Assembly: GCF_003258705.1 (NCBI RefSeq)
Contig: NZ_CP029480.1
Span: 5,208,001-5,272,000, forward strand
Direction of reading: 5' to 3'
DNA length: 64,000 nucleotides
Source: Arcticibacterium luteifluviistationis
GTDB lineage: Bacteria > Bacteroidota > Bacteroidia > Cytophagales > Spirosomataceae
Shown: positions 1 to 64,000 of the stretch, one piece after another
Layout: each line of letters begins with the position of its first letter
Position numbering within the stretch: position 1 is the stretch's first letter
Program-made: the position numbers and the translations under genes
The notes under the pieces: generated by a model
Told to the model about the DNA's origin: nothing
What the model saw: the letters and a program-made list of their open reading frames with translations, nothing else
The model's database searches: none

Positions 1-51
1 AAGAATGTTCGTGTATTCTTTACTATGCCAGTATTCTACCAACTTGAGTAA
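1..51 (+). CDS. C-terminal tail of a TonB-like energy transducer (partial)
   Basis: The window opens inside a frame that reads 16 codons, ending FTMPVFYQLE, and stops with TAA at 49-51. An alternating hydrophobic strand of the type V-x-F-T-M-P-V-x-F is what the last beta strand of TonB C-terminal domains looks like in Bacteroidota. The next gene starts inside this stop codon (TAATG), so the two are translationally coupled. In this phylum a TonB gene often lies next to PstS-like and TPR genes, as it would here. Only 16 residues are visible, so the family call is an inference. Confidence 0.45.
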   Translation, partial: KNVRVFFTMPVFYQLE

Positions 52-269
52 TGCTTAAAAGTAAAGACCCAAATAGACTATGGGAAATAACGAAAGTTAT
101 TCTCCATGTCACCATGGGCTTGTTATATATCATCATTGGTATCTATATAATAGATAAACAATGGTTTATGTCAAGCCTACCTCCTAATGTTAGTTATGCT
201 TTAGGGGCGGTGCTTATAGTTTACGGGATATTTAGAATTTACCGTATTTGGAAAAACAGGTCACTTTAA
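51..269 (+). CDS. small two-helix membrane protein, unknown function
   Basis: A 72-residue protein with a short polar N-terminus, a hydrophobic segment at about residues 14-34 and a second at about 45-63, then a basic tail (RIWKNRSL). This predicts an inner-membrane hairpin with both ends in the cytoplasm. It overlaps the stop of the preceding TonB-like gene by one base, so it is probably the last gene of that operon; a strong hairpin terminator covers its last codons. I do not recognise a family. The coupling to a TonB-like gene suggests an envelope role, but this is only context. Confidence 0.7.
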   Translation: MLKSKDPNRLWEITKVILHVTMGLLYIIIGIYIIDKQWFMSSLPPNVSYALGAVLIVYGIFRIYRIWKNRSL

Positions 270-283
270 GTGACCTGTTTTTA
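256..283 (+). terminator. Rho-independent terminator overlapping the end of the small membrane protein gene
   Basis: The arm ACAGGTCACTT at 256-266 is exactly complementary to AAGTGACCTGT at 268-278, and a T-rich run follows. The left arm lies in the last codons of the upstream gene and the stop codon sits at the apex, so the terminator is partly coding. Confidence 0.75.
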
Positions 284-342
284 TTTAAAACCATCTAAAA
301 CCATTTTAAATAATTATCGTATCTAATTAGAAAGAAACTTTT

Positions 343-1248
343 ATGAAAAGTATTATCTGCATATCCGCTATAGCTCTTTTAACATCCTGTGCCCATCCAA
401 AAGATACTGATAGGCTTTCCGTAGGAAGAGGTGAAATCACTATAGCCATAGATGAGTCATTCGAACCCATAGCAGAAGCACAAATGGCGGCCTATAACGC
501 ACATTACCCAGACGCTAAATTCCACCCTATTTATGTTCCAGAGCAAAAAGCAGTTAATTATATGCTTAGCGACTCTGCCGACTTAATCATGATTTCTAGA
601 GAGCTGACGCTAGAGGAACAACAATACTATGTTCAAAGAGAAAGGGAATACCACCCAGCACGCATGGCTTTGGATGCAGTGGCATTAATTACCAACAAAG
701 AAAGTAGTCTCACAAGTATTGACATTGCCGAAATAGAAGCCATACTTAAAGGTAAAAAAAGCGACATTAAGCTTATTTTTGATAACAGTAGTTCGAGCAA
801 TCTGAACTTAATGCTATCAAAATTTGACATTAAAGAAATAAACAAAGCAAATATTTTTGCCACAAACGGAACCCTTGAGGTTTTTGAACAAGTTGAAAAG
901 AACAAAAACGCTATAGGTTTAATTGGATTAAACTGGATAAGTGACGAAGACGACAAAGGCTCTATGAAACTTAAAGATCAAATAAAAGTACTTGGTATTA
1001 CTAGCCCTAATTCCTCTGAACCCATTTTCCCAACTGTAAGTACTATAAAAGACCAAGAATATCCTTTCGTGAAAATAATTTATCTACACACTACCCAAAA
1101 TGGTTGGGGCGTCGCCATGGGCTTTGTTAGATTCGCCTGCACGCAAATTGGACAATTAGTAGTAGAAAAGATGGGTCTTCAGCCATATTACCTCATTCCA
1201 AAGAACTATCAGCTTACCTCAGGCAAACCTTTTACTGTGGTAGAATAA
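343..1248 (+). CDS. PstS-like phosphate-binding lipoprotein
   Basis: A 301-residue substrate-binding protein of the PstS/SBP type. A short signal peptide ends in a lipobox LLTSC with Cys16 as the likely lipidated residue. The body shows typical PBP-like features: ITIAIDESFEPIAEAQMAAY at the start, a DLIMISRELT segment like the SRxL of phosphate-binding proteins, and NAIGLIGLNW near the middle. No PstC, PstA or PstB gene follows, so it may not serve a classical Pst importer. In Bacteroidota a stand-alone PstS-like lipoprotein commonly sits between a TonB gene and a TPR gene, exactly the order here. The ligand is not certain from sequence. Confidence 0.82.
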   Translation: MKSIICISAIALLTSCAHPKDTDRLSVGRGEITIAIDESFEPIAEAQMAAYNAHYPDAKFHPIYVPEQKAVNYMLSDSADLIMISRELTLEEQQYYVQREREYHPARMALDAVALITNKESSLTSIDIAEIEAILKGKKSDIKLIFDNSSSSNLNLMLSKFDIKEINKANIFATNGTLEVFEQVEKNKNAIGLIGLNWISDEDDKGSMKLKDQIKVLGITSPNSSEPIFPTVSTIKDQEYPFVKIIYLHTTQNGWGVAMGFVRFACTQIGQLVVEKMGLQPYYLIPKNYQLTSGKPFTVVE

Positions 1249-1344
1249 TTACTTTTTTTATTAACAAACCGTTTACAAACCTATTATTCTTTGGAAAGTC
1301 TAACTAATACATAAAAAAAACATTAGTTTGTCGCTCGAAAGTCT

Positions 1345-1373
1345 TTTGTTTAGACGGCATTTTTATAAATTTG
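1345..1373 (+). promoter_or_regulatory. candidate promoter of the TPR protein gene
   Basis: TTTG at 1345-1348 and TAAATTTG at 1366-1373 match the Bacteroidota -33 and -7 elements (TTTG and TAnnTTTG). The 17-nt spacer is slightly shorter than the usual 19-21. The start codon chosen for the downstream gene is about 46 bp further on. Confidence 0.5.
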
Positions 1374-1419
1374 CAGACTTTAATTTAACAGAAATACAAA
1401 CCTTAACGTGGAAGTGAAG

Positions 1420-3144
1420 ATGAAGAAGATTATGAAAACATTGTTATTTAGCTTTTCAGTTTTAATACTGGCAGCTTTAAATGGCAAAGCCCAATCAATA
1501 GACGAGGGTCTTAAGCATTTAAACGCCGAGCGTTACATTTTAGCTGAAAAAACCTTCAATGACTTGGTTAAGTCAAATCCTACAGCAGAAAACTATTTTG
1601 AATTAGGACGATACTACTTAAGTACTCCAGATGCGAAAGAAAATCTTGATAAAGCTCAAGAAGTTTTCACGAAAGGAAATGCTTTGGACAAAAAAGGAAA
1701 TCCATTAAATAACATTGGTCTTGCCATGGTCAAAATTGGCAAAGGAGACCTAGCTGGAGCCAAAATTCTAATTGACGATGAAATTGGTAAAGGTAAAGGT
1801 TCTAAGGACTCTGAACTTATTTACAGAGCTGGAGAAGCCTATACCCTTTTTGACTGGTCTAACGACCCTGCTGAGGCTATTATGCTAATTGACAAAGCTT
1901 TAGAGGTTAAGAAAATAGATAACCCTCAATATTATGTAATAAAAGCAAAAGCTTATAACATTAAAAATGAAGGTGGCGACTTAATGAACGCTTTAAGAAA
2001 CGCAGAAAGATTAGCTCCTAAAGACTTAGCGTCTGTCTACTCTTTCATGGCAAAAATTTGGTTACAAGGTAAAAACTATCCAGAAGCTCAAGAAGCCATT
2101 GATAAGTCTATTGCAGCTGACCCAACACATGCACCGGCTTACTACTACAAGTCTTCTTTGCTTCAAACGTATCAGAAATGGGATGAAGCAGCTAAAGCGG
2201 CTAAGAAATACCTTGAAAATGGTGATGGTGACTGTATGGCTAATTTAAGATATGCAAAACTTGCCTTTACAGCTAAAGATTTTGATAACGTATTAGCTAA
2301 AATCAAGGAGATTGAATCTTGTAACACAGACCCAATTGTTCACAGACTAGCAGGTATCTCTAAATTTGAGCAAGGTAAGTATGACGCAGCCATTGCTGAC
2401 TTAAAGAAATATATCAGCGTAGCTTCTAAAGAAGAAATTTTCGGTCTTGACTACGGATTTATTGGTAGAGCTTTTTTAGCTAAATCAGAAATTGCTGACG
2501 CGGATGCGGCTGACATAGTAACCAATGAAAACTTAGCTATTGAAAACATCGACAAAGCTGTATCACTGAACGATACTACTTATGAGTATTACACAGAGCT
2601 AGGAAGACATTTCCAAGAGAAAAGAGATTATGATAATGCTGTAACTTTTGTAGAAAAGTCAATTAACAACAAAAAGAAACCAAACGGCCAAGATTTCTGG
2701 ACATTAGGTTCTCTTCAGTACATGACTAAAAACTACGAGAAAGCAGAGGCTACTTTTGATAAAGTTATAGCATCTTACAAAGATACTTGGGCTCCTCCTT
2801 ACTTAATGAGTGCTAGAACTAAGGCCTATAAGAACCAAGAAGATACCACTTTCATTGCGGCAGAAATGTATGAGAAGTATACTTCTTTGATTCCTGATGA
2901 CCAAAAGCCAGCTAACGCTAGTTCATTGTCTGAAGCATTTAGTTATTTAGCTGCCAAAGAATGGTTAGTTAATAAAGATTCAGATAAGGCAATGGTTTAT
3001 ATTGATGAGTTATTAAAATATGACCCAACTTACCAAAGAGCTATTGACTTGAAAAACTCAATTTTAGGCATAGAGCCTGAAATTGAAGAAATGGAAGGTG
3101 ATAGCACAGGTACCGATAGTACCACTACTAAGCCTGGTAAATAA
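1420..3144 (+). CDS. exported tetratricopeptide repeat protein
   Basis: A 574-residue protein with a signal peptide (MKKIMKTLLFSFSVLILAAL, then NGKAQS) and tandem TPR-type helical hairpins over nearly all the mature chain; segments such as YPEAQEAIDKSIAADPTHAP and YEKAEATFDKVIASYKDTWA are typical. The acidic, Thr/Ser-rich tail (GDSTGTDSTTTKPGK) looks disordered. I chose the ATG at 1420, although the frame is open from a GTG at 1408, because ATG gives a normal signal peptide. It probably scaffolds protein contacts in the periplasm; no partner is visible. It has its own promoter and a strong terminator, so it is likely monocistronic. Confidence 0.88.
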   Translation: MKKIMKTLLFSFSVLILAALNGKAQSIDEGLKHLNAERYILAEKTFNDLVKSNPTAENYFELGRYYLSTPDAKENLDKAQEVFTKGNALDKKGNPLNNIGLAMVKIGKGDLAGAKILIDDEIGKGKGSKDSELIYRAGEAYTLFDWSNDPAEAIMLIDKALEVKKIDNPQYYVIKAKAYNIKNEGGDLMNALRNAERLAPKDLASVYSFMAKIWLQGKNYPEAQEAIDKSIAADPTHAPAYYYKSSLLQTYQKWDEAAKAAKKYLENGDGDCMANLRYAKLAFTAKDFDNVLAKIKEIESCNTDPIVHRLAGISKFEQGKYDAAIADLKKYISVASKEEIFGLDYGFIGRAFLAKSEIADADAADIVTNENLAIENIDKAVSLNDTTYEYYTELGRHFQEKRDYDNAVTFVEKSINNKKKPNGQDFWTLGSLQYMTKNYEKAEATFDKVIASYKDTWAPPYLMSARTKAYKNQEDTTFIAAEMYEKYTSLIPDDQKPANASSLSEAFSYLAAKEWLVNKDSDKAMVYIDELLKYDPTYQRAIDLKNSILGIEPEIEEMEGDSTGTDSTTTKPGK

Positions 3145-3154
3145 TCGATTTCAA

Positions 3155-3192
3155 TAAAAAAAAGCCTGGCGACATTGCCAGGCTTTTTTTTT
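3155..3192 (+). terminator. Rho-independent terminator after the TPR gene
   Basis: The stem AAGCCTGGC / GCCAGGCTT closes a short loop and is preceded by a run of A and followed by nine T. It lies about 20 bp after the TPR stop codon and before adk, so it separates the two transcription units. The A and T runs make it potentially bidirectional. Confidence 0.88.
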
Positions 3193-3230
3193 GTTTATAC
3201 AAATTCTATTCTCTGTTTGACAAATAGTCC

Positions 3231-3238
3231 TAAATTTG
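3231..3238 (+). promoter_or_regulatory. candidate -7 promoter element of adk
   Basis: TAAATTTG matches the Bacteroidota -7 consensus TAnnTTTG and lies 26 bp before the adk ATG. A TTTG is present at 3215-3218, but the spacing is only 12 nt, so the -33 element is unconvincing. Confidence 0.38.
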
Positions 3239-3264
3239 TCCCTCGTTAATCTAAAATTCTATTC

Positions 3265-3843
3265 ATGTTCAATCTTGTAATATTTGGCCCTCCAGGGGCA
3301 GGAAAAGGCACCCAGTCTGCCAAAATCATTGAAAAGTATAATCTTGCTCATATCTCTACGGGTGATATGTTCAGAATGCATATTACTGAAAATACTGTGT
3401 TAGGTCAAAAGGTAAAAGAATTACTCTCTGAAGGCATTTTAGTACCTGATTCTATTACAATTAATATGCTTGAAGAAGAGGTTAATAATAACCCTGACGT
3501 TTCTGGCTTTATTTTTGATGGATTTCCACGAACGGTAGCACAGGCAGAGTCTCTTGATGTTTTCCTGAAAGGTAAAAATGAAGAAATCAGCCTTGTAATA
3601 CAGTTAGATGTAAATGAAGATGAAATAAAACAAAGAATTGCTGAAAGAAAGAAAGTAAGCGGCCGAGCCGACGACGACGAAACAAAACTGATTAGACGAA
3701 TAGACGAATACTTCCAAAAAACTGTTCATGTACTTCCGTACTATGAAAAACAAGGAAAACTTATTAAAATTGAGGGGATAGGTGCAATAGATGATATCTT
3801 TGCAAAACTCTCTGAAACCATTGATAATCAGATGAACCGTTAA
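3265..3843 (+). CDS. adk: adenylate kinase
   Basis: Catalyses ATP + AMP = 2 ADP in the cytoplasm. The 192-residue protein has the P-loop GPPGAGKGT at residues 8-16, the AMP-binding STGDMFR and the signature DGFPRTVAQAE, and the arginine-rich GRADDD...RR segment. It is of the short form, where the LID is a brief loop (around KVSGRADDDE) and lacks the four-Cys zinc finger, so it is shorter than the roughly 215 residues of the E. coli enzyme. obg follows after a 66-bp gap on the same strand, and the two could be co-transcribed. Confidence 0.97.
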   Translation: MFNLVIFGPPGAGKGTQSAKIIEKYNLAHISTGDMFRMHITENTVLGQKVKELLSEGILVPDSITINMLEEEVNNNPDVSGFIFDGFPRTVAQAESLDVFLKGKNEEISLVIQLDVNEDEIKQRIAERKKVSGRADDDETKLIRRIDEYFQKTVHVLPYYEKQGKLIKIEGIGAIDDIFAKLSETIDNQMNR

Positions 3844-3909
3844 ATCAGTTTCTACTCCTTAGCTTATTTTTTAAATAATTACTTTCTAGATTTAAACCAA
3901 TTCTTTTAA

Positions 3910-4896
3910 ATGGCATCGAATTTTATTGATTATGTGAAAATTCACTGCATGTCCGGCAATGGAGGTGCGGGTTCAGTTCATTTCAGAAGGGAAAAGATGG
4001 TTGACAAAGGTGGACCAGATGGAGGTGATGGCGGCCGAGGTGGTCATGTCATTTTAAAAGGAAATAGAAACTTATGGACTCTCCTTCATCTAAGATACCA
4101 GAAACACATTAAAGCAAGTAATGGTGTTCGTGGAAGCGGAAGTAGAAGTACCGGAGCTCAAGGCCAGGATGTAATAATAGATGTTCCTATGGGAACAGTT
4201 GTTAAAGATGCTGAAACTGGTGAGCTACTAGCCGAAATCACTGAAGATGGGCAAGAAGAAATTCTTTACCCAGGTGGTATGGGTGGATTGGGTAACACCC
4301 ATTTCAAGTCCTCTACAAAGCAAACACCACAATATGCACAACCAGGATTGACAGGTAAAGAAGGTTGGGTTGTTTGTGAGCTTAAAGTATTAGCCGATGT
4401 GGGTTTAGTTGGTTTTCCAAATGCTGGGAAATCTACCTTACTCTCTGTGGTATCTGCGGCTAAACCTGAAATTGCTAATTATGCGTTTACCACGCTGACA
4501 CCAAACCTCGGTGTTGTTTCATACCACGACTATAAGTCATTTATAATGGCTGATATTCCTGGAATTATTGAAGGAGCATCGGAAGGAAAGGGGCTTGGTT
4601 TGAGGTTTTTAAGACATATAGAACGAAATTCTATATTACTCTTTTTAGTGTCTGCCGATAGTGAAAATGTGCTAGCTGAATACAAAACACTGTTAAAAGA
4701 ATTAAAAAAATATAATCCTGAACTATTAGATAAAAACAGGATTTTAGGAATCTCGAAAATAGATACTCAGACAGATAAAGACCTTGAAAAAATAAAGAAG
4801 AAGCTACCTCAGGATATTCCTGTAGTGTTTTTTTCATCCCTAAACCTAAAAGGAATTAATGAGCTAAAGGATATCCTTTGGAATAACCTTGCTTAA
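3910..4896 (+). CDS. obg: Obg/CgtA ribosome-associated GTPase
   Basis: A 328-residue GTPase. The Gly-rich Obg fold spans about residues 1-158 ([11 protein letters not shown] and repeated Gly clusters). The G domain follows with G1 GFPNAGKST at 168-176, G3 DIPGIIEG from Asp215, and the stretch [12 protein letters not shown] typical of Obg. Obg proteins act in late assembly of the large ribosomal subunit and in growth control. It lacks the C-terminal OCT extension of some Gram-positive homologues. The gene lies behind adk and ahead of a secreted esterase. Confidence 0.97.
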
Positions 4897-4965
4897 AAAT
4901 TCCCCCTGAAGAAATGTGCTTTTTTATAACTGATTTTAAGAACAGAAAAAAACCGTTTTGGTTAG

Positions 4966-7677
4966 ATGGGAATTTTAAAAAAAGGACTTGTTTTTCTTTT
5001 AGCTTGCTGCTATGCGAATTCATTCGCTCAGGATATTGATATAACTTTCCCTTCAGAAAGGGCTGTTTTCCAAAGAAACAATAGTAATGCTACCATTGTT
5101 TACATAGCTGGAAATTTCAGAAAAAGAATGGATAGGATTGAAGCTAAGCTCACTCCTATTCAAGGAGGTCAAGCCATTGATTGGACTTCTATAGTAAATC
5201 AACCTTTTTTTGGTAGCTATCGTGGCTCTTTGGTAGTTCAAGGTGGCTGGTACGAGCTTAAAGTAAGGGGATTGTTAGATGGAATTGTAGTTGCTGAGAA
5301 TACCGTAAGTAAATTTGGGGTTGGAGAGGTCTTTTTAATTTCTGGTCAATCAAATGCCCAAGGTTACTATGGAAGAGGTCAAAAGGGGGCTTATGACGAT
5401 AGAGTCAACGTAGTTTCAAACTTCTTCAGCGAAGGTTACAACCAACCTATATTTCCCTCTTTTGGTCATTTAGATGCAGGTTCGTCCATTGCTCCAACAG
5501 GAAAAGGAGCTTGGTATTGGGGTGAACTAGGAGATTTACTTACTAGCAGACTTAATGTTCCGGTCTTATTTATGAATGCAGCTTGGGAGGGCTTTCAAGT
5601 TTCCGAGTTTATTAAGTCATCACAGGGTGGCAAAGGCACTAATCCATATTCCTATAACCAAGCCCCCGCCGGATATCCTTTTGGCAGCATTACAGACGCA
5701 CTTCATTACTATACCAACCTTACTGGCTTAAGAGCAATCTTATGGCATCAAGGAGAAAGTGACAACTACCTCAATACAGGCTTCCAATCCTATTACAATG
5801 ATTTAAATCAAGTTATTGCAGAAACCAACGCTAAAACGGGGAAAAATATTTCTTGGATGGTGGCAAGAGTTTCAAAAGACAAAGACAGATTTTACCAACC
5901 GGTAATTGACGCACAAAATAGTGTCATTGGCAACAACTCAAATGTTTTCCCAGGACCAAATACAGATGACATTCTCGATAGAGTAGATGGTGTTCATTTC
6001 TCAACAACTGGTTTCACAAAGGTAGCCAGTCAATGGAATAACTATATGTCTTCTGAGTTTTTCGCGTACTCTAACCCCACATATGGCAACCCTCCTGTTC
6101 AATTAGAGTCATATTGCGGAAACGAGGACGCTTCAAAACCAATGAGTCTTAGAGCTCCTTTTGGTTACTCTTCTTATAAATGGAATAATGGTTCCCAAGA
6201 AAGAGAAGTTCAGGTTGGACCTGGATATCACCAAACTGAGGCGAAAGATATTTACGGAAATATATACTACTCCGCACCAATACATTTTGACAATTCTTTG
6301 TATCCAACAAAACCAAATATCCAAGCTTTAGGAGAAACCCAGTTTTGTCAAGGTCAATCTGTAGAACTTAAAACCAACAGCGACTATTGGAATTATTGGA
6401 ATACAGGTCAAGATGCTAAAAGCATTTACGCCAGTCAAGAAGGAAATTATTATTTGACTCATGTAAACATTTACTTGTGCGGAGCAGAAAGTGACCGTAT
6501 TCAAATAAAAAATTACCCTACCCCTGTGCCACAAATTATTGCATCGGGTCCTTTGGATATCTGTTCTGATGAAGAATTAATACTCCGTTCAAACCTTGAC
6601 AATGGGATAGAATGGAGCACCGGTTCTACAGAATCAGAATTGAAAGTCAATTCATCAGGCACATTCACCTTAAAAGCAAAAAACGATTTTGGTTGCCTAG
6701 GCCAGTCAAATCCCGTTAATGTCACTATTAAACCTGCGGCACAAAGACCTGTTATTGAAAACTTAGGTTCCGATGTACTTTGCGATAAAGATTCTACCAT
6801 TTTGAGAGTCGGAAATGAGCAAAACATGAAATGGAGTTCTGGAAGCTCCCTCCGTGAGCTTGTAGTAAAAAATACTGGAGAATATTTCGCTCTCAATACT
6901 AATGAATTTGGCTGTACATCTAAATCAAATGCCATCAATGTTTTGGTAAACCCAATTCCAGATAAGCCAACAATACTTTCAGAAGGTAGTTTAGAGGTTT
7001 GTAATGATGAATCCGTAATTCTCAAGGCTAGCCCTGCCTATGGTTATAATTGGAGCACAGGTCATACTACTGATCAAATTGAACTAACAAACACAAAAGA
7101 GATTTATCTCAGAACTTCCAATGAATTTGGCTGCATGTCTGAACCATCAGATATAAAAGAAATAGTGGTTCTAGATAAACCTCAAAACCCCACAATTCTT
7201 CAAACTGGAACCTTTACGCTTAGCTCACTTTTCACATCCGACACCGTCGGAATCATTTATCAATGGAGCGTAAATGACACCCAGATAGAAAGTACTAAAG
7301 CTTATATCAAAGCAAAAAAGACTGGTGACTACACGCTAAAGGGACTCAAAAGTTATCAACTAAAGAATGGTTCTCAGAAAGTGTGTGTCTCTGATGACTC
7401 AGATATTTTCCAATACTACTTAGATGGCAGTAAAAACGGTTTCAGTTACTATCCAAACCCTGCTCCTGACAAAAAAATAACTGTAGAAACTTTAGAAGAC
7501 GTAGACAGAGCCACAGTTACTGTATTTGACCTAGCCGGAAAGCCACGCTTTTCTGAATATATTGACGTTTTTAATGAGCCTAAGACTTTCTCTTTCCCAA
7601 ATTTACCCCAGGGCAAGTACATCTTAAAGGTAAAAAACAACCGAACTAACTTCACTGGTAAAATAATGGTGGAGTAA
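4966..7677 (+). CDS. T9SS-secreted SGNH esterase (sialate O-acetylesterase type) with Ig-like repeats
   Basis: A 903-residue exported enzyme. Signal peptide about 1-21; SGNH esterase domain about 100-370 with the nucleophile motif LISGQSNAQG (Ser129), the block LWHQGESDN (about 259-267) and the catalytic DGVHFSTTGF (Asp341/His344). Five Ig-like repeats follow (about 380-750), several with a W-S/N-T-G core and Cys near the strand ends. The C-terminal 78 residues (YYPNPAPDKK onward) form a type A T9SS sorting domain, which predicts export through the type IX system and anchoring or release at the cell surface. The family removes acetyl groups from acetylated sugars. The substrate here is unknown; acetylated polysaccharide is the likeliest. 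Confidence 0.88.
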   Translation: MGILKKGLVFLLACCYANSFAQDIDITFPSERAVFQRNNSNATIVYIAGNFRKRMDRIEAKLTPIQGGQAIDWTSIVNQPFFGSYRGSLVVQGGWYELKVRGLLDGIVVAENTVSKFGVGEVFLISGQSNAQGYYGRGQKGAYDDRVNVVSNFFSEGYNQPIFPSFGHLDAGSSIAPTGKGAWYWGELGDLLTSRLNVPVLFMNAAWEGFQVSEFIKSSQGGKGTNPYSYNQAPAGYPFGSITDALHYYTNLTGLRAILWHQGESDNYLNTGFQSYYNDLNQVIAETNAKTGKNISWMVARVSKDKDRFYQPVIDAQNSVIGNNSNVFPGPNTDDILDRVDGVHFSTTGFTKVASQWNNYMSSEFFAYSNPTYGNPPVQLESYCGNEDASKPMSLRAPFGYSSYKWNNGSQEREVQVGPGYHQTEAKDIYGNIYYSAPIHFDNSLYPTKPNIQALGETQFCQGQSVELKTNSDYWNYWNTGQDAKSIYASQEGNYYLTHVNIYLCGAESDRIQIKNYPTPVPQIIASGPLDICSDEELILRSNLDNGIEWSTGSTESELKVNSSGTFTLKAKNDFGCLGQSNPVNVTIKPAAQRPVIENLGSDVLCDKDSTILRVGNEQNMKWSSGSSLRELVVKNTGEYFALNTNEFGCTSKSNAINVLVNPIPDKPTILSEGSLEVCNDESVILKASPAYGYNWSTGHTTDQIELTNTKEIYLRTSNEFGCMSEPSDIKEIVVLDKPQNPTILQTGTFTLSSLFTSDTVGIIYQWSVNDTQIESTKAYIKAKKTGDYTLKGLKSYQLKNGSQKVCVSDDSDIFQYYLDGSKNGFSYYPNPAPDKKITVETLEDVDRATVTVFDLAGKPRFSEYIDVFNEPKTFSFPNLPQGKYILKVKNNRTNFTGKIMVE

Positions 7678-7788
7678 AAAAAGTAAGCGTTTTCCCTTAT
7701 TATTAAATTGTTTCTGACAAATATTCAATTTCTCTTCCCTTTCCATTCTTCTAGCATACTTTTAAGTTCAATTAACATTCTGTTCAAT

Positions 7789-7819
7789 TTTGAAAACACT
7801 CGTAGTAGTGGTAATTTTA
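7789..7819 (+). promoter_or_regulatory. candidate promoter of the nuo operon
   Basis: TTTG at 7789-7792, a 19-nt spacer, then TAATTTTA at 7812-7819, one base off the -7 consensus TAnnTTTG. The spacing is ideal for the Bacteroidota primary sigma factor. The nuoA start codon is 20 bp downstream, giving a short leader. Confidence 0.6.
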
Positions 7820-7839
7820 CGTCTTGATTACAAGACAAA

Positions 7840-8214
7840 ATGAACAGTAATTTACCTCAGGATTACCTACCTATAATATTCCAATTTGCTTTAGCCGCCG
7901 GATTTGTCGGTTTTACAATTGTAATAACGCATCTTATTGGCCCCAGACTAAAAAGTAAGGTTAAAGAAGACCCCTTTGAATGTGGAATCCCATCAGAGGG
8001 AGATGCCAGAGCTCCACTTTCTGTAAGGTATTTTTTAATAGCTATCTTGTTTGTATTATTTGATGTAGAAATCATTTTTATGTATCCATGGGCTGTAAAC
8101 TTTAAAAGTTTAGGCTGGTTTGGCTTTGTAGAGATGCTAGTTTTTGTAACCTTCCTTATGGCAGGCTTTTACTACATCATCAGAAAGGGCGTATTAGACT
8201 GGGAGCGAGATTAG
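7840..8214 (+). CDS. nuoA: NADH-quinone oxidoreductase subunit A
   Basis: A 124-residue membrane subunit of complex I with three transmembrane helices (about 10-32, 62-84 and 92-114). The loop KVKEDPFECGIPSEGDARAP carries the conserved ECG signature of the NuoA/ND3 loop, which lies near the quinone site. It is the first gene of the nuo operon and starts right behind a good promoter; nuoB follows after 18 bp. Confidence 0.96.
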   Translation: MNSNLPQDYLPIIFQFALAAGFVGFTIVITHLIGPRLKSKVKEDPFECGIPSEGDARAPLSVRYFLIAILFVLFDVEIIFMYPWAVNFKSLGWFGFVEMLVFVTFLMAGFYYIIRKGVLDWERD

Positions 8215-8232
8215 ATATACTAAAGAAAACTC

Positions 8233-8772
8233 ATGAGTACAGTAAAAACAGTAGAAGCACCAAGTGGTTATGAAGGCTCAGGCTTCTTTGCTACTTCATT
8301 AGACCAAGTTATTGGTATAGCTCGTAGTAATTCATTGTGGCCTCTTCCATTTGCCACCTCTTGTTGCGGAATTGAATTCATGGCTACCATGGGTTCACAT
8401 TATGATATTTCTAGATTCGGTTCTGAGAGGCCTAGTTTTTCGCCTAGACAAGCCGATTTGCTTATGGTAATGGGTACCATTGCTAAAAAGATGGGACCTG
8501 TAGTAAAACAGGTTTATGAACAAATGGCTGAACCAAAATGGGTGATGGCCGTGGGAGCTTGTGCTTCTTCAGGTGGTATTTTTGATACATACTCTGTTTT
8601 ACAGGGAATTGACAGAATAATACCAGTTGATGTTTATGTACCAGGTTGCCCACCTAGACCAGAACAAATTTTAGATGGCCTAATGCAAGTTCAAGAACTA
8701 GCTAAAAACGAGCCATTAAGAAGACGTGAATCTGACGAATACAAAGCCCTTTTAGCCTCCTACAATATATGA
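8233..8772 (+). CDS. nuoB: NADH-quinone oxidoreductase subunit B
   Basis: A 179-residue subunit that holds the terminal iron-sulfur cluster N2, which passes electrons to quinone. The tandem cysteines of [11 protein letters not shown], the Cys of [10 protein letters not shown] and the Cys of VPGCPPRPE are the four N2 ligands, all present. The last bases overlap the nuoC start (ATGA), which indicates translational coupling. Confidence 0.97.
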
Positions 8773-9269
8773 TTAGCCATCAAGAAATAGTAGACGAACT
8801 GGTTGGCCATTTCGGCACAAAAGTTACAGAGTTTGAAGAACCGCATGGTTTACTCACCTTTGTATGTCAAGCTAATGACATCATTGATATTCTAGAATAT
8901 CTTAAAGAAAGTGACCGTCTTAAGTTTCGTTTTTTAACAGACATCACGGGTATTCACTTTCCTGATGCTAAAGGCAAAGAATTTGGTGTTGTTTATCATT
9001 TGCACAGTTTTGAAAACGCGGTAAGACTTCGTATCAAAGTCTACCTTTCAAAAGAAGACATCAACATACCTACAGCGGTAAATGTCTATGTTGGAGCTAA
9101 CTGGATGGAAAGAGAGACTTTTGATTTCTACGGAATTAAATTTACAGGACATCCAAATTTGATTCGTATTTTGAATATGGATGAAATGGATTACCACCCA
9201 ATGCGAAAAGAATACCCATTGGAAGATGCATCCAGAGAAGATAAAATTGACGCACTATTTGGAAGATAA
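8769..9269 (+). CDS. nuoC: NADH-quinone oxidoreductase subunit C
   Basis: A 166-residue peripheral-arm subunit (30-kDa family). The family signature region is [20 protein letters not shown], followed by MRKEYPLED, equivalent to the RRDYPL block of other NuoC proteins. NuoC and NuoD are separate genes here, not fused as in E. coli. It overlaps nuoB by 4 bp and precedes nuoD by 3 bp. Confidence 0.95.
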
Positions 9270-9272
9270 GAA

Positions 9273-10511
9273 ATGGCAGAAGAATTAAACATACCAAAAA
9301 TAACTTCCGAAGCACTTGCTCTTAATCTACCTATAGTAGAAGAAAACGAGCATACAACGCTTAACTTAGGTCCTACGCACCCTGCCACTCACGGTATATT
9401 TCAGAATATACTTAAAATGGACGGGGATAAGATTGTATCCGGTGTTCAGACTGTTGGATATATTCATAGAGCCTTTGAAAAGATTGCGGAAAGACGACCT
9501 TTCTATCAAATAACAACACTTACTGATAGGCTAAACTATTGCTCATCGCCAATTAATAATTTTGGATGGCATATGACAGTAGAAAAGCTATTGAACGTAG
9601 AAGTACCAAAAAGGGCACAATACATCCGTGTTATTTTGATGGAACTCGCCAGAATCTCTGACCACCTTATTTGTAACTCTATTTTAGGAGTTGACACAGG
9701 TGCTTACTCTGGTTTCTTATATGTTTTTCAAGAAAGAGAAAAGATATATGAGATTTACGAAGAAATATGTGGAGCTAGACTAACCACAAACATGGGACGT
9801 GTAGGTGGCATGGAAAGAGACCTCTCTCCTACTGCCTTGGCTAAAATCAAAGATTTAGTTTATAATTCCTTCCCGAAGGTTCTTGCTGAATTTGAAAATC
9901 TACTAAGTAGAAATAGAATTTTCATGGACAGAACGGTTAATGTAGGTGGCATTACAGCTGAAAGAGCCATGGAATATGGTTTCACAGGTCCAAATCTAAG
10001 AGCTGCAGGTGTAGATTATGACGTAAGAGCCATGGAGCCTTACTCTTCTTATGAAGATTTTGATTTTGAAATACCTATAGGTCATAATGGAGATACTTAT
10101 GACCGTTACCAGGTAAGAAATGCAGAAATGTGGGAGAGCTTGAAAATTATTCGTCAAGCCTTAGAAAACCTTCCTGAAGGACCATATTTCGCTAATGAAG
10201 ACCATTACTATTTACCACCTAAAAAGGAAGTTTATAGAAGTATGGAAGCCCTTATTTATCATTTTAAAATTATCATGGGAGAGATAGACGCTCCTATTGG
10301 TGAAGTGTACCACGCTGTAGAAGGTGGAAATGGGGAATTAGGGTATTACTTAGTTAGTGATGGTGGTAGAACACCCTATAGGCTTCACTTTAGAAGACCA
10401 AGTTTTATATATTATCAAGCCTACTCTGAAATGGTACAAGGATTAACCATATCTGACGCCGTGGCAATTATGAGTAGTTTAAATGTAATCGCTGGAGAAT
10501 TAGATGCCTGA
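9273..10511 (+). CDS. nuoD: NADH-quinone oxidoreductase subunit D
   Basis: A 412-residue 49-kDa-type subunit that forms the quinone-binding pocket with NuoB. The TLNLGPTHPATHG motif near residue 30 carries the conserved quinone-site His, and GYIHRAFEKIAERR and LARISDHLICN are standard family blocks. The start follows nuoC by 3 bp. The 3' end overlaps nuoE by 8 bp. Confidence 0.97.
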   Translation: MAEELNIPKITSEALALNLPIVEENEHTTLNLGPTHPATHGIFQNILKMDGDKIVSGVQTVGYIHRAFEKIAERRPFYQITTLTDRLNYCSSPINNFGWHMTVEKLLNVEVPKRAQYIRVILMELARISDHLICNSILGVDTGAYSGFLYVFQEREKIYEIYEEICGARLTTNMGRVGGMERDLSPTALAKIKDLVYNSFPKVLAEFENLLSRNRIFMDRTVNVGGITAERAMEYGFTGPNLRAAGVDYDVRAMEPYSSYEDFDFEIPIGHNGDTYDRYQVRNAEMWESLKIIRQALENLPEGPYFANEDHYYLPPKKEVYRSMEALIYHFKIIMGEIDAPIGEVYHAVEGGNGELGYYLVSDGGRTPYRLHFRRPSFIYYQAYSEMVQGLTISDAVAIMSSLNVIAGELDA

Positions 10512-11007
10512 GTTAACAGAAAATATCGTTTTCAGTAAAGAGAGACTTGAGAAAGTCGAAGAAATAATAGCTCGATACCCAGAAGGTAAGCAGAAATCAG
10601 CATTACTGCCTATTCTTCATTTGGCTCAAGAGCAGTTTAGTTGGTTAAGCTCCCAAACCATGGATTATGTGGCCGGACTTTTATCAATTCAGCCAGTAGA
10701 GGTGTACGAAGTAGCTACTTTTTATACCATGTTTCACCTTCAACCTGTTGGTAAGCATGTTATTGAATATTGCCGAACAGGGCCTTGCTGTGTTATGGGT
10801 GGCGAAGAAGTATACGCTCACTTAAGAGAAAAACTCAATATAGAAACAGGACAAACTACGGAAGATGGTTTAATTACCCTTAAAGAAGTAGAATGCTTAG
10901 CTGCTTGTGGCTGGGGACCTTGTTTCCAAATAAGAGAAAAATATTTTATGCACCTTGATAATCAAAAAGTTGATGAGATTATCGAAGACCTGAGGAAGAC
11001 TAACTAA
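10504..11007 (+). CDS. nuoE: NADH-quinone oxidoreductase subunit E
   Basis: A 167-residue thioredoxin-fold subunit of the NADH dehydrogenase module. It binds the 2Fe-2S cluster N1a through the cysteines of CRTGPC and of CLAACGWGPC, all visible. An N-terminal helical part (about 1-75) precedes the ferredoxin-like domain. The start lies inside nuoD and the stop overlaps the nuoF start (TAATG). Confidence 0.96.
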   Translation: MPELTENIVFSKERLEKVEEIIARYPEGKQKSALLPILHLAQEQFSWLSSQTMDYVAGLLSIQPVEVYEVATFYTMFHLQPVGKHVIEYCRTGPCCVMGGEEVYAHLREKLNIETGQTTEDGLITLKEVECLAACGWGPCFQIREKYFMHLDNQKVDEIIEDLRKTN

Positions 11008-12359
11008 TGGCGAACAATATCAAAATATTGACCAAAGATATAGGTACTGATGGTCTTGAAAGCATCAGTGTTTATAAAAAACTTGGAGGTTATTTAGGCG
11101 TAGAAAAAGCCCTAAAGAAAATGTCTCCAGACGAGGTGGTAGAAGAGGTCAAAAAAGCCGGAGTAAGAGGACGTGGCGGAGCTGGTTTTCCTATGGGAAT
11201 GAAATGGGGATTTTTAGCAAAACCTGAAGGTGTTCCTCGTTACTTAGTTTGTAATGCAGACGAATCAGAGCCAGGTACTTTCAAAGACCATTACCTGATG
11301 ATGAAAAACCCTCACCTTTTGATAGAGGGTATGATTATCTCAAGTTTTGCTCTAGGAGCTAATAAGTCTTTCATTTATGTGAGAGGTGAGCTAATGTATG
11401 TCATACATATTTTAGAAAAAGCTATAGAAGAAGCGAAGCAAGCTGGCTACTTAGGAAAAAACATTCTAGGAACAGGCTTTGACTTAGAACTTATTGTTCA
11501 ACCAGGTGGTGGAGCATACATTTGTGGGGAAGAAACTGCCCTGCTAGAATCTTTAGAAGGTAAAAGAGGTAACCCAAGAAATAAGCCTCCTTTTCCTGCT
11601 GTCAAAGGACTTTACCAATGCCCTACCGTAGTTAACAATGTAGAATCAATTGCCAACACCCCATGGATAATCCAAAATGGAGGTGAAGCTTATTCAGGTA
11701 TAGGTATTGGAAGAAGTACAGGAACAAAGCTTATTTCGGCATCAGGGCATGTTAAAAACCCAGGTGTTTACGAATTAGAATTAGGCCTTCCGGTAGAAGA
11801 ATTTATTTATTCTGACGAATATTTAGGAGGAATAAGAGATGGACATCATTTAAAAGCTGTGGTAGCAGGAGGTTCTTCCGTTCCAATTTTACCTGCTGAA
11901 CTCATTCTAAAAACAGCTGAAGGCGAACCAAGATTAATGACTTACGAATCACTTTCTGAAGGTGGTTTTGTGTCAGGTACGATGCTTGGTTCTGGTGGTT
12001 TTATTGCAATGGATGAGACTACGTGTATTGTTAGAAACACTTGGAATTTTACCCGATTCTATCGTCACGAATCTTGTGGACAATGCTCTCCGTGCCGTGA
12101 AGGTACTGGATGGATGGAAAAAGTGCTTTATAGAATAGAACATGGTAATGGAAACGAAAGAGATATTGACCTGCTGGTAGATGTAGCTAAAAGAATAGAA
12201 GGAAACACTATTTGTCCATTAGGCGATGCAGCCGCATGGCCAGTTGGTAGTGCTATTCGTCACTTTAGAGACGAGTTTGAATGGCACATTAAACATCCTG
12301 CTCAAGCTACAGCAAAAGGTTCTATTTATTCTAAATCATTAATGGACGTTGTTGCATAA
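11007..12359 (+). CDS. nuoF: NADH-quinone oxidoreductase subunit F
   Basis: A 450-residue flavoprotein that oxidises NADH. The NADH/FMN region has GRGGAGFPMGMKW, then the Gly-rich GGGAYICGEETALLESLEG; the N3 4Fe-4S site is ESCGQCSPCREG, with its fourth Cys in NTICPLGDA. All key residues are present. Its stop shares a base with the start of the following SGNH-hydrolase gene, an unusual neighbour inside a nuo operon. Confidence 0.97.
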   Translation: MANNIKILTKDIGTDGLESISVYKKLGGYLGVEKALKKMSPDEVVEEVKKAGVRGRGGAGFPMGMKWGFLAKPEGVPRYLVCNADESEPGTFKDHYLMMKNPHLLIEGMIISSFALGANKSFIYVRGELMYVIHILEKAIEEAKQAGYLGKNILGTGFDLELIVQPGGGAYICGEETALLESLEGKRGNPRNKPPFPAVKGLYQCPTVVNNVESIANTPWIIQNGGEAYSGIGIGRSTGTKLISASGHVKNPGVYELELGLPVEEFIYSDEYLGGIRDGHHLKAVVAGGSSVPILPAELILKTAEGEPRLMTYESLSEGGFVSGTMLGSGGFIAMDETTCIVRNTWNFTRFYRHESCGQCSPCREGTGWMEKVLYRIEHGNGNERDIDLLVDVAKRIEGNTICPLGDAAAWPVGSAIRHFRDEFEWHIKHPAQATAKGSIYSKSLMDVVA

Positions 12360-13531
12360 TGAAAAGAGTAGTTTACAGCTTAATAGTATTTGTATTTACG
12401 CTTCTGATAGCAGAAGTGGTACTACTATTTTTTGTAAAACTACCAGACCCTTATGCCCATTTAAGAGTAAACTCACATTCAACTGGTGAAGTAATTAGGC
12501 TACAAAATAGTAGAAATTCAGATTTCGCTTTCCTTTTTCGCCCAAATGAGCTTTTCCCTTTAGACGCAAGTGTAGTCAATGATATTCATATCAATAATTA
12601 TGGCTTCAGACACAATGATGACGTCGACACTAGCAAAAATGAGTTTAGCATCTATGCCATAGGCGGAAGTACTACGCAAGGCTATGACTATCCCTATGAC
12701 CAAACTTGGTGTCAGATAGTAGAAAAAAAACTAGAGAAAAGTACTAATCGTTCTATAAATGTATACAATGGCGGTACAGCTGGTTCGGCCATGGTTGACC
12801 ATATTGCTCTACTTCAAAATAGGGTAATTCATTTAAATCCAGACATGGTCATTCTCTTTTCAGGAGTCAATGATTTGAATGTTCTTCTTGGAGACAATAA
12901 TTTACATCGTTTTGATGATATTCACGAATCCAGTGAACTAGTAAATTGGCCGAAACTTTTATTGGGTAAATCAGCAATCTTCAGATTAGCTTATAATGCC
13001 AGAAATAAATTAAAAACTAAATCTCCGAGTCTGGTCAATTTAATCGAAAGAAAGCACAGAGCCATACCAGACAGTATGTCTATTCAGTTTTCTGACCATT
13101 TACTACCTTCTCTAATTACTAATAAACTTCCTTTAGGAACACCTCCGCAAGTGAACCTTAGTTACTATAAAAAGATGGTGACTTCATTTGTAGGTATTTG
13201 TAAAGCGAATGATATCCCTGTGGTAGTTATGACCCAACCAACCACATGGAACACAAAAGACACAACGCTTCTCAAATACCATTGGATGAACAAAAATAAG
13301 GAGTTTAAATTCTCCAAAGAATTCATGCAAGGTACTATGGATACGATGAACAAAGACGTATCAGAGATAGCCTCTAACCAAGAAATACCAGTTATTAAAC
13401 TAGATGAAGAAATTCCAAATACTGGGGAGTACTTCTATGATGACTGTCATTTTACACCAAAAGGCTCTGTATTTGTAGGAGAAACAGTAGCCCGTTATAT
13501 CACCGAGAATAATTTAATACCCATTAAATAA
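12359..13531 (+). CDS. membrane-anchored SGNH/GDSL hydrolase-like protein inside the nuo operon
   Basis: A 390-residue protein with an N-terminal transmembrane or signal-anchor helix (about 5-27), so the catalytic domain is probably periplasmic. SGNH blocks are complete: the nucleophile IGGSTTQG (Ser104), the Gly of NGGTAGSA, FSGVNDLN (Asn171), and the DDCHFTPKG Asp/His pair near 361-364. The family contains lipid and carbohydrate esterases. The gene starts within the nuoF stop codon and nuoG begins on the next base after its own stop, so it must be co-transcribed with complex I. No role in complex I is established for such a protein. Base composition does not stand out from its neighbours. 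Confidence 0.82.
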   Translation: MKRVVYSLIVFVFTLLIAEVVLLFFVKLPDPYAHLRVNSHSTGEVIRLQNSRNSDFAFLFRPNELFPLDASVVNDIHINNYGFRHNDDVDTSKNEFSIYAIGGSTTQGYDYPYDQTWCQIVEKKLEKSTNRSINVYNGGTAGSAMVDHIALLQNRVIHLNPDMVILFSGVNDLNVLLGDNNLHRFDDIHESSELVNWPKLLLGKSAIFRLAYNARNKLKTKSPSLVNLIERKHRAIPDSMSIQFSDHLLPSLITNKLPLGTPPQVNLSYYKKMVTSFVGICKANDIPVVVMTQPTTWNTKDTTLLKYHWMNKNKEFKFSKEFMQGTMDTMNKDVSEIASNQEIPVIKLDEEIPNTGEYFYDDCHFTPKGSVFVGETVARYITENNLIPIK

Positions 13532-14617
13532 ATGGAGAATAATATAAAAGTAACAATAGACGGTGTAGAAACCGAGGTACCTCAAGGAACCACAATTCTG
13601 CAAGCCGCAAGGCAAATAGGACCAGAAGTGGCTCCTCCTGCCATGTGTTACTATAAACCATTAGAAAAGTCTGGTGGTAAGTGTAGAGCTTGCTTGGTAA
13701 AAGTAGTGCAAGGTTCTGAAAAAGATAAAAGACCAATGCCAAAGTTAGTGGCATCTTGCATAACACCAGCTCAAGATGGTATGGTAGTGGAAAACTACAC
13801 CAATGAAGAGGTAGTTGACACTAGAAAAGGAATTGTAGAGTTTTTGTTGATAAACCACCCACTTGATTGCCCTGTTTGTGATCAGGCAGGCGAGTGCCAC
13901 TTGCAAGACTTCTCTTTTAAGCATGGTACAGAAACCCAGCGTTTTGAAGAAGACAGAAGAACTTTTGAGAAAGAAGACTTAGGTCCCAACATCAAATTAA
14001 ACATGAACCGCTGTATTTTATGTTACAGATGTGTTCACACTGCTGACCAAATTACGGATGGTAGATGTCATGGTGTGATGAACAGAGGTGACCATGCTGA
14101 AATCAGCACTTATATAGGTCAAGCCATTGATAATGATTTCTCTGGAAACATGATTGACGTTTGCCCAGTAGGAGCTCTTACAGACAAAACATACCGTTTC
14201 AAAAACCGTGTATGGTTTACAAAGCCAATGGATGCACACAGAGATTGTGATAAGTGCTGTGGTGAGGTTCATCTATGGTATAAAGGAGAGGAAATTATCC
14301 GTGTAACTGGAAGGAAAAACCAATGGGGAGAGGTAGATGAATTCATTTGCAATACCTGTAGATTTGACAAAAAAGAAACGGCTGACTGGACTATTGAAGG
14401 TCCTGCTGTAATGACGCGTCACTCGGTAACTTCGGCTAATAAATACCGTAAAGATTTAATAGCAAAACCCTCTTTCGCGGTTGATTACGCCAAACATCAT
14501 TACAAAAAAATTAATGATGACAGGCCGTATGACAAAAACCTAAAAGAGATAAAAGCCTCAGAAGACTATAAGGCTTTGATGGAGCAGAATAAGGACTTTA
14601 AATTGCTAGAAGAATAA
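13532..14617 (+). CDS. nuoG: NADH-quinone oxidoreductase subunit G, short form
   Basis: A 361-residue version of the 75-kDa subunit. The N-terminal 2Fe-2S domain (CYYKPLEKSGGKCRACLVKV, cluster N1b), the His/Cys site LDCPVCDQAGECHLQDFSF (N5) and the ferredoxin-like block RCILCYRCV...DVCPVGAL (N4) are intact. A further Cys set, CDKCCGE and CNTCRF, resembles the start of the molybdopterin-type domain, but that roughly 500-residue domain of E. coli NuoG is absent. The chain ends naturally four bases before nuoH, so this is a short subunit rather than a broken gene. Electron transfer from NADH to N2 would still be possible. Confidence 0.93.
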   Translation: MENNIKVTIDGVETEVPQGTTILQAARQIGPEVAPPAMCYYKPLEKSGGKCRACLVKVVQGSEKDKRPMPKLVASCITPAQDGMVVENYTNEEVVDTRKGIVEFLLINHPLDCPVCDQAGECHLQDFSFKHGTETQRFEEDRRTFEKEDLGPNIKLNMNRCILCYRCVHTADQITDGRCHGVMNRGDHAEISTYIGQAIDNDFSGNMIDVCPVGALTDKTYRFKNRVWFTKPMDAHRDCDKCCGEVHLWYKGEEIIRVTGRKNQWGEVDEFICNTCRFDKKETADWTIEGPAVMTRHSVTSANKYRKDLIAKPSFAVDYAKHHYKKINDDRPYDKNLKEIKASEDYKALMEQNKDFKLLEE

Positions 14618-14621
14618 TTTA

Positions 14622-15764
14622 ATGGAAGAAGCAATCATTATAAAAGGTTTAATCATTTTCGGCATATTTGCTATCTCTTTGACGATAGCAGCCTATGAGA
14701 CCTATTTTGAGCGTGTAATAGCCGCTTATATCCAAGACAGAGTTGGACCGGACAGAGCTGGACCATTTGGGCTATTACAACCATTGGCAGATGCAGGGAA
14801 ATTGTTTTTTAAAGAGGATTTTGTTCCTACACTGGCAGATAAATGGTTATTTATTTTTGGTCCTGCTTTAGCTATGCTAACCGCAATGATGACCAGTGCT
14901 GTGATTCCTTTTGGTGATAGTATCATGTATGAAGGCAAAGAAATTTTAGTACAAGCCATTGAAGTTAATATTGGTATTCTTTGGGTATTTGGTGTAGTCT
15001 CTTTAGGTGTATATGGTATTTTAATTGGTGGCTGGGCTTCTAATAACAAGTACTCTCTTTACGGTGCTATTAGAGCCGCTTCCCAAAACATCTCTTATGA
15101 GTTGGCTATGGGTGTTTCTATTATTGCCATAGTAATGATGTCAAGTTCTTTATCGCTGAGAACTATTGTAGAAGAGCAGCATGGTGGCAACTGGAATATA
15201 TTTTATCAGCCGCTTGGCTTTCTAATTTTCTTAGTGTGTTCATTTGCCGAATGTAACAGAACTCCTTTTGACCTTCCAGAGTCTGAAAATGAACTCGTAG
15301 CAGGATATCATACAGAGTACGGTTCTATGAAACTAGGTTTATACCTCTTTTCAGAATATGTCAATATGTTTATCTCATCGGCTGTGATTGCAACCTTATA
15401 TTTAGGTGGCTTTAATTACTTCGGAATGGACTGGGTATCTACACAGCTTATTGGCCAATTTGGTGAAACCGTAGGTCACAACTTGGCTACGCTTCTGGGT
15501 GTTATGGTATTCTTTGGAAAAATATTCTTCTTCATCTTTGTATTTATGTGGGTGAGATGGACACTTCCGAGATTTAGGTATGACCAATTAATGGATTTAG
15601 GATGGAAAGCTCTTATTCCATTATCAATTGTAAATTTGGTAATTACAGCAGCTGCCGAACTTTCGGGCATGGCCTTGATAGTTAACTGGCTTGGTTTAGC
15701 CATTTTTATTGGCTTAGCTTATGCCTATTCCTTTTTGTTCACTAAAACTAAAGCAAGTATCTAA
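14622..15764 (+). CDS. nuoH: NADH-quinone oxidoreductase subunit H
   Basis: A 380-residue membrane subunit (ND1 family) with about eight transmembrane helices. It links the peripheral arm to the proton-pumping arm and forms the quinone entry channel. Diagnostic blocks are QDRVGPDRAGPFGLLQPLAD near residue 40 and CSFAECNRTPFDLPESENEL near the middle. nuoI starts 1 bp after its stop. Confidence 0.97.
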   Translation: MEEAIIIKGLIIFGIFAISLTIAAYETYFERVIAAYIQDRVGPDRAGPFGLLQPLADAGKLFFKEDFVPTLADKWLFIFGPALAMLTAMMTSAVIPFGDSIMYEGKEILVQAIEVNIGILWVFGVVSLGVYGILIGGWASNNKYSLYGAIRAASQNISYELAMGVSIIAIVMMSSSLSLRTIVEEQHGGNWNIFYQPLGFLIFLVCSFAECNRTPFDLPESENELVAGYHTEYGSMKLGLYLFSEYVNMFISSAVIATLYLGGFNYFGMDWVSTQLIGQFGETVGHNLATLLGVMVFFGKIFFFIFVFMWVRWTLPRFRYDQLMDLGWKALIPLSIVNLVITAAAELSGMALIVNWLGLAIFIGLAYAYSFLFTKTKASI

Positions 15765-15765
15765 T

Positions 15766-16332
15766 ATGCAACTTACTAATAGAGCAAAAAAAACAGATAA
15801 GACGCCTTTAACACTTGCCGAAAGAACCTATTTACCCGGCATAGCGAAAGGAATGGGAATAACCTTAAAGCATTTCTTTTCTAAGAAAGCAACCATACGT
15901 TACCCAGAGCAAAAAAGATATTTAGGTCCAATTTTTAGAGGTCATCATATTCTTAAACGTGACGAAGAAGGTAGAGAAAGATGTACTGCTTGTGGTTTAT
16001 GTGCTGTAGCTTGCCCTGCCGAGGCCATTTCTATGGTAGCTGCAGAAAGAGCACCTGGCGAAGAGAATCTTTATAAAGAAGAGAAATACGCGGCTGCTTA
16101 TGAAGTAAATATGCTTCGCTGTATTTTCTGTGGTTTATGTGAAGAAGCCTGCCCTAAAGAGGCTGTATACCTTAGACATGATAAATTTGTTCCAGTATTT
16201 ACAAGTCGTGACCAAGTTATTTATGGCAAAGACCAACTAGTGGAAGACATGAATGAAAGGTACGAACGAGATGCATGGACAAAAGAAGAAATGCAGAAAC
16301 TTTGGGCACAACAAAAACCAGTTAATTACTAA
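15766..16332 (+). CDS. nuoI: NADH-quinone oxidoreductase subunit I
   Basis: A 188-residue ferredoxin-type subunit that carries clusters N6a and N6b. Cys73, 76, 79 and 83 (CTACGLCAVAC) and Cys119, 122, 125 and 129 (CIFCGLCEEAC) form two canonical 4Fe-4S sites. The frame is open from 15721, but the ATG at 15766, one base after the nuoH stop, gives the expected N-terminus. nuoJ follows 14 bp later. Confidence 0.96.
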   Translation: MQLTNRAKKTDKTPLTLAERTYLPGIAKGMGITLKHFFSKKATIRYPEQKRYLGPIFRGHHILKRDEEGRERCTACGLCAVACPAEAISMVAAERAPGEENLYKEEKYAAAYEVNMLRCIFCGLCEEACPKEAVYLRHDKFVPVFTSRDQVIYGKDQLVEDMNERYERDAWTKEEMQKLWAQQKPVNY

Positions 16333-16346
16333 TATCGACGTCAAAA

Positions 16347-16895
16347 ATGGACTTTATAAATAATATACAAAACATGACTTCGACGCAATGGCTTTTTTAT
16401 GTCATTTCGGTAGTTACTCTTTTTGGAGCTTTGGGTACCATTGCATCTAAAAATGCAATACACAGCGTCATTTACCTTATACTGACGTTCTTCTCTCTAT
16501 CAGCTCATTATGTGTTGATGAATGCACAGTTTATTGCTGTGGTTAATATCATTGTATACGCAGGAGCCATCATGGTTTTATTCCTTTTTGTGGTGATGTT
16601 TTTGAACATCAAAGAAGAAAACACGCCTGGCTTAAATAACAACAAACTTATGATAGCCGCTACCATTGTGGCTGGTACCATCAGTTTGATTCTTATATCG
16701 GCTATTAGGATGACCGATATACCTAGAACTAACCCTCATACTTATCAAGTCAAAACGGGGTTTATTGAAACTTTAGGTACCTTACTATACAGCAAGTACC
16801 TACTTCCTTTTGAATTGGTATCTATATTATTTTTGATAGCCATGACGGGTGCCGTAATGTTAGGTAAAAGGGAAAAAGGCGAACGTCATTTCTAA
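16347..16895 (+). CDS. nuoJ: NADH-quinone oxidoreductase subunit J
   Basis: A 182-residue membrane subunit (ND6 family) with five predicted helices. The third, around NIIVYAGAIMVLFLFVVMFL, contains the conserved VYxGAIMVLFLF motif with the pi-bulge region. In complete nuo operons nuoK follows directly. Here the stop codon overlaps the start of a GNAT acetyltransferase instead, so this is the last complex I subunit in the operon. Confidence 0.95.
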   Translation: MDFINNIQNMTSTQWLFYVISVVTLFGALGTIASKNAIHSVIYLILTFFSLSAHYVLMNAQFIAVVNIIVYAGAIMVLFLFVVMFLNIKEENTPGLNNNKLMIAATIVAGTISLILISAIRMTDIPRTNPHTYQVKTGFIETLGTLLYSKYLLPFELVSILFLIAMTGAVMLGKREKGERHF

Positions 16896-17377
16896 TGATA
16901 ACCTCCTCAAGGTTAAAATATAGGCAACTTCTTTCTAGCGACGAAAATGAATCTTTAACCATGGCTCAAAACGGTGAGGTTATGGTCTACATTACTGGAG
17001 CCGCACTAAGCCTTAAGGAAGCTAAAGAAAGATTCCTTTATCAATTATCAGTCAATAAAGAGTATAAAGATTTAGGGTTCATAAGAGCAGAATCTCTTGA
17101 TACAGGCGAATTTATTGGTTATGTTAAAATGACACCTTTAAACTCCAATGAATTAGAAATTGGTTATGCCATTCTACCTAAGTTTTGGGGTAAAGGCTAT
17201 GCTTCTGAAATGTTAGTGGCTATGGAAGATTTTGCAGCAACTCTTAAAAGTTTTGACAAACTGGTGGGTATAGCTGATACGGCAAATAAACCCTCCATTA
17301 AAGTGTTACTAAAAAGAAACTTTACGCTTCAAAAAGAGAACAATAAGAAATCATATTATATCAAACACTTACATTAA
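16895..17377 (+). CDS. GNAT-family N-acetyltransferase in the nuo operon
   Basis: A 160-residue RimJ/RimL-like GNAT protein. The N-terminus SRLKYRQLLSSDENES is the usual beta1-alpha1 of this group. The acetyl-CoA site is at FWGKGYASEMLVAMEDFA, a match to the R/Q-x-x-G-x-G/A motif, and the C-terminal NKPSIKVLLKRNF is the usual V/L-L-x-K-x-G/N-F ending. The start overlaps the nuoJ stop by one base, so it is translated from the same transcript. The substrate is unknown: a protein N-terminus, a side chain or a small molecule are all possible. A specific complex I role is speculation. Confidence 0.85.
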   Translation: MITSSRLKYRQLLSSDENESLTMAQNGEVMVYITGAALSLKEAKERFLYQLSVNKEYKDLGFIRAESLDTGEFIGYVKMTPLNSNELEIGYAILPKFWGKGYASEMLVAMEDFAATLKSFDKLVGIADTANKPSIKVLLKRNFTLQKENNKKSYYIKHLH

Positions 17378-17379
17378 CT

Positions 17380-17901
17380 ATGGCAACTATTCTACCCGTT
17401 AAAGGCATTTCGCCTAGTATTCCAGCATCTACTTGGCTAGCACCTAACGCCACCATAGTGGGCGATACCGAAATGGGAGAAGATTGTACAGTTTGGTTTA
17501 ATGCGGTGCTTAGAGGCGACGTAAATAGCATTAGAATAGGAAACAGAGTTAATATTCAAGATGGCGTAGTGATTCACTGCACTTATGAGAAAACTAAAAC
17601 CATTATTGGCGATAATGTAAGCATTGGTCATAATGCCATTCTTCATGGATGCGTAGTAGAAGAAGAAGTTTTGATAGGCATGGGAGCTATTGTGATGGAT
17701 GGGGCCGTGGTTGAAAAAAATGCAATTATTGGAGCAGGTGCCGTCGTAACTTCAAATACAAGAGTACCCTCTGGACAAATATGGGTTGGAAATCCAGCCA
17801 AATACCTAAAAGATGTTTCAGAAAAAGCAAGTGAAGTATTTATGCGAACTGCTGATAATTATTTGACCTATGCTAGTTGGTTTGGGAAGGAAATAAAATA
17901 A
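17380..17901 (+). CDS. gamma-class carbonic anhydrase-like protein
   Basis: A 173-residue left-handed beta-helix protein of the gamma-carbonic anhydrase/PaaY/YrdA family. Hexapeptide repeats run through residues 15-150. The metal-binding histidines are in VVIHCTYE and in SIGHNAILHGC, so all three zinc ligands are present. The RGDVNSIRIGNRVNIQDG block is diagnostic. It lies 2 bp after the GNAT gene at the end of the nuo operon. In plant mitochondria proteins of this family are subunits of complex I, which makes the placement notable. A bacterial role in complex I is an inference, not an established fact. Confidence 0.9.
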   Translation: MATILPVKGISPSIPASTWLAPNATIVGDTEMGEDCTVWFNAVLRGDVNSIRIGNRVNIQDGVVIHCTYEKTKTIIGDNVSIGHNAILHGCVVEEEVLIGMGAIVMDGAVVEKNAIIGAGAVVTSNTRVPSGQIWVGNPAKYLKDVSEKASEVFMRTADNYLTYASWFGKEIK

Positions 17902-18028
17902 CCTGTTCTCTTTTTTACCTAGTCTAGACAATATCTCATACGATATCCATAATCGCTTAATAAATTAAGAAGGCTCAAAGCTTTTCCAATATTACATTAG
18001 AGACTAATTAAGGAATCAGGTCAAGCCC

Positions 18029-18733
18029 CTAATTCCCACTCCGCATAATGGCATCTCTAGAACCTTCTGTCTTGGGTATGTAGTCACCTTTTTTCCAAGC
18101 CTTATTGGTAAACGTACCGTCCTTTATTGACCTGATAAAACTAGCCCAAGCAAACGGACTAGTAAGCGGATTTGTAGTTATAGTTCCCCTACTCTGAATG
18201 TGCATGAGCTGCTGATTCATGGCATAACGGTAATTGGCGTCAGCACTCATGCCTTGCATAGCAAAAGCCCTATCAAGATTTTCACGACTCAAGTTTTCTT
18301 CCATATTTGCTCGCTCTCTAGCATCAGGAAGTTCCATTTCTATGAGGGCTAATTTAAATTCTTCTTCTGTGCTAAAAGGATAAACTTTAACTTCTTTTAA
18401 CATGGTCGCGTCTTCCCTAAGCTCCACCACGGCCGAATATGACAAACTTACATCTGACGGAATGATGTGAAATTGTTTCTTAAAACCGAGGTAGCTAAAA
18501 ATCAAACTATCGCCTGGAAAAACATTGATTAAGAAGTAACCTTTAGCATTTGTCAAGGTACCCTTACCAGCCCTTTCATTGATAATATATGCCCCTGGAA
18601 GTGGCTCATCGTCATCTCCATCAATCACAAAGCCACTGAAGGTTACAAACTTCTTATCCCCTTGGGCATAGGTCTTACCTACTGCCAAAAAGGCTATTAA
18701 AAACAGAACGAAAAGTATCTTATTTTGACGCAT
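18029..18733 (-). CDS. exported protein with CarboxypepD_reg-like domain
   Basis: A 234-residue protein with a signal peptide (about 1-23). A beta-sandwich at about 28-115 is of the carboxypeptidase regulatory-like type common in Bacteroidota: VTFSGFVIDGDDDEPLPGAY, then NAKGYFLINVFPGDSLIFSY and LGFKKQ. The C-terminal half is helical and polar (about 120-234) and unrecognised. Its start shares a base with the cdsA stop, so it is the last gene of the gldD operon. Such domains occur in outer-membrane and secreted proteins. The function is unknown. Confidence 0.78.
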   Translation of the reverse strand: MRQNKILFVLFLIAFLAVGKTYAQGDKKFVTFSGFVIDGDDDEPLPGAYIINERAGKGTLTNAKGYFLINVFPGDSLIFSYLGFKKQFHIIPSDVSLSYSAVVELREDATMLKEVKVYPFSTEEEFKLALIEMELPDARERANMEENLSRENLDRAFAMQGMSADANYRYAMNQQLMHIQSRGTITTNPLTSPFAWASFIRSIKDGTFTNKAWKKGDYIPKTEGSRDAIMRSGN

Positions 18734-19566
18734 TAAGCGAATATTTTGAGAAAAGTAAGAATAAAAGGCATTGAAAGCAACAAGCCATCGAACCTGTCAA
18801 GGAAACCTCCATGACCTGGAATAAAACTGCCAGAGTCTTTGATAGCTATACTCCTTTTAAAAAGAGATTCTACCAAGTCACCCAAAGTACCAGTTACTAC
18901 AATTATTGCTGCAATAACCATCCACTGCCATGGCTCAAGGGCATTGTAGTACTTAGAAAAAACTAACGCCGCTATTAAAGAGCTTATTGCTCCACCAAAT
19001 AGCCCCTCCCAAGTTTTCTTAGGAGATATTCTTTCAAACAATTTACGCTTTCCCATCATAGTACCTACGAAATAAGCACCGCTATCGTTGACCCAAAGGA
19101 TAACTAAAACGCCCAAAACTAAAATTGGCTTATAATGATGAGCCTCCATAGCCACTTCATTTACCAGTGCAAAGGGCACAGCGACGTAAATAATTCCTAA
19201 GAAAGTATAGCCTAGATTCTCAAAAGGCTTTGGATCCTTTCTTTTATAAAGCTTAATGAAAAAAGTAATGGCTAACAGCGGTACTATCAAGTAATAAAAC
19301 TTAAAAGGCCAGTCTCCTTTCTCTACAAAGAATGTAAGGGCGTTTAAAACAGTTCCGCAAATGGTACCATAAATAGACAAAGGTAAATTCCCATTTAAGC
19401 CTACGAGTTTATAAAACTCATATTGTGTCATAATGGAAAGGAACAAAAACACCATCCAAAATGTATAGGCAGAATAAAAAATCCCAGTTATAATAATGCT
19501 TACCCCTATTACTGCCGCAATGATTCGCTGTGTAAGGTTAGAATACTTATTCAATCTCTGATTCAT
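18733..19566 (-). CDS. cdsA: phosphatidate cytidylyltransferase (CDP-diglyceride synthase)
   Basis: Makes CDP-diacylglycerol from phosphatidic acid and CTP, the branch point for phospholipid synthesis, in the inner membrane. The 277-residue protein has about eight transmembrane helices. Near the C-terminus it carries the family signature SLFKRSIAIKDSGSFIPGHG followed by GFLDRFDG, matching the S-x-x-K-R-x4-K-D...H-G-G-x-x-D-R-x-D pattern. It overlaps the preceding DUF2007 gene by 20 bp and the following gene by one base. Confidence 0.95.
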   Translation of the reverse strand: MNQRLNKYSNLTQRIIAAVIGVSIIITGIFYSAYTFWMVFLFLSIMTQYEFYKLVGLNGNLPLSIYGTICGTVLNALTFFVEKGDWPFKFYYLIVPLLAITFFIKLYKRKDPKPFENLGYTFLGIIYVAVPFALVNEVAMEAHHYKPILVLGVLVILWVNDSGAYFVGTMMGKRKLFERISPKKTWEGLFGGAISSLIAALVFSKYYNALEPWQWMVIAAIIVVTGTLGDLVESLFKRSIAIKDSGSFIPGHGGFLDRFDGLLLSMPFILTFLKIFA

Positions 19567-19789
19567 TCTTATTCAAAAAAACTTCAATGATAACTTTAGC
19601 AACATTTACATCGCTAGTTTGAGTATATAAAATATTAGCTCCAAAAATAGGATACATAGTATCCTTCTTATTTACAATGAAACATTTTATTTCATTGTTT
19701 TCCAAGTCATTTTTGAGCAATTCCGCTTGCATGGCATTTTCTGTCTTATAGACAATCTGCCAATTATCTGATTCGGTAGAAAGTATCAT
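19547..19789 (-). CDS. DUF2007-type small protein
   Basis: An 80-residue protein that looks like the DUF2007 'putative signal transducing protein' family. The start WQIVYKTENAMQAELLKNDL and the following NNEIKCFIVNKKDTMYPIFG are the usual pattern: a beta-strand, a helix that starts at E/A-x-x-A-x-L, then a strand with a short insertion. It overlaps gldD by 4 bp (ATGA) and cdsA by 20 bp. The function of the family is not known. The C-terminal KNESEIE is polar. Confidence 0.72.
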   Translation of the reverse strand: MILSTESDNWQIVYKTENAMQAELLKNDLENNEIKCFIVNKKDTMYPIFGANILYTQTSDVNVAKVIIEVFLNKNESEIE

Positions 19790-20376
19790 TCAGTCCATTT
19801 TAAGGTTTCTAAAAGATGCATACAATCATCTTTCATATAATTTACTAGTGGTCTTAAAGAATCATTTAAAGTAGGTTCTATAAGATACACAGCACCACGT
19901 AAATAGTGCTTTGAAGTATCTGTCACATAAAATTGAAAGTGGCTTGGCACCTCTCCTTCTAACTCTATTACTACTGCTCTTTTTCCATTTTTAAGTTCTA
20001 TAACTTTCTCTACCTGAGAGTCGGCTTTAACATGATGCCTTCCGGCCAATTTATAAGCATCGTCAATATGTTTTGACAGCTTATTCAAATCACCATTTAA
20101 AGGCTTATAGGTAAGCTGTATACGTGCCATCAAGTCTTTATAATGTAGAATAATCCAATGAGGTTCAGCATTACCAAAGGTATCAGGCTCTACTATAGCG
20201 TTTACATTATGCTCAAATGTATAAGGATGTTTCTCTTCTAATTGCACGTATTTATGTGCCGGCAAATCTAAGCGATTATACCCTTTTGGTTTTGGAAAAT
20301 AATCAGAAGAACCTCCACACGAAATCAATAGCGTAGCAAACAAGACAATAAGCACATTTCTTTCTTTTTGGGGCAT
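19786..20376 (-). CDS. gldD: gliding motility lipoprotein GldD
   Basis: A 196-residue lipoprotein. The signal peptide ends in LLISCGGSS, where the Cys is the lipidation site, followed by YFPKPKGYNRLDLPAHKY, the most recognisable block of GldD. GldD is required for gliding and T9SS function in Flavobacterium. The frame extends 11 codons further upstream, but the ATG at 20376 gives a proper lipoprotein signal (MPQKERNVLIVLFATLLISC). It is the first gene of a tightly overlapping operon with DUF2007, cdsA and a CarboxypepD_reg-like gene. Confidence 0.92.
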   Translation of the reverse strand: MPQKERNVLIVLFATLLISCGGSSDYFPKPKGYNRLDLPAHKYVQLEEKHPYTFEHNVNAIVEPDTFGNAEPHWIILHYKDLMARIQLTYKPLNGDLNKLSKHIDDAYKLAGRHHVKADSQVEKVIELKNGKRAVVIELEGEVPSHFQFYVTDTSKHYLRGAVYLIEPTLNDSLRPLVNYMKDDCMHLLETLKWTE

Positions 20377-20548
20377 AGGGCTCACTTTGTGATTGACAAA
20401 GATACACAATCAATTTTCATGTACCATACCCTTTAAAATGTCGATTTAACAAGAGCTAAAAGCTTAATGGAAAAATGTTTTTTATAAAAAAAACGAGCAA
20501 ACGGTTACAAAATGAATATCGACTCAGATACTATCAAAACGAACGCTT

Positions 20549-20866
20549 ATGAATGATTTAAAACAACCAGTGTTTTTAGGAGCACGCACCAGCCTTCTTC
20601 CCGCCGACGTCACACACCTTGAAGCAGAAGTTAACTATACCATTGTGTATAGTGCTTCTGGAAAAAACGAAATACTTTCTAGCACCATGAAAAAGGTTTA
20701 CGAGTGCTTAAAAGAGCACGGAAACTTTATCCGGATAAGTAGAAAGTATGTAGTAAACATGAAGTTTGTCAAAACTAGCAATGAACAAGAACTCATCCTC
20801 TCTTCTGGAAAAGAACTCCGTCCCTCCAGACGAAAGCGAAAAGAATTAGACCAAATATTTAGATGA
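20549..20866 (+). CDS. LytTR-domain DNA-binding protein without a receiver domain
   Basis: A 105-residue protein that consists of little more than a LytTR domain (about 18-103). The pattern HLEAEVNYTIVY, STMKKVYECL and FIRISRKYVVNMKFVK is typical of this beta-strand DNA-binding fold. There is no response-regulator receiver domain. It is followed by a 36-codon frame and then a secreted FG-GAP-like protein on the same strand, which could be its target. Regulation without a phosphorylation partner would have to be by level or by an unseen partner. Confidence 0.87.
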   Translation: MNDLKQPVFLGARTSLLPADVTHLEAEVNYTIVYSASGKNEILSSTMKKVYECLKEHGNFIRISRKYVVNMKFVKTSNEQELILSSGKELRPSRRKRKELDQIFR

Positions 20867-20867
20867 A

Positions 20868-20978
20868 ATGAATACGAAACTATTACCACTGCTCCTCCTC
20901 TTAATTTCCGCTAAAATTAATACGGCACAAATTGATATTTCCAATTCTCAAAACGCCCTCTATTCTGCTATTCGGTAG
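20868..20978 (+). CDS. 36-residue signal-peptide-like frame
   Basis: ATG at 20868 follows the LytTR stop by 1 bp. The frame reads a basic N-terminus, a long Leu-rich core (LLPLLLLLISA) and a short polar tail that ends with TAG at 20976-20978. The chain looks like a signal peptide with a mature part of only about 14 residues. It could be a small secreted peptide or the surviving 5' end of a truncated secreted gene. No homologue is recognised. Confidence 0.4.
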   Translation: MNTKLLPLLLLLISAKINTAQIDISNSQNALYSAIR

Positions 20979-21008
20979 AAATGCCTTTAAGCTTTTAAAC
21001 ATAAAACA

Positions 21009-22307
21009 ATGAAAACACTTTTCACTTTCTCTATTTTACTTATATCAAGCATGTTCTCGGTTTTTTCTCAGGTTCAAAAAAAAACTAAAATTTCAAAGAT
21101 TGACGAAGTTAAATCTCCTACTGGCGAGAACGCTATCTCCGAACACAGCACTGGAGTGCGTTACTCATTAATACTTCCAGGCTCCATTTTTCCTCAGCCC
21201 CCTGCATCTGCAGCGGCTAGTACAACAAATCAGTGTATCAACGGTGGTGACCCAACACCTCCGAATATCTTATTCAGTCAAACTGTTTCCGCATCTGACG
21301 GAGCTGTAGGTGATAAATTTGGTGAAAACATTTCAATCAATGCTAATCATGCAATAGTATCGGCAACGGCTACAAACGGAGGTAAGGGCAAAGTATATTT
21401 CTTTGAAAAAAATGCTTGCACATGGACAGAGACTCAAAACTTTAGTGAAAGCGAGACTGACTATTCAGCCTTTGGTTCTTTCCTTAAGATTCATGACAAT
21501 ATAGCATTAGCCGGCAGCAAAGATCAATATTATTCCAGCATTAAAATACGTCTATTTGAGAAAATAAGTGGCGTTTGGATTGCTCAAGACTCGGCACGCT
21601 TTGATGACCCAACTTTGACTGGGGCATCTTACAAAACTGGATATCAATTTATTGATTTAGATATAAGTGATAGCCTAGCAATTTTATCAGGTGTTACAAA
21701 TGCTACCGCCACTGGCAAAACTACTATCCTTTTCCAAAAAGGAGTAAGTGGTTGGAGCCACAGTTTCTCACTTCATGATCAAAACATCCATTCAATTCAA
21801 ACAGCAAAAATTCTCAATAATCAGGCCATTGCCTATATCGGTCAAAATAGAATTTCAACTTTGACTTATGACGGTTCAGTGTGGACTTCACACCTTAATA
21901 ACACCATAGATACAGGAGGTCTAAGCCTTATTAATAAGCTAGGCATTCATGGCAACAATCTTATCAAACTGCTTCCTGTAGACAATAATAATAGCCAAGC
22001 AGACATGATTCATTTTCTTCTGTCTACCACTTCCTCCATAACTACGTATGACTCCATACCAGGTTTAAACTTCCAGGGGAGTTATTCTGAATATCCCACC
22101 GCAGATAAATTTATTGTTTACGACAATACAATAGACCATTTTACATTTTACGAAAAATCAAGTAGCAATTGGATACCATATTCTTTTCAATCCTTTACTT
22201 CAACAGAAAATATGGGTACAATATCCGTGGACTCAGATGATTTTGTATTTAGAATCACAGAAAATTCAGCCACAAGTCAGGGGCAAATTCGCTTTGGATT
22301 CTGGTAA
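21009..22307 (+). CDS. secreted protein with FG-GAP-like beta-propeller repeats
   Basis: A 432-residue protein with a signal peptide (about 1-21). From about residue 85 it shows repeats of the type D-G-A-V-G-D-K-F-G-E-x-I-S-I followed by A-I-V-S-A-T and a 'KVYFFEK' strand. This pattern is found in FG-GAP/integrin-like propellers of Bacteroidota, where the repeat reports 'asdg-a-gd-FG-sva-i-g-VGA'. Only the first two repeats are well conserved; later ones drift. There is no clear T9SS sorting domain at the C-terminus. It lies 142 bp after a LytTR regulator. Function unknown, probably surface-associated. Confidence 0.7.
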   Translation: MKTLFTFSILLISSMFSVFSQVQKKTKISKIDEVKSPTGENAISEHSTGVRYSLILPGSIFPQPPASAAASTTNQCINGGDPTPPNILFSQTVSASDGAVGDKFGENISINANHAIVSATATNGGKGKVYFFEKNACTWTETQNFSESETDYSAFGSFLKIHDNIALAGSKDQYYSSIKIRLFEKISGVWIAQDSARFDDPTLTGASYKTGYQFIDLDISDSLAILSGVTNATATGKTTILFQKGVSGWSHSFSLHDQNIHSIQTAKILNNQAIAYIGQNRISTLTYDGSVWTSHLNNTIDTGGLSLINKLGIHGNNLIKLLPVDNNNSQADMIHFLLSTTSSITTYDSIPGLNFQGSYSEYPTADKFIVYDNTIDHFTFYEKSSSNWIPYSFQSFTSTENMGTISVDSDDFVFRITENSATSQGQIRFGFW

Positions 22308-22329
22308 ATTCGTTAAAGCAATTAAAGCC

Positions 22330-22368
22330 TTGAGAATTTTGTTCTATATTCAAGAATAAAATTCTCAA
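22330..22368 (+). promoter_or_regulatory. 11-bp inverted repeat just before the acyl-CoA dehydrogenase gene
   Basis: TTGAGAATTTT at 22330-22340 is an exact inverted copy of AAAATTCTCAA at 22358-22368, with a 17-nt spacer. The right arm ends 4 bp before the ATG at 22373. It could be a repressor operator, a terminator for the FG-GAP gene, or an RNA hairpin that masks the start codon. There is no T-run after it, so simple termination is the least likely. Confidence 0.5.
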
Positions 22369-22372
22369 CGCT

Positions 22373-24679
22373 ATGCATTACTCCCCAGGAATCAACAGTC
22401 TCTTACCATTATTTTATGTTGGTTGGGCCGACTCAGTATTAAGCCCGTCTGAAATGAAAATCATTCGTCAACACGTTGACGCCATGGATTTCCTAAGCTT
22501 TGCCGATAAAAAGCAGCTTATAAAATGGACAGACCAAAGTAACCCTCCGTCAGAAGAAACTTATAAAGAATGGTTGGCAGATATTCATGCCGGAGCCATG
22601 AAACTTGACCTTGACAAAAAACTTTCTCTGGTACAGTTGGGTATTAACATTGCCAAAAACACTTCAAAGTCTGACGACAATCAAATTTGGGATTCTCCTA
22701 AAGTCAAAGCTTCTATAGAAGGTTTAGAGATGGCTCTTGGCGTAGATAATCAACTCTCAAAAGTAGCATTCTATACCACCATCAAACCTGAGGATGATAC
22801 TCAAATAGAAGATATAGCTGGCTTTGACACAAAAAAAATACAGGCCATTTTAGACGGAAAGTTTGCTGAGCATAAAAACCGTACTAAAAAACTCATCATG
22901 GACCCCTTTTTTGAGATTCCATATGATTTAAGAGAAAAAGACGCTTTAAGGAATTTGATTTTAAAACAATGCAAAGAACTTGGGAAACAAGGATTTGGAG
23001 CACTAGCTTTTCCTGAAGAATACGGAGGTGAAAATTCGCCCGGTGCTAGTACCGCCGTTTTTGAAACCATGGCTTTAGGAAACATCAGTTTGCTTATAAA
23101 GTTTGGGGTTCAGTTTGGTCTTTTTGGAGGAGCTGTTTTACAGTTAGGTACAAAAAAACATCATGATAAATATTTGACCGAAACTGGTTCTTTAGGGCTT
23201 GCAGGCTGCTTTGCTATGACCGAAACAGGTCATGGAAGTAATGTGAGAGACTTAGAAACCACCGCTACTTATAATCCTGAAGACCAAACCATCACCATTC
23301 ATTCGCCTACACACACGGCAGGTAAAGAATACATTGGAAATGCCTTGCATTCTAAAATGGCGGCTGTTTTTACTCAATTAAAAGTAGGCGAACAAAATCA
23401 CGGTATTCATGCTATTTTAGTACCGCTTCGTGACGAAAAACATCAAGAACTACCTGGAATAACTGTTAAAGACAATGGTTATAAAATGGGGCTTAATGGT
23501 GTGGATAATGGTAGAATTTGGTTTGACCAAGTCAAAGTTCCTGTAGAAAATCTACTTGATAAGTATGGCGGAATTGATGCCGAAGGCAATTATCAAAGCA
23601 GCATAAAGAAAGAATCTAAACGCTTTTTCACCATGTTAGGAGCATTAGTTGGAGGAAGAGTATCTGTTGCCTTAGGTTCAAACACAGCAGCTAAAAAAGC
23701 TTTAGACATTGCTATAAAGTATGCTTTAAAGAGAAGGCAATTTGATTCGCTAAACGAAACCACGGAAACCTTGATTTTAGACTATCCTAGTCATCAAAAA
23801 CGTTTATTTCCACTTGTAGCAAAATCTTACGCTTTAAGTTTTGCTCTAGAAAGCCTACGAGACAAATTCATAGAACAATACAATCATACAGACAAAAGAG
23901 AGGTGGAAACCCTGGCAGCAGGCTTAAAGAGCTACGCTTCATGGCATGCCACGGCCACCATACAGGAGTGCCGAGAAGCCTGTGGAGGAAAAGGCTATTT
24001 GGCTGAAAATGAATTTGCCGATTTAAAGGCCGACACCGACATTTTCACAACTTTTGAGGGTGATAATCATGTGCTGCTGCAATTAGTAGCGAAAGCCCTT
24101 CTTACCGACTTTAAGCAAGAGTTTAATGATGGTGGTTTTATGGCCGTAGCTCGCCATGTAATGAAAAGAGTGGGTACTTCTGTAACAGACCTAAACCCGA
24201 TTACAGTAAGAAATACCAATGCCGAACATATACTGAGTTATGATTTTTTAGACAGTGCTTTTGAATTTAGACAACAAAAACTCCTGTTTACCCTCTCTGA
24301 CAGAATGCGAAACTTTCTAAAGAAAAAGCTTCATCCTTCTGAAATATTTCTTCGCGTGCAAAACCATATGATTACGCTAGCTCTGGCTCAAGTGGAACAG
24401 TATATCTACAAAGAATTTAAAGCTAAAGTAAGAGCTATGCCGAAAGACGCCGAAAAAGATGCTCTGGAAACCATGCTAAAAACTTACAGCCTAGATGCTA
24501 TACTTAGAGATAATGGCTGGTTTTTAGAAAATGACTTCTTGACAGGAGAAAAGTCTAAAGCAATAAGACGAGTGCAAAACAGTCTTTATAGAAAAATAAG
24601 ACCGCTAGCCGCTAGTTATGTGGATGCCTTCGGAATTCCGAAGGTTTTAAGAAGAGCTGAAATAGTGAAGGAGGTTTAA
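22373..24679 (+). CDS. acyl-CoA oxidase-like acyl-CoA dehydrogenase with N-terminal helical domain
   Basis: A 768-residue flavoprotein of fatty-acid beta-oxidation. The FAD/acyl-CoA part starts near residue 170. GCFAMTETGHGSNVRDLETT is the signature shared with acyl-CoA oxidases, and the catalytic base is Glu562 in TTFEGDNHVLLQ; CREACGGKGYLAENE lies just before. The first about 135 residues are helical and resemble a TerB-like module (SPSEMKIIRQHVDAMDFLSF). The protein is larger than an ordinary dehydrogenase (about 380). Whether it passes electrons to ETF or to oxygen cannot be told from sequence. The gene ends inside a palindrome shared with the next convergent gene. Confidence 0.88.
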   Translation: MHYSPGINSLLPLFYVGWADSVLSPSEMKIIRQHVDAMDFLSFADKKQLIKWTDQSNPPSEETYKEWLADIHAGAMKLDLDKKLSLVQLGINIAKNTSKSDDNQIWDSPKVKASIEGLEMALGVDNQLSKVAFYTTIKPEDDTQIEDIAGFDTKKIQAILDGKFAEHKNRTKKLIMDPFFEIPYDLREKDALRNLILKQCKELGKQGFGALAFPEEYGGENSPGASTAVFETMALGNISLLIKFGVQFGLFGGAVLQLGTKKHHDKYLTETGSLGLAGCFAMTETGHGSNVRDLETTATYNPEDQTITIHSPTHTAGKEYIGNALHSKMAAVFTQLKVGEQNHGIHAILVPLRDEKHQELPGITVKDNGYKMGLNGVDNGRIWFDQVKVPVENLLDKYGGIDAEGNYQSSIKKESKRFFTMLGALVGGRVSVALGSNTAAKKALDIAIKYALKRRQFDSLNETTETLILDYPSHQKRLFPLVAKSYALSFALESLRDKFIEQYNHTDKREVETLAAGLKSYASWHATATIQECREACGGKGYLAENEFADLKADTDIFTTFEGDNHVLLQLVAKALLTDFKQEFNDGGFMAVARHVMKRVGTSVTDLNPITVRNTNAEHILSYDFLDSAFEFRQQKLLFTLSDRMRNFLKKKLHPSEIFLRVQNHMITLALAQVEQYIYKEFKAKVRAMPKDAEKDALETMLKTYSLDAILRDNGWFLENDFLTGEKSKAIRRVQNSLYRKIRPLAASYVDAFGIPKVLRRAEIVKEV

Positions 24680-24690
24680 TTAAACCTCCT
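24669..24690. terminator. perfect 22-bp palindrome over two abutting stop codons
   Basis: The sequence AGGAGGTTTAA at 24669-24679 is followed at once by its exact reverse complement at 24680-24690. TAA of the plus-strand dehydrogenase (24677-24679) and TAA of the minus-strand gene (24680-24682) sit on either side of the axis. It can fold as a hairpin from either strand and is the only possible terminator between the convergent genes. Confidence 0.6.
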
Positions 24691-25039
24691 CTTCTTCATT
24701 TTTATCTGCTGAGTATCTTGCTAAAAGTTTTCCTGAAACCTTATAGGTAGCAGCATAAAGCAACCCTTCTTGGCGATGTGTGAAAGTTAAAAAGGCTTTG
24801 TTATACCATTTCGGGTCTGTGGCTTTCTTTTTGAAGCTTTCATGCTCCGCCACACCATAAGCTTCTCCATTATAAAATGGGGTGATTTTATATATACCAA
24901 TTCCGAAATATTCTGCTTGCTCAAGCACCTTTTCAAAGTGTTCCTGAGAAAAATAGTGGTTTCCACTTTCGTCAAATCCGTCATTAAGGTTTTCTAAACC
25001 CGCAAATACATGCTTTTCTAAAAATTCCGCTTGCTCCAT
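24680..25039 (-). CDS. hypothetical protein, 119 residues
   Basis: A soluble, acidic protein of 119 residues with no signal peptide. It has an N-terminal helix (MEQAEFLEKHVFAGLENLND), an aromatic-rich core (YFGIGIYKITPFYNGEAYGV, FLTFTHRQEGLLYAATYK) and a Glu-rich tail (NEEEEV). I do not recognise the family. Codon use and composition look like those of a real gene. It is convergent to the acyl-CoA dehydrogenase with abutting stop codons, and divergent from the ABC-F gene across a 339-bp spacer. Confidence 0.7.
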   Translation of the reverse strand: MEQAEFLEKHVFAGLENLNDGFDESGNHYFSQEHFEKVLEQAEYFGIGIYKITPFYNGEAYGVAEHESFKKKATDPKWYNKAFLTFTHRQEGLLYAATYKVSGKLLARYSADKNEEEEV

Positions 25040-25378
25040 ATCTAATTCTAATAAATTTCCGCAAAGGTTGCTTGTTTTTTTGGTGATTGGGTTAATAATT
25101 GATTCGAAAATCAGTAATTAGTTGGTAATAAGATATTGCAACCGTACATATTCCTATAAATAACCTCGAATACGGTCAATTGATTTCTCCTAGGAAAGGA
25201 AAACGTGACCGCATTGACCTTGTCAAAATCCTATTCACCGTAAAATATGCGGCGAATAGACCAATTATTCGTCGCACAAGTAAAAAAACACCTTTCAAGA
25301 GCACCTTTCAAAACGCTCTTGGATATTAAATACCCGCTAACAGGCTACTAATAATAATAGCTAAGCTAAATTTGCGGC
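25040..25378 (+). promoter_or_regulatory. 339-bp leader of the ABC-F gene with hairpins and a short frame
   Basis: No conserved gene lies here. Visible elements are: GGTCAAT/ATTGACC at 25174-25180 and 25213-25219; CTATTCACCG/CGGCGAATAG (one G-U type mismatch) at 25231-25240 and 25250-25259; a competing CGAATA/TATTCG at 25253-25258 and 25266-25271; CAAGAGC/GCTCTTG at 25296-25302 and 25315-25321, with the direct repeat CACCTTTCAA overlapping that stem; and a TAAATTTG -7-like element at 25367-25374, only 4 bp before the ATG. The arrangement resembles an attenuator, but no function is shown. Confidence 0.4.
25247..25351 (+). CDS. 34-codon short frame upstream of the ABC-F gene (possible leader peptide)
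   Basis: ATG at 25247 opens a frame that begins MRRIDQLFVAQVKKHLSRAP and stops with TAA at 25349-25351, 27 bp before the ABC-F start. Its start codon lies in the loop of one hairpin and its body runs through the CAAGAGC stem, as would be expected of a leader peptide that controls folding. No SD-like sequence is visible, and the frame may be chance in an A+T-rich region. Confidence 0.3.
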   Translation: MRRIDQLFVAQVKKHLSRAPFKTLLDIKYPLTGY

Positions 25379-27256
25379 ATGAATTATTTATCGGCAGAAA
25401 ATATAGGGAGAGACCTAGGAGAGAAATGGCTTTTTAAAGCTTTGACTTTTGGCATACTTCAGGGAGAAAAAGTAGCATTAATTGGCTCTAATGGCTCTGG
25501 AAAGACCACATTACTTGACATGGTGGCAGGTCTTACCGAAACCGACGGTGGAGAAATTTCCGTTAGAAAAGACATCAGAGTGGGCTACCTACCTCAGGAG
25601 CCTGAGATGAAAGACGAGCTAACTGTGATGGAAACCATCTTCTACGCCGAAAATGAAATTACCACTGCCATAAAAAACTACGAACTTTCTATGGAAAATA
25701 ATGACATCGATTTGATGTCGTCTGCCATAGAAACATTAGATGCTTTACAGGCTTGGGATTACGAAGCCAAAGTCAAGCAGATTTTAGGTAAGCTAGGTAT
25801 TCATGATTTTAACAAATTGATTTCTCAGCTTTCTGGTGGTCAGAAAAAACGTGTGGCATTAGCCAAAGTTTTGATAGACAACCCTGATTTCCTCATCTTA
25901 GATGAGCCTACTAACCATCTTGACTTACAAACTATTGAGTGGCTTGAAGGTTTTCTTTCTACTTCAAACACTACTTTATTCTTAGTCACTCACGATAGGT
26001 ATTTCTTAGACAAAGTAGCTAACAGAATCATGGAATTGGCCAATAACCAAATCCATAAATTCACAGGTAATTATGCCTATTTCTTAGAGAAAAAAGCAGA
26101 CCGCGAAGCTAATGACGCTGTGGTGCATGAGAAAAACCAACAACGCCTCAAAAAGGAGTTGGAATGGATGCGTAGACAGCCTAAAGCAAGAACCACCAAG
26201 GCCCAATATAGAATAGACGCTTTCCATGATTTGAAAGAAAAAACTGCGGCGGGGTTTAAGAGTGATGATAAAATAGAACTGAATGTCCGTACGGAAAGGA
26301 TGGGCAAGAAAATCATTGAGATACATGATATCAGTAAATCTTATAATGACATCACTTTTATAGACCACTTCAATTATGTTTTCAAACGTGGTGATAAAAT
26401 CGGGATTGTTGGGAAAAACGGGATGGGAAAAACCACCATGCTGGATATTATCATGGGTATTACCAAACCTGACAGTGGCTCGGTAATAAAAGGTGAAACC
26501 ATCAAAATAGGTTATTACTCGCAAGGTGGTTTAGATTTTAGTGAAGACCAAAAAGTGATAGATGCCATTAAAGAGTATGCGGAGTTTGTGAAACTTGGTG
26601 ACGGCAGAGAACTTTCTATCTCGGCTTTCTTGACTATGTTTTTGTTCCCTCCAAAAGTGCAATACAACCCTATATCCAAACTATCTGGAGGAGAGAAAAG
26701 GCGTTTGCAACTAATGAAAGTATTGGTTCAAGGTCCCAACTTCTTGATTTTAGATGAGCCTACCAATGATTTAGACATTGACACACTTAATGTTTTAGAA
26801 GAGTTCTTAGAAAGTTTCGGCGGCTGCCTATTAGTGGTATCTCACGATAGGTACTTTATGGATAAAATCATTGACCACGTTTTTGCTTTTGAGGGAGAAG
26901 GTTATATCAAAGATTTCCCTGGAAACTATACAGAATATAGAAACTGGAAAGACGAAGAAGAAAAAGCAGCCCTTTCTCAAAAAAAGGAAAAAGTACCTGC
27001 AGTAGTAATAGAAACCCCAAAGACTCCAGCTCCTGATAAGAAAAAAATGAGCTTTAAAGAGAAAAAGGAATTTGAGGATATAGAAAAAACTATGAAAAAG
27101 TTAGATGAACGCAAAACAGCGGTTTTTGACCTTATGAATGGCGGAGAAAGCGACTTTGAAAAACTAGGTGCCTTGGGTCAAGAATTGGAAGAAATCAAAA
27201 ACGAATTAGAAGAAAAAGAACTTCGTTGGCTGGAACTTTCGGAACTAGAAGGATAG
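25379..27256 (+). CDS. ABC-F family ATPase, Uup-like
   Basis: A 625-residue soluble protein with two ABC cassettes and no membrane domain. Cassette 1: Walker A GSNGSGKTT (about 36-44), signature LSGGQKKR, Walker B FLILDEPTNHLD. Cassette 2: Walker A GKNGMGKTT, signature LSGGEKRR, FLILDEPTNDLD. The linker is the charged helical arm (KKELEWMRRQPKARTTKAQY) of ABC-F proteins. The C-terminal about 80 residues form a predicted coiled coil (KKEFEDIEKTMKKLDERKTA), as in Uup. ABC-F proteins act on the ribosome; Uup-type members are housekeeping rather than resistance factors. A structured leader precedes the gene. Confidence 0.93.
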   Translation: MNYLSAENIGRDLGEKWLFKALTFGILQGEKVALIGSNGSGKTTLLDMVAGLTETDGGEISVRKDIRVGYLPQEPEMKDELTVMETIFYAENEITTAIKNYELSMENNDIDLMSSAIETLDALQAWDYEAKVKQILGKLGIHDFNKLISQLSGGQKKRVALAKVLIDNPDFLILDEPTNHLDLQTIEWLEGFLSTSNTTLFLVTHDRYFLDKVANRIMELANNQIHKFTGNYAYFLEKKADREANDAVVHEKNQQRLKKELEWMRRQPKARTTKAQYRIDAFHDLKEKTAAGFKSDDKIELNVRTERMGKKIIEIHDISKSYNDITFIDHFNYVFKRGDKIGIVGKNGMGKTTMLDIIMGITKPDSGSVIKGETIKIGYYSQGGLDFSEDQKVIDAIKEYAEFVKLGDGRELSISAFLTMFLFPPKVQYNPISKLSGGEKRRLQLMKVLVQGPNFLILDEPTNDLDIDTLNVLEEFLESFGGCLLVVSHDRYFMDKIIDHVFAFEGEGYIKDFPGNYTEYRNWKDEEEKAALSQKKEKVPAVVIETPKTPAPDKKKMSFKEKKEFEDIEKTMKKLDERKTAVFDLMNGGESDFEKLGALGQELEEIKNELEEKELRWLELSELEG

Positions 27257-27350
27257 TTCTATAACTAGTTTTTGAAAAAAAAATTAAATATGATCAAAAG
27301 CATTTTCATTTATCCTCATAAACTTTAAATTTACAGCAGAACCCGAAAAA

Positions 27351-27989
27351 ATGGAGCAAATCGCTGACTTTTTCCAATACCTCACTAATTCTGAAGAAAT
27401 CATTCAGACAGGGGGATTGATAGCGATTGTCTTGATAGTTTACATTGAAAATGGCTTATTCTTTGGCTTCTTTTTACCGGGCGATTATCTTCTATTTTTA
27501 TCTGGCGTATTCTGTGGTTTAGTCTTATTGAAGGTAAATATCTTCTTATTACTTATTTCTGTTTTTCTAGCAGCTGTTCTGGGTTCCTTCACAGGCTATA
27601 TTTCCGGCTATTATTTTGGAGAAGCTCTTGAAAATAAAAAAGAGAACCTGTTCTTTAAGAAAAAACACATCAATAGAACCAAACGCTACTTTGAAAAATA
27701 TGGTAGCCGTACCCTTATCATTGCGAGGTTTCTACCTATTGTCAGAACCTTCGCTCCTATTATGGCGGGTTTGGTCAAAATGAAAATTATTCGTTTCTGG
27801 ATTTACAACATTTTAGGAGGTGCTATTTGGGTGTTGGTTTTAGTAGGTGGCGGTTATTATTTCGGTGTTCATTTCCCATGGATAATTGACTATGTACACT
27901 ACATCATAGTCTTCTTTTTAGTGATAACATCTTTCACGGTTATCAAAGGTTATTTTTCTGCCAAAGAAGAAATAGAGCAAGAAAAATAA
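27351..27989 (+). CDS. DedA-family membrane protein
   Basis: A 212-residue inner-membrane protein of the DedA/VTT family, members of which act as flippases for undecaprenyl phosphate and other lipids. Helices lie at about 20-75, 135-160 and 170-195. Family blocks are FFGFFLPGDYLLFLSGV, GSFTGYISGYYFGEALENKK, and RTLIIARFLPIVRTFAPIMA with the essential arginines. It may be transcribed with the ABC-F gene, 94 bp upstream, but no promoter separates them clearly. Confidence 0.92.
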   Translation: MEQIADFFQYLTNSEEIIQTGGLIAIVLIVYIENGLFFGFFLPGDYLLFLSGVFCGLVLLKVNIFLLLISVFLAAVLGSFTGYISGYYFGEALENKKENLFFKKKHINRTKRYFEKYGSRTLIIARFLPIVRTFAPIMAGLVKMKIIRFWIYNILGGAIWVLVLVGGGYYFGVHFPWIIDYVHYIIVFFLVITSFTVIKGYFSAKEEIEQEK

Positions 27990-27993
27990 AAAA

Positions 27994-28024
27994 ACCTCAC
28001 CACAGTAAGCTACCATGATGAGGT
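27994..28024. terminator. weak hairpin between convergent dedA-type and ompA-type genes
   Basis: ACCTCA at 27994-27999 pairs with TGAGGT at 28019-28024 across a 19-nt loop, with A-runs on both sides (as T-runs on the other strand). It lies in the 58-bp gap between the DedA stop and the convergent OmpA gene. The stem is short, so the call is tentative. Confidence 0.35.
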
Positions 28025-28047
28025 CGAATTCAAAAAAAACTCCGATG

Positions 28048-28959
28048 TTATTTTGATGCCAAGTCAGGATTAAGCAAATCATAAAACTGATTTAACTTAG
28101 GCATAAGTATGATGCGTGTCCTTCTGTTTAAAGCCATATTTTGCTGGCTATCATTAGGCACTAATGTGTTATACTCGCCTCTACCTGCTGCTATAAGCCT
28201 GTTAGGGTCTACGCCATATTTGTTTTGCAACACACGTATTACCGATGCCGAACGCTTAGTGCTAAGTTCCCAGTTGTCTTCTATAGAACCTGATATTGGT
28301 TTATTGTCTGTATAACCTTCTACCATTACTTCTAAGTCTGGTCTTGCTTTTATTACTTTGGCTATTTTACCTAAAACCTCGCTTGCTCTAGGAGTAAGTT
28401 TATAACTACCAGAACTGTACATCATAGCGTCAGAAAGGTTAATCATAACCACTGTCTTGTCTACCTTAATGTCAATGTCTTTATCATCCAAATCTAAGCC
28501 AATGCTGCTCTTTAGGTTTATTGCCAAAGCTAAATTTATAGAGTCCGTTTTCGTTTTGGCAGCATACAGTAATCTGATATACTTATCCTTATCACTCATT
28601 TGGCTAAGTGTTTTTTCAATATTGCTATTGGCTGCTTTTGAAAGCACCGTTAAACCCTCAACCTGCATTACTTGCTGGTCTCTATTTTTTTGCAAGTCAG
28701 TTATCTGACTTCTCAAATCTTTCAGCTGGTCTTCTCTTAGTTTTGAAGTATTTGAAAGCGACATATTTGCAGCGTCTAAATCACCTCTTAGCTTTTGATT
28801 ATCCTGTTTTGCGGTAAGCAGGTCGTCACTACATTTCATCAAACTAGTGTCTGATGTCTTGTATTTTGACTGCATGTCTACATATTTTTTCTTACTAACA
28901 CATGAAACAAAAGTTCCTGCAAACAAGAGAGAAACCAATATCCATTTTAAGCTTTTCAT
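28048..28959 (-). CDS. OmpA-family lipoprotein (paralogue 1)
   Basis: A 303-residue outer-membrane lipoprotein. Lipobox FAGTFVSC with the Cys near residue 20; a coiled-coil region at about 25-130 (SNTSKLREDQLKDLRSQITD); then an OmpA C-terminal domain at about 170-295 with EVMVEGYTDN and PNRLIAAGRGEYNT, which binds peptidoglycan. It probably links the outer membrane to the cell wall. A close paralogue lies 2.4 kb away at 31341-32261 on the same strand; the OmpA domains are nearly identical. The two flank a two-component system. Confidence 0.92.
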   Translation of the reverse strand: MKSLKWILVSLLFAGTFVSCVSKKKYVDMQSKYKTSDTSLMKCSDDLLTAKQDNQKLRGDLDAANMSLSNTSKLREDQLKDLRSQITDLQKNRDQQVMQVEGLTVLSKAANSNIEKTLSQMSDKDKYIRLLYAAKTKTDSINLALAINLKSSIGLDLDDKDIDIKVDKTVVMINLSDAMMYSSGSYKLTPRASEVLGKIAKVIKARPDLEVMVEGYTDNKPISGSIEDNWELSTKRSASVIRVLQNKYGVDPNRLIAAGRGEYNTLVPNDSQQNMALNRRTRIILMPKLNQFYDLLNPDLASK

Positions 28960-29080
28960 TTTCGTTTTTTTGATTTTGATTGTTTTTAAAAATCAGACAG
29001 AAAGCGTTTTACTTTCCCTTTGACGAAACAAAATAACTGCGATATTCTTTATTAAAACTTAAGTCCACCTTAAAAGAAAC

Positions 29081-30448
29081 TTAAATTTTAAAACCTATCC
29101 TAAAACGGTTTAAAAGTGACGATGGCGACTCATAAGCAAGGTCCGCATTGTGAAACTGAAGAATACGTTTGGTAATTCTTAGCCCTAAGCCATAGCCGTT
29201 TACTTTGGTAGCATTACTACCTCTCATAAAAGAGCTAAAAAGTCGCATTTGCTCCGACTTCGAAATGGTTTGGCCTTCGTTTTCTATCAAAACCTGAACA
29301 CCCACACTTGGCTCAGAAATAATCTTAACCTGAATGGAATTATGCGAAGCATACAAAAACGCATTTTTAATAAGGTTATTTACCGCTATTTGAAGCAAGG
29401 CCTTAATTCCCATTACTTCCATTTGATATTCGCCGCCAATAGTTTCCACTATCTCAAACTTCATGTCATAAAGTGGATTGAGCTTTTTCATTTCTTCATA
29501 AGCCGCAAAAATCAGTTCATCTACTCGCACCTTTTCAAAATCCTTTCCCTTTTCCTGTTTCTCTAAACGAGAAAGTAAAAGGAGCGTGTTTATCAAATCA
29601 GACATTTGATGTACATCGTTTTTGATGCTTTTGAGGTAATCTAACACCTCCGGAGGGTGCGTATAGTTTTGCATCATGCCCTCTAACTGAAAAGCAATCC
29701 TAGTTAGTGGGGTTTTAAGCTCATGCGAGGCATTGGCAGTAAACTCTTTCTGCGACTCAAAAGCACCATCAATGCGTTCTATCATACTATTGAAAGAATT
29801 TGCAAGTGTCTCTATTTCATCATTTCTATTATTCCCTGTAATACGGTGATTTAATTTATTAGCGGAAATGTTGACAATCTGAGCCTTAAAGTTTTCAAGC
29901 GGAAGCAATAAGCTTTTGATAAGAAAACGAGTAGAAATCCAAACCAAAATACTTCCAGCAAAAAAAGTAACCAGCAGGATGTACATCAAATAAGCTAATT
30001 TCCTTTTCCCATATTTATCTCTTGCTGAAGTAATTACAAAATAATCTCGCTGCTCAAAATCATAATACATACCCACTACTTCCGTATCATTCTCGTTTCT
30101 ATAGAAAAAGCCATCCTTCTTTAAAAGGTCTAAATCGTTTTGATTCCAGCGTATTTCCGTATCGTCAAGGCTGCTATAAATCAGGTTGGAAGCATCATCA
30201 AAAACGATGGTCTTCTCATCCAGCAGCTTATAAATGGTATTTTGGTCAATCAGCTTTAGTAACTGCTTATCCACCTCTTTAACTTCTAAAAGTAGTTTTG
30301 CGGTGGTGAGGGCCTTATCTTGAAGCCTGTTGATAAATTCTGTTTTCCGATACTGGGCTGATGTGCTGTAAATTAAAATACAGGCTAAAGCCAAAAACAC
30401 AGAAAACACAGAGGCTGCACCTACCGATATTCTTCTTCTTAATGTCAT
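29081..30448 (-). CDS. two-component sensor histidine kinase
   Basis: A 455-residue kinase with an N-terminal transmembrane helix (about 10-28), an extracytoplasmic sensor segment (about 30-155), a second helix (about 158-178), a HAMP linker, and the HisKA motif ASHELKTPLTRIAFQLEGM with the phosphorylated His. The ATP-binding part has the N-box VNNLIKNAFLYA and the G-box NGYGLGLRITKRI. Its start overlaps the regulator's stop by 4 bp (ATGA), so the pair is translationally coupled. The signal is unknown; the OmpA neighbours suggest an envelope stimulus. Confidence 0.94.
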   Translation of the reverse strand: MTLRRRISVGAASVFSVFLALACILIYSTSAQYRKTEFINRLQDKALTTAKLLLEVKEVDKQLLKLIDQNTIYKLLDEKTIVFDDASNLIYSSLDDTEIRWNQNDLDLLKKDGFFYRNENDTEVVGMYYDFEQRDYFVITSARDKYGKRKLAYLMYILLVTFFAGSILVWISTRFLIKSLLLPLENFKAQIVNISANKLNHRITGNNRNDEIETLANSFNSMIERIDGAFESQKEFTANASHELKTPLTRIAFQLEGMMQNYTHPPEVLDYLKSIKNDVHQMSDLINTLLLLSRLEKQEKGKDFEKVRVDELIFAAYEEMKKLNPLYDMKFEIVETIGGEYQMEVMGIKALLQIAVNNLIKNAFLYASHNSIQVKIISEPSVGVQVLIENEGQTISKSEQMRLFSSFMRGSNATKVNGYGLGLRITKRILQFHNADLAYESPSSLLNRFRIGFKI

Positions 30449-31137
30449 GACTCGTCGGCGGTAAGGTAGTAGCCAAAGCCTGGTTTGGTATGAATAAGTT
30501 TCTTAGAAAAACCCTTATCAATTTTATTACGGAGGAAATTAATATAAACCTCAATAGTGTTTAAGCTAGTCTCAAAGTGGATGTCCCAGATTTGCTCTGC
30601 AATAGTCTGCTTGGAAACCACACGGCCTTTTGCCTTTGTCAAAAACACTAGCAGTTGATATTCCTTCTTAGTTAGTTCTATGGTAGTATTGGCTCTTTTC
30701 ACTACCATATCGGTCTGATTTATTTCTAAATCACCCACAGTTAGTAAATCTGCATGTACTTTGTCTGTATTACCTCTTCTGAGAATAGAATTGATGCGAA
30801 GCAATAACTCTTCAAAATGAAAAGGTTTCACCAAGTAATCATCTGCTCCAAAATTGAAAGCATCTTTCTTATCCTGAATATCGCCGTAGGCCGTTAGCAT
30901 AATCACAGGAGTGGTAATACCCTCCCTTCTTAACCTCTTACAAACCTCCAAACCATTTAATAAGGGCACATTAATGTCTAATAAAAGAACATCATAAGAA
31001 CTCTGGCGAATTTGTCTAAAAAGAACTTCGCCATCAAAAACTACATCGCACTTAATATCTCTAGAATTCAAAAAACTCTTCACCTCTTTGACTAGTGTTT
31101 TGTCATCTTCAAGTAAGAGGGCATTGATTTCCATCAT
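30445..31137 (-). CDS. OmpR-family response regulator
   Basis: A 230-residue regulator. Receiver domain (about 1-120) with acidic pocket LLEDDKT, phosphoacceptor Asp in LLLDINVPLLNG, MLTAYGD and the Lys of DDYLVKPF. The C-terminal winged helix (about 135-228) has the usual LTKKEYQLLVFLTKAKGRVV and INFLRNKIDK. It overlaps the histidine kinase gene by 4 bp. The two OmpA-type lipoprotein genes on either side are plausible targets. Confidence 0.95.
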   Translation of the reverse strand: MMEINALLLEDDKTLVKEVKSFLNSRDIKCDVVFDGEVLFRQIRQSSYDVLLLDINVPLLNGLEVCKRLRREGITTPVIMLTAYGDIQDKKDAFNFGADDYLVKPFHFEELLLRINSILRRGNTDKVHADLLTVGDLEINQTDMVVKRANTTIELTKKEYQLLVFLTKAKGRVVSKQTIAEQIWDIHFETSLNTIEVYINFLRNKIDKGFSKKLIHTKPGFGYYLTADES

Positions 31138-31290
31138 GGTTTCATAAGCATTGTTTTAAGCATCAAACTAACTCCAAACCTGATGCAATATTGCAAGACA
31201 AATCTCAACAATAATTTTGAGTTTAAAATATTATTTAAATTCAAGCACAAACAATAGCACAAGACTCGCTGTCAATTATTTAACACAATA

Positions 31291-31322
31291 AAGCCCCACT
31301 CCGATTACTCAAAGTGGGGCTT
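31291..31322 (-). terminator. terminator after OmpA paralogue 2
   Basis: AAGCCCCACT at 31291-31300 is an exact inverted copy of AGTGGGGCTT at 31313-31322, with a 12-nt loop. It lies 19-50 bp beyond the stop of the minus-strand OmpA gene and is followed on that strand by TTTATTG, a weak T-run. Confidence 0.75.
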
Positions 31323-31340
31323 CATGATTCTCTTCAACTT

Positions 31341-32261
31341 TTACTTACCTGCCATATCTGGATTTAATAAGTCATAAAACTGATCAAGTTTTGGCATTAA
31401 AATAATTCTTGTTCTTCTGTTCTTGGCCATGTTTTCGGCTGTGTTATTAGGCACCATAGTGTTATACTCTCCTCTACCAGCTGCTATCAGCCTGTTAGGG
31501 TCTACACCATACATATCTTGAAGTACTCTAATAACCGAGGTAGACCTTTTCACACTAAGCTCCCAGTTATCTTGAGCTACTGCATTATTGATAGGCTGAT
31601 TATCTGTATAACCTTCTACCATCACCTCTAAGTCAGGTCTCGATTTAATAATTTTCGAAATCTTACCTAAAACCTCTTTCGCTCTTGGCGTCAAATTATG
31701 GCTACCCGAGTTATACATCATGGCATCAGACAGGTTAATCATAACCACAGTCTTATCCACTTTAATATCTATGTCCTTGTCGTTCAAGTCTAAACCAATA
31801 CTGCTTTTCAAATTAACCGCTAAAGCCAAGTTTATAGAGTCCACTTTAGTTCTAGCTGCCTGCAATAAATTAATATACTTGTCTTTCTGACCTAGTTGGG
31901 TTAAGGTCTTGTCTACATTATTGCTCGCTGCTTGAGAAAGCACTGTTAAACCTTCCACCTGCATTACCTGCTGGTCTCTATTCTTTTGTAAATCAGTAAT
32001 CTGGTCTTTTAAGTCTTTTACTTGCTCTTGTCTGAACTTGGTAACATTCCCTACCTCCATATTGGCAGCAGCAAGGTCACTTTTAAGCTTTGATATATCT
32101 TGACTGGCAGATATCAAATCATCATTACATGTTAATAGGTTTTCGCTTGCTGTTTTCCACTTCGATTGACTGTCAACATATTTCTTTTTGCTTACACATG
32201 AGGCAAAAAAGCCTACAAGTAATAGAGGCACTAACACTAGTTTCAATTTTTTCATATTCAT
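31341..32261 (-). CDS. OmpA-family lipoprotein (paralogue 2)
   Basis: A 306-residue lipoprotein with the same layout as the protein at 28048-28959: lipobox VGFFASC, coiled coil at about 30-130 and an OmpA domain at about 170-298 (EVMVEGYTDN, PNRLIAAGRGEYNT). The start may be M1 or M3 (MNMKK); both give a good signal peptide. The two proteins are very similar in the C-terminal half and less so in the coiled coil (KWKTASENLL against KYKTSDTSLM). A local duplication is likely. It has its own terminator. Confidence 0.92.
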   Translation of the reverse strand: MNMKKLKLVLVPLLLVGFFASCVSKKKYVDSQSKWKTASENLLTCNDDLISASQDISKLKSDLAAANMEVGNVTKFRQEQVKDLKDQITDLQKNRDQQVMQVEGLTVLSQAASNNVDKTLTQLGQKDKYINLLQAARTKVDSINLALAVNLKSSIGLDLNDKDIDIKVDKTVVMINLSDAMMYNSGSHNLTPRAKEVLGKISKIIKSRPDLEVMVEGYTDNQPINNAVAQDNWELSVKRSTSVIRVLQDMYGVDPNRLIAAGRGEYNTMVPNNTAENMAKNRRTRIILMPKLDQFYDLLNPDMAGK

Positions 32262-32430
32262 TTCACATTAAAGTTTATCCAATTAGTCGCTTGCTCTAAT
32301 CAATATCAAATAACCATTCCCTATTTAGTACATTTAGTTACTAAGCTAGTGAATAGAAGATTGTCAATAATGAGGTATCAGAAAAAATGAGAACTGTAGA
32401 ATAAAATCTACAATTTAGGGTAGCATACTA

Positions 32431-33225
32431 TTACGATTGAAATCGCTTGAGCTCTAACTGCTCACCATCAAAGACTCCATAAGAATTAAACCTTATCCAA
32501 TCTCCTAAATTAACGTACTTGGTTTGCTCATTTAGCTGGCTATCTAAGGCTATGTGCCTATGGCCAAAAATATAGAAGTCATGGTGGCTTCCAGACTTTT
32601 CCATGTTCATGATGTATTGGTACAGAAATTCTTTTTCTAACACAATTTCTTCAAAAACCACATCTTCCGCCCTATTTTTCTTCCAAGAGTTAAGCGACCA
32701 TGAGTTCCCTAAAAACATTCCTAAGTTAGGATGCATTATTCTTCCGAATAAGAAAGTACAAATGGGATTATTAAACAGAGACTTCTTTAAAAACTTATAA
32801 GCTTTGTCGCCGGGTCCTAAACCATCTCCGTGACCTACATAAAAGGTTTTACCCTGAGATGAAAAAGTAACCGGAGCGTGAATAACCTCTGTGCCAATCT
32901 CTGTTTTAAAGTAATCAGCCATCCAGAGATCGTGATTTCCGGTAAATATTTTAATAATAATACCTGCATCTACCAATTCAGCTAATTTGCCAAAAAACCT
33001 TACATATCCTTTAGGAACAACATGCTTATATTCAAACCAAAAGTCAAACAAATCTCCAACTAAAAAAATCTCTTGGGCGTCTGTCTTGATATGATCAAGC
33101 CATGAAATAATACGTTTTTCTCGCAGCAAACTCTCTGCATGGTTGGGTGCTCCCAAATGAAAATCAGAAGCGAAATACAACTTCTTACCAGGCTCTAATA
33201 CTATGTGAGGAATGTCTTTTTTCAT
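32431..33225 (-). CDS. lpxH: UDP-2,3-diacylglucosamine diphosphatase (LpxH)
   Basis: A 264-residue metallophosphoesterase of lipid A synthesis that hydrolyses UDP-diacylglucosamine to lipid X and UMP at the inner membrane. The metal-binding motifs appear in order: FASDFHLG, VGDLFDFW, TGNHD, YVGHGDG and FGHRHIA. Length matches the family, with an additional insertion of about 20 residues. Presence of this enzyme agrees with an LPS-bearing Gram-negative cell. Confidence 0.93.
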   Translation of the reverse strand: MKKDIPHIVLEPGKKLYFASDFHLGAPNHAESLLREKRIISWLDHIKTDAQEIFLVGDLFDFWFEYKHVVPKGYVRFFGKLAELVDAGIIIKIFTGNHDLWMADYFKTEIGTEVIHAPVTFSSQGKTFYVGHGDGLGPGDKAYKFLKKSLFNNPICTFLFGRIMHPNLGMFLGNSWSLNSWKKNRAEDVVFEEIVLEKEFLYQYIMNMEKSGSHHDFYIFGHRHIALDSQLNEQTKYVNLGDWIRFNSYGVFDGEQLELKRFQS

Positions 33226-33370
33226 GCGGTTGCAATTTAGCCCTTAAAATTAAAATCTGCCCGCTTTATTCGCCTAAGGTGAATACAATTTCAATAGCCT
33301 ATCGTATATTTCATAGCTTAAATTGTTAAACATCTAAATCATTCACAAATCTATTTACTTGAATATTGTA

Positions 33371-33841
33371 ATGAAGAAAATCATAACATTCCTGATATGC
33401 CTTATTATTCCGCTTGCAGTAGGTGGTATTTCTGGTTTTGCTACCGTTACGGGCATCGAATCTTGGTACAGCACTATAAACAAGCCATTCTTTAATCCTC
33501 CAAATTGGATTTTTGCTCCCATGTGGACTACCCTCTATGCCATTATGGGTGTTGGTCTATATCTAATTTGGCAAAGCCCAAAAAGCGAAAGCCGCAAAAA
33601 CGCTTTAATAGTTTTTGGGATACAGCTAGCTTTAAATTTCTTGTGGAGTTTCCTATTTTTCTATTTTGAGAGCCCTGGAATAGCTTTAATAGAAATCTCC
33701 GTACTTTGGATAGCTATACTTATGATGATAGTATTTTTCAGAAAAGTGAATATCACTGCTGGAAATCTTCAAATCCCTTACCTGCTCTGGGTATCCTTTG
33801 CTAGTTGCCATCTGGTGGCTAAATTGATTAGTATTCCTTAA
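33371..33841 (+). CDS. TspO/MBR family protein
   Basis: A 156-residue membrane protein with five helices. WYSTINKPFFNPPNWIFAPM and WTTLYAIMGVGLYLIW are diagnostic of TspO/MBR; NFLWSFLFFYF is a third conserved block. TspO proteins bind tetrapyrroles and are linked to oxidative stress and to regulation of porphyrin levels. The frame is open from a TTG at 33359, but the ATG at 33371 gives the expected N-terminus. DUF1801 follows 41 bp later. Confidence 0.93.
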   Translation: MKKIITFLICLIIPLAVGGISGFATVTGIESWYSTINKPFFNPPNWIFAPMWTTLYAIMGVGLYLIWQSPKSESRKNALIVFGIQLALNFLWSFLFFYFESPGIALIEISVLWIAILMMIVFFRKVNITAGNLQIPYLLWVSFASCHLVAKLISIP

Positions 33842-33882
33842 TTATTTGAGAAGTACTAAATAGATTTTATTAAGCTTGCTAT

Positions 33883-34299
33883 ATGAAAATGCAGCCTTAT
33901 AAATTCAGAGATGTAGAAGAAATGCTAGATTCTTTGCCAAAAGAAGAACGCACGATTACTGAATTTTTAAGAAGCTTAGTTTTAGATACATTGCCGCAAG
34001 CTAAAGAGAAACTCTCCTTCAATGTACCTTTCTACTCTTTACGGAAAAATGTGTGTCATATTTGGCCTGGTTCTGTAGCTTGGGGAAAGAAAACTTATGA
34101 AGGCGTAAGTTTTGGTTTTACCTATGGTAGCTTACTACTTGATGAAACAAACTATTTAGACAAGGGAACCCGAAAACAAATTTATAGTAAGAAGTTTCTG
34201 AGCCTTTCAGAAATAGACGTTACGCTTCTTAAATCTTACATTTTTGAGTCTGCCTTGATTGATGAAGAGGTTTATCAAAGTAAAAAGCTGAAAGATTAA
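33883..34299 (+). CDS. DUF1801-domain protein
   Basis: A 138-residue protein that resembles the DUF1801 (YdhG-like) family, with the pattern EKLSFNVPFYSLRKNVCHIW (about 45-65) followed by a Gly-rich VSFGFTYG region. The function of the family is unknown. It is convergent to the LamG gene 32 bp downstream. A frameshifted, diverged copy of its 3' end lies at 35925-36088, past the LamG gene. Confidence 0.75.
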   Translation: MKMQPYKFRDVEEMLDSLPKEERTITEFLRSLVLDTLPQAKEKLSFNVPFYSLRKNVCHIWPGSVAWGKKTYEGVSFGFTYGSLLLDETNYLDKGTRKQIYSKKFLSLSEIDVTLLKSYIFESALIDEEVYQSKKLKD

Positions 34300-34331
34300 A
34301 TATCCAAAGACCTCTTTCTTACACTTTCAAA

Positions 34332-35774
34332 CTATCTACAACCTCCAATATTCGTTTGAAAAACGCCACCGCTTTCAACTACAAAGCCAGGATTTAACCC
34401 AATACTACGACCTGCTGAGTATTCAACTATCCCACTGGAACTAATTGTATTTGGTATGCCCGATTCTATAAAGAGTGATGCCTGCCTATAAGTATCAATA
34501 TTTAGATTTTCGTTAATACTAATAGCCAAAGAACAAGGATTTTCAACAAATTGGCAATTATTTATATTGTAGAGTGATGCCACTTCGTCATTTGAAAGAG
34601 CTCTGTTAAAGATAAGCACATCATCCACAATTCCTTTGAAATTATAATCATTGTTTGCTCTTGAACCTATAGTAGCAGTAGACTGACCATAAGTGGCATT
34701 TAATTCAGTTGGCTCTTTTGAAATAAGATTACCGTCAACATATAATTTCAGTGAATCTGAGCCTCTAACACCTGCATAGTGATACCAGCTACCTAACTTG
34801 ATTTGAAAGTCTGGACTAGAAACTGTAGGATTTACACTAGGTTTGAAATAAGACTGAAAGAAAGGATCCACCGGATTCTCATTTGAAAAAATATAATAAT
34901 TATTATTTAGAGCCAGAATTTGGTCTCCACCTACTCCAGGACCTCCCACTGAAACCAAAGTTGATAATGTATTAAACACTGGCAACTCATCTATTTTAAA
35001 CCAACAAGAATATGTATAATTATTATTAAGTAATAACGAACTATTAATGTCTAATGAACTACTTCCATTCACCTTTAAAGCACTATTAATTTCACCAAAC
35101 CGGTCTTCATTAAACTCGAGATTTCCAACGGCAACTCCATCAGTTTGGCCTATACTGTCACGGTAGCTATTCTTAAAAGTATAACAAGCAATTAAAGGCC
35201 CTGTTGTCACTGAAGGTTTCACTTCTCTGTATGATACACTTCCTCCCTGAGGTTGATTTAAAGATATTGAAAGATTTGAGTTCGAGAAATTTGCCAAGAG
35301 TAAGGCATATTTTTGTCCACTTTGGGCATTGTTTATTGAAAGGGTAATTGCCCCTGAAGAAAAGAAATCACAACTTATTGGATTACTTTCTAAAATAGTA
35401 CAAGAATTAGAAAAATCGTTATTTAAAATACCCCAGATAGCACCATCAATATCCCCCCCAGTAGATGAGCTTATAGAAAAAATTAAATTTCCGCTGGATA
35501 AGACTTCTAATATAAACCATGATTGATTTTCCGAAGAACCTAAACAACCATAATTACCGTTAACACTTCCATCTAGACAAACAGAATTGTCAACAACTCC
35601 TTGAAAGACCTTACTAGAGAATGGCTCACCAATATTCCCATTATCTGATACTAAATTGCAAACATACTGTGTAGGGCTGCACTCACTTGCAATGGTTATT
35701 TTAGATTTCCCTGTTTTTTGACCAAATAGATTTAGAGTGCTAAGAACACTTAAAATTAAAAACGTATTTCGCAT
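34332..35774 (-). CDS. secreted LamG-domain protein with 3-coathanger-stack C-terminus
   Basis: A 480-residue exported protein with a signal peptide (about 1-18) and N-terminal Cys-rich section (about 28-200). A LamG/concanavalin-like domain spans about 200-400 (NYTYSCWFKIDELP, WYHYAGVRGSDSLKLYVDGN, GIVDDVLIFNRALSNDEVAS). The C-terminus SIGLNPGFVVESGGVFQTNI followed by GGCR looks like the '3-coathanger stack' found on Bacteroidota secreted proteins. It probably binds glycans. There is no ordinary T9SS sorting domain. Remnants of another gene lie on both flanks, so it may be a passenger insertion. Confidence 0.75.
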   Translation of the reverse strand: MRNTFLILSVLSTLNLFGQKTGKSKITIASECSPTQYVCNLVSDNGNIGEPFSSKVFQGVVDNSVCLDGSVNGNYGCLGSSENQSWFILEVLSSGNLIFSISSSTGGDIDGAIWGILNNDFSNSCTILESNPISCDFFSSGAITLSINNAQSGQKYALLLANFSNSNLSISLNQPQGGSVSYREVKPSVTTGPLIACYTFKNSYRDSIGQTDGVAVGNLEFNEDRFGEINSALKVNGSSSLDINSSLLLNNNYTYSCWFKIDELPVFNTLSTLVSVGGPGVGGDQILALNNNYYIFSNENPVDPFFQSYFKPSVNPTVSSPDFQIKLGSWYHYAGVRGSDSLKLYVDGNLISKEPTELNATYGQSTATIGSRANNDYNFKGIVDDVLIFNRALSNDEVASLYNINNCQFVENPCSLAISINENLNIDTYRQASLFIESGIPNTISSSGIVEYSAGRSIGLNPGFVVESGGVFQTNIGGCR

Positions 35775-36221
35775 CGGAAAGAATATCAGTTGTATAGATT
35801 AATAAGGCGATTCATTTCAAAAATAGTTACTTTCCTTAAAATAAGTAACACTTAGAGGCATATTAATGAGGCTATCCTTATTAACTAATTATGCTTGGCA
35901 TTCCAATGGAAGGAACAAACCTTTGTTTTGATTGAAAACCTTAATAAAAGCACCCGAAAACAGGTAATCACCAAGAAATTTCGAGCCTCTTAGAAATAGA
36001 CGTTCCGCTTCTTAAATCTTACATTTTTGAGTCTGCTTTGATAGATGAAGAGGTTCATCAAAGTAAAAAAATGAATCGATTAAGGTAATACTAAAAGTCA
36101 CAAAATAGGGTTCTATCCTGCAAAATAACACTAATTGTCCATTTGACTATAACTTTCTCCTCAGATAGTGTTTTGTTCTTTATGAATTGTTTAAATTGTA
36201 AAGGAATTCAAAGAACCCTAT
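35775..36221. other. 447-bp intergenic region with one gene relic
   Basis: Between the LamG gene and the RraA-like gene. The only structure I see is the DUF1801 relic (35925-36088). The rest (35775-35924 and 36089-36221) is A+T-rich with no frame of note; a TTTAAATTGT at about 36188 is only a loose match to the -7 element. Confidence 0.5.
35925..36088 (+). pseudogene. frameshifted 3' remnant of a DUF1801 paralogue
   Basis: From about 35952 the sequence repeats the 3' end of the gene at 33883-34299. The stretch 35991-36069 matches 34218-34296 at all but about five of 79 positions, and the reading frame gives TRKQVITKKF, then after one frameshift LLEIDVPLLKSYIFESALID, and a stop at 36086-36088. 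The intact gene reads TRKQIYSKKF and EIDVTLLKSYIFESALID there. The 5' part is missing or too diverged to see. It is a relic of a second copy, direct to the first. Confidence 0.8.
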
Positions 36222-37178
36222 ATGAAAAAAATAAACTATTTGGCATTACTATACCTTGGAGCTATCATGCTCTGCCCTAAAATTGGGCTATCTCAGCAAA
36301 TTTCAAAAGACTACATGCTGCTCCTCACCAGAGAATGGAAAGGCGAAAGGTTTGACGATGGTCGGCCTAAAGTATCTGACGACATCTTAAACAGAATGAA
36401 ACTGGTGACACTGGAAGAAGCTTGGGCTGTACTGCGTAATCATAATTACAAACAACAGTTTGAAGGCAACTGGCAACTTATAAACCCTGACTCTGTCATG
36501 GTAGGAAGGGCATTAACAGCCACCTTTATGCCTGGCAGGCCAGACATTCAAAAAGCTATAGACGATAAAGGACACAACAAAGATGGACGTGTACAATCTC
36601 AAAACTCTTGGCCTATTGACCTTTTACAAAAAAGAGACGTTTATGTGGCAGACCAGTTTGGTGCCTATAAAGATGGTCCAACCATTGGTGACAACCTTGG
36701 CAACTCTATTTATGCCAAAAGCGGAAACGGAATAGTATATGATGGTGCCATAAGAGATATAGGTGGACTGAAAGATATAGGTGGTTTTACTTCATTTTTT
36801 AGAAGTTATCATCCTTCACACCATCTTAATAATGCCGAAAAGGCATTAAATACCACTCTTGTAGCTATAAATCATCCTACCAGAATAGGTGAAGCCACCT
36901 GTATGCCTGGCGACGTAGTTTTAGGAAGAGACGGTGGCGTGGTTTTCATTCCGCCTCATTTAGCTGAGGAAGTGGTTAAAGTATCTGAGGTGGTTCGCTT
37001 AAGAGATATGTTTGGTCATCAACGTTTGAGAGAGCAAAGATATACGCCCGGAGAAGTTGACATGCGATGGTCTGATGTAATCGAAAAAGATTTCTCAGGA
37101 TGGTTAAATGAGCATATTAATGACCTACCGGTTTCTAGAGAACAAGTTCAAGAAATTTTAAGCAAAAGAACTTGGTAA
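36222..37178 (+). CDS. exported RraA-family protein
   Basis: A 318-residue protein with a signal peptide (about 1-25) and an RraA/dimethylmenaquinone methyltransferase-like fold. GIVYDGAIRDIGGLKDIGGF and ATCMPGDVVLGRDGGVVFIP are the two diagnostic blocks; the metal-binding Asp is in the GDNLGNSIYAKSG to RDIG region. RraA-like proteins include 4-hydroxy-4-methyl-2-oxoglutarate/oxaloacetate aldolases. Export is unusual for the family. An enolase-superfamily protein with a Tat-type signal follows 64 bp later, so both may act on a sugar acid in the periplasm. Confidence 0.82.
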   Translation: MKKINYLALLYLGAIMLCPKIGLSQQISKDYMLLLTREWKGERFDDGRPKVSDDILNRMKLVTLEEAWAVLRNHNYKQQFEGNWQLINPDSVMVGRALTATFMPGRPDIQKAIDDKGHNKDGRVQSQNSWPIDLLQKRDVYVADQFGAYKDGPTIGDNLGNSIYAKSGNGIVYDGAIRDIGGLKDIGGFTSFFRSYHPSHHLNNAEKALNTTLVAINHPTRIGEATCMPGDVVLGRDGGVVFIPPHLAEEVVKVSEVVRLRDMFGHQRLREQRYTPGEVDMRWSDVIEKDFSGWLNEHINDLPVSREQVQEILSKRTW

Positions 37179-37242
37179 AAGCTATTACCTAAGGCTTTAA
37201 ACACATTACATAAAAGTACAATTCAATCCTAAATTATATTAA

Positions 37243-38514
37243 ATGAAACGTAGATCGTTTTTAAACAAGGCCGCAATCACATCTGCACTTACTGCAGCAC
37301 CCCTTTTAAATTTTGGTAGAGAATACGAATCTGCTATTGACCGTACTCCCAAAAGCTCTATGCCCTCAGATTTAAAAATCACGGATATAAAGTGTGGTTA
37401 TATAAGAGGTGGGCACAGCCTATTTGTGAAAATTTACAGTAATCAAGATATAGTGGGGCATGGAGAAGGTGTAGACGCCACGCCGGGAACCTATCATTTA
37501 GTCAAAATAATGGGACAGCGAATTAAAGGTCAAAACCCTTTAAATGTTCACAAGCTTTTTGAAACTATCCGTAAGTCTGGTTTTTTTGAAGGAGCACAAG
37601 CTGGAATGTATGTTGCTGTGCTAACAGCTGTTGAAACTGCTCTTTGGGATTTGGCAGGAAAAGCACTTGGCTTGCCTGTTTATCAGCTTTTGGGTGGTAA
37701 ATTCAGAGATTCGGTACGTGTATATATGGATACTGCTTTATACCAAAACAGATTACCAAAACCTGAGGACTTTGCAGAAGCGGCCAAAGAAGCCGTTGAC
37801 ATGGGTTTTACTGCAGTAAAGTTTGACTTAGACCAAGCGAACGACCCAAATAAGTACGACAAATTCAATTGGACTGCCAGTCCTGCAGAAATGCAAAGAA
37901 TGTACGACCAAATGGCCGCCACACGTGCCGCTGTAGGGCCAAATATTGACATCTGTGCAGATATGCACGGAAAGTATGACGCTATTACTGGTGAGCGAGT
38001 GGCTAAGATGTTAGAGCCTTTAAATCTAATGTGGTTAGAAGAACCAATAGCCGCAGAAAACACAGATGCTTACAAGAAAATAACGGACTCTACCTCTACT
38101 CCTATTTGTGCAGGAGAAAATCATTACTTAGCTCATGGTTTCCGTCCATTATTAGAAAATGGTGCTGTGGATATTATTATGCCTGATTTGCAAAAATGTG
38201 GTGGATTAGGCGAAGCCCAAAGAATAGCCAACCTTGCTAATCTTTATTATGTACCATTTGCACCGCATATGGTGGCATCTTATTTGGGAGCTATGGCATC
38301 TGCCCATGTATGTGCTTCTGTGCCTAATTTTATGATTATGGAGTGGCAAATCTATTTCCATAAAAACCCGATGTATAGAGAGATAGTGACGTTTGAAGGC
38401 GAAGCTGTAGAAAACGGATTTATAAAAGTTAGGGATGTGCCAGGCATAGGTGTGGAGATAAATCAGGAGGCTATGAGAAAATATGCACCAGAAGGTGTCC
38501 CATTTTTTGAATAA
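37243..38514 (+). CDS. exported enolase-superfamily enzyme (mandelate racemase/muconate lactonizing type)
   Basis: A 423-residue protein with a Tat-like N-terminus (MKRRSFLNKAAITSALTAAP, with RR at 3-4) and the two-domain enolase fold. The barrel shows TAVKFDLD (catalytic Lys), DICADMHGKYD, MWLEEPIAAENTDAY and TPICAGENH (the metal-binding D/E/E set), and a His in FAPHM. This set matches sugar-acid dehydratases such as galactonate dehydratase. Substrate is not determined. Upstream lies an exported RraA-like aldolase-type gene. Confidence 0.87.
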   Translation: MKRRSFLNKAAITSALTAAPLLNFGREYESAIDRTPKSSMPSDLKITDIKCGYIRGGHSLFVKIYSNQDIVGHGEGVDATPGTYHLVKIMGQRIKGQNPLNVHKLFETIRKSGFFEGAQAGMYVAVLTAVETALWDLAGKALGLPVYQLLGGKFRDSVRVYMDTALYQNRLPKPEDFAEAAKEAVDMGFTAVKFDLDQANDPNKYDKFNWTASPAEMQRMYDQMAATRAAVGPNIDICADMHGKYDAITGERVAKMLEPLNLMWLEEPIAAENTDAYKKITDSTSTPICAGENHYLAHGFRPLLENGAVDIIMPDLQKCGGLGEAQRIANLANLYYVPFAPHMVASYLGAMASAHVCASVPNFMIMEWQIYFHKNPMYREIVTFEGEAVENGFIKVRDVPGIGVEINQEAMRKYAPEGVPFFE

Positions 38515-38528
38515 GAAACGTCTTGGTA

Positions 38529-38587
38529 AAAAAGGGTGTCGAACCTCGGAAGTTATATTTCCGTTTATATAAAACGACACCCTTTTT
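38529..38587 (+). terminator. long-loop hairpin after the enolase-superfamily gene
   Basis: AAAAAGGGTGTCG at 38529-38541 is an exact inverted copy of CGACACCCTTTTT at 38575-38587. The 33-nt loop holds a second small stem, CGGAA/TTCCG (38547-38551 and 38559-38563). It lies 15 bp after the upstream stop and 27 bp before the DinB gene. A bidirectional terminator fits. Confidence 0.7.
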
Positions 38588-38614
38588 AATATCTTTTACC
38601 AAAATTCTAAAACA

Positions 38615-39166
38615 ATGAAAAAATTACTGACTCCCTTAAACCTTTTGATTACGCTTTTTATAGCATCATTTTCTAGTGCAATGGCATTAGAAAGTCCTTC
38701 TGCTTCAAAAACCGACATGCTAGCCGATTTTGAAAGAGCAAAGGCTTTCTCTATTGAGTACCTAGAAGCTATGCCTGCCGATGGCTATGCTTTTAAGCCT
38801 ACAGAAGATATTCGCTCTTTTGCTGGACAGTTTTTACACATGGCTGACGCCAATTTTGGTTTAGCTGCCATGATTGCAGGTGTAGAAAACCCAATGGGTG
38901 AGAAGAAATTAGAAAATGATGAAGCATCTCAATCTAAGGTAGCGGTCATTAAAGCAGTTTCTGACAGCTACGACTTCGTTCTGACTACCTTAAAAGGGAT
39001 GGATGAGGAGCAATTAAACGACGAAATTAAGCTTTTCAATGCCTTTGAACTTACTAAAGGACAAGGAATGGCGAAGATTTTTGAACATGCTACCCATCAT
39101 AGGGGTCAAACCACCATTTATCTAAGGTTAAAAGGAGTTACGCCTCCTGCCGAAAAGTTATTCTAA
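38615..39166 (+). CDS. exported DinB-family protein
   Basis: A 183-residue protein with a signal peptide (about 1-25). The mature part is a DinB-like four-helix bundle: FLHMADANFGLAAMIAGVEN and FEHATHHRGQTTIYLRLKGV supply the three conserved His that bind a metal. DinB-like proteins are often thiol-dependent transferases. Export is less common than a cytoplasmic location. The function is unknown. A strong terminator follows. Confidence 0.85.
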   Translation: MKKLLTPLNLLITLFIASFSSAMALESPSASKTDMLADFERAKAFSIEYLEAMPADGYAFKPTEDIRSFAGQFLHMADANFGLAAMIAGVENPMGEKKLENDEASQSKVAVIKAVSDSYDFVLTTLKGMDEEQLNDEIKLFNAFELTKGQGMAKIFEHATHHRGQTTIYLRLKGVTPPAEKLF

Positions 39167-39187
39167 AATATACTTCGAGAACCTCAT

Positions 39188-39223
39188 AAAAATCTCAGAC
39201 CAAACGGTTTGAGATTTTTTTTT
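39188..39223 (+). terminator. terminator after the DinB gene
   Basis: The stem AAATCTCAGACC/GGTTTGAGATTT (one G-U pair) closes an AAAC loop and is followed by nine T. It starts about 20 bp past the DinB stop. Confidence 0.88.
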
Positions 39224-39290
39224 GTTAAGTGCGAACATATTTAGACCCCTTTAGCGTTAATGTCCTGCCTTCTAAAAATAAAGGAAACCA

Positions 39291-40328
39291 GTGAGACAAT
39301 TTTTCTTCATTATTTTATCATTATCATTCACCGCTCAGGCGGCTCTTCCGCTAGCTATCGGCGATAAATTGGGTGAGAATCCGCCTCCAAGAATCATCAG
39401 AACTTGTTGTTCTTTTGGCTCTGATGTTAAGGTAACTGGAATTCCATTTCTTAAAATTTCCGATGTTACTAGCATCGAAAAACTAGGTGCTCATACGTAC
39501 CTCGGAAGCGTGCTAGAAAATAATGGCATTATTTATACCAACAAGGGTGGCTTTATTGACATTGGCCACCTAAGAGACCAGGCCGACTGGACGGCTTATT
39601 TGTACCAACAAATACTAAATTCCGATAATCAAGACTTTATCATAGAGTTAGGTAGAGAAGGCGGTCAAAAGAAACTAGAAATTTATCCAAGCGAACTTAA
39701 GACTACTGCAGACAAAATAGCTGTAGCAGGAAAAATAGCCTACAACTTATCTGTGTGGCATGAAATAGCCACTTTTTTTGGTGCATCATACATTCCTATG
39801 GTACCAGAAAGGTATTCTGCTTTTAGTATGGAAGATGCTTACTCAAACCTTTTAGGCGTGCAGCTAGGCATGCAAGCTCTTCAAAGCAAATTACCTTTTG
39901 AGCAGGCCATGACTATCTTATTGAGTGAAAAACTGACAGAGCTTGACGCCGTAACTGGAATTGACCCAACTTTACAGGCCATGGAAGCTGTTAGAGACAT
40001 TTGGTGGACCAGAGAAGCCAAACTGCCAAGTAAAAACATCTTGCTTCAGAGAGAGTTTGGTATAGAAAATTGCCTAAACCCCTGGCTAATAGAAGATATA
40101 AACAACGAGGCAAGCGACAAACTACAAATTTGCCCTCCTACTAGTACAGGAAATGGCAGTGATTTAGAAGACTTCTATCAGCTTAGCATACAGCTAAATA
40201 GTAAATTTCCGGTAAGGCGAGTACTTCCTAAAGAGTTTAATAGGGTGATTACCCAGAAAGACTTCAATCTACTTATAAGCGAAGCAGAGCGTAAAACCGA
40301 ATTAAGGGATAGCAGAACTAAGCTCTAA
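39291..40328 (+). CDS. exported DUF4056-like protein
   Basis: A 345-residue protein with a short signal peptide (about 1-17, ending in TAQA). FIDIGHLRDQADWTAYLYQQ, AYNLSVWHEIATFFGASYIP and PERYSAFSMEDAYSNLLGVQ are conserved blocks of what appears to be the DUF4056 family. The His residues of GHLRDQADW and of WHEIATFFG suggest a metal site. The start is GTG at 39291, preceded by AAAGGAAACC, a rare SD-like purine run for this genome. The function is unknown. Confidence 0.65.
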   Translation: MRQFFFIILSLSFTAQAALPLAIGDKLGENPPPRIIRTCCSFGSDVKVTGIPFLKISDVTSIEKLGAHTYLGSVLENNGIIYTNKGGFIDIGHLRDQADWTAYLYQQILNSDNQDFIIELGREGGQKKLEIYPSELKTTADKIAVAGKIAYNLSVWHEIATFFGASYIPMVPERYSAFSMEDAYSNLLGVQLGMQALQSKLPFEQAMTILLSEKLTELDAVTGIDPTLQAMEAVRDIWWTREAKLPSKNILLQREFGIENCLNPWLIEDINNEASDKLQICPPTSTGNGSDLEDFYQLSIQLNSKFPVRRVLPKEFNRVITQKDFNLLISEAERKTELRDSRTKL

Positions 40329-40408
40329 ACAGCCATATAGAGCCTTTAAAGGCAGCTTACCAAAATCCAAGGCAGAATTACCATTCTTCATTTTAGAAAA
40401 CCACTCAT

Positions 40409-40489
40409 GTACTATGCATTGCAAAGTACCTTGCTGTGGTGTATGTTTGTATCATCAAGTCAGCGAAAGTGCTGGCGATTAGATACAAA
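40409..40489 (+). promoter_or_regulatory. structured leader before the PspC-domain gene
   Basis: Two elements. GTACT/AGTAC at 40409-40413 and 40425-40429 with an 11-nt spacer could be a small operator. TTTGTATC/GATACAAA at 40446-40453 and 40482-40489 is an exact 8-bp inverted repeat; inside it GTCAGC/GCTGGC (one G-U) at 40459-40464 and 40471-40476 form an inner stem with a six-base loop. The whole is 26 bp before the PspC gene. Confidence 0.5.
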
Positions 40490-40515
40490 TTGACAACTTA
40501 AAACAAAATATTATT

Positions 40516-40740
40516 ATGAAAAGGTTATTTAGAATAAAAGGCTCAGAGAAAATGTTAGGTGGTGTAGCGGCAGGTTTAGCTCACTATATTGATTTAGACC
40601 CTACTATAGTAAGAGTTTTACTTGCTATCGGATTTTTCTCTCCTGTTCCTGTGGTACTTATCTATATCGTACTATGGATAGTAATGCCAGCGGAAGAAAC
40701 TTTTAAATTACCAGCTGCCGTGGAAGCTACAGCTCAGTAA
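40516..40740 (+). CDS. small PspC-domain membrane protein (copy 1)
   Basis: A 74-residue protein that is a single PspC domain: LFRIKGSEKMLGGVAAGLAH, YIDLDPTIVRVLLAIGFFSP, VPVVLIYIVLWIVMPAEETF. One or two membrane helices are predicted. PspC proteins take part in envelope stress responses. It is convergent to a second PspC gene (40841-41041), with a terminator between. An unusual leader precedes it. Confidence 0.92.
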   Translation: MKRLFRIKGSEKMLGGVAAGLAHYIDLDPTIVRVLLAIGFFSPVPVVLIYIVLWIVMPAEETFKLPAAVEATAQ

Positions 40741-40787
40741 AACAACATTCAGTTTAGATTAGGGTTACCCTTCGGGGTATAACAAAT

Positions 40788-40816
40788 AAACCCGTCCGGT
40801 TTTACCAGACGGGTTT
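40788..40816. terminator. terminator between convergent PspC genes
   Basis: AAACCCGTC at 40788-40796 is an exact inverted copy of GACGGGTTT at 40808-40816; the inner GGT/ACC extends the stem. Flanked by A on the left and T on the right, so it can serve both strands. Confidence 0.85.
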
Positions 40817-40840
40817 TTACTTTAATATGATTGCAAAGAA

Positions 40841-41041
40841 TCAAATAGGCTCTTTAGGAATAATAAACGCCATAACTAGGTAAATAAGAATAGGCGAACC
40901 CACTCCTAGAAACGTAGCCACCACCCATAATACTCTAATTAATGAAGCATCTAGGTTAAAGAACTTTGACATGCCTCCGCATATTCCAAAAAGCATTGCC
41001 TCCTTTCCTGTAGTTCTAGTAAGTTTTTTATTTGCGTTCAT
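40841..41041 (-). CDS. small PspC-domain membrane protein (copy 2)
   Basis: A 66-residue single PspC domain: LTRTTGKEAMLFGICGGMSK, FFNLDASLIRVLWVVATFLG, VGSPILIYLVMAFIIPKEPI. The ATG at 41041 is chosen; a longer frame would overlap the upstream IscA-type gene by 31 bp. It lies 11 bp after that gene, so the two are probably co-transcribed. It differs clearly from the PspC protein at 40516, so it is not a recent copy. Confidence 0.9.
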   Translation of the reverse strand: MNANKKLTRTTGKEAMLFGICGGMSKFFNLDASLIRVLWVVATFLGVGSPILIYLVMAFIIPKEPI

Positions 41042-41052
41042 ATCTTTAATAT

Positions 41053-41379
41053 TTATACGGAGAAACTCTCTCCACAACCACAAGTTCTAGAGGCATTTGG
41101 ATTCTTAAATTGAAAACCTTTGCCATTTAAACCGTCAGAAAAATCTAATTGCGTACCTATAAGATACAATAAACTCTTTTTGTCAACGAAAACCTTTACG
41201 CCATTATCCACAAAAACTTGGTCATTAGATCTCTCTTCCGTGTCAAACTCCAAGTCATACATCAAACCGGAGCAGCCACCACCCTCAACAGACACTCTTA
41301 TGCCATCCATCTCGCTTTTGCCTTCTTTTTGCTTAAGCTCTACGATCTTATTCTTTGCTTGCTCTGTTACTGTTACCAT
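41053..41379 (-). CDS. IscA/ErpA/HesB-type iron-sulfur carrier protein
   Basis: A 108-residue A-type Fe-S carrier that passes clusters to apoproteins in the cytoplasm. The three ligands are Cys36 in VEGGGCSGLMYDLEF and Cys100/Cys102 in RTCGCGESF. Length matches the family. IscA, ErpA and SufA cannot be told apart by sequence alone. It leads a two-gene unit with a PspC protein. Confidence 0.95.
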   Translation of the reverse strand: MVTVTEQAKNKIVELKQKEGKSEMDGIRVSVEGGGCSGLMYDLEFDTEERSNDQVFVDNGVKVFVDKKSLLYLIGTQLDFSDGLNGKGFQFKNPNASRTCGCGESFSV

Positions 41380-41444
41380 AAAATAACTAATTTGCTCTTA
41401 ATTCTAATGTACTCAAATAACCCCTCCTACCCTTCAAAAGTTTC

Positions 41445-42068
41445 ATGGCTATTCCTTTATATAATAAACTGAAGTTGGAAAAACTCTTCAAAAGAGAAGA
41501 CCGAGAAACTAATGTACAAAATTACAACAAGATTAGGTCAGAATTAAAATCTGGTGACCTTCTATTTTTCTCTGGAGACCACTGGTTATCAACTCTTATA
41601 AGAGGAAGGTCTCGGTCTGCCTGGAGCCACATAGGTATTGTGGTGAAATTAGAACAAATGGACAGAATTTTTCTTATAGAAAGTGTCTTGGGCAATGGTG
41701 TCAGAATGGTACCTATGTCAAATGTGTTTAGTGATTATGATGGAAATCAAAAACCTTATGTGGGTCGTGTAGCATGGGCTAGGCATAAATCACTTAGCTC
41801 CGACGAGATTAAAGTTAGAATTTTAAAGGAGTTTTGTTTAGACAACCTTACCAAGCAATATGATAATTGGGAATACTTTAGAATAGCCTGGAGAACACTT
41901 TTAGGCAGTAAAGAGATATTTCACGATGACAAATTTACTTGTTCAGAATTTGTGTGGGAGGCTTTTAAATCTGCCGGTATTACCCTGCCAAAAGAACGTG
42001 GTTACTTTATAAGCCCTGGTGCCTTTTGGCGACTAGACGACATAGAAATGAAAGGGATTATGATTTAG
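41445..42068 (+). CDS. YiiX/YebB-like permuted NlpC/P60 amidase
   Basis: A 207-residue protein of the permuted papain-like amidase group (YaeF/YiiX, C92-like). GDLLFFSGDHW at about 36-46 is typical of the N-terminus. The catalytic His is in WSHIGIVVKL and the catalytic Cys is in FTCSEFVWEAFKSAG at about 167; order is His then Cys, as in the permuted fold. No signal peptide is seen. It may cut peptidoglycan- or lipid-linked amide bonds. Confidence 0.83.
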   Translation: MAIPLYNKLKLEKLFKREDRETNVQNYNKIRSELKSGDLLFFSGDHWLSTLIRGRSRSAWSHIGIVVKLEQMDRIFLIESVLGNGVRMVPMSNVFSDYDGNQKPYVGRVAWARHKSLSSDEIKVRILKEFCLDNLTKQYDNWEYFRIAWRTLLGSKEIFHDDKFTCSEFVWEAFKSAGITLPKERGYFISPGAFWRLDDIEMKGIMI

Positions 42069-42240
42069 TTGATGTTTTCTTCTTCTCTAAGAAGGATTTA
42101 GTTTTATAATGCTACATGTCATGCTATGCAAGATTCCCATAGCATCTGAATGTCAATACTTGCTTAAGCTCAATTCAAATAGCGACCTTGACTCAAATGA
42201 ATAAAGGCTATCGCTGCATTTGATGCCAACCCTTATGCTT

Positions 42241-42807
42241 TTATTTTCTAATGATTATCATTCTATAGTTAGTTTCTGACTTATGTCCGCTTTCACTATC
42301 TTCAAAGGTGTATTTGAATTTTTCATCCACAAGTCGGTCAAGTTTATATTTTAGGTCAATTGTTTCGTTTAAGATTTTAACCTTTTCTCCTGTGTCTTGA
42401 ATACATAAAATCACCAAGCACTCCTTTCCAATTTCTGATAGTATTCGTTCGATAAATTCAGTTTCCTTTTTTCTATCATTCTTAGTAAAATGAAACATAC
42501 TATCGAGTAATATAAAGTCATATTCAGCAAACTCATCATACTCGAATATGTCAGCAGTTATACCTTTAAGTTTTAAATTTTCAGTCTTGGCAATTTTGTT
42601 CATTTGCTCAATTCCGACGCTCGAATTGTCAATTCCAATTACTTCAAAACCGAGTCTAGCCAATGGAATCGAATCACGCCCTTGTCCGCATCCTAAATCC
42701 AATATTTTCCCATTCGGTGGATATGCAGAAAAAAAGCCCATCAGCTCTGGATATGGTTCTCCAAATAAATTTTCGGTCTGATAATATTTGTCATAGGTGA
42801 CTACCAT
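42241..42807 (-). CDS. class I SAM-dependent methyltransferase
   Basis: A 188-residue methyltransferase with the SAM motif ILDLGCGQGRDSIPLARLGF (about 33-52), the acidic FEVIGIDNS at the end of strand 2, and the motif YDFILLDSMFHF. Small stand-alone methyltransferases of this type often sit in accessory regions. A+T content and codon use differ from neighbours (many ATT, TTT; few CT-dinucleotide Leu codons), which hints at transfer. It is followed upstream by a GNAT gene across an unusual 16-bp inverted repeat. Confidence 0.85.
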   Translation of the reverse strand: MVVTYDKYYQTENLFGEPYPELMGFFSAYPPNGKILDLGCGQGRDSIPLARLGFEVIGIDNSSVGIEQMNKIAKTENLKLKGITADIFEYDEFAEYDFILLDSMFHFTKNDRKKETEFIERILSEIGKECLVILCIQDTGEKVKILNETIDLKYKLDRLVDEKFKYTFEDSESGHKSETNYRMIIIRK

Positions 42808-42915
42808 TTCGTTTCTTTTAGATTAAGTTCAACAAGTCCAAATAGATAATGTAGCCGTGATTCTCTGTTACCAAACCGATATTAAAAATAAGGAATCCAA
42901 TAATACTTAGCTCTT

Positions 42916-42964
42916 TGAGGTCTTTTAGACCTCGAAGTTGTGCTTATCGGTCTAAAAGACCTCA
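42916..42964. repeat. perfect 16-bp inverted repeat between methyltransferase and GNAT genes
   Basis: TGAGGTCTTTTAGACC at 42916-42931 is an exact inverted copy of GGTCTAAAAGACCTCA at 42949-42964, with a 17-nt spacer. Each arm also holds its own smaller palindrome (GAGGTC...GACCTC), so several folds are possible. It starts 23 bp past the stop of the minus-strand GNAT gene. There is no T-run, so a plain terminator is not certain; a recombination or processing site is also possible. Confidence 0.7.
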
Positions 42965-42986
42965 CGAAGCGGAGTTTCTTATTTTT

Positions 42987-43523
42987 TTATTTCGCGTTGT
43001 TCATCAAATCTATTTCCATAAACAACAAAAAGTCCTTAAATTCTGCTGGAATTTCCATTTCAGGATATGCTTCGATATCACGAAAACCAAAACTTCTATA
43101 TAACGAGTGAGCTGCTTCCATAAACTTTGGGCTATCAAGACGAACCTTTTTGTAACCAAGTTTTTTCGATTCAACTAAAAGTCCTTCAAGTATAGCTCGT
43201 CCTGCCCCAATTCGTCTGAAAGTTGGGTCAACAAACATCCGTTTTATTTCTCCGATTTCAGAATTGATGCTCTTTAGGCTTCCAAGCCCGCAGATTCCAC
43301 CTTCATAAACAGCTATTATTAGTTGTCCGTATGGTGGCTGAAATTTACTTATTTGTTGAATGTCCTGATCAACCGCTTCTTTTGGATTATGCGGATGGAC
43401 ACCATAGAGTTCTTGCATTTTGTCGTTACCCCAAACTAAATAGTCAAACCATAATTTTTTAATACTCTCAATGTCGCTAGGAATTTGAGCATATCTTACT
43501 TCGACATTTGATTTTTTTGCCAT
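42987..43523 (-). CDS. GNAT-family N-acetyltransferase
   Basis: A 178-residue GNAT protein. The acetyl-CoA motif is FRRIGAGRAILEGLLVESKK (R-x-x-G-x-G/A), preceded by GEIKRMFVDP and followed by SLYRSFGF. The N-terminus VEVRYAQIPSDIESIKKLWF is the usual beta1-alpha1. The frame runs 22 codons further upstream, but the ATG at 43523 fits the domain. Base composition resembles the neighbouring methyltransferase gene, and the two may have arrived together. Substrate unknown. Confidence 0.87.
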   Translation of the reverse strand: MAKKSNVEVRYAQIPSDIESIKKLWFDYLVWGNDKMQELYGVHPHNPKEAVDQDIQQISKFQPPYGQLIIAVYEGGICGLGSLKSINSEIGEIKRMFVDPTFRRIGAGRAILEGLLVESKKLGYKKVRLDSPKFMEAAHSLYRSFGFRDIEAYPEMEIPAEFKDFLLFMEIDLMNNAK

Positions 43524-43560
43524 AATTACTTTTTTTTCGATTTTGTCTGTTCGCTTTTCA

Positions 43561-43755
43561 GCTAACGATTTGGCTAAACCGCGTTTCAATGTAGTTTTGC
43601 TTTTGTTAGCACCAGTTCTACTTTTTTTCTTCCATTTTTCTCCAATCTATTCAGATAAAGTGGATAAATGGATGCAAATATCATATTGGCAACCTTTTCG
43701 TTTTTTCGGCTGTAACTTTCATTTTTACTTGATTTTGAATTGGTTCTGCTAACAA
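43561..43755. repeat. GCTAAC/GTTAGC inverted-repeat cluster upstream of the GNAT gene
   Basis: GCTAAC at 43561-43566 pairs with GTTAGC at 43605-43610, around an inner AAACCGCGTTT mini-palindrome. TTGTTAGCA at 43603-43611 is also an exact inverted copy of TGCTAACAA at 43747-43755. The site resembles the simple sites of gene cassettes (GTTRRRY and RYYYAAC) but does not fit their consensus exactly. It marks the upstream boundary of the GNAT/methyltransferase pair. Confidence 0.45.
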
Positions 43756-43856
43756 GTTAATATAATTGACACATCCCCTACTAACCGTTACCAGGCGTAT
43801 ATAAAAATAAAAAATCCAATTAGGTAATATCCTAAAAACTAAGAGACCCCTTCTTT

Positions 43857-43981
43857 AAAAAACCACCAAACGTTTAGTCCAGCTATTCTCTTTGGTATGG
43901 AGCTTTAAAAAATAAACACCTGGGTTTATGTCTTCTTTTAGTTTGATGGTATTTGTATTTAGTTTTTCCGATGTTTCTATT
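43857..43981 (-). pseudogene. orphan T9SS C-terminal sorting-domain fragment
   Basis: The minus strand reads 41 codons, from SEKLNTNTIKLKEDINPGVY through FLKLHTKENSWTKRLVVF to TAA. This is a close copy of the last 41 residues of the GH5 protein at 45206-46939 (SEKLDTYTIKLKEGINPGVY there has D-E-K-L, and the end reads RVVIF). Nucleotide identity over about 118 bp is around 84 percent by eye. It starts 9 bp after the amine oxidase stop, with no gene of its own attached, so it is a gene relic. Confidence 0.82.
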
Positions 43982-43989
43982 GCTATAGA

Positions 43990-45036
43990 TTATAAAATGC
44001 CTGCTAGTCTTAAGGCGGAAATAACCGCACCTTCCATATAACCTGAGAATGCTGTTGCGGTTTCTGTTCCTGAAAACAACAATTTCCCGTTCATGTAGCT
44101 TTGCTGTAATAAGGGGTGTCCGTTGTTTTGGTGAGGCCTTTGGATAACTTGGTTTCCGCTTAAAATAAATTCATCCGTCCAGATTTTGTCAAAATAACTG
44201 ACGGGATTTAAAGCTTTTTTACCCAAGAGCTCCCCTAATTGACGTAAAACAAACTCCTTTCTAACTTCCTGGGAGTAAGACGCCGCTCCGCCATTCAGAA
44301 ATCCTGTAAACCCAAATTTGTTTTCCTCATAATTCGTATGGTCGTACATTTCCGTCACAATGCCAGCATGGCTGTAAAGCATTCCAGAATAGCCTTTATT
44401 CCTCCAAAACGGTTCATTATATTCCAATACAAACTTTACTGCTCCCGACATCCATGTTTGAACAGTTGGTAAAATATTTGAAACATTTTCAGGTAATGGC
44501 GGCGTAAACTGAATTTGCGAGCCTGCGAGTTGTGCTGGAATGCATAAAATCACTTTATCGGCAGGCAGTTTTTGTCCGCTAGACGTCTCAACCAATAATT
44601 CGTTTTCAACTTCTGTAATGGCAGTAACTTTTGTATTCAGGCTTATGTTTTCAGAAGCCAGTTTTTGAGCCAAAGTATCTATAAGAACTTGGGTTCCTCC
44701 TTTCAATCGGAAAGATGGAGTTTCGGCCTCGGCTACAAAAAACTCCTGTGGTGGTTCAAATGATTTGGTTTGAAACAAAGAAGTACCCTTAGAAAACTGC
44801 GGGTATTTCTGTAAACCCAATTCATGGATAAGCGAGTCTAAATGCTCATGCATTTCCGAAAACCACGTAGCACCCAATTCTAAAGGCGTATCTAAGGTTC
44901 CGTTTATAGTTTGAATGCGTCCGCCTAATCTTGGCGAAGCTTCTAAGACTTGAGTTTCTATGTCTCTTTTAGACAGGAAATAAGCTAATGACAATCCGCT
45001 TAATCCTCCGCCTATAATTACAATTCGTTCTTTCAT
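43990..45036 (-). CDS. FAD-dependent amine oxidase-like flavoprotein
   Basis: A 348-residue NAD(P)/FAD-binding oxidoreductase of the flavin amine oxidase family. The Rossmann motif IIGGGLSGLSLAYFLSKRDI is at the N-terminus, followed by EASPRLGGRIQT with the FAD-binding R-R/G-G-R. LKGGTQVLIDTLAQKL and the C-terminal FSGTETATAFSGYMEGAV complete the FAD site. It is shorter than most amine oxidases (about 450). Substrate unknown. The start overlaps the stop of a relic frame (45033-45203), and a T9SS sorting-domain fragment follows its stop. Confidence 0.88.
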   Translation of the reverse strand: MKERIVIIGGGLSGLSLAYFLSKRDIETQVLEASPRLGGRIQTINGTLDTPLELGATWFSEMHEHLDSLIHELGLQKYPQFSKGTSLFQTKSFEPPQEFFVAEAETPSFRLKGGTQVLIDTLAQKLASENISLNTKVTAITEVENELLVETSSGQKLPADKVILCIPAQLAGSQIQFTPPLPENVSNILPTVQTWMSGAVKFVLEYNEPFWRNKGYSGMLYSHAGIVTEMYDHTNYEENKFGFTGFLNGGAASYSQEVRKEFVLRQLGELLGKKALNPVSYFDKIWTDEFILSGNQVIQRPHQNNGHPLLQQSYMNGKLLFSGTETATAFSGYMEGAVISALRLAGIL

Positions 45037-45203
45037 TTATTAATTTTTTGCAATAGCTTTTCTTCAAAACCGTGGTCTTCTTGGATATCTAAGGGGTTTA
45101 CACATTCAAACATAAATCTATTGGTACTCCCGAAACAAACGACCACTAGCTTAAAACGAAATGAATAATAAATACAAGAAATTCCTAAACCAATAGGTTC
45201 CCT
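45033..45203 (-). pseudogene. 3' end of a lost gene coupled to the amine oxidase gene
   Basis: An open minus-strand frame runs from the end of the GH5 gene (stop at 45206-45208) to TGA at 45033-45035. It reads KREPIGLGISCIYYSFRFKL, then VVVCFGSTNRFMFECVNPLD and IQEDHGFEEKLLQKINK. The stop overlaps the amine oxidase ATG in an ATGA arrangement typical of operon genes. No good start exists before 45113 (an ATG there would leave 26 codons). It looks like the C-terminal half of a real protein whose 5' part was replaced by the GH5 gene. Family not recognised. Confidence 0.55.
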
Positions 45204-45205
45204 TT

Positions 45206-46939
45206 TCAAAAGATCACCACCCGTTTAGTCCAACTATTCTCTTTGGTATGAAGTTTTAAGAAATATACTCCTGGGTTTATGCCTTCTTTTAATTTGATGG
45301 TATAGGTATCTAGTTTCTCGTCAGATTGTATAATTGCCCCTTTCAGATTATAGAGTTTGTATGATTCCAATTTTTCGGGTATCTCTATTTTAATATAACT
45401 GGAACTAGGATTTGGGTATACTTTTATGTTGATATCCACAGGTTCGGTAGCTAAAACCGTTTCTTCCTCGTCTTCACCAATTACCTCTTCTACTTTCAAA
45501 TCTTGTAACAGAGTGGTACCTACACATCCACCTATATCAAACACAAACCTTGCCTCAGGGTCATCATTGGCATTCATGGCAAAGCTATATAAGTATTCCC
45601 CCTCTTCCGTGGCAATATTAAACCCATTATAAGCCGAGTATGAGCTCCACGGTGCCGATGATTGACCGATATAAGAAGAAATAGAGACATCCTGATTTGC
45701 GGCAGCTTTAAAACTCACCAAATACCTCTTCCCTTTTTCTAAGGCAATATTATTAAGAACAAATTGCACTCTCCAGGCCTCGGCATCTACTTTGGTAACA
45801 TCTACCTGAGCCTTATCATTTTCTAAAACAAAAGTAGCTTCCGCGGTACCGCTGACCTGCAAATTCCAAGCAGAACTTCCTGTAGCAAAATCAGATTCAT
45901 AAATCACTTTGGTCTGGGTGACGGTGGCTTCAGGCATTGGATTCTTAAGCAATGCATCTACTAATCTTTGATTATATTGATTGGTATTTGGGTCAAAAAA
46001 GCCAAAACCTGCACTAAACTCCCAATAAGCCCAACTATAACCCTGCTCTTCAAACCACCTCGCTAAAAACGTAGTCCAAAGTTCGCGGCTATCAATATCC
46101 GCCATGCTATAAGCTCCAAACTCGCCAATATTGATAGGGACATTATTTTGCTTGGCAAAATAATCTGCAAACTTAAACTGCCTTTTAACGGCCTCTTGCT
46201 CCAAATCTGTGTTTCCCCATTTTGTGCCTAACCATGGCGAAGAATTTTCAACCCAGCCGGCACCCTGATGCGTAAACTGGAAAGGCTCATAATAATGGAT
46301 GCTTAGTATGATATTGTCATCACCCTCTGGTAATATAATTTTAGGCACAGCGGACAAGCCACCGTAATTTGCGATACCCATTACAACTGCTCTAGTCGGG
46401 TTATCTTTCCTTATCACAGCCAAAGCATCTGCAAAATATTCATTCCACATTTCAGGGCTTAAATTACCATGAGGCTCATTGAGTACTTCAAATAGTAAGG
46501 TCCCATCATAATCTTTAAAAGCTTCCGAAATTTGCGTCCATTGACTTAAAAATTCAGGTTTGGCAGCCACAGGGTCAGCAAATACATCTTCATGGTGATG
46601 CATGTTTATAATAGCCATCAAGCCAGACTCCTGAGCTTTGTCTACCACATACTTAACCCGATTAATAAAAGTCTCATTTATTTCATAAGGAGCACTTTGC
46701 TGAGCTCGTGCTTCCAAATCCCAGTTAACTGGAATACGAACATGATTAAAACCTAGCTCTGCTATTCTTTCAAAATAATCATCACGGAACGGATTCCCCC
46801 ATTCCTCTTCAGAAGGAGCTTCCAACATATTACCCATGTTCACTCCCCTACCTAGTTTCTCATTCAAAGAGAAAATGTTTTGGGCAGCTAGATTGTAGCT
46901 AGCCATCACAAGAAACAATATGCTATAAACAGTCTTCAT
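45206..46939 (-). CDS. T9SS-secreted GH5-family glycoside hydrolase
   Basis: A 577-residue secreted enzyme. Signal peptide about 1-19. The GH5 catalytic domain at about 25-325 has GRGVNMGNMLE, the acid/base Glu155 in FEVLNEPHG and the nucleophile Glu273 in NIGEFGAYS. A carbohydrate-binding-like beta domain follows (about 345-490, with SAWNLQVSGTAEATFVL). The last 71 residues (VYPNPSSSYIKIEIPEKLES onward) are a type A T9SS sorting domain. GH5 covers endoglucanases and mannanases; the exact substrate is unknown. A 125-bp copy of the 3' end lies past the neighbouring amine oxidase gene. Confidence 0.9.
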   Translation of the reverse strand: MKTVYSILFLVMASYNLAAQNIFSLNEKLGRGVNMGNMLEAPSEEEWGNPFRDDYFERIAELGFNHVRIPVNWDLEARAQQSAPYEINETFINRVKYVVDKAQESGLMAIINMHHHEDVFADPVAAKPEFLSQWTQISEAFKDYDGTLLFEVLNEPHGNLSPEMWNEYFADALAVIRKDNPTRAVVMGIANYGGLSAVPKIILPEGDDNIILSIHYYEPFQFTHQGAGWVENSSPWLGTKWGNTDLEQEAVKRQFKFADYFAKQNNVPINIGEFGAYSMADIDSRELWTTFLARWFEEQGYSWAYWEFSAGFGFFDPNTNQYNQRLVDALLKNPMPEATVTQTKVIYESDFATGSSAWNLQVSGTAEATFVLENDKAQVDVTKVDAEAWRVQFVLNNIALEKGKRYLVSFKAAANQDVSISSYIGQSSAPWSSYSAYNGFNIATEEGEYLYSFAMNANDDPEARFVFDIGGCVGTTLLQDLKVEEVIGEDEEETVLATEPVDINIKVYPNPSSSYIKIEIPEKLESYKLYNLKGAIIQSDEKLDTYTIKLKEGINPGVYFLKLHTKENSWTKRVVIF

Positions 46940-47109
46940 AGGACAAATGATAATTTACTATCAATTCAATTTACAAAGGAATTTCATTTTGACAAACCAC
47001 CATTTAACGGCAATAATCCACAAAAGAGCAAGACATCCGATTAAATTCAGCTTTTCGGAGGAATAAATAAAAATGTATTGACTTCTCTGGAAGTTCGGAT
47101 TGGCTAGAA

Positions 47110-47146
47110 ATAAAAAGAGTTCTGATTTAATAAACCAGAACTCTCT
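47110..47146 (-). terminator. terminator after the DUF1080 gene
   Basis: AGAGTTCTG at 47116-47124 is an exact inverted copy of CAGAACTCT at 47136-47144. On the minus strand it is followed by TTTTTATTT. It lies about 20 bp beyond the DUF1080 stop, upstream of the GH5 gene. Confidence 0.85.
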
Positions 47147-47166
47147 TATAAATAAAGCCTTAAATG

Positions 47167-47889
47167 CTAAAGCTCCTTAATCTTAATATTTTTGAAAGAA
47201 ACACCTTTTGCCCAGTCTTGAAGTGCTAGGTGGCCTGATGTGCTTTTGCCGTAGGCTTCAAAAGTTTTGAAACCGCTATTCGCTACCATCTCTTTCCACT
47301 CTTCTCCTTTTAAATCTTGTTCAGCCGTTTTGACATCATTTAGCCAAAAGCTAACCACGCCATCTTTTTGCATGATTCTAGAATAATTCCACTCTCCAGA
47401 AGGGTTTGGTGTTACAGGATTAAGATTTGGTTTAAAACCATATAAACATGCCGACCAGTGGGTCGTATTTTCTAAGTATTCTTTATGTATTCCTAAATTA
47501 TCAAGCAGCTGATATTCTGGACCGGTGGTCCAAGCGGTAGGATATTCTTCACCTTCCTGCACATTAAAAAATACGCCAGAATTGCCAGCCTCAGATATTT
47601 TCCAGTCAAATTTCAAATCGAAATTACTGTATGATTTATCAGACAATAAGTCGCCATGCTCTACTTCAAAAGTATCTGGCTTACAGTATAATTCGCCATC
47701 AAGAACAATCCATGCCGATGGCACATCACCTCTATTATATAAATGCCAACCCTTTGTGGTTTCACCATCAAATAACAAGCTCCAGCCCGCTTCTACTTCG
47801 AGCTCACTTAATGTATTTTCTTTATTTTCAGGCTCTTTACATGAAATAAAAGCAAGTGCAGAAAGGAATAGAATAATGGTTTTGTTCAT
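47167..47889 (-). CDS. DUF1080 (3-keto-disaccharide hydrolase-type) lipoprotein
   Basis: A 240-residue lipoprotein. The lipobox AFISC gives the lipidated Cys near residue 17. The rest is a jelly-roll of the DUF1080/3-keto-disaccharide hydrolase family: GWSLLFDGETTKGWHLYNRG, DLKFDWKISEAGNSGVFFNV, GPEYQLLDNLGIH and FWLNDVKTAEQ are typical. Members cleave 3-keto glycosides in some Bacteroidota. It fits a sugar-scavenging role next to the GH5 enzyme, but has its own terminator. Confidence 0.9.
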   Translation of the reverse strand: MNKTIILFLSALAFISCKEPENKENTLSELEVEAGWSLLFDGETTKGWHLYNRGDVPSAWIVLDGELYCKPDTFEVEHGDLLSDKSYSNFDLKFDWKISEAGNSGVFFNVQEGEEYPTAWTTGPEYQLLDNLGIHKEYLENTTHWSACLYGFKPNLNPVTPNPSGEWNYSRIMQKDGVVSFWLNDVKTAEQDLKGEEWKEMVANSGFKTFEAYGKSTSGHLALQDWAKGVSFKNIKIKEL

Positions 47890-48001
47890 AGGAGGGTTGT
47901 TTTTTTACGCAAGGTAGCTTTTATTTTTATGGGATAAAATACTATTTCAAAGAGCCAAACGGCCTAATTCTCTTGTAAGTTACTCCTTAAAAAAAGTTAA
48001 T

Positions 48002-48073
48002 TACGAAAAATATCGTAGACAAGTTTGCAAGTACGATATCTTTCGTACTACATTTGATACGAAATTAATCGTA
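48002..48073 (+). promoter_or_regulatory. three BlaI-type operators in the promoter of the BlaI/M56 operon
   Basis: TACGA-N6-TCGTA occurs three times: 48002-48017, 48032-48047 and 48058-48073. Centres are 30 and 26 bp apart. The promoter elements are TTTG at 48024-48027 and TACATTTG at 48049-48056, with a 21-nt spacer. Operator 2 lies between the -33 and -7 elements and operator 3 covers the likely start of transcription, so bound repressor would block transcription. This is the arrangement expected of autoregulation by the BlaI-family protein encoded next. Confidence 0.88.
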
Positions 48074-48081
48074 GACAAATT

Positions 48082-48453
48082 ATGGCATTGGCAAAACCAA
48101 CAGAATCAGAACTAGAAATACTACAACTACTTTGGAAAAAAGGACCTTCCTCTGTAAGAGAAATAAATGATGAACTAAGCAAAGCTAAAGAAGTAGGCTA
48201 TACCACCACTTTAAAAATGATGCAGCTTATGCTGGGCAAAGAACTCGTTACCAGAACAGAGCAGGGAAGGTTTCATATTTACAAGTCTGCCGTATCACAG
48301 AAAAGCATGCAAGAGCAACTGCTAAACAAGTTTGTGGATGCTGCTTTTGGCGGTCAAGCCATGGATATGGTGATGCAAGCTCTAGGAAACCATAAGGCTT
48401 CTAAAGATGAGCTAGACCAAATAAAGAAACTTATAGAAGGACTAGAAAGCTAA
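48082..48453 (+). CDS. BlaI/MecI/CopY-family transcriptional repressor
   Basis: A 123-residue winged-helix repressor. The N-terminal domain (about 1-75) has TESELEILQLLWKKGPSSVR, YTTTLKMMQLMLGKELVTRT and GRFHIYKS; the C-terminal helices (about 85-120) dimerise. It sits 9 bp after the third operator. Regulators of this family are cleaved by or released through a partner M56 metalloprotease, which follows here (48531-50507). In the genome context it may respond to an envelope signal other than a beta-lactam. Confidence 0.93.
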   Translation: MALAKPTESELEILQLLWKKGPSSVREINDELSKAKEVGYTTTLKMMQLMLGKELVTRTEQGRFHIYKSAVSQKSMQEQLLNKFVDAAFGGQAMDMVMQALGNHKASKDELDQIKKLIEGLES

Positions 48454-48486
48454 GTTATTACGAATACAAATTATGAAAAACGGAAA

Positions 48487-48512
48487 TTGATTGGTGCTTC
48501 GGCACCAGTCAA
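48487..48512 (+). promoter_or_regulatory. intercistronic hairpin with UUCG tetraloop
   Basis: The 11-nt arm TTGATTGGTGC at 48487-48497 pairs with GCACCAGTCAA at 48502-48512 (one G-U) across the loop TTCG. A UUCG loop closed by C-G is among the most stable RNA hairpins. No T-run follows, so it is not a standard terminator. It could protect or process the mRNA between repressor and protease and set their ratio. Confidence 0.7.
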
Positions 48513-48530
48513 CTCCAAAAAACAAAAACT

Positions 48531-50507
48531 ATGAAAAACCTAACATTACTATTTGAAACGCCCCTGGCCGGTACTTTCGGGCAAACCATGCTGCACTCCC
48601 TCTGGCAAGGTGTCATTATTGTCGGTATTTATCTTATTGCGGTACGCTTTATAAAGTCTGCCAATACCAAAACATGGGCAGGACTAACCGCATTTGGATT
48701 ACAGTTTCTAGCTTCGGCCATTACCTTTTCTATCCTTATGCCTTCTGATAGCATTTTGGCTGCCGAGGGTGCCACGCAAGTATTAACATTTAACGGCGTG
48801 CTGACAGAATTGGTCACCTCGCAAACCTCTCAATCTTATATTGACCTTATTCAAGAAAACGCTCATTGGTTATCTGTCGGATGGATTATCGGTTTTGTCT
48901 TTCTTTTTATTAGACAAATGGGTGGGCTCTTTTATGTTCAATTCCTAAAAAGCACTGGAATATCTGAGCTTTCGCAAAAAGCCGAAAAAGCCATTGACAA
49001 TGTTCTGAAGAAAGTAGATGGTAAAGTACCAAGCTTCAAAGCTTTTCACTCTAACAAGGTAGACACGGCCATGGTATTAGGTGCTTTAAAGCCAGTAATA
49101 CTTATTCCCTCTTCCTTAGTGAGTGGTCTAAGCTCTGAGCAACTAGAACTTATCATTGCCCATGAAATAGCCCATATAAAAAGGAATGACTTTCTAATTA
49201 ATTTGGTACAAACCTTACTGGAAAATCTATTTTTCTATCACCCAGTTTATTGGCTCGTGAGCCATCAAATAAGAGAAAACCGTGAGCATGCTTGTGATGA
49301 TTGGGCAGCGGAATTAACAGGAAACAAGATACTTTTAGCGAAGACTCTTGCTCAAATTCAATTGACTAGCCATCAACCTAGCTTAGCTATGGCTTTTGGT
49401 AAGAAAAGGATGCCAATGCTCGGGAGAATACAGCGACTACTTGGTGTTACTCCAGAAAGTCAAAAAGTAAAGTTTACCGCTCTTTTATTGATGCTTACGT
49501 CTATCTGTACTCTTGGCTTTGTTCAGGCTGAAAACATACCCGAAACCGAAATTGATGAACTTGTAATAACATCTGAAATCGAAATTCTTGAAGAAGTTAT
49601 AAAGGAAGACCAAACATTCGCCGAAAGCACGACTGTTTCTACAACTCAAACTACGATAAAGAAAGACTCTGGTGATGTAGAACAACATTACCATTATGAC
49701 CTCGGTGACCGCAATCTGAACATTCAGACCAATGATTATAAAATCAAAATAGACCCAAGTAAGATTGTCATTAACGGTAAAGAGCAACCATTGACCGCTG
49801 CCGAAAAAAAGAAGCTGAAAGGTCATTTTGATGAAATGCAGAAAGCAAACACCAACATTGAAAATATTTCTAAAGAAATAAATGTTGAGGTAAAGAAAAT
49901 CACAGACCTACAGCAAAACGCCATGGCCGATGTAGATTTTAACCCGCAAAGCGACCCTGCCTTTAAAAAGTCAATGGAAGTGATTCAGAAAGAATCTCAA
50001 ATGATAGCTAAATATGCGGTGGAGTTTCAAAGCGACATTGCGAAGCTAGATTCTAAGGCGAGCAATTACGATACTGAAATAGCCAAACTAGAAAAAGCCT
50101 TCGAAGCCAAAGTAAAAGTGCATGAAGACAAAATGGAAAGCTTTGAAGTAAACATGGAGGGTTTTGAGGCTAAAATGAAGAACTTTGAAACTAAAATGGA
50201 AAAGGAGTTTGAAATTCCTGCTAAAGAAATAGAAGCTGTTTTAAAGAAGAAAGAGGTTGTGATAGGCAAGCATGCTGATGAAATGGAAAGACACCACGAA
50301 GCCATTTTGAAAATGTTGCCAAAGGAGGTGCAAGACAATATTGGTATGGGAACGAGAGAAAGACCTGAGCGACCAGAACGTCCTGAAAGGCCAGAACGCC
50401 CAGAGAAACCCGAAAAGCCGGAGAAGGCTGAAAAACCACAGAAACCTGAAAAACCAGCCAAGCCAGCTAAAGCTGCAAAAACACCTATTCCTCCTAGAGT
50501 GGATTAA
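48531..50507 (+). CDS. M56-family membrane metalloprotease (BlaR1-like) with long C-terminal coiled coil
   Basis: A 658-residue protein. Membrane helices are at about 22-40, 50-70, 112-130 and 315-333. The zinc motif HEIAH at 211-215 lies in LELIIAHEIAHIKRNDF, with the third ligand Glu252 in RENREHACDDW, so it should be an active Zn protease. After the last helix it has a large extracytoplasmic region (about 335-658): predicted coiled coil at about 420-600 and a Pro-rich RPERPERPEKPEKP repeat (about 610-645). There is no penicillin-binding sensor domain. Together with the upstream BlaI-family repressor it forms a BlaR1/BlaI-like signalling pair. Confidence 0.88.
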   Translation: MKNLTLLFETPLAGTFGQTMLHSLWQGVIIVGIYLIAVRFIKSANTKTWAGLTAFGLQFLASAITFSILMPSDSILAAEGATQVLTFNGVLTELVTSQTSQSYIDLIQENAHWLSVGWIIGFVFLFIRQMGGLFYVQFLKSTGISELSQKAEKAIDNVLKKVDGKVPSFKAFHSNKVDTAMVLGALKPVILIPSSLVSGLSSEQLELIIAHEIAHIKRNDFLINLVQTLLENLFFYHPVYWLVSHQIRENREHACDDWAAELTGNKILLAKTLAQIQLTSHQPSLAMAFGKKRMPMLGRIQRLLGVTPESQKVKFTALLLMLTSICTLGFVQAENIPETEIDELVITSEIEILEEVIKEDQTFAESTTVSTTQTTIKKDSGDVEQHYHYDLGDRNLNIQTNDYKIKIDPSKIVINGKEQPLTAAEKKKLKGHFDEMQKANTNIENISKEINVEVKKITDLQQNAMADVDFNPQSDPAFKKSMEVIQKESQMIAKYAVEFQSDIAKLDSKASNYDTEIAKLEKAFEAKVKVHEDKMESFEVNMEGFEAKMKNFETKMEKEFEIPAKEIEAVLKKKEVVIGKHADEMERHHEAILKMLPKEVQDNIGMGTRERPERPERPERPERPEKPEKPEKAEKPQKPEKPAKPAKAAKTPIPPRVD

Positions 50508-50511
50508 TTAT

Positions 50512-50548
50512 AAAAAAAACTCCTTTAGCAGCTAAAGGAGTTTTTTTA
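50512..50548. terminator. terminator between convergent M56 and tamL genes
   Basis: AACTCCTTTAG at 50518-50528 is an exact inverted copy of CTAAAGGAGTT at 50532-50542, three-base loop, with A on the left and T on the right. It serves both the M56 gene and the convergent TamL gene. Confidence 0.92.
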
Positions 50549-52858
50549 TTAGAATGGATGAGCTATAGCCAAATTGAAAATGATATTTTCTTGCCTCCAT
50601 ACTTTCTTATCTAGACTGACTTGGTCCAGCACCCAAGGGTCATCAAGCCAAGGTTTCCTGATAGGAATGGCAAAATCTCCACGCAAAACCAAATAGGTGA
50701 AATCTAACCGTAAACCCACACCCATATCTACGGCCAAATCTTTCACAAAATCTGCAGTGAACTTAGCTTTCTCACCATAGAAAGTATCATCTCGGTACGT
50801 CCAGATATTTCCCATATCCACAAAACCCGCCAATTCTATATAATTGGATGCCTTAAATCTTAATTCTGAATTCAGTTCTAGTTTTATATCACCTTGCGAA
50901 TTGGCACCAAAAAGCTCCTGACTTACATCTTCGGGTGCTATTCTTCCTGGTCCAAGGCTCCTACCTCTAAAACCTCTTAAGCCGTTACTTCCTCCTGAAA
51001 AGTACTGCTTCGTTTGAGGAAGCATAATGGAGTTTTTATATGGAATTCCAAAACCTGTATAAAGCCTATTAGCCCAAGTAGTTTTACCTATACTTTTAAA
51101 ATACTTACCCTCAAAGTCTAATTTCACAAACTGCTCATAGGGCACGCCAAAAAGCTGCTGATAACCGCCATCCCCTTCTTCAGGTTTTTTAGCAATTAGC
51201 GACGCCACATTACCCGAAATATCAAAGCCAAAATTAAAAGAAACCCTATCTCTACTACTTTGAAGTGATTTTGGCGTGTAGCTAAGCTTATATTCTAAAC
51301 CCAGTAAAAGCTTGCTTTCTATAATCTGAAAGTACCTTTCCAAGTCACTTAGGTTTTCACTAAAAAAGATTTGATTCAAAAACTCATCTGAAAAATTACT
51401 GGCCTTAATTAAACTAAAATAGACAGGCGTAAGCGTGTGCTCATACTCCGAGTTTTTTCTCCAGAAATAAGAGAAGGCCGCATTAGAACTGGTTAGTGTA
51501 TAAAAATCTTTTCTTCTAAGAATCTCATAAGAGATATTAATATTGGTTTTAGGCACACCAGATGAAACCTTGGTTCTTTGTTTTATAAAAGGAATCAAGA
51601 AACGAGGAAAAGTAAGATCGCCAGCAACACTTAACCTTCTATAATTATTCCCGTATTCTATCTGCCCAAACTGAAGGTCTATACCACCATTAACTTCAAA
51701 TTTCAGAATCTCAGCTCCATGAAATATGTTTCTATTTTGCCACGAAATATTAGCCTCCGACCCATAAAGCCCATTACTCTTAGTTAAGCCACTTAACTGC
51801 CCTTTTAAAGATTTTTTCTTCAGGGGCGTTAAGAAATAATTGACATCTAAATACGTAGAATCGGCCGTTCTGTGAGGTTCGTACCTATTTCTTATGTATT
51901 GGAAATTTTTAAGATTAGAAAGTCTATTCAAACTAGCCTCTTGTTTTGACCTGCTATAAAGCTCGCCTGGTCTAAAAATTATTGATTCGGTAAATACCTT
52001 TGGCTTATAAGATTTATCATTTTCAGCTATCGCAAGTCCGCTTCTTTCTAGATTTCTGAACGTAGTTTTGACCTCTTTTTCTCCTTGTTTGGCAGAGCTA
52101 AGCACATTAATTTCTCTGATGTAATATTTATCTACAGCGGCATTGCTATAATCTGGAGATAGCTTGGTTTTAATAGTAAGTAAATTTGCATTTAAGTTAG
52201 TATCTACTTCCAAAATAAACTGACTAGGACTCATGTAGAAGTAGCCCTTTTCTTGTAAAGCGTTGCTTAGTCGTTCTCTTTCTGCTATTAGCTCATTTAA
52301 GTTATAGGGCTTCCCTGCTTTTAAAATTGTTCCCTCGCCCAAAGCACTGGCATCTTTCCCAAAAACTTCAAAACCTGTAGTATCTATACTTGTTTCTTTG
52401 ATGAAATACTGAGGAGCTAAACTTACTTCATACTCTACCTTGGTTTTGTATTTTTTAGTAACAGACTCAGAGGTAGCGGTACTTTTAAAGTATCCATTAT
52501 TTTCTGCCACATTAACCAAGTTGGAACGGTTAATCTTTGGGTATCCTGCTTCGTAAAAAACTGGCTTCTGACCTACTTTATTACGAAGAAAGTTTCTAAT
52601 GCCTTTTGGCTTTTTCGGCTCGCCAATATTATAATAGAGCCAGACTTTATATGGGAAACCCAAAACCATGCTATTGGTTCTTGGAGCAAGTACTTCCTCC
52701 ATGCCCACCACTAAATTATCCTTATTTTTTTTAGATATTTCCCCTTCTACCTGTACGCTCCCCCCACCATAAATGGTTTTTCCTTCTGGAAGTTTTTTTG
52801 ACAAACTACATCCAGTCAAGAAAAGTACTAGGGCAATATATAATCCTAAATTTTTCAT
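50549..52858 (-). CDS. tamL: TamL-type Omp85 lipoprotein (TamA-like)
   Basis: A 769-residue outer-membrane protein with a lipobox LFLTGCSLSKK (Cys17), POTRA-like regions at about 80-330 and an Omp85/BamA-type beta-barrel at about 350-769. FSGGSNGLRGFRGRSLGPG is the usual loop-6 RGF motif. TamA of Proteobacteria lacks a lipid anchor; Bacteroidota have a lipoprotein version called TamL. The start abuts the TamB stop (0 bp), so both are made from one mRNA. The pair forms the translocation and assembly module (or a phospholipid-transport system) of the envelope. Confidence 0.92.
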   Translation of the reverse strand: MKNLGLYIALVLFLTGCSLSKKLPEGKTIYGGGSVQVEGEISKKNKDNLVVGMEEVLAPRTNSMVLGFPYKVWLYYNIGEPKKPKGIRNFLRNKVGQKPVFYEAGYPKINRSNLVNVAENNGYFKSTATSESVTKKYKTKVEYEVSLAPQYFIKETSIDTTGFEVFGKDASALGEGTILKAGKPYNLNELIAERERLSNALQEKGYFYMSPSQFILEVDTNLNANLLTIKTKLSPDYSNAAVDKYYIREINVLSSAKQGEKEVKTTFRNLERSGLAIAENDKSYKPKVFTESIIFRPGELYSRSKQEASLNRLSNLKNFQYIRNRYEPHRTADSTYLDVNYFLTPLKKKSLKGQLSGLTKSNGLYGSEANISWQNRNIFHGAEILKFEVNGGIDLQFGQIEYGNNYRRLSVAGDLTFPRFLIPFIKQRTKVSSGVPKTNINISYEILRRKDFYTLTSSNAAFSYFWRKNSEYEHTLTPVYFSLIKASNFSDEFLNQIFFSENLSDLERYFQIIESKLLLGLEYKLSYTPKSLQSSRDRVSFNFGFDISGNVASLIAKKPEEGDGGYQQLFGVPYEQFVKLDFEGKYFKSIGKTTWANRLYTGFGIPYKNSIMLPQTKQYFSGGSNGLRGFRGRSLGPGRIAPEDVSQELFGANSQGDIKLELNSELRFKASNYIELAGFVDMGNIWTYRDDTFYGEKAKFTADFVKDLAVDMGVGLRLDFTYLVLRGDFAIPIRKPWLDDPWVLDQVSLDKKVWRQENIIFNLAIAHPF

Positions 52859-55800
52859 TTACTCTTTTACCCCCTTTTTGAACAAATCCTTAACTTTTTC
52901 ATACTCCGCCTGCAAAACAAAACTGACTCCGGTCTCCAATACAAAACCCTCCAAAACTGTTTGAAACTGACTGGTTCTATACACTTTCACGGCATACCGT
53001 CCGTCGGCAGTTATGTTATAACCAATTTCAATATTGTCTAAAAGCTCTGCTGAATTCTGGTCAATGCCCGAACTATTCTCCAGTTCAAAGTTCTTTCCTA
53101 CCGAAATTTTGACTCTATCATTTAAGAAACTTTTCTTGAGACCAATATTAAGGTCGGTTTTATATGCACTATTGCCACCGGTACCAATTTGTTCTGAGTT
53201 TAAGCCAAAATTTAAGCCCACCGAACCTATTATATCACCCGCTAAAGCATTGAGCTGCTCTGTCAATAATTTACTTACACTTTGCCTAGCAGACTGGCTT
53301 CCTAAGACAGAACCTAAATCAAAATCGTCGGTAGTAAACAAAAACTGGTTTAATGTCAACAGCAGAAAAACCTGTTGATTCATTATGTTGTCATCTTTAC
53401 TTAAGAAGGCTAAAACGTCGTTACTTTCTAACAAGGTTTTGGTGGTACTTGATGCTTTATCAGACACCTCCATCTCAAAACTTATCAGTGGATTTTCAAT
53501 GGTTCCGTCAATTTTCAAAATCACATCAAGTGGCACTTTACCCAAGTCTTCTAAGAGAATTCCAGCTTCCTTAAGTAATGGATTAATATCTGGGTTTACC
53601 TGATAAACCGCTTTTAACTGGAGCGATGCTCTCATAGGGTCACCAGACCAAATTATTACACTACCAGGCTCTATCAAAAAGTTCTTTTTTAAGACCTCTA
53701 CCAGCGTGGTATTATAAGAACCCGACGTGATTTCATAAATACCAATACAGAATATCTCCCCTGTAGGATATATACCTACAGTCAAGTTTGCAGAACCTTT
53801 AACACTTAATTTGTCGCCAGTAAGCTCGTCTAATATGATACTTAACTCCGCCTTTGAGTCCGTTTCTATATCTAAAATAACCTCTGAATCTAGGCCCGTA
53901 CCATTTGCCAATTTTGTGGTAGGTATCTCTAGGCTCTCAATTTCTTTATCGCTCGGTGGAGGCACAAAAGTCACCACACCATTTGATTCGGCGGTTTCTA
54001 CCTCAGTTGGCATAATAACCGTCATGTTACTTTGCTCATTAACCCTGATTTTACCGTTCATACTTGGGCTAGCCCCTACTCCCGAAACCTTCAAATTGGC
54101 ATTAATATTAGCCTTCCCATAAAAGAAGTCATTGCTACCTCTTTCCGCATTTATTAACAGGAAGTTCTTTGTATCTAATTTTAAATCATAAGAGACCGCA
54201 TCTAGGTTTGACCAGTCTACTTTTCCATTCACAGCCATTTTTTGATTCAAAGAATCTTTGACCACAAAATTTTCAAAACTGACATCGTTTCCTTTAAAAT
54301 AGACTTGTTGGTCTTCAATTTTTAAAGGGATTCCCAAATAATACGGAGTGACATTATAATCTACAAAAGACAGCTTCCCGTCCGCCAAAGGTTTATCAGC
54401 ATTACCAGATAACTTTATTTTTCCGGTTACAAATCCTTTTGACTTGGTCAACTGACCTCCACTTAAACTTTCAATTAACCTCGCATCTACTTTTGTAATA
54501 TTGGCCGTAAAGTCCACAGGAACGTCACCTGTCAAACCTACATTACCTTTAAAATCAAGCTTGCTATCTTTTCCATCCAAACCGCCACTAATGGCAGCAT
54601 GAACAGCATTTACTTCTTCAATGTTCAACGTCAAATCACCTCCTGCTATACCACCTACCTCAAAACCTTTTACAGCTAAATCACCCTTGACATTATAGTC
54701 TTCCATATAATCTACCACCACCAAATCGCCATTTAACTTGCCTTTTACGCCTTCTGATTTATATCCAGCAAAATTGGCAAATGGATTAATGGCAATGTCT
54801 ACCACGTTAGCATTAAGCTGCTTTTTGGTGGCGTTTATGGTTAGCATCTCATTATCTTTTGAAATGGTCAAGCCATTGATAAGAATGCCATCATCACCAT
54901 AATAAATGGGAGTCTTACTTATTTTATATTCCTTTTTATCTACCGTAAGGTCGTTTAAGGCAATTTTATAAAGCGAGCCTTCTGTTTCCATTCTTAAAGC
55001 TAAGCCATGCCTTTTATCTTCTGAAAGGCTATCTTTTGAAACAAAACTGGCATCCAAAATACTGTTAGAAAGCTTAAGGTCAAATTCATTTTTGGCCAAA
55101 ATAAAACTACCAGAACGTAAACTTTTCAATTTGGCATTTCCTTTCAATTCTTTACCATTTCCAGTTAAATCCAATTGGAAGTCTTTCAAAAGAATATCAC
55201 CATAAGTAAGATTCCCGAAATTCATTTCCCCTTTTAACTTGTCTTCATTCAGTGTAGCATTAAGCCTAATGCTTCTGTCAAAAGCCAATTCAGGAACAAA
55301 AACTTGCCAAATAGGATGTTCTAATACCTCCGCTGTTAATTCAAAATCTCGCTTTCCTGAAATCTCTTGAAAGTCCACGGAATCTTGCTTAAAATAACCA
55401 TTAACCTCTGCCGCGAGAATGTCAGGCAATGCATAATAGTCAAACTCACCTTCTAAATTAACCTTTAAGAAGGGTGACTCTATTTTAGCAATGTGCTTAT
55501 TTTTCTCATTTATAAAATCTCCTGAAAGCTCACCTACATTTAAGGTTCCTAGAGCCAGCTCCATGACCTTAAAAGTACCTGTAAGCTCGTCTGGTTTTAA
55601 TGAAGTCATGTTTAAGTCAAAAACACCTTTTATGTCTTCTTCAAAATCTGAAAGGCCTAAAGCTGCCAAATTCAGTTTAGTTATAGAAACATTTCCATTT
55701 ACTGGATATTCCTCTTTTCCTAAATCAACAGTAACCTCGGTAGTCAAACGAGCGTTTGGGTCTTTTGACGAACCTTTTAAATTTAAGAGACTATCTACCA

Positions 55801-57751
55801 TGGTAGCGTCAATCTCTAAACCCTGATAGGTATAGCCACTGTAAACAATCTTTTGAATCTCTCCTTTAGCTTCAATTGTCTGAAAGCTTGCGTCAGATTT
55901 GAGGTAAATATCTGTAGAAAGTAAACCGAGGTCTTGCTTCTCTTTGAAGAACTTGTCTACCGCCAAATCTTCTGTATGAAGGTTTCCTTCATAAGACAAT
56001 AATGTGGAGTCTCCCAAGTTTCTCACTACACCGTTTAGCTTTAAATCTCCCAAAGTACTGGTCACATCGGTGTCAATGTTTAAAACACCAGCATCTCCTT
56101 TAATTTTCCCTTTTAGGCTTAACCTATCTGGAATATTATAGTCTGCCAACATCTCGGCATCTGAAACCAATAGATTTACCAAACCTGAATTAACCGTAAA
56201 TTCTTGAATATTTAAATCGGCTTTCAGATAATCCATATTATCTAAACGAGCCACACTTCCAGATACGCTAACTTTAGAATTTTGCAAGCCTTCCATTTTA
56301 AGCTCATTTATCTGCAAGGCACTTACGCCGCCTTTAATGGCTGCTTTTATTTTTATTTTCTGATTTCTTTCACTTGCCACTATTTGGTTAGAATCCAAAC
56401 TAGGACTTAGCAAAAGCATATCGCTAACAGCCAAAAAGCTGTTATTAATTTTCAAATCAATATTTACAGCAGGCAGGTTTTCGCTTAAATCATCAATGCT
56501 GTTATAGGTAACTTTAGTATCCGTTTTAATCTCGGAGTACGGTGTTCTTAAATCAATATTTTCAAGCGTAATTCCGGTATCAGAATATGTAACTTTTCCG
56601 CTTAAACGCTCTAAAGTAAGTTTTGACTTATCTCTAAATTTCACATCATTTAAATTCACCTCGATTCCCGACTCTGTATAAGAAACGTCGGCTAAATCTA
56701 TCTTGGTGCCTTTAAAGTTTAGGTGATTATAATCAAAGCCTCTGGCCAAACGTGGAGCATTTTCGTCATCGTAAACCACATTGGTATTGTCAATCAAAAG
56801 CTCTCCCAATGAAACATTCCAAGGTGCTGATGGTTCTTCGGTTTCTGTTGCTGTAGATGTTGAGGAAAATGAACCTGCTCTAAAGGCTACCTGTACTTTA
56901 GAATCTAATAAGTTGACAAAATCAATTTTGACCAAGTTTTGGTTTAAGTCTAATTCGTCAAGTTCTAATTCAAAGTTCTTGAAGATGATTTTATTATCTA
57001 TTCCGAGGTCATCTCCTATCAACTTCCAGGCTACATTATTTACTCTTACCCCATTTAAATCTAGGTCAAGAGCACTGGAGGCTTCCTCAATGGTACTGAG
57101 TTTTTTGCCATTGAAAGTTTTCAAAACAGCATAGCCGTCGTTTACATCAATATTATTAATGTGGTATTTATTGGTATTAAGGTCTATCTCACTAAAACTG
57201 ACTCTAATGTCGTCTAGTTTTCCTTTGAAATTAACTCCTCCGTATTCGTCTTTATAAGCGAGGGATAATCGATTAGCTTTTACTTGATTTAATGAGAAGA
57301 ATGGTCCCGTTGTAGGCTCTTCTTCTACTTGATTTTCAACAACTGTGGTGTCTGATGCAAAAGCATCAATCAAAAATTGATAATTAAAGTCTTCATTAGG
57401 GGCATTTCTGTAAACATTGACGTTTGCATCTTCTATTAAAATTTGGTCTATGTCTATAATACCTCTTACCAGAGCCCACATAGAAATATCTACTCTAAAT
57501 CTCTTGGTACTAAGCAGTTCGTTTTGTTCTGTGTCTTCTACATAAACATCTGCCACGCTTACAAAATCAGGAATTTCGTACCGGATGGCTCCTATACTAA
57601 ATGGTGTGTCAATCTTGGATTTTAGAAACTTATTAACCTCCGTAGTTACTAGCTTTTGACCACTCTCGGTGCCCACATACCAAAACACGAAAAGCATCAG
57701 CGAAACGCTGATGCCTATTATCCAAGCCAATACCTTTAAAGCTCTGGTCAT
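52859..57751 (-). CDS. tamB: TamB/DUF490 translocation-module protein
   Basis: A 1630-residue protein anchored by an N-terminal transmembrane helix (about 7-25), with a long chain of beta-taco-like repeats that would span the periplasm. The C-terminal about 450 residues are the DUF490 domain (YEITSGSYNTTLVEVLKKNF, KLLTEQLNALAGDIIGSVGL, and the AEYEKVKDLF ending). TamB acts with TamA/TamL in outer-membrane biogenesis, and related AsmA-like proteins move phospholipids. The stop abuts tamL; a LolA-like gene lies 4 bp upstream. Confidence 0.95.
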   Translation of the reverse strand: MTRALKVLAWIIGISVSLMLFVFWYVGTESGQKLVTTEVNKFLKSKIDTPFSIGAIRYEIPDFVSVADVYVEDTEQNELLSTKRFRVDISMWALVRGIIDIDQILIEDANVNVYRNAPNEDFNYQFLIDAFASDTTVVENQVEEEPTTGPFFSLNQVKANRLSLAYKDEYGGVNFKGKLDDIRVSFSEIDLNTNKYHINNIDVNDGYAVLKTFNGKKLSTIEEASSALDLDLNGVRVNNVAWKLIGDDLGIDNKIIFKNFELELDELDLNQNLVKIDFVNLLDSKVQVAFRAGSFSSTSTATETEEPSAPWNVSLGELLIDNTNVVYDDENAPRLARGFDYNHLNFKGTKIDLADVSYTESGIEVNLNDVKFRDKSKLTLERLSGKVTYSDTGITLENIDLRTPYSEIKTDTKVTYNSIDDLSENLPAVNIDLKINNSFLAVSDMLLLSPSLDSNQIVASERNQKIKIKAAIKGGVSALQINELKMEGLQNSKVSVSGSVARLDNMDYLKADLNIQEFTVNSGLVNLLVSDAEMLADYNIPDRLSLKGKIKGDAGVLNIDTDVTSTLGDLKLNGVVRNLGDSTLLSYEGNLHTEDLAVDKFFKEKQDLGLLSTDIYLKSDASFQTIEAKGEIQKIVYSGYTYQGLEIDATMVDSLLNLKGSSKDPNARLTTEVTVDLGKEEYPVNGNVSITKLNLAALGLSDFEEDIKGVFDLNMTSLKPDELTGTFKVMELALGTLNVGELSGDFINEKNKHIAKIESPFLKVNLEGEFDYYALPDILAAEVNGYFKQDSVDFQEISGKRDFELTAEVLEHPIWQVFVPELAFDRSIRLNATLNEDKLKGEMNFGNLTYGDILLKDFQLDLTGNGKELKGNAKLKSLRSGSFILAKNEFDLKLSNSILDASFVSKDSLSEDKRHGLALRMETEGSLYKIALNDLTVDKKEYKISKTPIYYGDDGILINGLTISKDNEMLTINATKKQLNANVVDIAINPFANFAGYKSEGVKGKLNGDLVVVDYMEDYNVKGDLAVKGFEVGGIAGGDLTLNIEEVNAVHAAISGGLDGKDSKLDFKGNVGLTGDVPVDFTANITKVDARLIESLSGGQLTKSKGFVTGKIKLSGNADKPLADGKLSFVDYNVTPYYLGIPLKIEDQQVYFKGNDVSFENFVVKDSLNQKMAVNGKVDWSNLDAVSYDLKLDTKNFLLINAERGSNDFFYGKANINANLKVSGVGASPSMNGKIRVNEQSNMTVIMPTEVETAESNGVVTFVPPPSDKEIESLEIPTTKLANGTGLDSEVILDIETDSKAELSIILDELTGDKLSVKGSANLTVGIYPTGEIFCIGIYEITSGSYNTTLVEVLKKNFLIEPGSVIIWSGDPMRASLQLKAVYQVNPDINPLLKEAGILLEDLGKVPLDVILKIDGTIENPLISFEMEVSDKASSTTKTLLESNDVLAFLSKDDNIMNQQVFLLLTLNQFLFTTDDFDLGSVLGSQSARQSVSKLLTEQLNALAGDIIGSVGLNFGLNSEQIGTGGNSAYKTDLNIGLKKSFLNDRVKISVGKNFELENSSGIDQNSAELLDNIEIGYNITADGRYAVKVYRTSQFQTVLEGFVLETGVSFVLQAEYEKVKDLFKKGVKE

Positions 57752-57755
57752 AAAA

Positions 57756-58472
57756 CTATTTTACTTCAAACTCGTCTTCTGGCACATTATTGATTTTGAT
57801 ATCTGTTTTCACAGTTCTGGTTTTCCCTTGCTCTGTCATTACACTTTCAGAAGGATACCTAAGGCCGTTTTCTAATTTATCATAAGCTGTATGCTTATAG
57901 GTGATTTTATCGCCATTTGAATACGTTAAATCTTCCTGAACTATCAAGTTGGTTTTTGTCGAGAAATAATAGTTTCTAGTTACATCACTGTTTGACAGTT
58001 CTACCTGCATCGTGTTTTCGCCTCCGATGTTTTTAGGGCCTACCAATTTAGCTCTGTAGCCTTTGGCTTTGTAGTTCATAAATGGCAAATACTTGTCATT
58101 CAATTCTACCTGTAACTTTGACTTCTCAAAGTCGCTCAATTTTTGTGTTTGAAAAGAATTACCTCTATTTAAACCGCCTGTAGGCACGTGAAGGTTAGCA
58201 TTATTGCCATTCAACTCATAAAGGAAATTTCTTGACAATACCGTTCTAGAGCGAAGTACTTTGTTGTTTTTGACAGATACGGCTAAATTAGACTCATAAG
58301 GTACTTTTGCATCCTCCTCTGCTTGGTGAATGGAAAATGCCTCTATGCTATTGTAAACTTCCTCACCACCTGTAGCTTTCACGTAATTGTCAAAAATGGC
58401 GTCCGCTGTCTGAGCAAAAGCCCCAAAAGACATTGTTATAAAACCTAAAATTATTAATGCTTGCTTTTTCAT
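57756..58472 (-). CDS. exported LolA-like outer-membrane lipoprotein-sorting protein
   Basis: A 238-residue protein with a signal peptide (about 1-20, ending in AFAQT). The mature part starts ADAIFDNYVKATGGEEVYNS, a pattern common in LolA-like 'outer membrane lipoprotein-sorting' proteins of Bacteroidota, and includes NFLYELNGNNANLHVPTG and DLTYSNGDKITYKHTAYDKL. It leads the operon with tamB (4 bp gap) and tamL, so a role in envelope assembly is likely. It is not a classical LolA. Confidence 0.78.
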   Translation of the reverse strand: MKKQALIILGFITMSFGAFAQTADAIFDNYVKATGGEEVYNSIEAFSIHQAEEDAKVPYESNLAVSVKNNKVLRSRTVLSRNFLYELNGNNANLHVPTGGLNRGNSFQTQKLSDFEKSKLQVELNDKYLPFMNYKAKGYRAKLVGPKNIGGENTMQVELSNSDVTRNYYFSTKTNLIVQEDLTYSNGDKITYKHTAYDKLENGLRYPSESVMTEQGKTRTVKTDIKINNVPEDEFEVK

Positions 58473-58635
58473 TGATTATGTTGATTTATTCTTTTTCTAA
58501 ACGAATTCTATTTTTACTTATTCCAGACCTGCAAAGTATTTTAGAAAAACACAATTGACAAACCTATACTCTTATAACGTTGGTTTTAGTCAAATAGATC
58601 CTAAGAAAGTGTTAATAGAACTTATATATTTAAGC

Positions 58636-59205
58636 ATGCAAAAACTTCTCCAAGAGATTTCTAGTTGCCGAGTTTGTGAAAGTTTTTTATTAACAGGCTG
58701 CAGACCGGTAATTCAAGCAAGCAAAAAGAGTAAAATAGCCATAATAGGCCAAGCACCTGGCCGTAAAGTACATGAAAGCGGCATTCCATGGGATGACAAA
58801 AGCGGCGATAACCTGAGAGCTTGGCTCGGAGTTTCTAAAGAAATATTTTACGACCCTGATATTTTCGCTCTCGTTCCTATGGGGTTTTGTTATCCCGGAA
58901 CAGGTAAAAGTGGGGATTTGCCGCCACGCCCAGAATGTGCTCCACTATGGCATCAGAAGCTTTGGGACTTCATGCCTGATATTAAGTTAACCTTGCTTTT
59001 TGGGCAATACGCCCAAAAACATTACTTAGGAAAAAGTACAAAGAAAACGCTGACAGAAACTGTCAAAAACTATAAAGCGTATTTACCAGAATATTTGCCC
59101 TTGCCACACCCTTCTCCTAGAAATAATATTTGGATGAAAAAGAATGAGTGGTTTGCTGAAGAAATAATCCCAGAATTAAGAAAAGTAGTTACCTATGTTC
59201 TCTAA
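58636..59205 (+). CDS. uracil-DNA glycosylase superfamily protein
   Basis: A 189-residue protein. Motif I is IIGQAPGRKVHESGIPWDD (about 43-61), and the C-terminal motif LPLPHPSPRN carries the catalytic His. The short Cys-containing start SSCRVCESFLL hints at a metal or cluster site, as in the Fe-S UDG groups, but only two cysteines plus the GC in the next block are seen. I use the ATG at 58636; the frame is open further upstream from a TTG. DNA repair is the expected role. Confidence 0.85.
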   Translation: MQKLLQEISSCRVCESFLLTGCRPVIQASKKSKIAIIGQAPGRKVHESGIPWDDKSGDNLRAWLGVSKEIFYDPDIFALVPMGFCYPGTGKSGDLPPRPECAPLWHQKLWDFMPDIKLTLLFGQYAQKHYLGKSTKKTLTETVKNYKAYLPEYLPLPHPSPRNNIWMKKNEWFAEEIIPELRKVVTYVL

Positions 59206-59237
59206 GCTCTCTTTGACTCAAAAAATAGTAACACCTT

Positions 59238-59657
59238 TTAAGCTAAGGCCTCTGTATACTTTTTGAAACTGTCTAAAATAGCTTGCCAGCCTGCCTTTTG
59301 CATTTTGGAAGGGTTTTCAGATTCAGGCTCAAAAAGCTCTATTATTTTGACACCATTTTCCATTTTCATGAATTCCACCCTCACTTTTCGCCCGTCTGCT
59401 AGTTCATAAGATATCAATTCCTTCTTAACTATCGCCGTATAAACGCCACCCAAATCAAAGCTAAAGCTTCCGTCTTTGGCAGCCATGGTATAGCTAAACT
59501 TACCACCCACTTTCAAGTCATTCGAAGCTGCCGGCGTATGCCAGTCCTCTGAGGCATTATTCCAGTTCATAATATGAGTAGGAATAACCCAGCTTTCCCA
59601 GACTTTCTCTAAGGAAGCATTAATTGTAGTTTCAACCAAAATTGTGTCTTTATTCAT
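59238..59657 (-). CDS. SRPBCC/AHSA1-family protein
   Basis: A 139-residue START-like (AHSA1) domain. NASLEKVWESWVIPTHIMNW, GGKFSYTMAAKDGSFSFDLG and GWQAILDSFKKYTEAL are typical. The domain forms a hydrophobic cavity; ligands of this class vary and it is often a stress or regulatory protein. It ends about 30 bp from the convergent UDG-family gene. Confidence 0.9.
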   Translation of the reverse strand: MNKDTILVETTINASLEKVWESWVIPTHIMNWNNASEDWHTPAASNDLKVGGKFSYTMAAKDGSFSFDLGGVYTAIVKKELISYELADGRKVRVEFMKMENGVKIIELFEPESENPSKMQKAGWQAILDSFKKYTEALA

Positions 59658-59764
59658 TATGATAAGAATTGATTATCCATCTAAAGATAATCGTTTTCGT
59701 TTATTCGAAAAAAAACATTCATTGAACAGCAACTATATTTTGACAATAGATGGTCAAACCATCA

Positions 59765-60718
59765 TTAAGTCGCTAAAGCTGACAATTCATCGGGCTTCAA
59801 GGGCATTCTATCTTTAAGTTCAACCCTGGTTCTAGGTAAACTTTCGGGATAGTTCTTTTGAATAAACTCAATCATTTTTTCTCTAATAAGCACCCTTAAA
59901 TCCCATGCGGTTGGCGAGTTTTTAGCACTCACCAAAATCCTAATTTCAACAGAAAACTCTTTGGCCTCGGTCACTTGAAGCACATTCGCTTTCCCATCCC
60001 AAAGCTCCGTTCCTTCTAAAAGTCGAGTCAACTCTGCCCTCAGTGCATCAAAAGGCACATTATAATCTGTATATAGAAAGATTGTTCCCGTGATATCGGC
60101 AGAGTTTCTAGTCCAGTTTTGAAAAGGTTTATCTAAAAAGTAAGTAGAAGGCAACACGAGACGTCTTTTATCCCAAATACGAACTACCACATAGGTCAGG
60201 TTTATTTCTTCTATCCAGCCCCATTCTCCTTCCACCACTACGGCATCTTCTATTCTAAAAGGCTGTGTAATGGCTATTTGAATTCCCGCCAGCAGTGTGC
60301 CCATAATCTTTTGAGCTGATAAACCTAGAATAATACCAGCCACACCTGCCGAGGCAAATAAGCCAATACCCAATTCCCTTATTTTGTCGAAAGACAGAAG
60401 AATGAGACCAATCCCGAAAAGTATGACTATAAAATTAGCGATTTTTTCAAGCAGATTGATTTGCGTATAAACCTTACGAGACTTCAGGTTATTCTCTTGC
60501 TCTAGGTCATACTGACGAAGCAATAAAACCTTTAACCTAGCTATAAGCTCAATCACGAACCATGCACCTCCCGTAATTATCAATATATAGCTATAGTCTT
60601 TCAGGAAAGTAAGCACCTCACTATCAATATGAACAAACCGATTTAATAGCGGTTTAAAAAAGATAGTTACCAACGTAAAAGCAATACTTACATAAAAACT
60701 CTTCCTATTCTTTCTCAT
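59765..60718 (-). CDS. MscS-family mechanosensitive ion channel
   Basis: A 317-residue membrane protein with four N-terminal helices (about 8-26, 40-62, 88-108, 112-132) and an MscS beta and C-terminal domain (about 155-300). GLSAQKIMGTLLAGIQIAIT is the pore-lining TM3 region; PFRIEDAVVVEGEWGWIEEI and LVLPSTYFLDKPFQNWTR mark the beta domain. It likely releases solutes upon osmotic downshock. Confidence 0.93.
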   Translation of the reverse strand: MRKNRKSFYVSIAFTLVTIFFKPLLNRFVHIDSEVLTFLKDYSYILIITGGAWFVIELIARLKVLLLRQYDLEQENNLKSRKVYTQINLLEKIANFIVILFGIGLILLSFDKIRELGIGLFASAGVAGIILGLSAQKIMGTLLAGIQIAITQPFRIEDAVVVEGEWGWIEEINLTYVVVRIWDKRRLVLPSTYFLDKPFQNWTRNSADITGTIFLYTDYNVPFDALRAELTRLLEGTELWDGKANVLQVTEAKEFSVEIRILVSAKNSPTAWDLRVLIREKMIEFIQKNYPESLPRTRVELKDRMPLKPDELSALAT

Positions 60719-60936
60719 AATTTCTAAACTACATGACTTTGTTCTAAAAAAAGAGAACAGACAAGAAAACTTGGAAGTTTCTGGCCATAGTTATATTCCC
60801 TAAATCCCATCCAATAACACAATATCATCGTCATAATCTTATCTCAAGGCTCTCTTATCTATACTTTAGCCCGAACGCTTGTTTTGCCCATGCCTTTTTA
60901 ACAACTTTGGTACTTTACTGACTCAACCATTATCAA

Positions 60937-62556
60937 ATGAATTTCAAAAAACTAGCTATTGCTGTTTTGGCCTTTGCGGCATTCTCTTGTCAGCAAGAAG
61001 AGAAAAAAAAGCCCAACATCCTTTTTATCATGTCGGACGACCACGCTTATCAGGCTATTTCTGCCTATGATAATACGCTGATTGAAACTCCGAATATTGA
61101 CAGAATAGCCAACGAAGGCATGTTGTTTACCAATGCCTGTGTTACCAACTCTATCTGTGCTCCTTCTAGAGCTGTAATTTTGACAGGAAAGCACAGTCAC
61201 TTGAACGGAAAAATTGACAACAATTTCCCTTTTGACACGACTCAAATGACATTTCCGCAACTCCTTCAGGAAAATGGTTACCAAACTGCCATGTTTGGAA
61301 AGTTACACTTTGGAAACAGTCCTAAAGGTTTTGATGAATTTCAAATTTTGCCTGGTCAAGGCAGGTATTACAACCCTGAATTCATAACAAAGAAAGAAGG
61401 CAAAAAAACTATCACAGGTTATGTCACAGATATCATTACAGACCTGACAATAAACTGGTTAAAAGATGAAAGAGACCAGGAAAAACCTTTCTTCATGGCT
61501 TACCTTCACAAAGCTCCACACAGAGAATGGCTACCTGCAGAAAGACATTATAAAGAGTTTACAAAGAAAACTTTTAAGGAGCCTGCTACGCTTTTTGACA
61601 ATTATGAAGGAAGAGGTTCTGCCGCAAAAGAGGCTGAAATGAATCTACTTACACACATGAACTGGGCTGGTGATTCCAAAATTTATCCTGATGTAATGGA
61701 CGAATTAGGCATTCCAGAAACAGCAGGTTGGGACAAAGCCGCTTTTCAAAGAGAAGTAGGTGCTATGAATGCTGAGCAGAGAGCTGCGTGGGACAAAGTT
61801 TACGGACCGATGAACGAGGAGTTCAAAAAGCAATACCCAAAAATGACGCAAACGGATAAAATGAAATGGCGTTACCAAAGATACATGCAAGATTATCTAG
61901 GAAGTATAGCTGCTGTAGATGAAGGTGTAGGAAAAGTATTAGACTATCTGGAAGAAAGTGGATTGGCCGAAAACACGATAGTGATTTATACTTCTGACCA
62001 AGGCTTTTACTTAGGTGAGCACGGCTGGTTTGACAAACGTTTTATATACAATGAGTCATTTAAAACACCACTTTTAGTGAAATGGCCAAATGTAATCAAG
62101 CCTGGAACTACCAATACGCAAATGGTTCAGAATTTGGATTTTGCTCAAACCATTTTAGCTGCCGCTCAAATAGAGGCCCCATCTGACATGCAGGGTGAAA
62201 ACCTGATTCCGTTATTTAAAGGCGAGACCGAAAACTTTAGAGAAGCTGTATATTATCATTACTACGAATACCCTGCTATTCACATGGTAAAACGCCATTA
62301 CGGTATCGTAACGGAAGATTATAAGCTAATTCACTTTTACGATGATGTGGACGAATGGGAACTATACGACCGTAAGAAAGACCCACAAGAAATGAACAGC
62401 GTCTATGCCGACCCAGCCTACGCAGAAACGCTAGCAAAGCTAAAGACTGACTTAGCCGACCTAAGAGTAAAATATAAAGACTCGGAAGACCTTGACAAAA
62501 AGTACATGCAAATGTATAAGGACAAAAACTTTATGCCTTCTCCAGCGGGGAAGTAG
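60937..62556 (+). CDS. type I sulfatase lipoprotein
   Basis: A 539-residue sulfatase. A lipoprotein signal ends in AAFSC (Cys18). The catalytic signature is CAPSR (Cys74) in NSICAPSRAVILTGKHSH, the Cys that is converted to formylglycine; metal-binding Asp34/Asp35 are in FIMSDDHAYQ, and YTSDQGFYLGEHGWFDKR closes the site. Such enzymes remove sulfate from polysaccharides, most common in marine or mucin-degrading bacteria. An anaerobic sulfatase-maturating enzyme is needed but not in this window. A strong terminator follows. Confidence 0.93.
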   Translation: MNFKKLAIAVLAFAAFSCQQEEKKKPNILFIMSDDHAYQAISAYDNTLIETPNIDRIANEGMLFTNACVTNSICAPSRAVILTGKHSHLNGKIDNNFPFDTTQMTFPQLLQENGYQTAMFGKLHFGNSPKGFDEFQILPGQGRYYNPEFITKKEGKKTITGYVTDIITDLTINWLKDERDQEKPFFMAYLHKAPHREWLPAERHYKEFTKKTFKEPATLFDNYEGRGSAAKEAEMNLLTHMNWAGDSKIYPDVMDELGIPETAGWDKAAFQREVGAMNAEQRAAWDKVYGPMNEEFKKQYPKMTQTDKMKWRYQRYMQDYLGSIAAVDEGVGKVLDYLEESGLAENTIVIYTSDQGFYLGEHGWFDKRFIYNESFKTPLLVKWPNVIKPGTTNTQMVQNLDFAQTILAAAQIEAPSDMQGENLIPLFKGETENFREAVYYHYYEYPAIHMVKRHYGIVTEDYKLIHFYDDVDEWELYDRKKDPQEMNSVYADPAYAETLAKLKTDLADLRVKYKDSEDLDKKYMQMYKDKNFMPSPAGK

Positions 62557-62576
62557 GAGATATTCAATCTAAACAT

Positions 62577-62613
62577 AAGGCTTCTTTGGGATTTATTCAA
62601 AGGAGCCTTTTTC
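62577..62613 (+). terminator. terminator after the sulfatase gene
   Basis: AAGGCTTCTTTG at 62577-62588 pairs with CAAAGGAGCCTT at 62598-62609 (one G-U), nine-base loop, followed by TTT. It lies 20 bp past the sulfatase stop. Confidence 0.9.
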
Positions 62614-62758
62614 ACATTAAAAGCACCAATATTTCTCGGGATAATTAAGCTTATTCTTGAAAACCATAAACAAGGTCAAACTAGATTATTGCAAGTAACT
62701 TTCTACATAAATCAAGCTTTTTTTAGACCTTTGAAGCGATACATAAAACCACCTGCAT

Positions 62759-64000
62759 TTGAAACCACTTATTTACCTTCTAATAGCCTTTTTGGGGCTT
62801 AATAGTTACGGAGAGACTCAGGCTAAACCTTCTTTTCGGGAAACTAGCTTGGACAAAATAAATAGTATTCAATTTGTAGCCCCGCCTATCTTAACAGCAT
62901 CAAAACTCATTGTCTGTGGACAAGGGTATCCAACTACATTAACTGTCACTGGATGTTCTGGTACTGTAAATTGGTTCACAGATGCTTCATATATCCAATG
63001 GGCCGGAGGCTCGCCTTCTGGAAACACTGCCACTGCCTATATTTATGATTTAACTAAATTTCACGTAAGCTGTACGGAAAACGGAGAAACAAGTGAATCA
63101 AGTGACTCCTTAGGTATAGACTTCGCTAGAGTGGCTATTCATTATGAAGCAGAGCCTGAAAACTTCATTTGTACTGGAGGTAGAGTCCAACTTGAAGCTC
63201 AAGCTTTTCCAGACACAGGAATAGTCTCCTATAAATGGTATTTAAATTCTTATTCCATTACTGACTCTATTGACAACTCCATTCATGCCGAAAATCCAGG
63301 AACATACAAAGTTGATGTAACCTATTCTGATGGATGTCAAATCTATACTTCCAATGCCTCCGCAATTAATTTAGTAGATGCTGGAGTTATTCCTCAGCCA
63401 AACATAATAGTTGTAGATAGTGCAATAAGCGGTAAGCCCGTAAAGATATTTGATAGAAGATTCGGAAACAATTCTACCCACGCAGGTTTGGATATAATCA
63501 AGGATAATTCCGACAATTACGTAATCGCCGGTGAAGCTGTGGGTAATGCGGGTGGAGGTGATCAATCTGAACAATCAAAAGGACCTGTTGATTTTTGGGT
63601 AGTTAAAATTGATAACACTGGCAATAAAATATGGGATAAAATAATTGGAGGAACTGGTTCCGATAGAATTTCTAAAATTGTCAAAAGTTCAGACGATGAT
63701 TATTTACTTTTCGGAACATCTGCTTCAAATATAAGTGGTGATAGAACTGTAGCAAATTCATCCAGCTACCCTCTTGATGACATTTGGGTTGTTAAAATAA
63801 ATACAAACGGGGTCAAAAAGTGGGACAAAAAATATGGTGGTACGCTCTATGATGAAGCCAAGGATGCATTAGCCCTGCCAAACAATGAATACCTAATTGC
63901 AGGAAGTTCTAATTCTAACATTTCAGGGGAGGTGACCAATTCTAGAATAGGTAATTATGATTTCTGGCTAGTAAAAATTGATTCTGCGGGAAATAAGATT
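62759..64000 (+). CDS. large secreted repeat protein with Ig-like N-terminus (partial)
   Basis: An open frame runs to the window edge. The first codon is most likely TTG at 62759 (no ATG is available; a CTG at 62753 is an alternative). A signal peptide (KPLIYLLIAFLGLNSYGETQ) precedes an Ig-like domain with Cys pairs (about 40-210). From about residue 235 there are at least three beta-propeller-like repeats with the core DFWVVKIDNTGNKIWDKIIG, then GTGSDRISKI and SSDDDYLLFGTSASNISGD. The visible part is 414 residues. By analogy with Cytophagales proteins it probably ends in a T9SS sorting domain outside the window. Confidence 0.75.
   Translation, partial: MKPLIYLLIAFLGLNSYGETQAKPSFRETSLDKINSIQFVAPPILTASKLIVCGQGYPTTLTVTGCSGTVNWFTDASYIQWAGGSPSGNTATAYIYDLTKFHVSCTENGETSESSDSLGIDFARVAIHYEAEPENFICTGGRVQLEAQAFPDTGIVSYKWYLNSYSITDSIDNSIHAENPGTYKVDVTYSDGCQIYTSNASAINLVDAGVIPQPNIIVVDSAISGKPVKIFDRRFGNNSTHAGLDIIKDNSDNYVIAGEAVGNAGGGDQSEQSKGPVDFWVVKIDNTGNKIWDKIIGGTGSDRISKIVKSSDDDYLLFGTSASNISGDRTVANSSSYPLDDIWVVKINTNGVKKWDKKYGGTLYDEAKDALALPNNEYLIAGSSNSNISGEVTNSRIGNYDFWLVKIDSAGNKI

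Follow-up and report, generated by a model that had tools for sequence, protein, structure and literature searches.

The operon and its promoter

The window, by which we mean the whole 64-kb stretch of DNA analysed, carries two adjacent genes for a BlaI/MecI-family repressor and an M56 membrane protease, preceded by a Bacteroidota-type promoter and three copies of the palindrome TACGA-N6-TCGTA (Table 1). The three operators recognised in the initial annotation are present as exact 16-bp matches, and the promoter that it proposed (TTTG, a 21-nt spacer and TACATTTG) is correct from the sequence; the sigma-70 promoter scan has no model of Bacteroidota promoters. These are the only three exact matches in the 64-kb window, where 0.01 would be expected, in agreement with the claim that such a cluster is rare by chance. 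However, the description of the operators as evenly spaced had to be abandoned, as the start-to-start distances are 30 bp (O1–O2) and 26 bp (O2–O3), and this unevenness is kept in relatives. The operon appears to consist of two genes, because a strong hairpin with a U-tract is found 3' of the protease gene.

A gene of the PF06439 family (3-keto-disaccharide hydrolase; window 47167–47889, reverse strand) is divergent from the operon and has the intergenic region in common with it, and its co-regulation is possible. A similar divergent PF06439-like gene was found in locus L025 and was not seen in L024 and L026. Convergent Omp85/POTRA and TamB-like genes, related to outer-membrane assembly, lie directly 3' of the operon (window 50549–57751, reverse strand).

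Table 1. Features of the repressor–protease operon, in window coordinates
Feature	Position	Strand	Remarks
Operator O1, TACGA-AAAATA-TCGTA	48002..48017	.	5' of the -33 box; exact match, kept in relatives
-33 box TTTG	48024..48027	+	Bacteroidota-type promoter; from sequence
Operator O2, TACGA-TATCTT-TCGTA	48032..48047	.	Within the 21-nt promoter spacer
-7 box TACATTTG	48049..48056	+	TTTG-N21-TACATTTG promoter; from sequence
Operator O3, TACGA-AATTAA-TCGTA	48058..48073	.	Across the expected transcription start (start inferred)
BlaI/MecI-family repressor, 123 aa	48082..48453	+	Helix YTTTLKMMQ; PF03965, E 9.3e-26
M56 membrane protease, 658 aa	48531..50507	+	HEIAH 211–215, E252, R299; PF05569, E 5.2e-30
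Hairpin with U-tract	50513..50547		Probable operon terminator; fold -17.8 kcal/mol, z -5.5

The repressor and the M56 protease

Relatives of the repressor were gathered from 198 genomes that belong to the family and order of the window's organism, and a second sample comprised 80 named loci out of a species-level genome collection. The proposed BlaI-family identity of the repressor was confirmed with PF03965 (Penicillinase_R), which gave 90.9 bits against a curated cut-off of 22.6. The predicted fold was nearest to MecI and BlaI (Foldseek 1okr, 1sd4, 1xsd and 1sax, E values of 6e-7 to 3e-6), the C-terminal helices, corresponding to the C-terminal dimerisation helices of MecI/BlaI, being modelled with low confidence. 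The CopY model TIGR02698 scored 48.9 bits against a cut-off of 121.95, and the 123 residues include no cysteine; the repressor therefore lacks a CxC metal site. A Phe residue at P1' is almost invariant in BlaI, according to the BlaR1 structure paper (PMC9834060). The staphylococcal Asn101-Phe102 cut site aligns with Gln-Ala in the window repressor, and the P1' residue in the subfamily (n=104) is Ala (78), Val (12), Thr (6) or Leu (5), whereas both other BlaI paralogs of the same genome retain Phe at the aligned position. As the P1' Phe is not kept in the subfamily, a point absent from the initial annotation, cleavage by the paired M56 protease possibly occurs elsewhere or is absent.

The second gene had been read as an M56 protease with an intact HEXXH motif, and both the PF05569 match and the HEIAH sequence agree with this assignment. 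Residues H211, E212, H215, E252 and D256 are invariant in 40/40 relatives, as are R299 and the surrounding motifs. An M56 gene with HExxH is located 3' of the repressor gene in 120 of 124 loci, and follows it in all named loci whose contig continues. The 12 named loci that seemed to lack M56 had been missed by an over-strict pattern and have HELSH, HELNH and similar variants. Variant motifs (HELSH, HELNH and HELTH) were found in L177, L192, L213, L224, L230, L240 and L244; these proteins retain the zinc ligands and are altered in the residue preceding the last His.

The claim that the protease carries no beta-lactam sensor also stood, since the penicillin-binding (transpeptidase) domain PF00905 is absent from the window protein and from 40/40 relatives. 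The NCBI BlaR1 model (NF000326) scored 75 bits against a cut-off of 400. The predicted structure had Staphylococcus aureus BlaR1 as its top match (8exs/8exp, E values of 8e-8 to 8e-7), with a low global TM-score (0.3), at least in part because the sensor part differs. In the model, a long helix and a Pro-rich tail stand in place of the sensor: the C-terminal part, after the last membrane helix, consists of a few strands (371–406), coiled-coil-like helices (423–595) and a disordered Pro-rich tail, with low to moderate confidence (block pLDDT 33–81). The sequence of this part is not kept between families, and at least 20% proline over the last 40 residues was observed in 33 of 62 full-length relatives. 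As modelled, this long extension resembles a module for sensing or contact. Residue F289 (F in 76/99 relatives) is 10 residues ahead of R299, a spacing matching that of F284 and R294 in BlaR1 (PMC9834060), and an autocleavage site may therefore be kept.

Conservation of the operators in relatives

Operator conservation before orthologous repressor genes was near-universal. At least one exact site was present upstream in 174 of the 175 distinct loci with the repressor helix YTT(T/A)LK, and 106 of them had three sites; the locus without an exact site, L130, encodes a YTTTLK repressor. Under a Markov null, a site would be expected in about 0.04% of upstream regions. The nulls were shuffles and Markov simulations; the motif read backwards did not serve in this role, since it has a different dinucleotide content. 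All 80 named loci had at least one site. These loci span Cytophagales, Chitinophagales, Saprospirales, Sphingobacteriales and Bacteroidales MAGs, and include MAGs labelled Melioribacteraceae, Aminicenantes and Oligoflexales, the last two labels of which may be binning errors.

The promoter architecture is conserved together with the sites. Operator spacings are nearly constant in relatives (mostly 29–32 and then 24–28 bp), with O2 within the promoter spacer and O3 immediately 3' of the -7 box. All 63 three-site loci have a TTG between O1 and O2, and 48 of them have, between O2 and O3, a strict TAnnTTTG at a spacer of 19–21 nt. The extended consensus TACGAANNNNTTCGTA is almost restricted to this operon (59 genomes). 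In L218, five TACGA-N6-TCGTA sites precede blaI, arranged as a set of three and a set of two.

Operator specificity and the recognition helix

The operator varies with the recognition helix of the repressor. Repressors with the helix YMSTLK have the operator TAAGA-N6-TCTTA (4/4), and those with YNTVST have AACTA-N6-TAGTT (29/30), both on the same 5-6-5 frame as TACGA-N6-TCGTA. For SSTLK repressors the operator, TTCGTACGAAANNTTTCCTA, is arranged differently, and the palindrome TTCGTACGAA occurs in 13/13. Locus L137 falls within the SSTLK/MSTLK clade (support of the clade 0.99), its position among the other members being weakly supported (0.06), and it combines a TTTLK helix with TACGA-N6-TCGTA where its clade neighbours have TACGA-N6-TCCTA. 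The genome of the window encodes three BlaI paralogs, with TACGA, TACTA and AACTA operators. Because helix and operator vary together, the sites can be assigned to this repressor and not to some other factor. A pairing of helix residues 40–41, 44 and 47 with the bases of the operator half-site is suggested by a handful of independent changes.

The upstream regions of the SSTLK-type loci (L122–L139) contain an invariant promoter block, TTCGTACGAAANNTTTCCTACCTTTG, with the palindrome between both promoter boxes. In the window's genome (G000), the second BlaI operon (3011444–3017961; L162, L280) has paired AACTA-N6-TAGTT operators, with the operator kept in 29/30 orthologs, and for the third paralog (4484488–4484847; L006) a degenerate copy lies between two exact TACTA-N6-TAGTA sites, at intervals of about 21 bp.

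The operator consensus in Staphylococcus is (A/G)NATTACA(A/T)NTGTA(A/G)(T/G)NT (PMC5341023), and that of CopY, of 16 bp, is RNYKACANNTGTMRNY (PMC7253601). In place of the TACA/TGTA operator of the BlaI/MecI family, TACGA-N6-TCGTA was found in 174/175 relatives. The initial annotation had contrasted these cores: the difference in specificity was upheld, but the comparison of TACGA with TACA letter for letter is unfair, because TACGA (positions -8 to -4) lies further from the dyad centre than TACA (-5 to -2). Relative to the BlaI/CopY consensus (16–18 bp), the window operator keeps the dyad length, the C at Y, the G at K and the next A, whereas the inner CA/TG is missing and an outer TA is required. 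Judged by these letters, it is of a different, though related, specificity.

Distribution of the motif and further targets

Genome-wide scatter of the motif, one of the outcomes that the initial annotation had named as refuting it, was not observed, and neither was a second such outcome, a lack of conservation before orthologous repressor genes. In the 5.38-Mb genome, exact TACGA-N6-TCGTA occurs at four places, three of them at this operon; the fourth, at 4825639, falls within a long ORF, in coding sequence. At exact-match stringency, no targets beyond the operon were found in this genome. A scan allowing one mismatch yielded at least 79 forward-strand places among the matches listed to 3.41 Mb; a handful inspected closely were dropped as targets, being coding, without an intact second site or without a clear target gene. 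The TACGA regulon of this organism appears, from these searches, to be the operon alone.

In most genomes, likewise, the sites mark only this operon. However, in 16 genomes from two families a PF14905 gene, encoding an outer-membrane beta-barrel protein, is preceded by paired operators, an extension of the regulon that the initial annotation did not include. Five genomes of genus g27 (which contains Emticicia) with a second promoter-linked site have O1, O3 and a promoter before the PF14905 gene, and 11 Hymenobacteraceae genomes (all eight sampled of genus g91, plus G148, G163 and G189) have paired operators before a homologous barrel gene, the product of which is 36% identical to the g27 protein. 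A PF14905 gene adjoins the repressor gene in L188, and the BlaI operon at 3011444 in the window's genome consists of a repressor gene, two tandem M56-like genes and then a CarboxypepD_reg/outer-membrane-barrel-like gene. Given this recurrence, outer-membrane beta-barrels are recurrent partners of these switches. The best homolog of the barrel target in the window's genome (1194534) has no site within two mismatches, and this target is therefore not claimed for the window's organism. A single TACGA-N6-TCGTA site precedes a PF03403-like (PAF-acetylhydrolase-like) secreted hydrolase gene in 3/3 close orthologs (L245, L246 and L247).

Single relatives also had additional exact sites, located before ftsZ, within coding sequences (aspartokinase, nuo and metallo-hydrolase) or at phage-like genes; these were set aside as chance occurrences or as unproven. 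Small secreted acidic proteins (VIIKExIDxDGxxxVKKIVKEGD) are encoded after M56 in the Saprospiraceae-type loci L182, L183, L207 and L223, and another common secreted protein in the Hymenobacter loci L167, L171, L174, L176 and L178; these genes are possible extra members of the operon.

Comparison with known systems

The operon resembles the S. aureus BlaI-BlaR1 and MecI-MecR1 systems (1SAX, 1XSD, 8EXP) in the repressor fold, the position of the recognition helix and the adjacent repressor and protease genes with operators across the promoter, and its M56 protein shares with BlaR1 the HExxH motif, a further acidic ligand, an invariant Arg and transmembrane helices. It differs in having no penicillin-binding sensor, no resistance-gene target and no kept Asn-Phe cut site, and in having three operators, TACGA-N6-TCGTA, rather than one or two. 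The CopY/CopR copper repressors belong to the same superfamily, and have the same 16-bp dyad length and two stacked operators, whereas the window repressor has no cysteine, its operator lacks the inner CA/TG and no copper genes are present. BlaI_0696 and BlaI_1845 of Clostridium thermocellum similarly have regulons that are small and mostly self-directed, with several operators in an ordered arrangement, and a repressor operon with BlaR1-like proteases, but in this member of the Firmicutes the motifs are GTCTAT/GACTAT, with two dyads rather than three (PMC8457756). The components are thus already known. No account of the operator specificity, of the sensor-less protease branch, of the phylum-wide promoter architecture or of the beta-barrel targets was found in a search of the open literature. 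The same search, covering open papers and few subscription ones, returned neither this operator nor a Bacteroidota BlaI regulon.

Proposed mechanism and alternative explanations

The proposal that the operon is self-regulated by a BlaI-type repressor of different specificity, together with a sensor-less M56 protease, gains support from the conservation of the sites and the helix/operator covariation. Very probably, in our view, the operon belongs to a Bacteroidota-wide subfamily of autoregulated BlaI/BlaR1-type operons, in which the protease lifts repression in response to an envelope signal. The sequences themselves show the sites, their conservation, the covariation with the helix, the architecture and the additional targets; binding to DNA, cleavage, topology, the direction in which regulation acts and what the signal consists of are inferred. 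Dimers of the 123-aa repressor would occupy the three operators, upstream of the -33 box, in the promoter spacer and at the transcription start, shutting off their own operon. The M56 protein would be anchored in the inner membrane with a cytoplasmic catalytic domain, and a periplasmic or envelope signal would reach it via the long-helix/Pro-rich C-terminal part. Once activated, it would cut the repressor elsewhere than at the staphylococcal Asn-Phe, opening the operon and, in some genera, the outer-membrane beta-barrel gene too. Repression at three points of the promoter and proteolytic release are proposed by analogy with BlaI/BlaR1 (PMC9834060). Somewhat short of probable, in our judgement, is a broader reading: a phylum-wide, beta-lactam-independent branch of BlaI/BlaR1, in which M56 would monitor the envelope by means of a coiled coil that spans the periplasm, together with the Pro-rich tail, and control an outer-membrane beta-barrel, with a readable helix-to-operator code (residues 40–41 and 44/47 against half-site bases) insulating several paralogous switches in one cell.

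Foremost among the rivals is a closed loop of homeostasis: the repressor and the protease would adjust one another's amounts with no outside signal involved, and the real output would lie in other substrates of the protease. Such a loop would account for the cluster described here being the sole exact one outside coding sequence in the window's genome, for an operon that stops at the hairpin with no effector gene and for a repressor without the canonical cleavage residue. However, operators before outer-membrane barrel and hydrolase genes in several genera suggest a regulated output, and the M56 extension resembles a sensor or contact module, such that we consider this loop unlikely. Still less likely is a classical beta-lactam-induced bla system sensing fragments from cell-wall damage rather than the drug itself. 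Family membership would favour it, as would the triggering of beta-lactam resistance by a peptidoglycan fragment via this pathway in Bacillus licheniformis (PMC3305447), and at one locus, L192, the operon is followed by a gene for a serine hydrolase of the PF00144 family. Nevertheless, none of the 40 relatives has a penicillin-binding sensor, the targets shared by two or more genomes include neither a beta-lactamase nor a PBP, and the NCBI BlaR1 score is far below its cut-off (75 against 400); beta-lactam sensing as the default reading was rejected because the transpeptidase sensor is missing in 40/40. That the palindromes are bound by a different regulator, the adjoining repressor being incidental, is hardly credible, given their position before the repressor gene in 174/175 loci and the shift of their letters with the repressor helix, including the convergent case of L137.

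Implications

To our knowledge, BlaI/BlaR1 is known almost solely as a Gram-positive antibiotic-resistance switch. Here, its parts display a highly regular promoter organisation across Bacteroidota, without a beta-lactam sensor. Operators changing letter by letter with the recognition helix constitute a natural data set for the protein–DNA recognition code, and the pairing of helix and operator offers a route to the targets of many unannotated BlaI paralogs by sequence alone. The outer-membrane beta-barrel protein is a first lead on what the M56 proteases of Bacteroidota sense and control.
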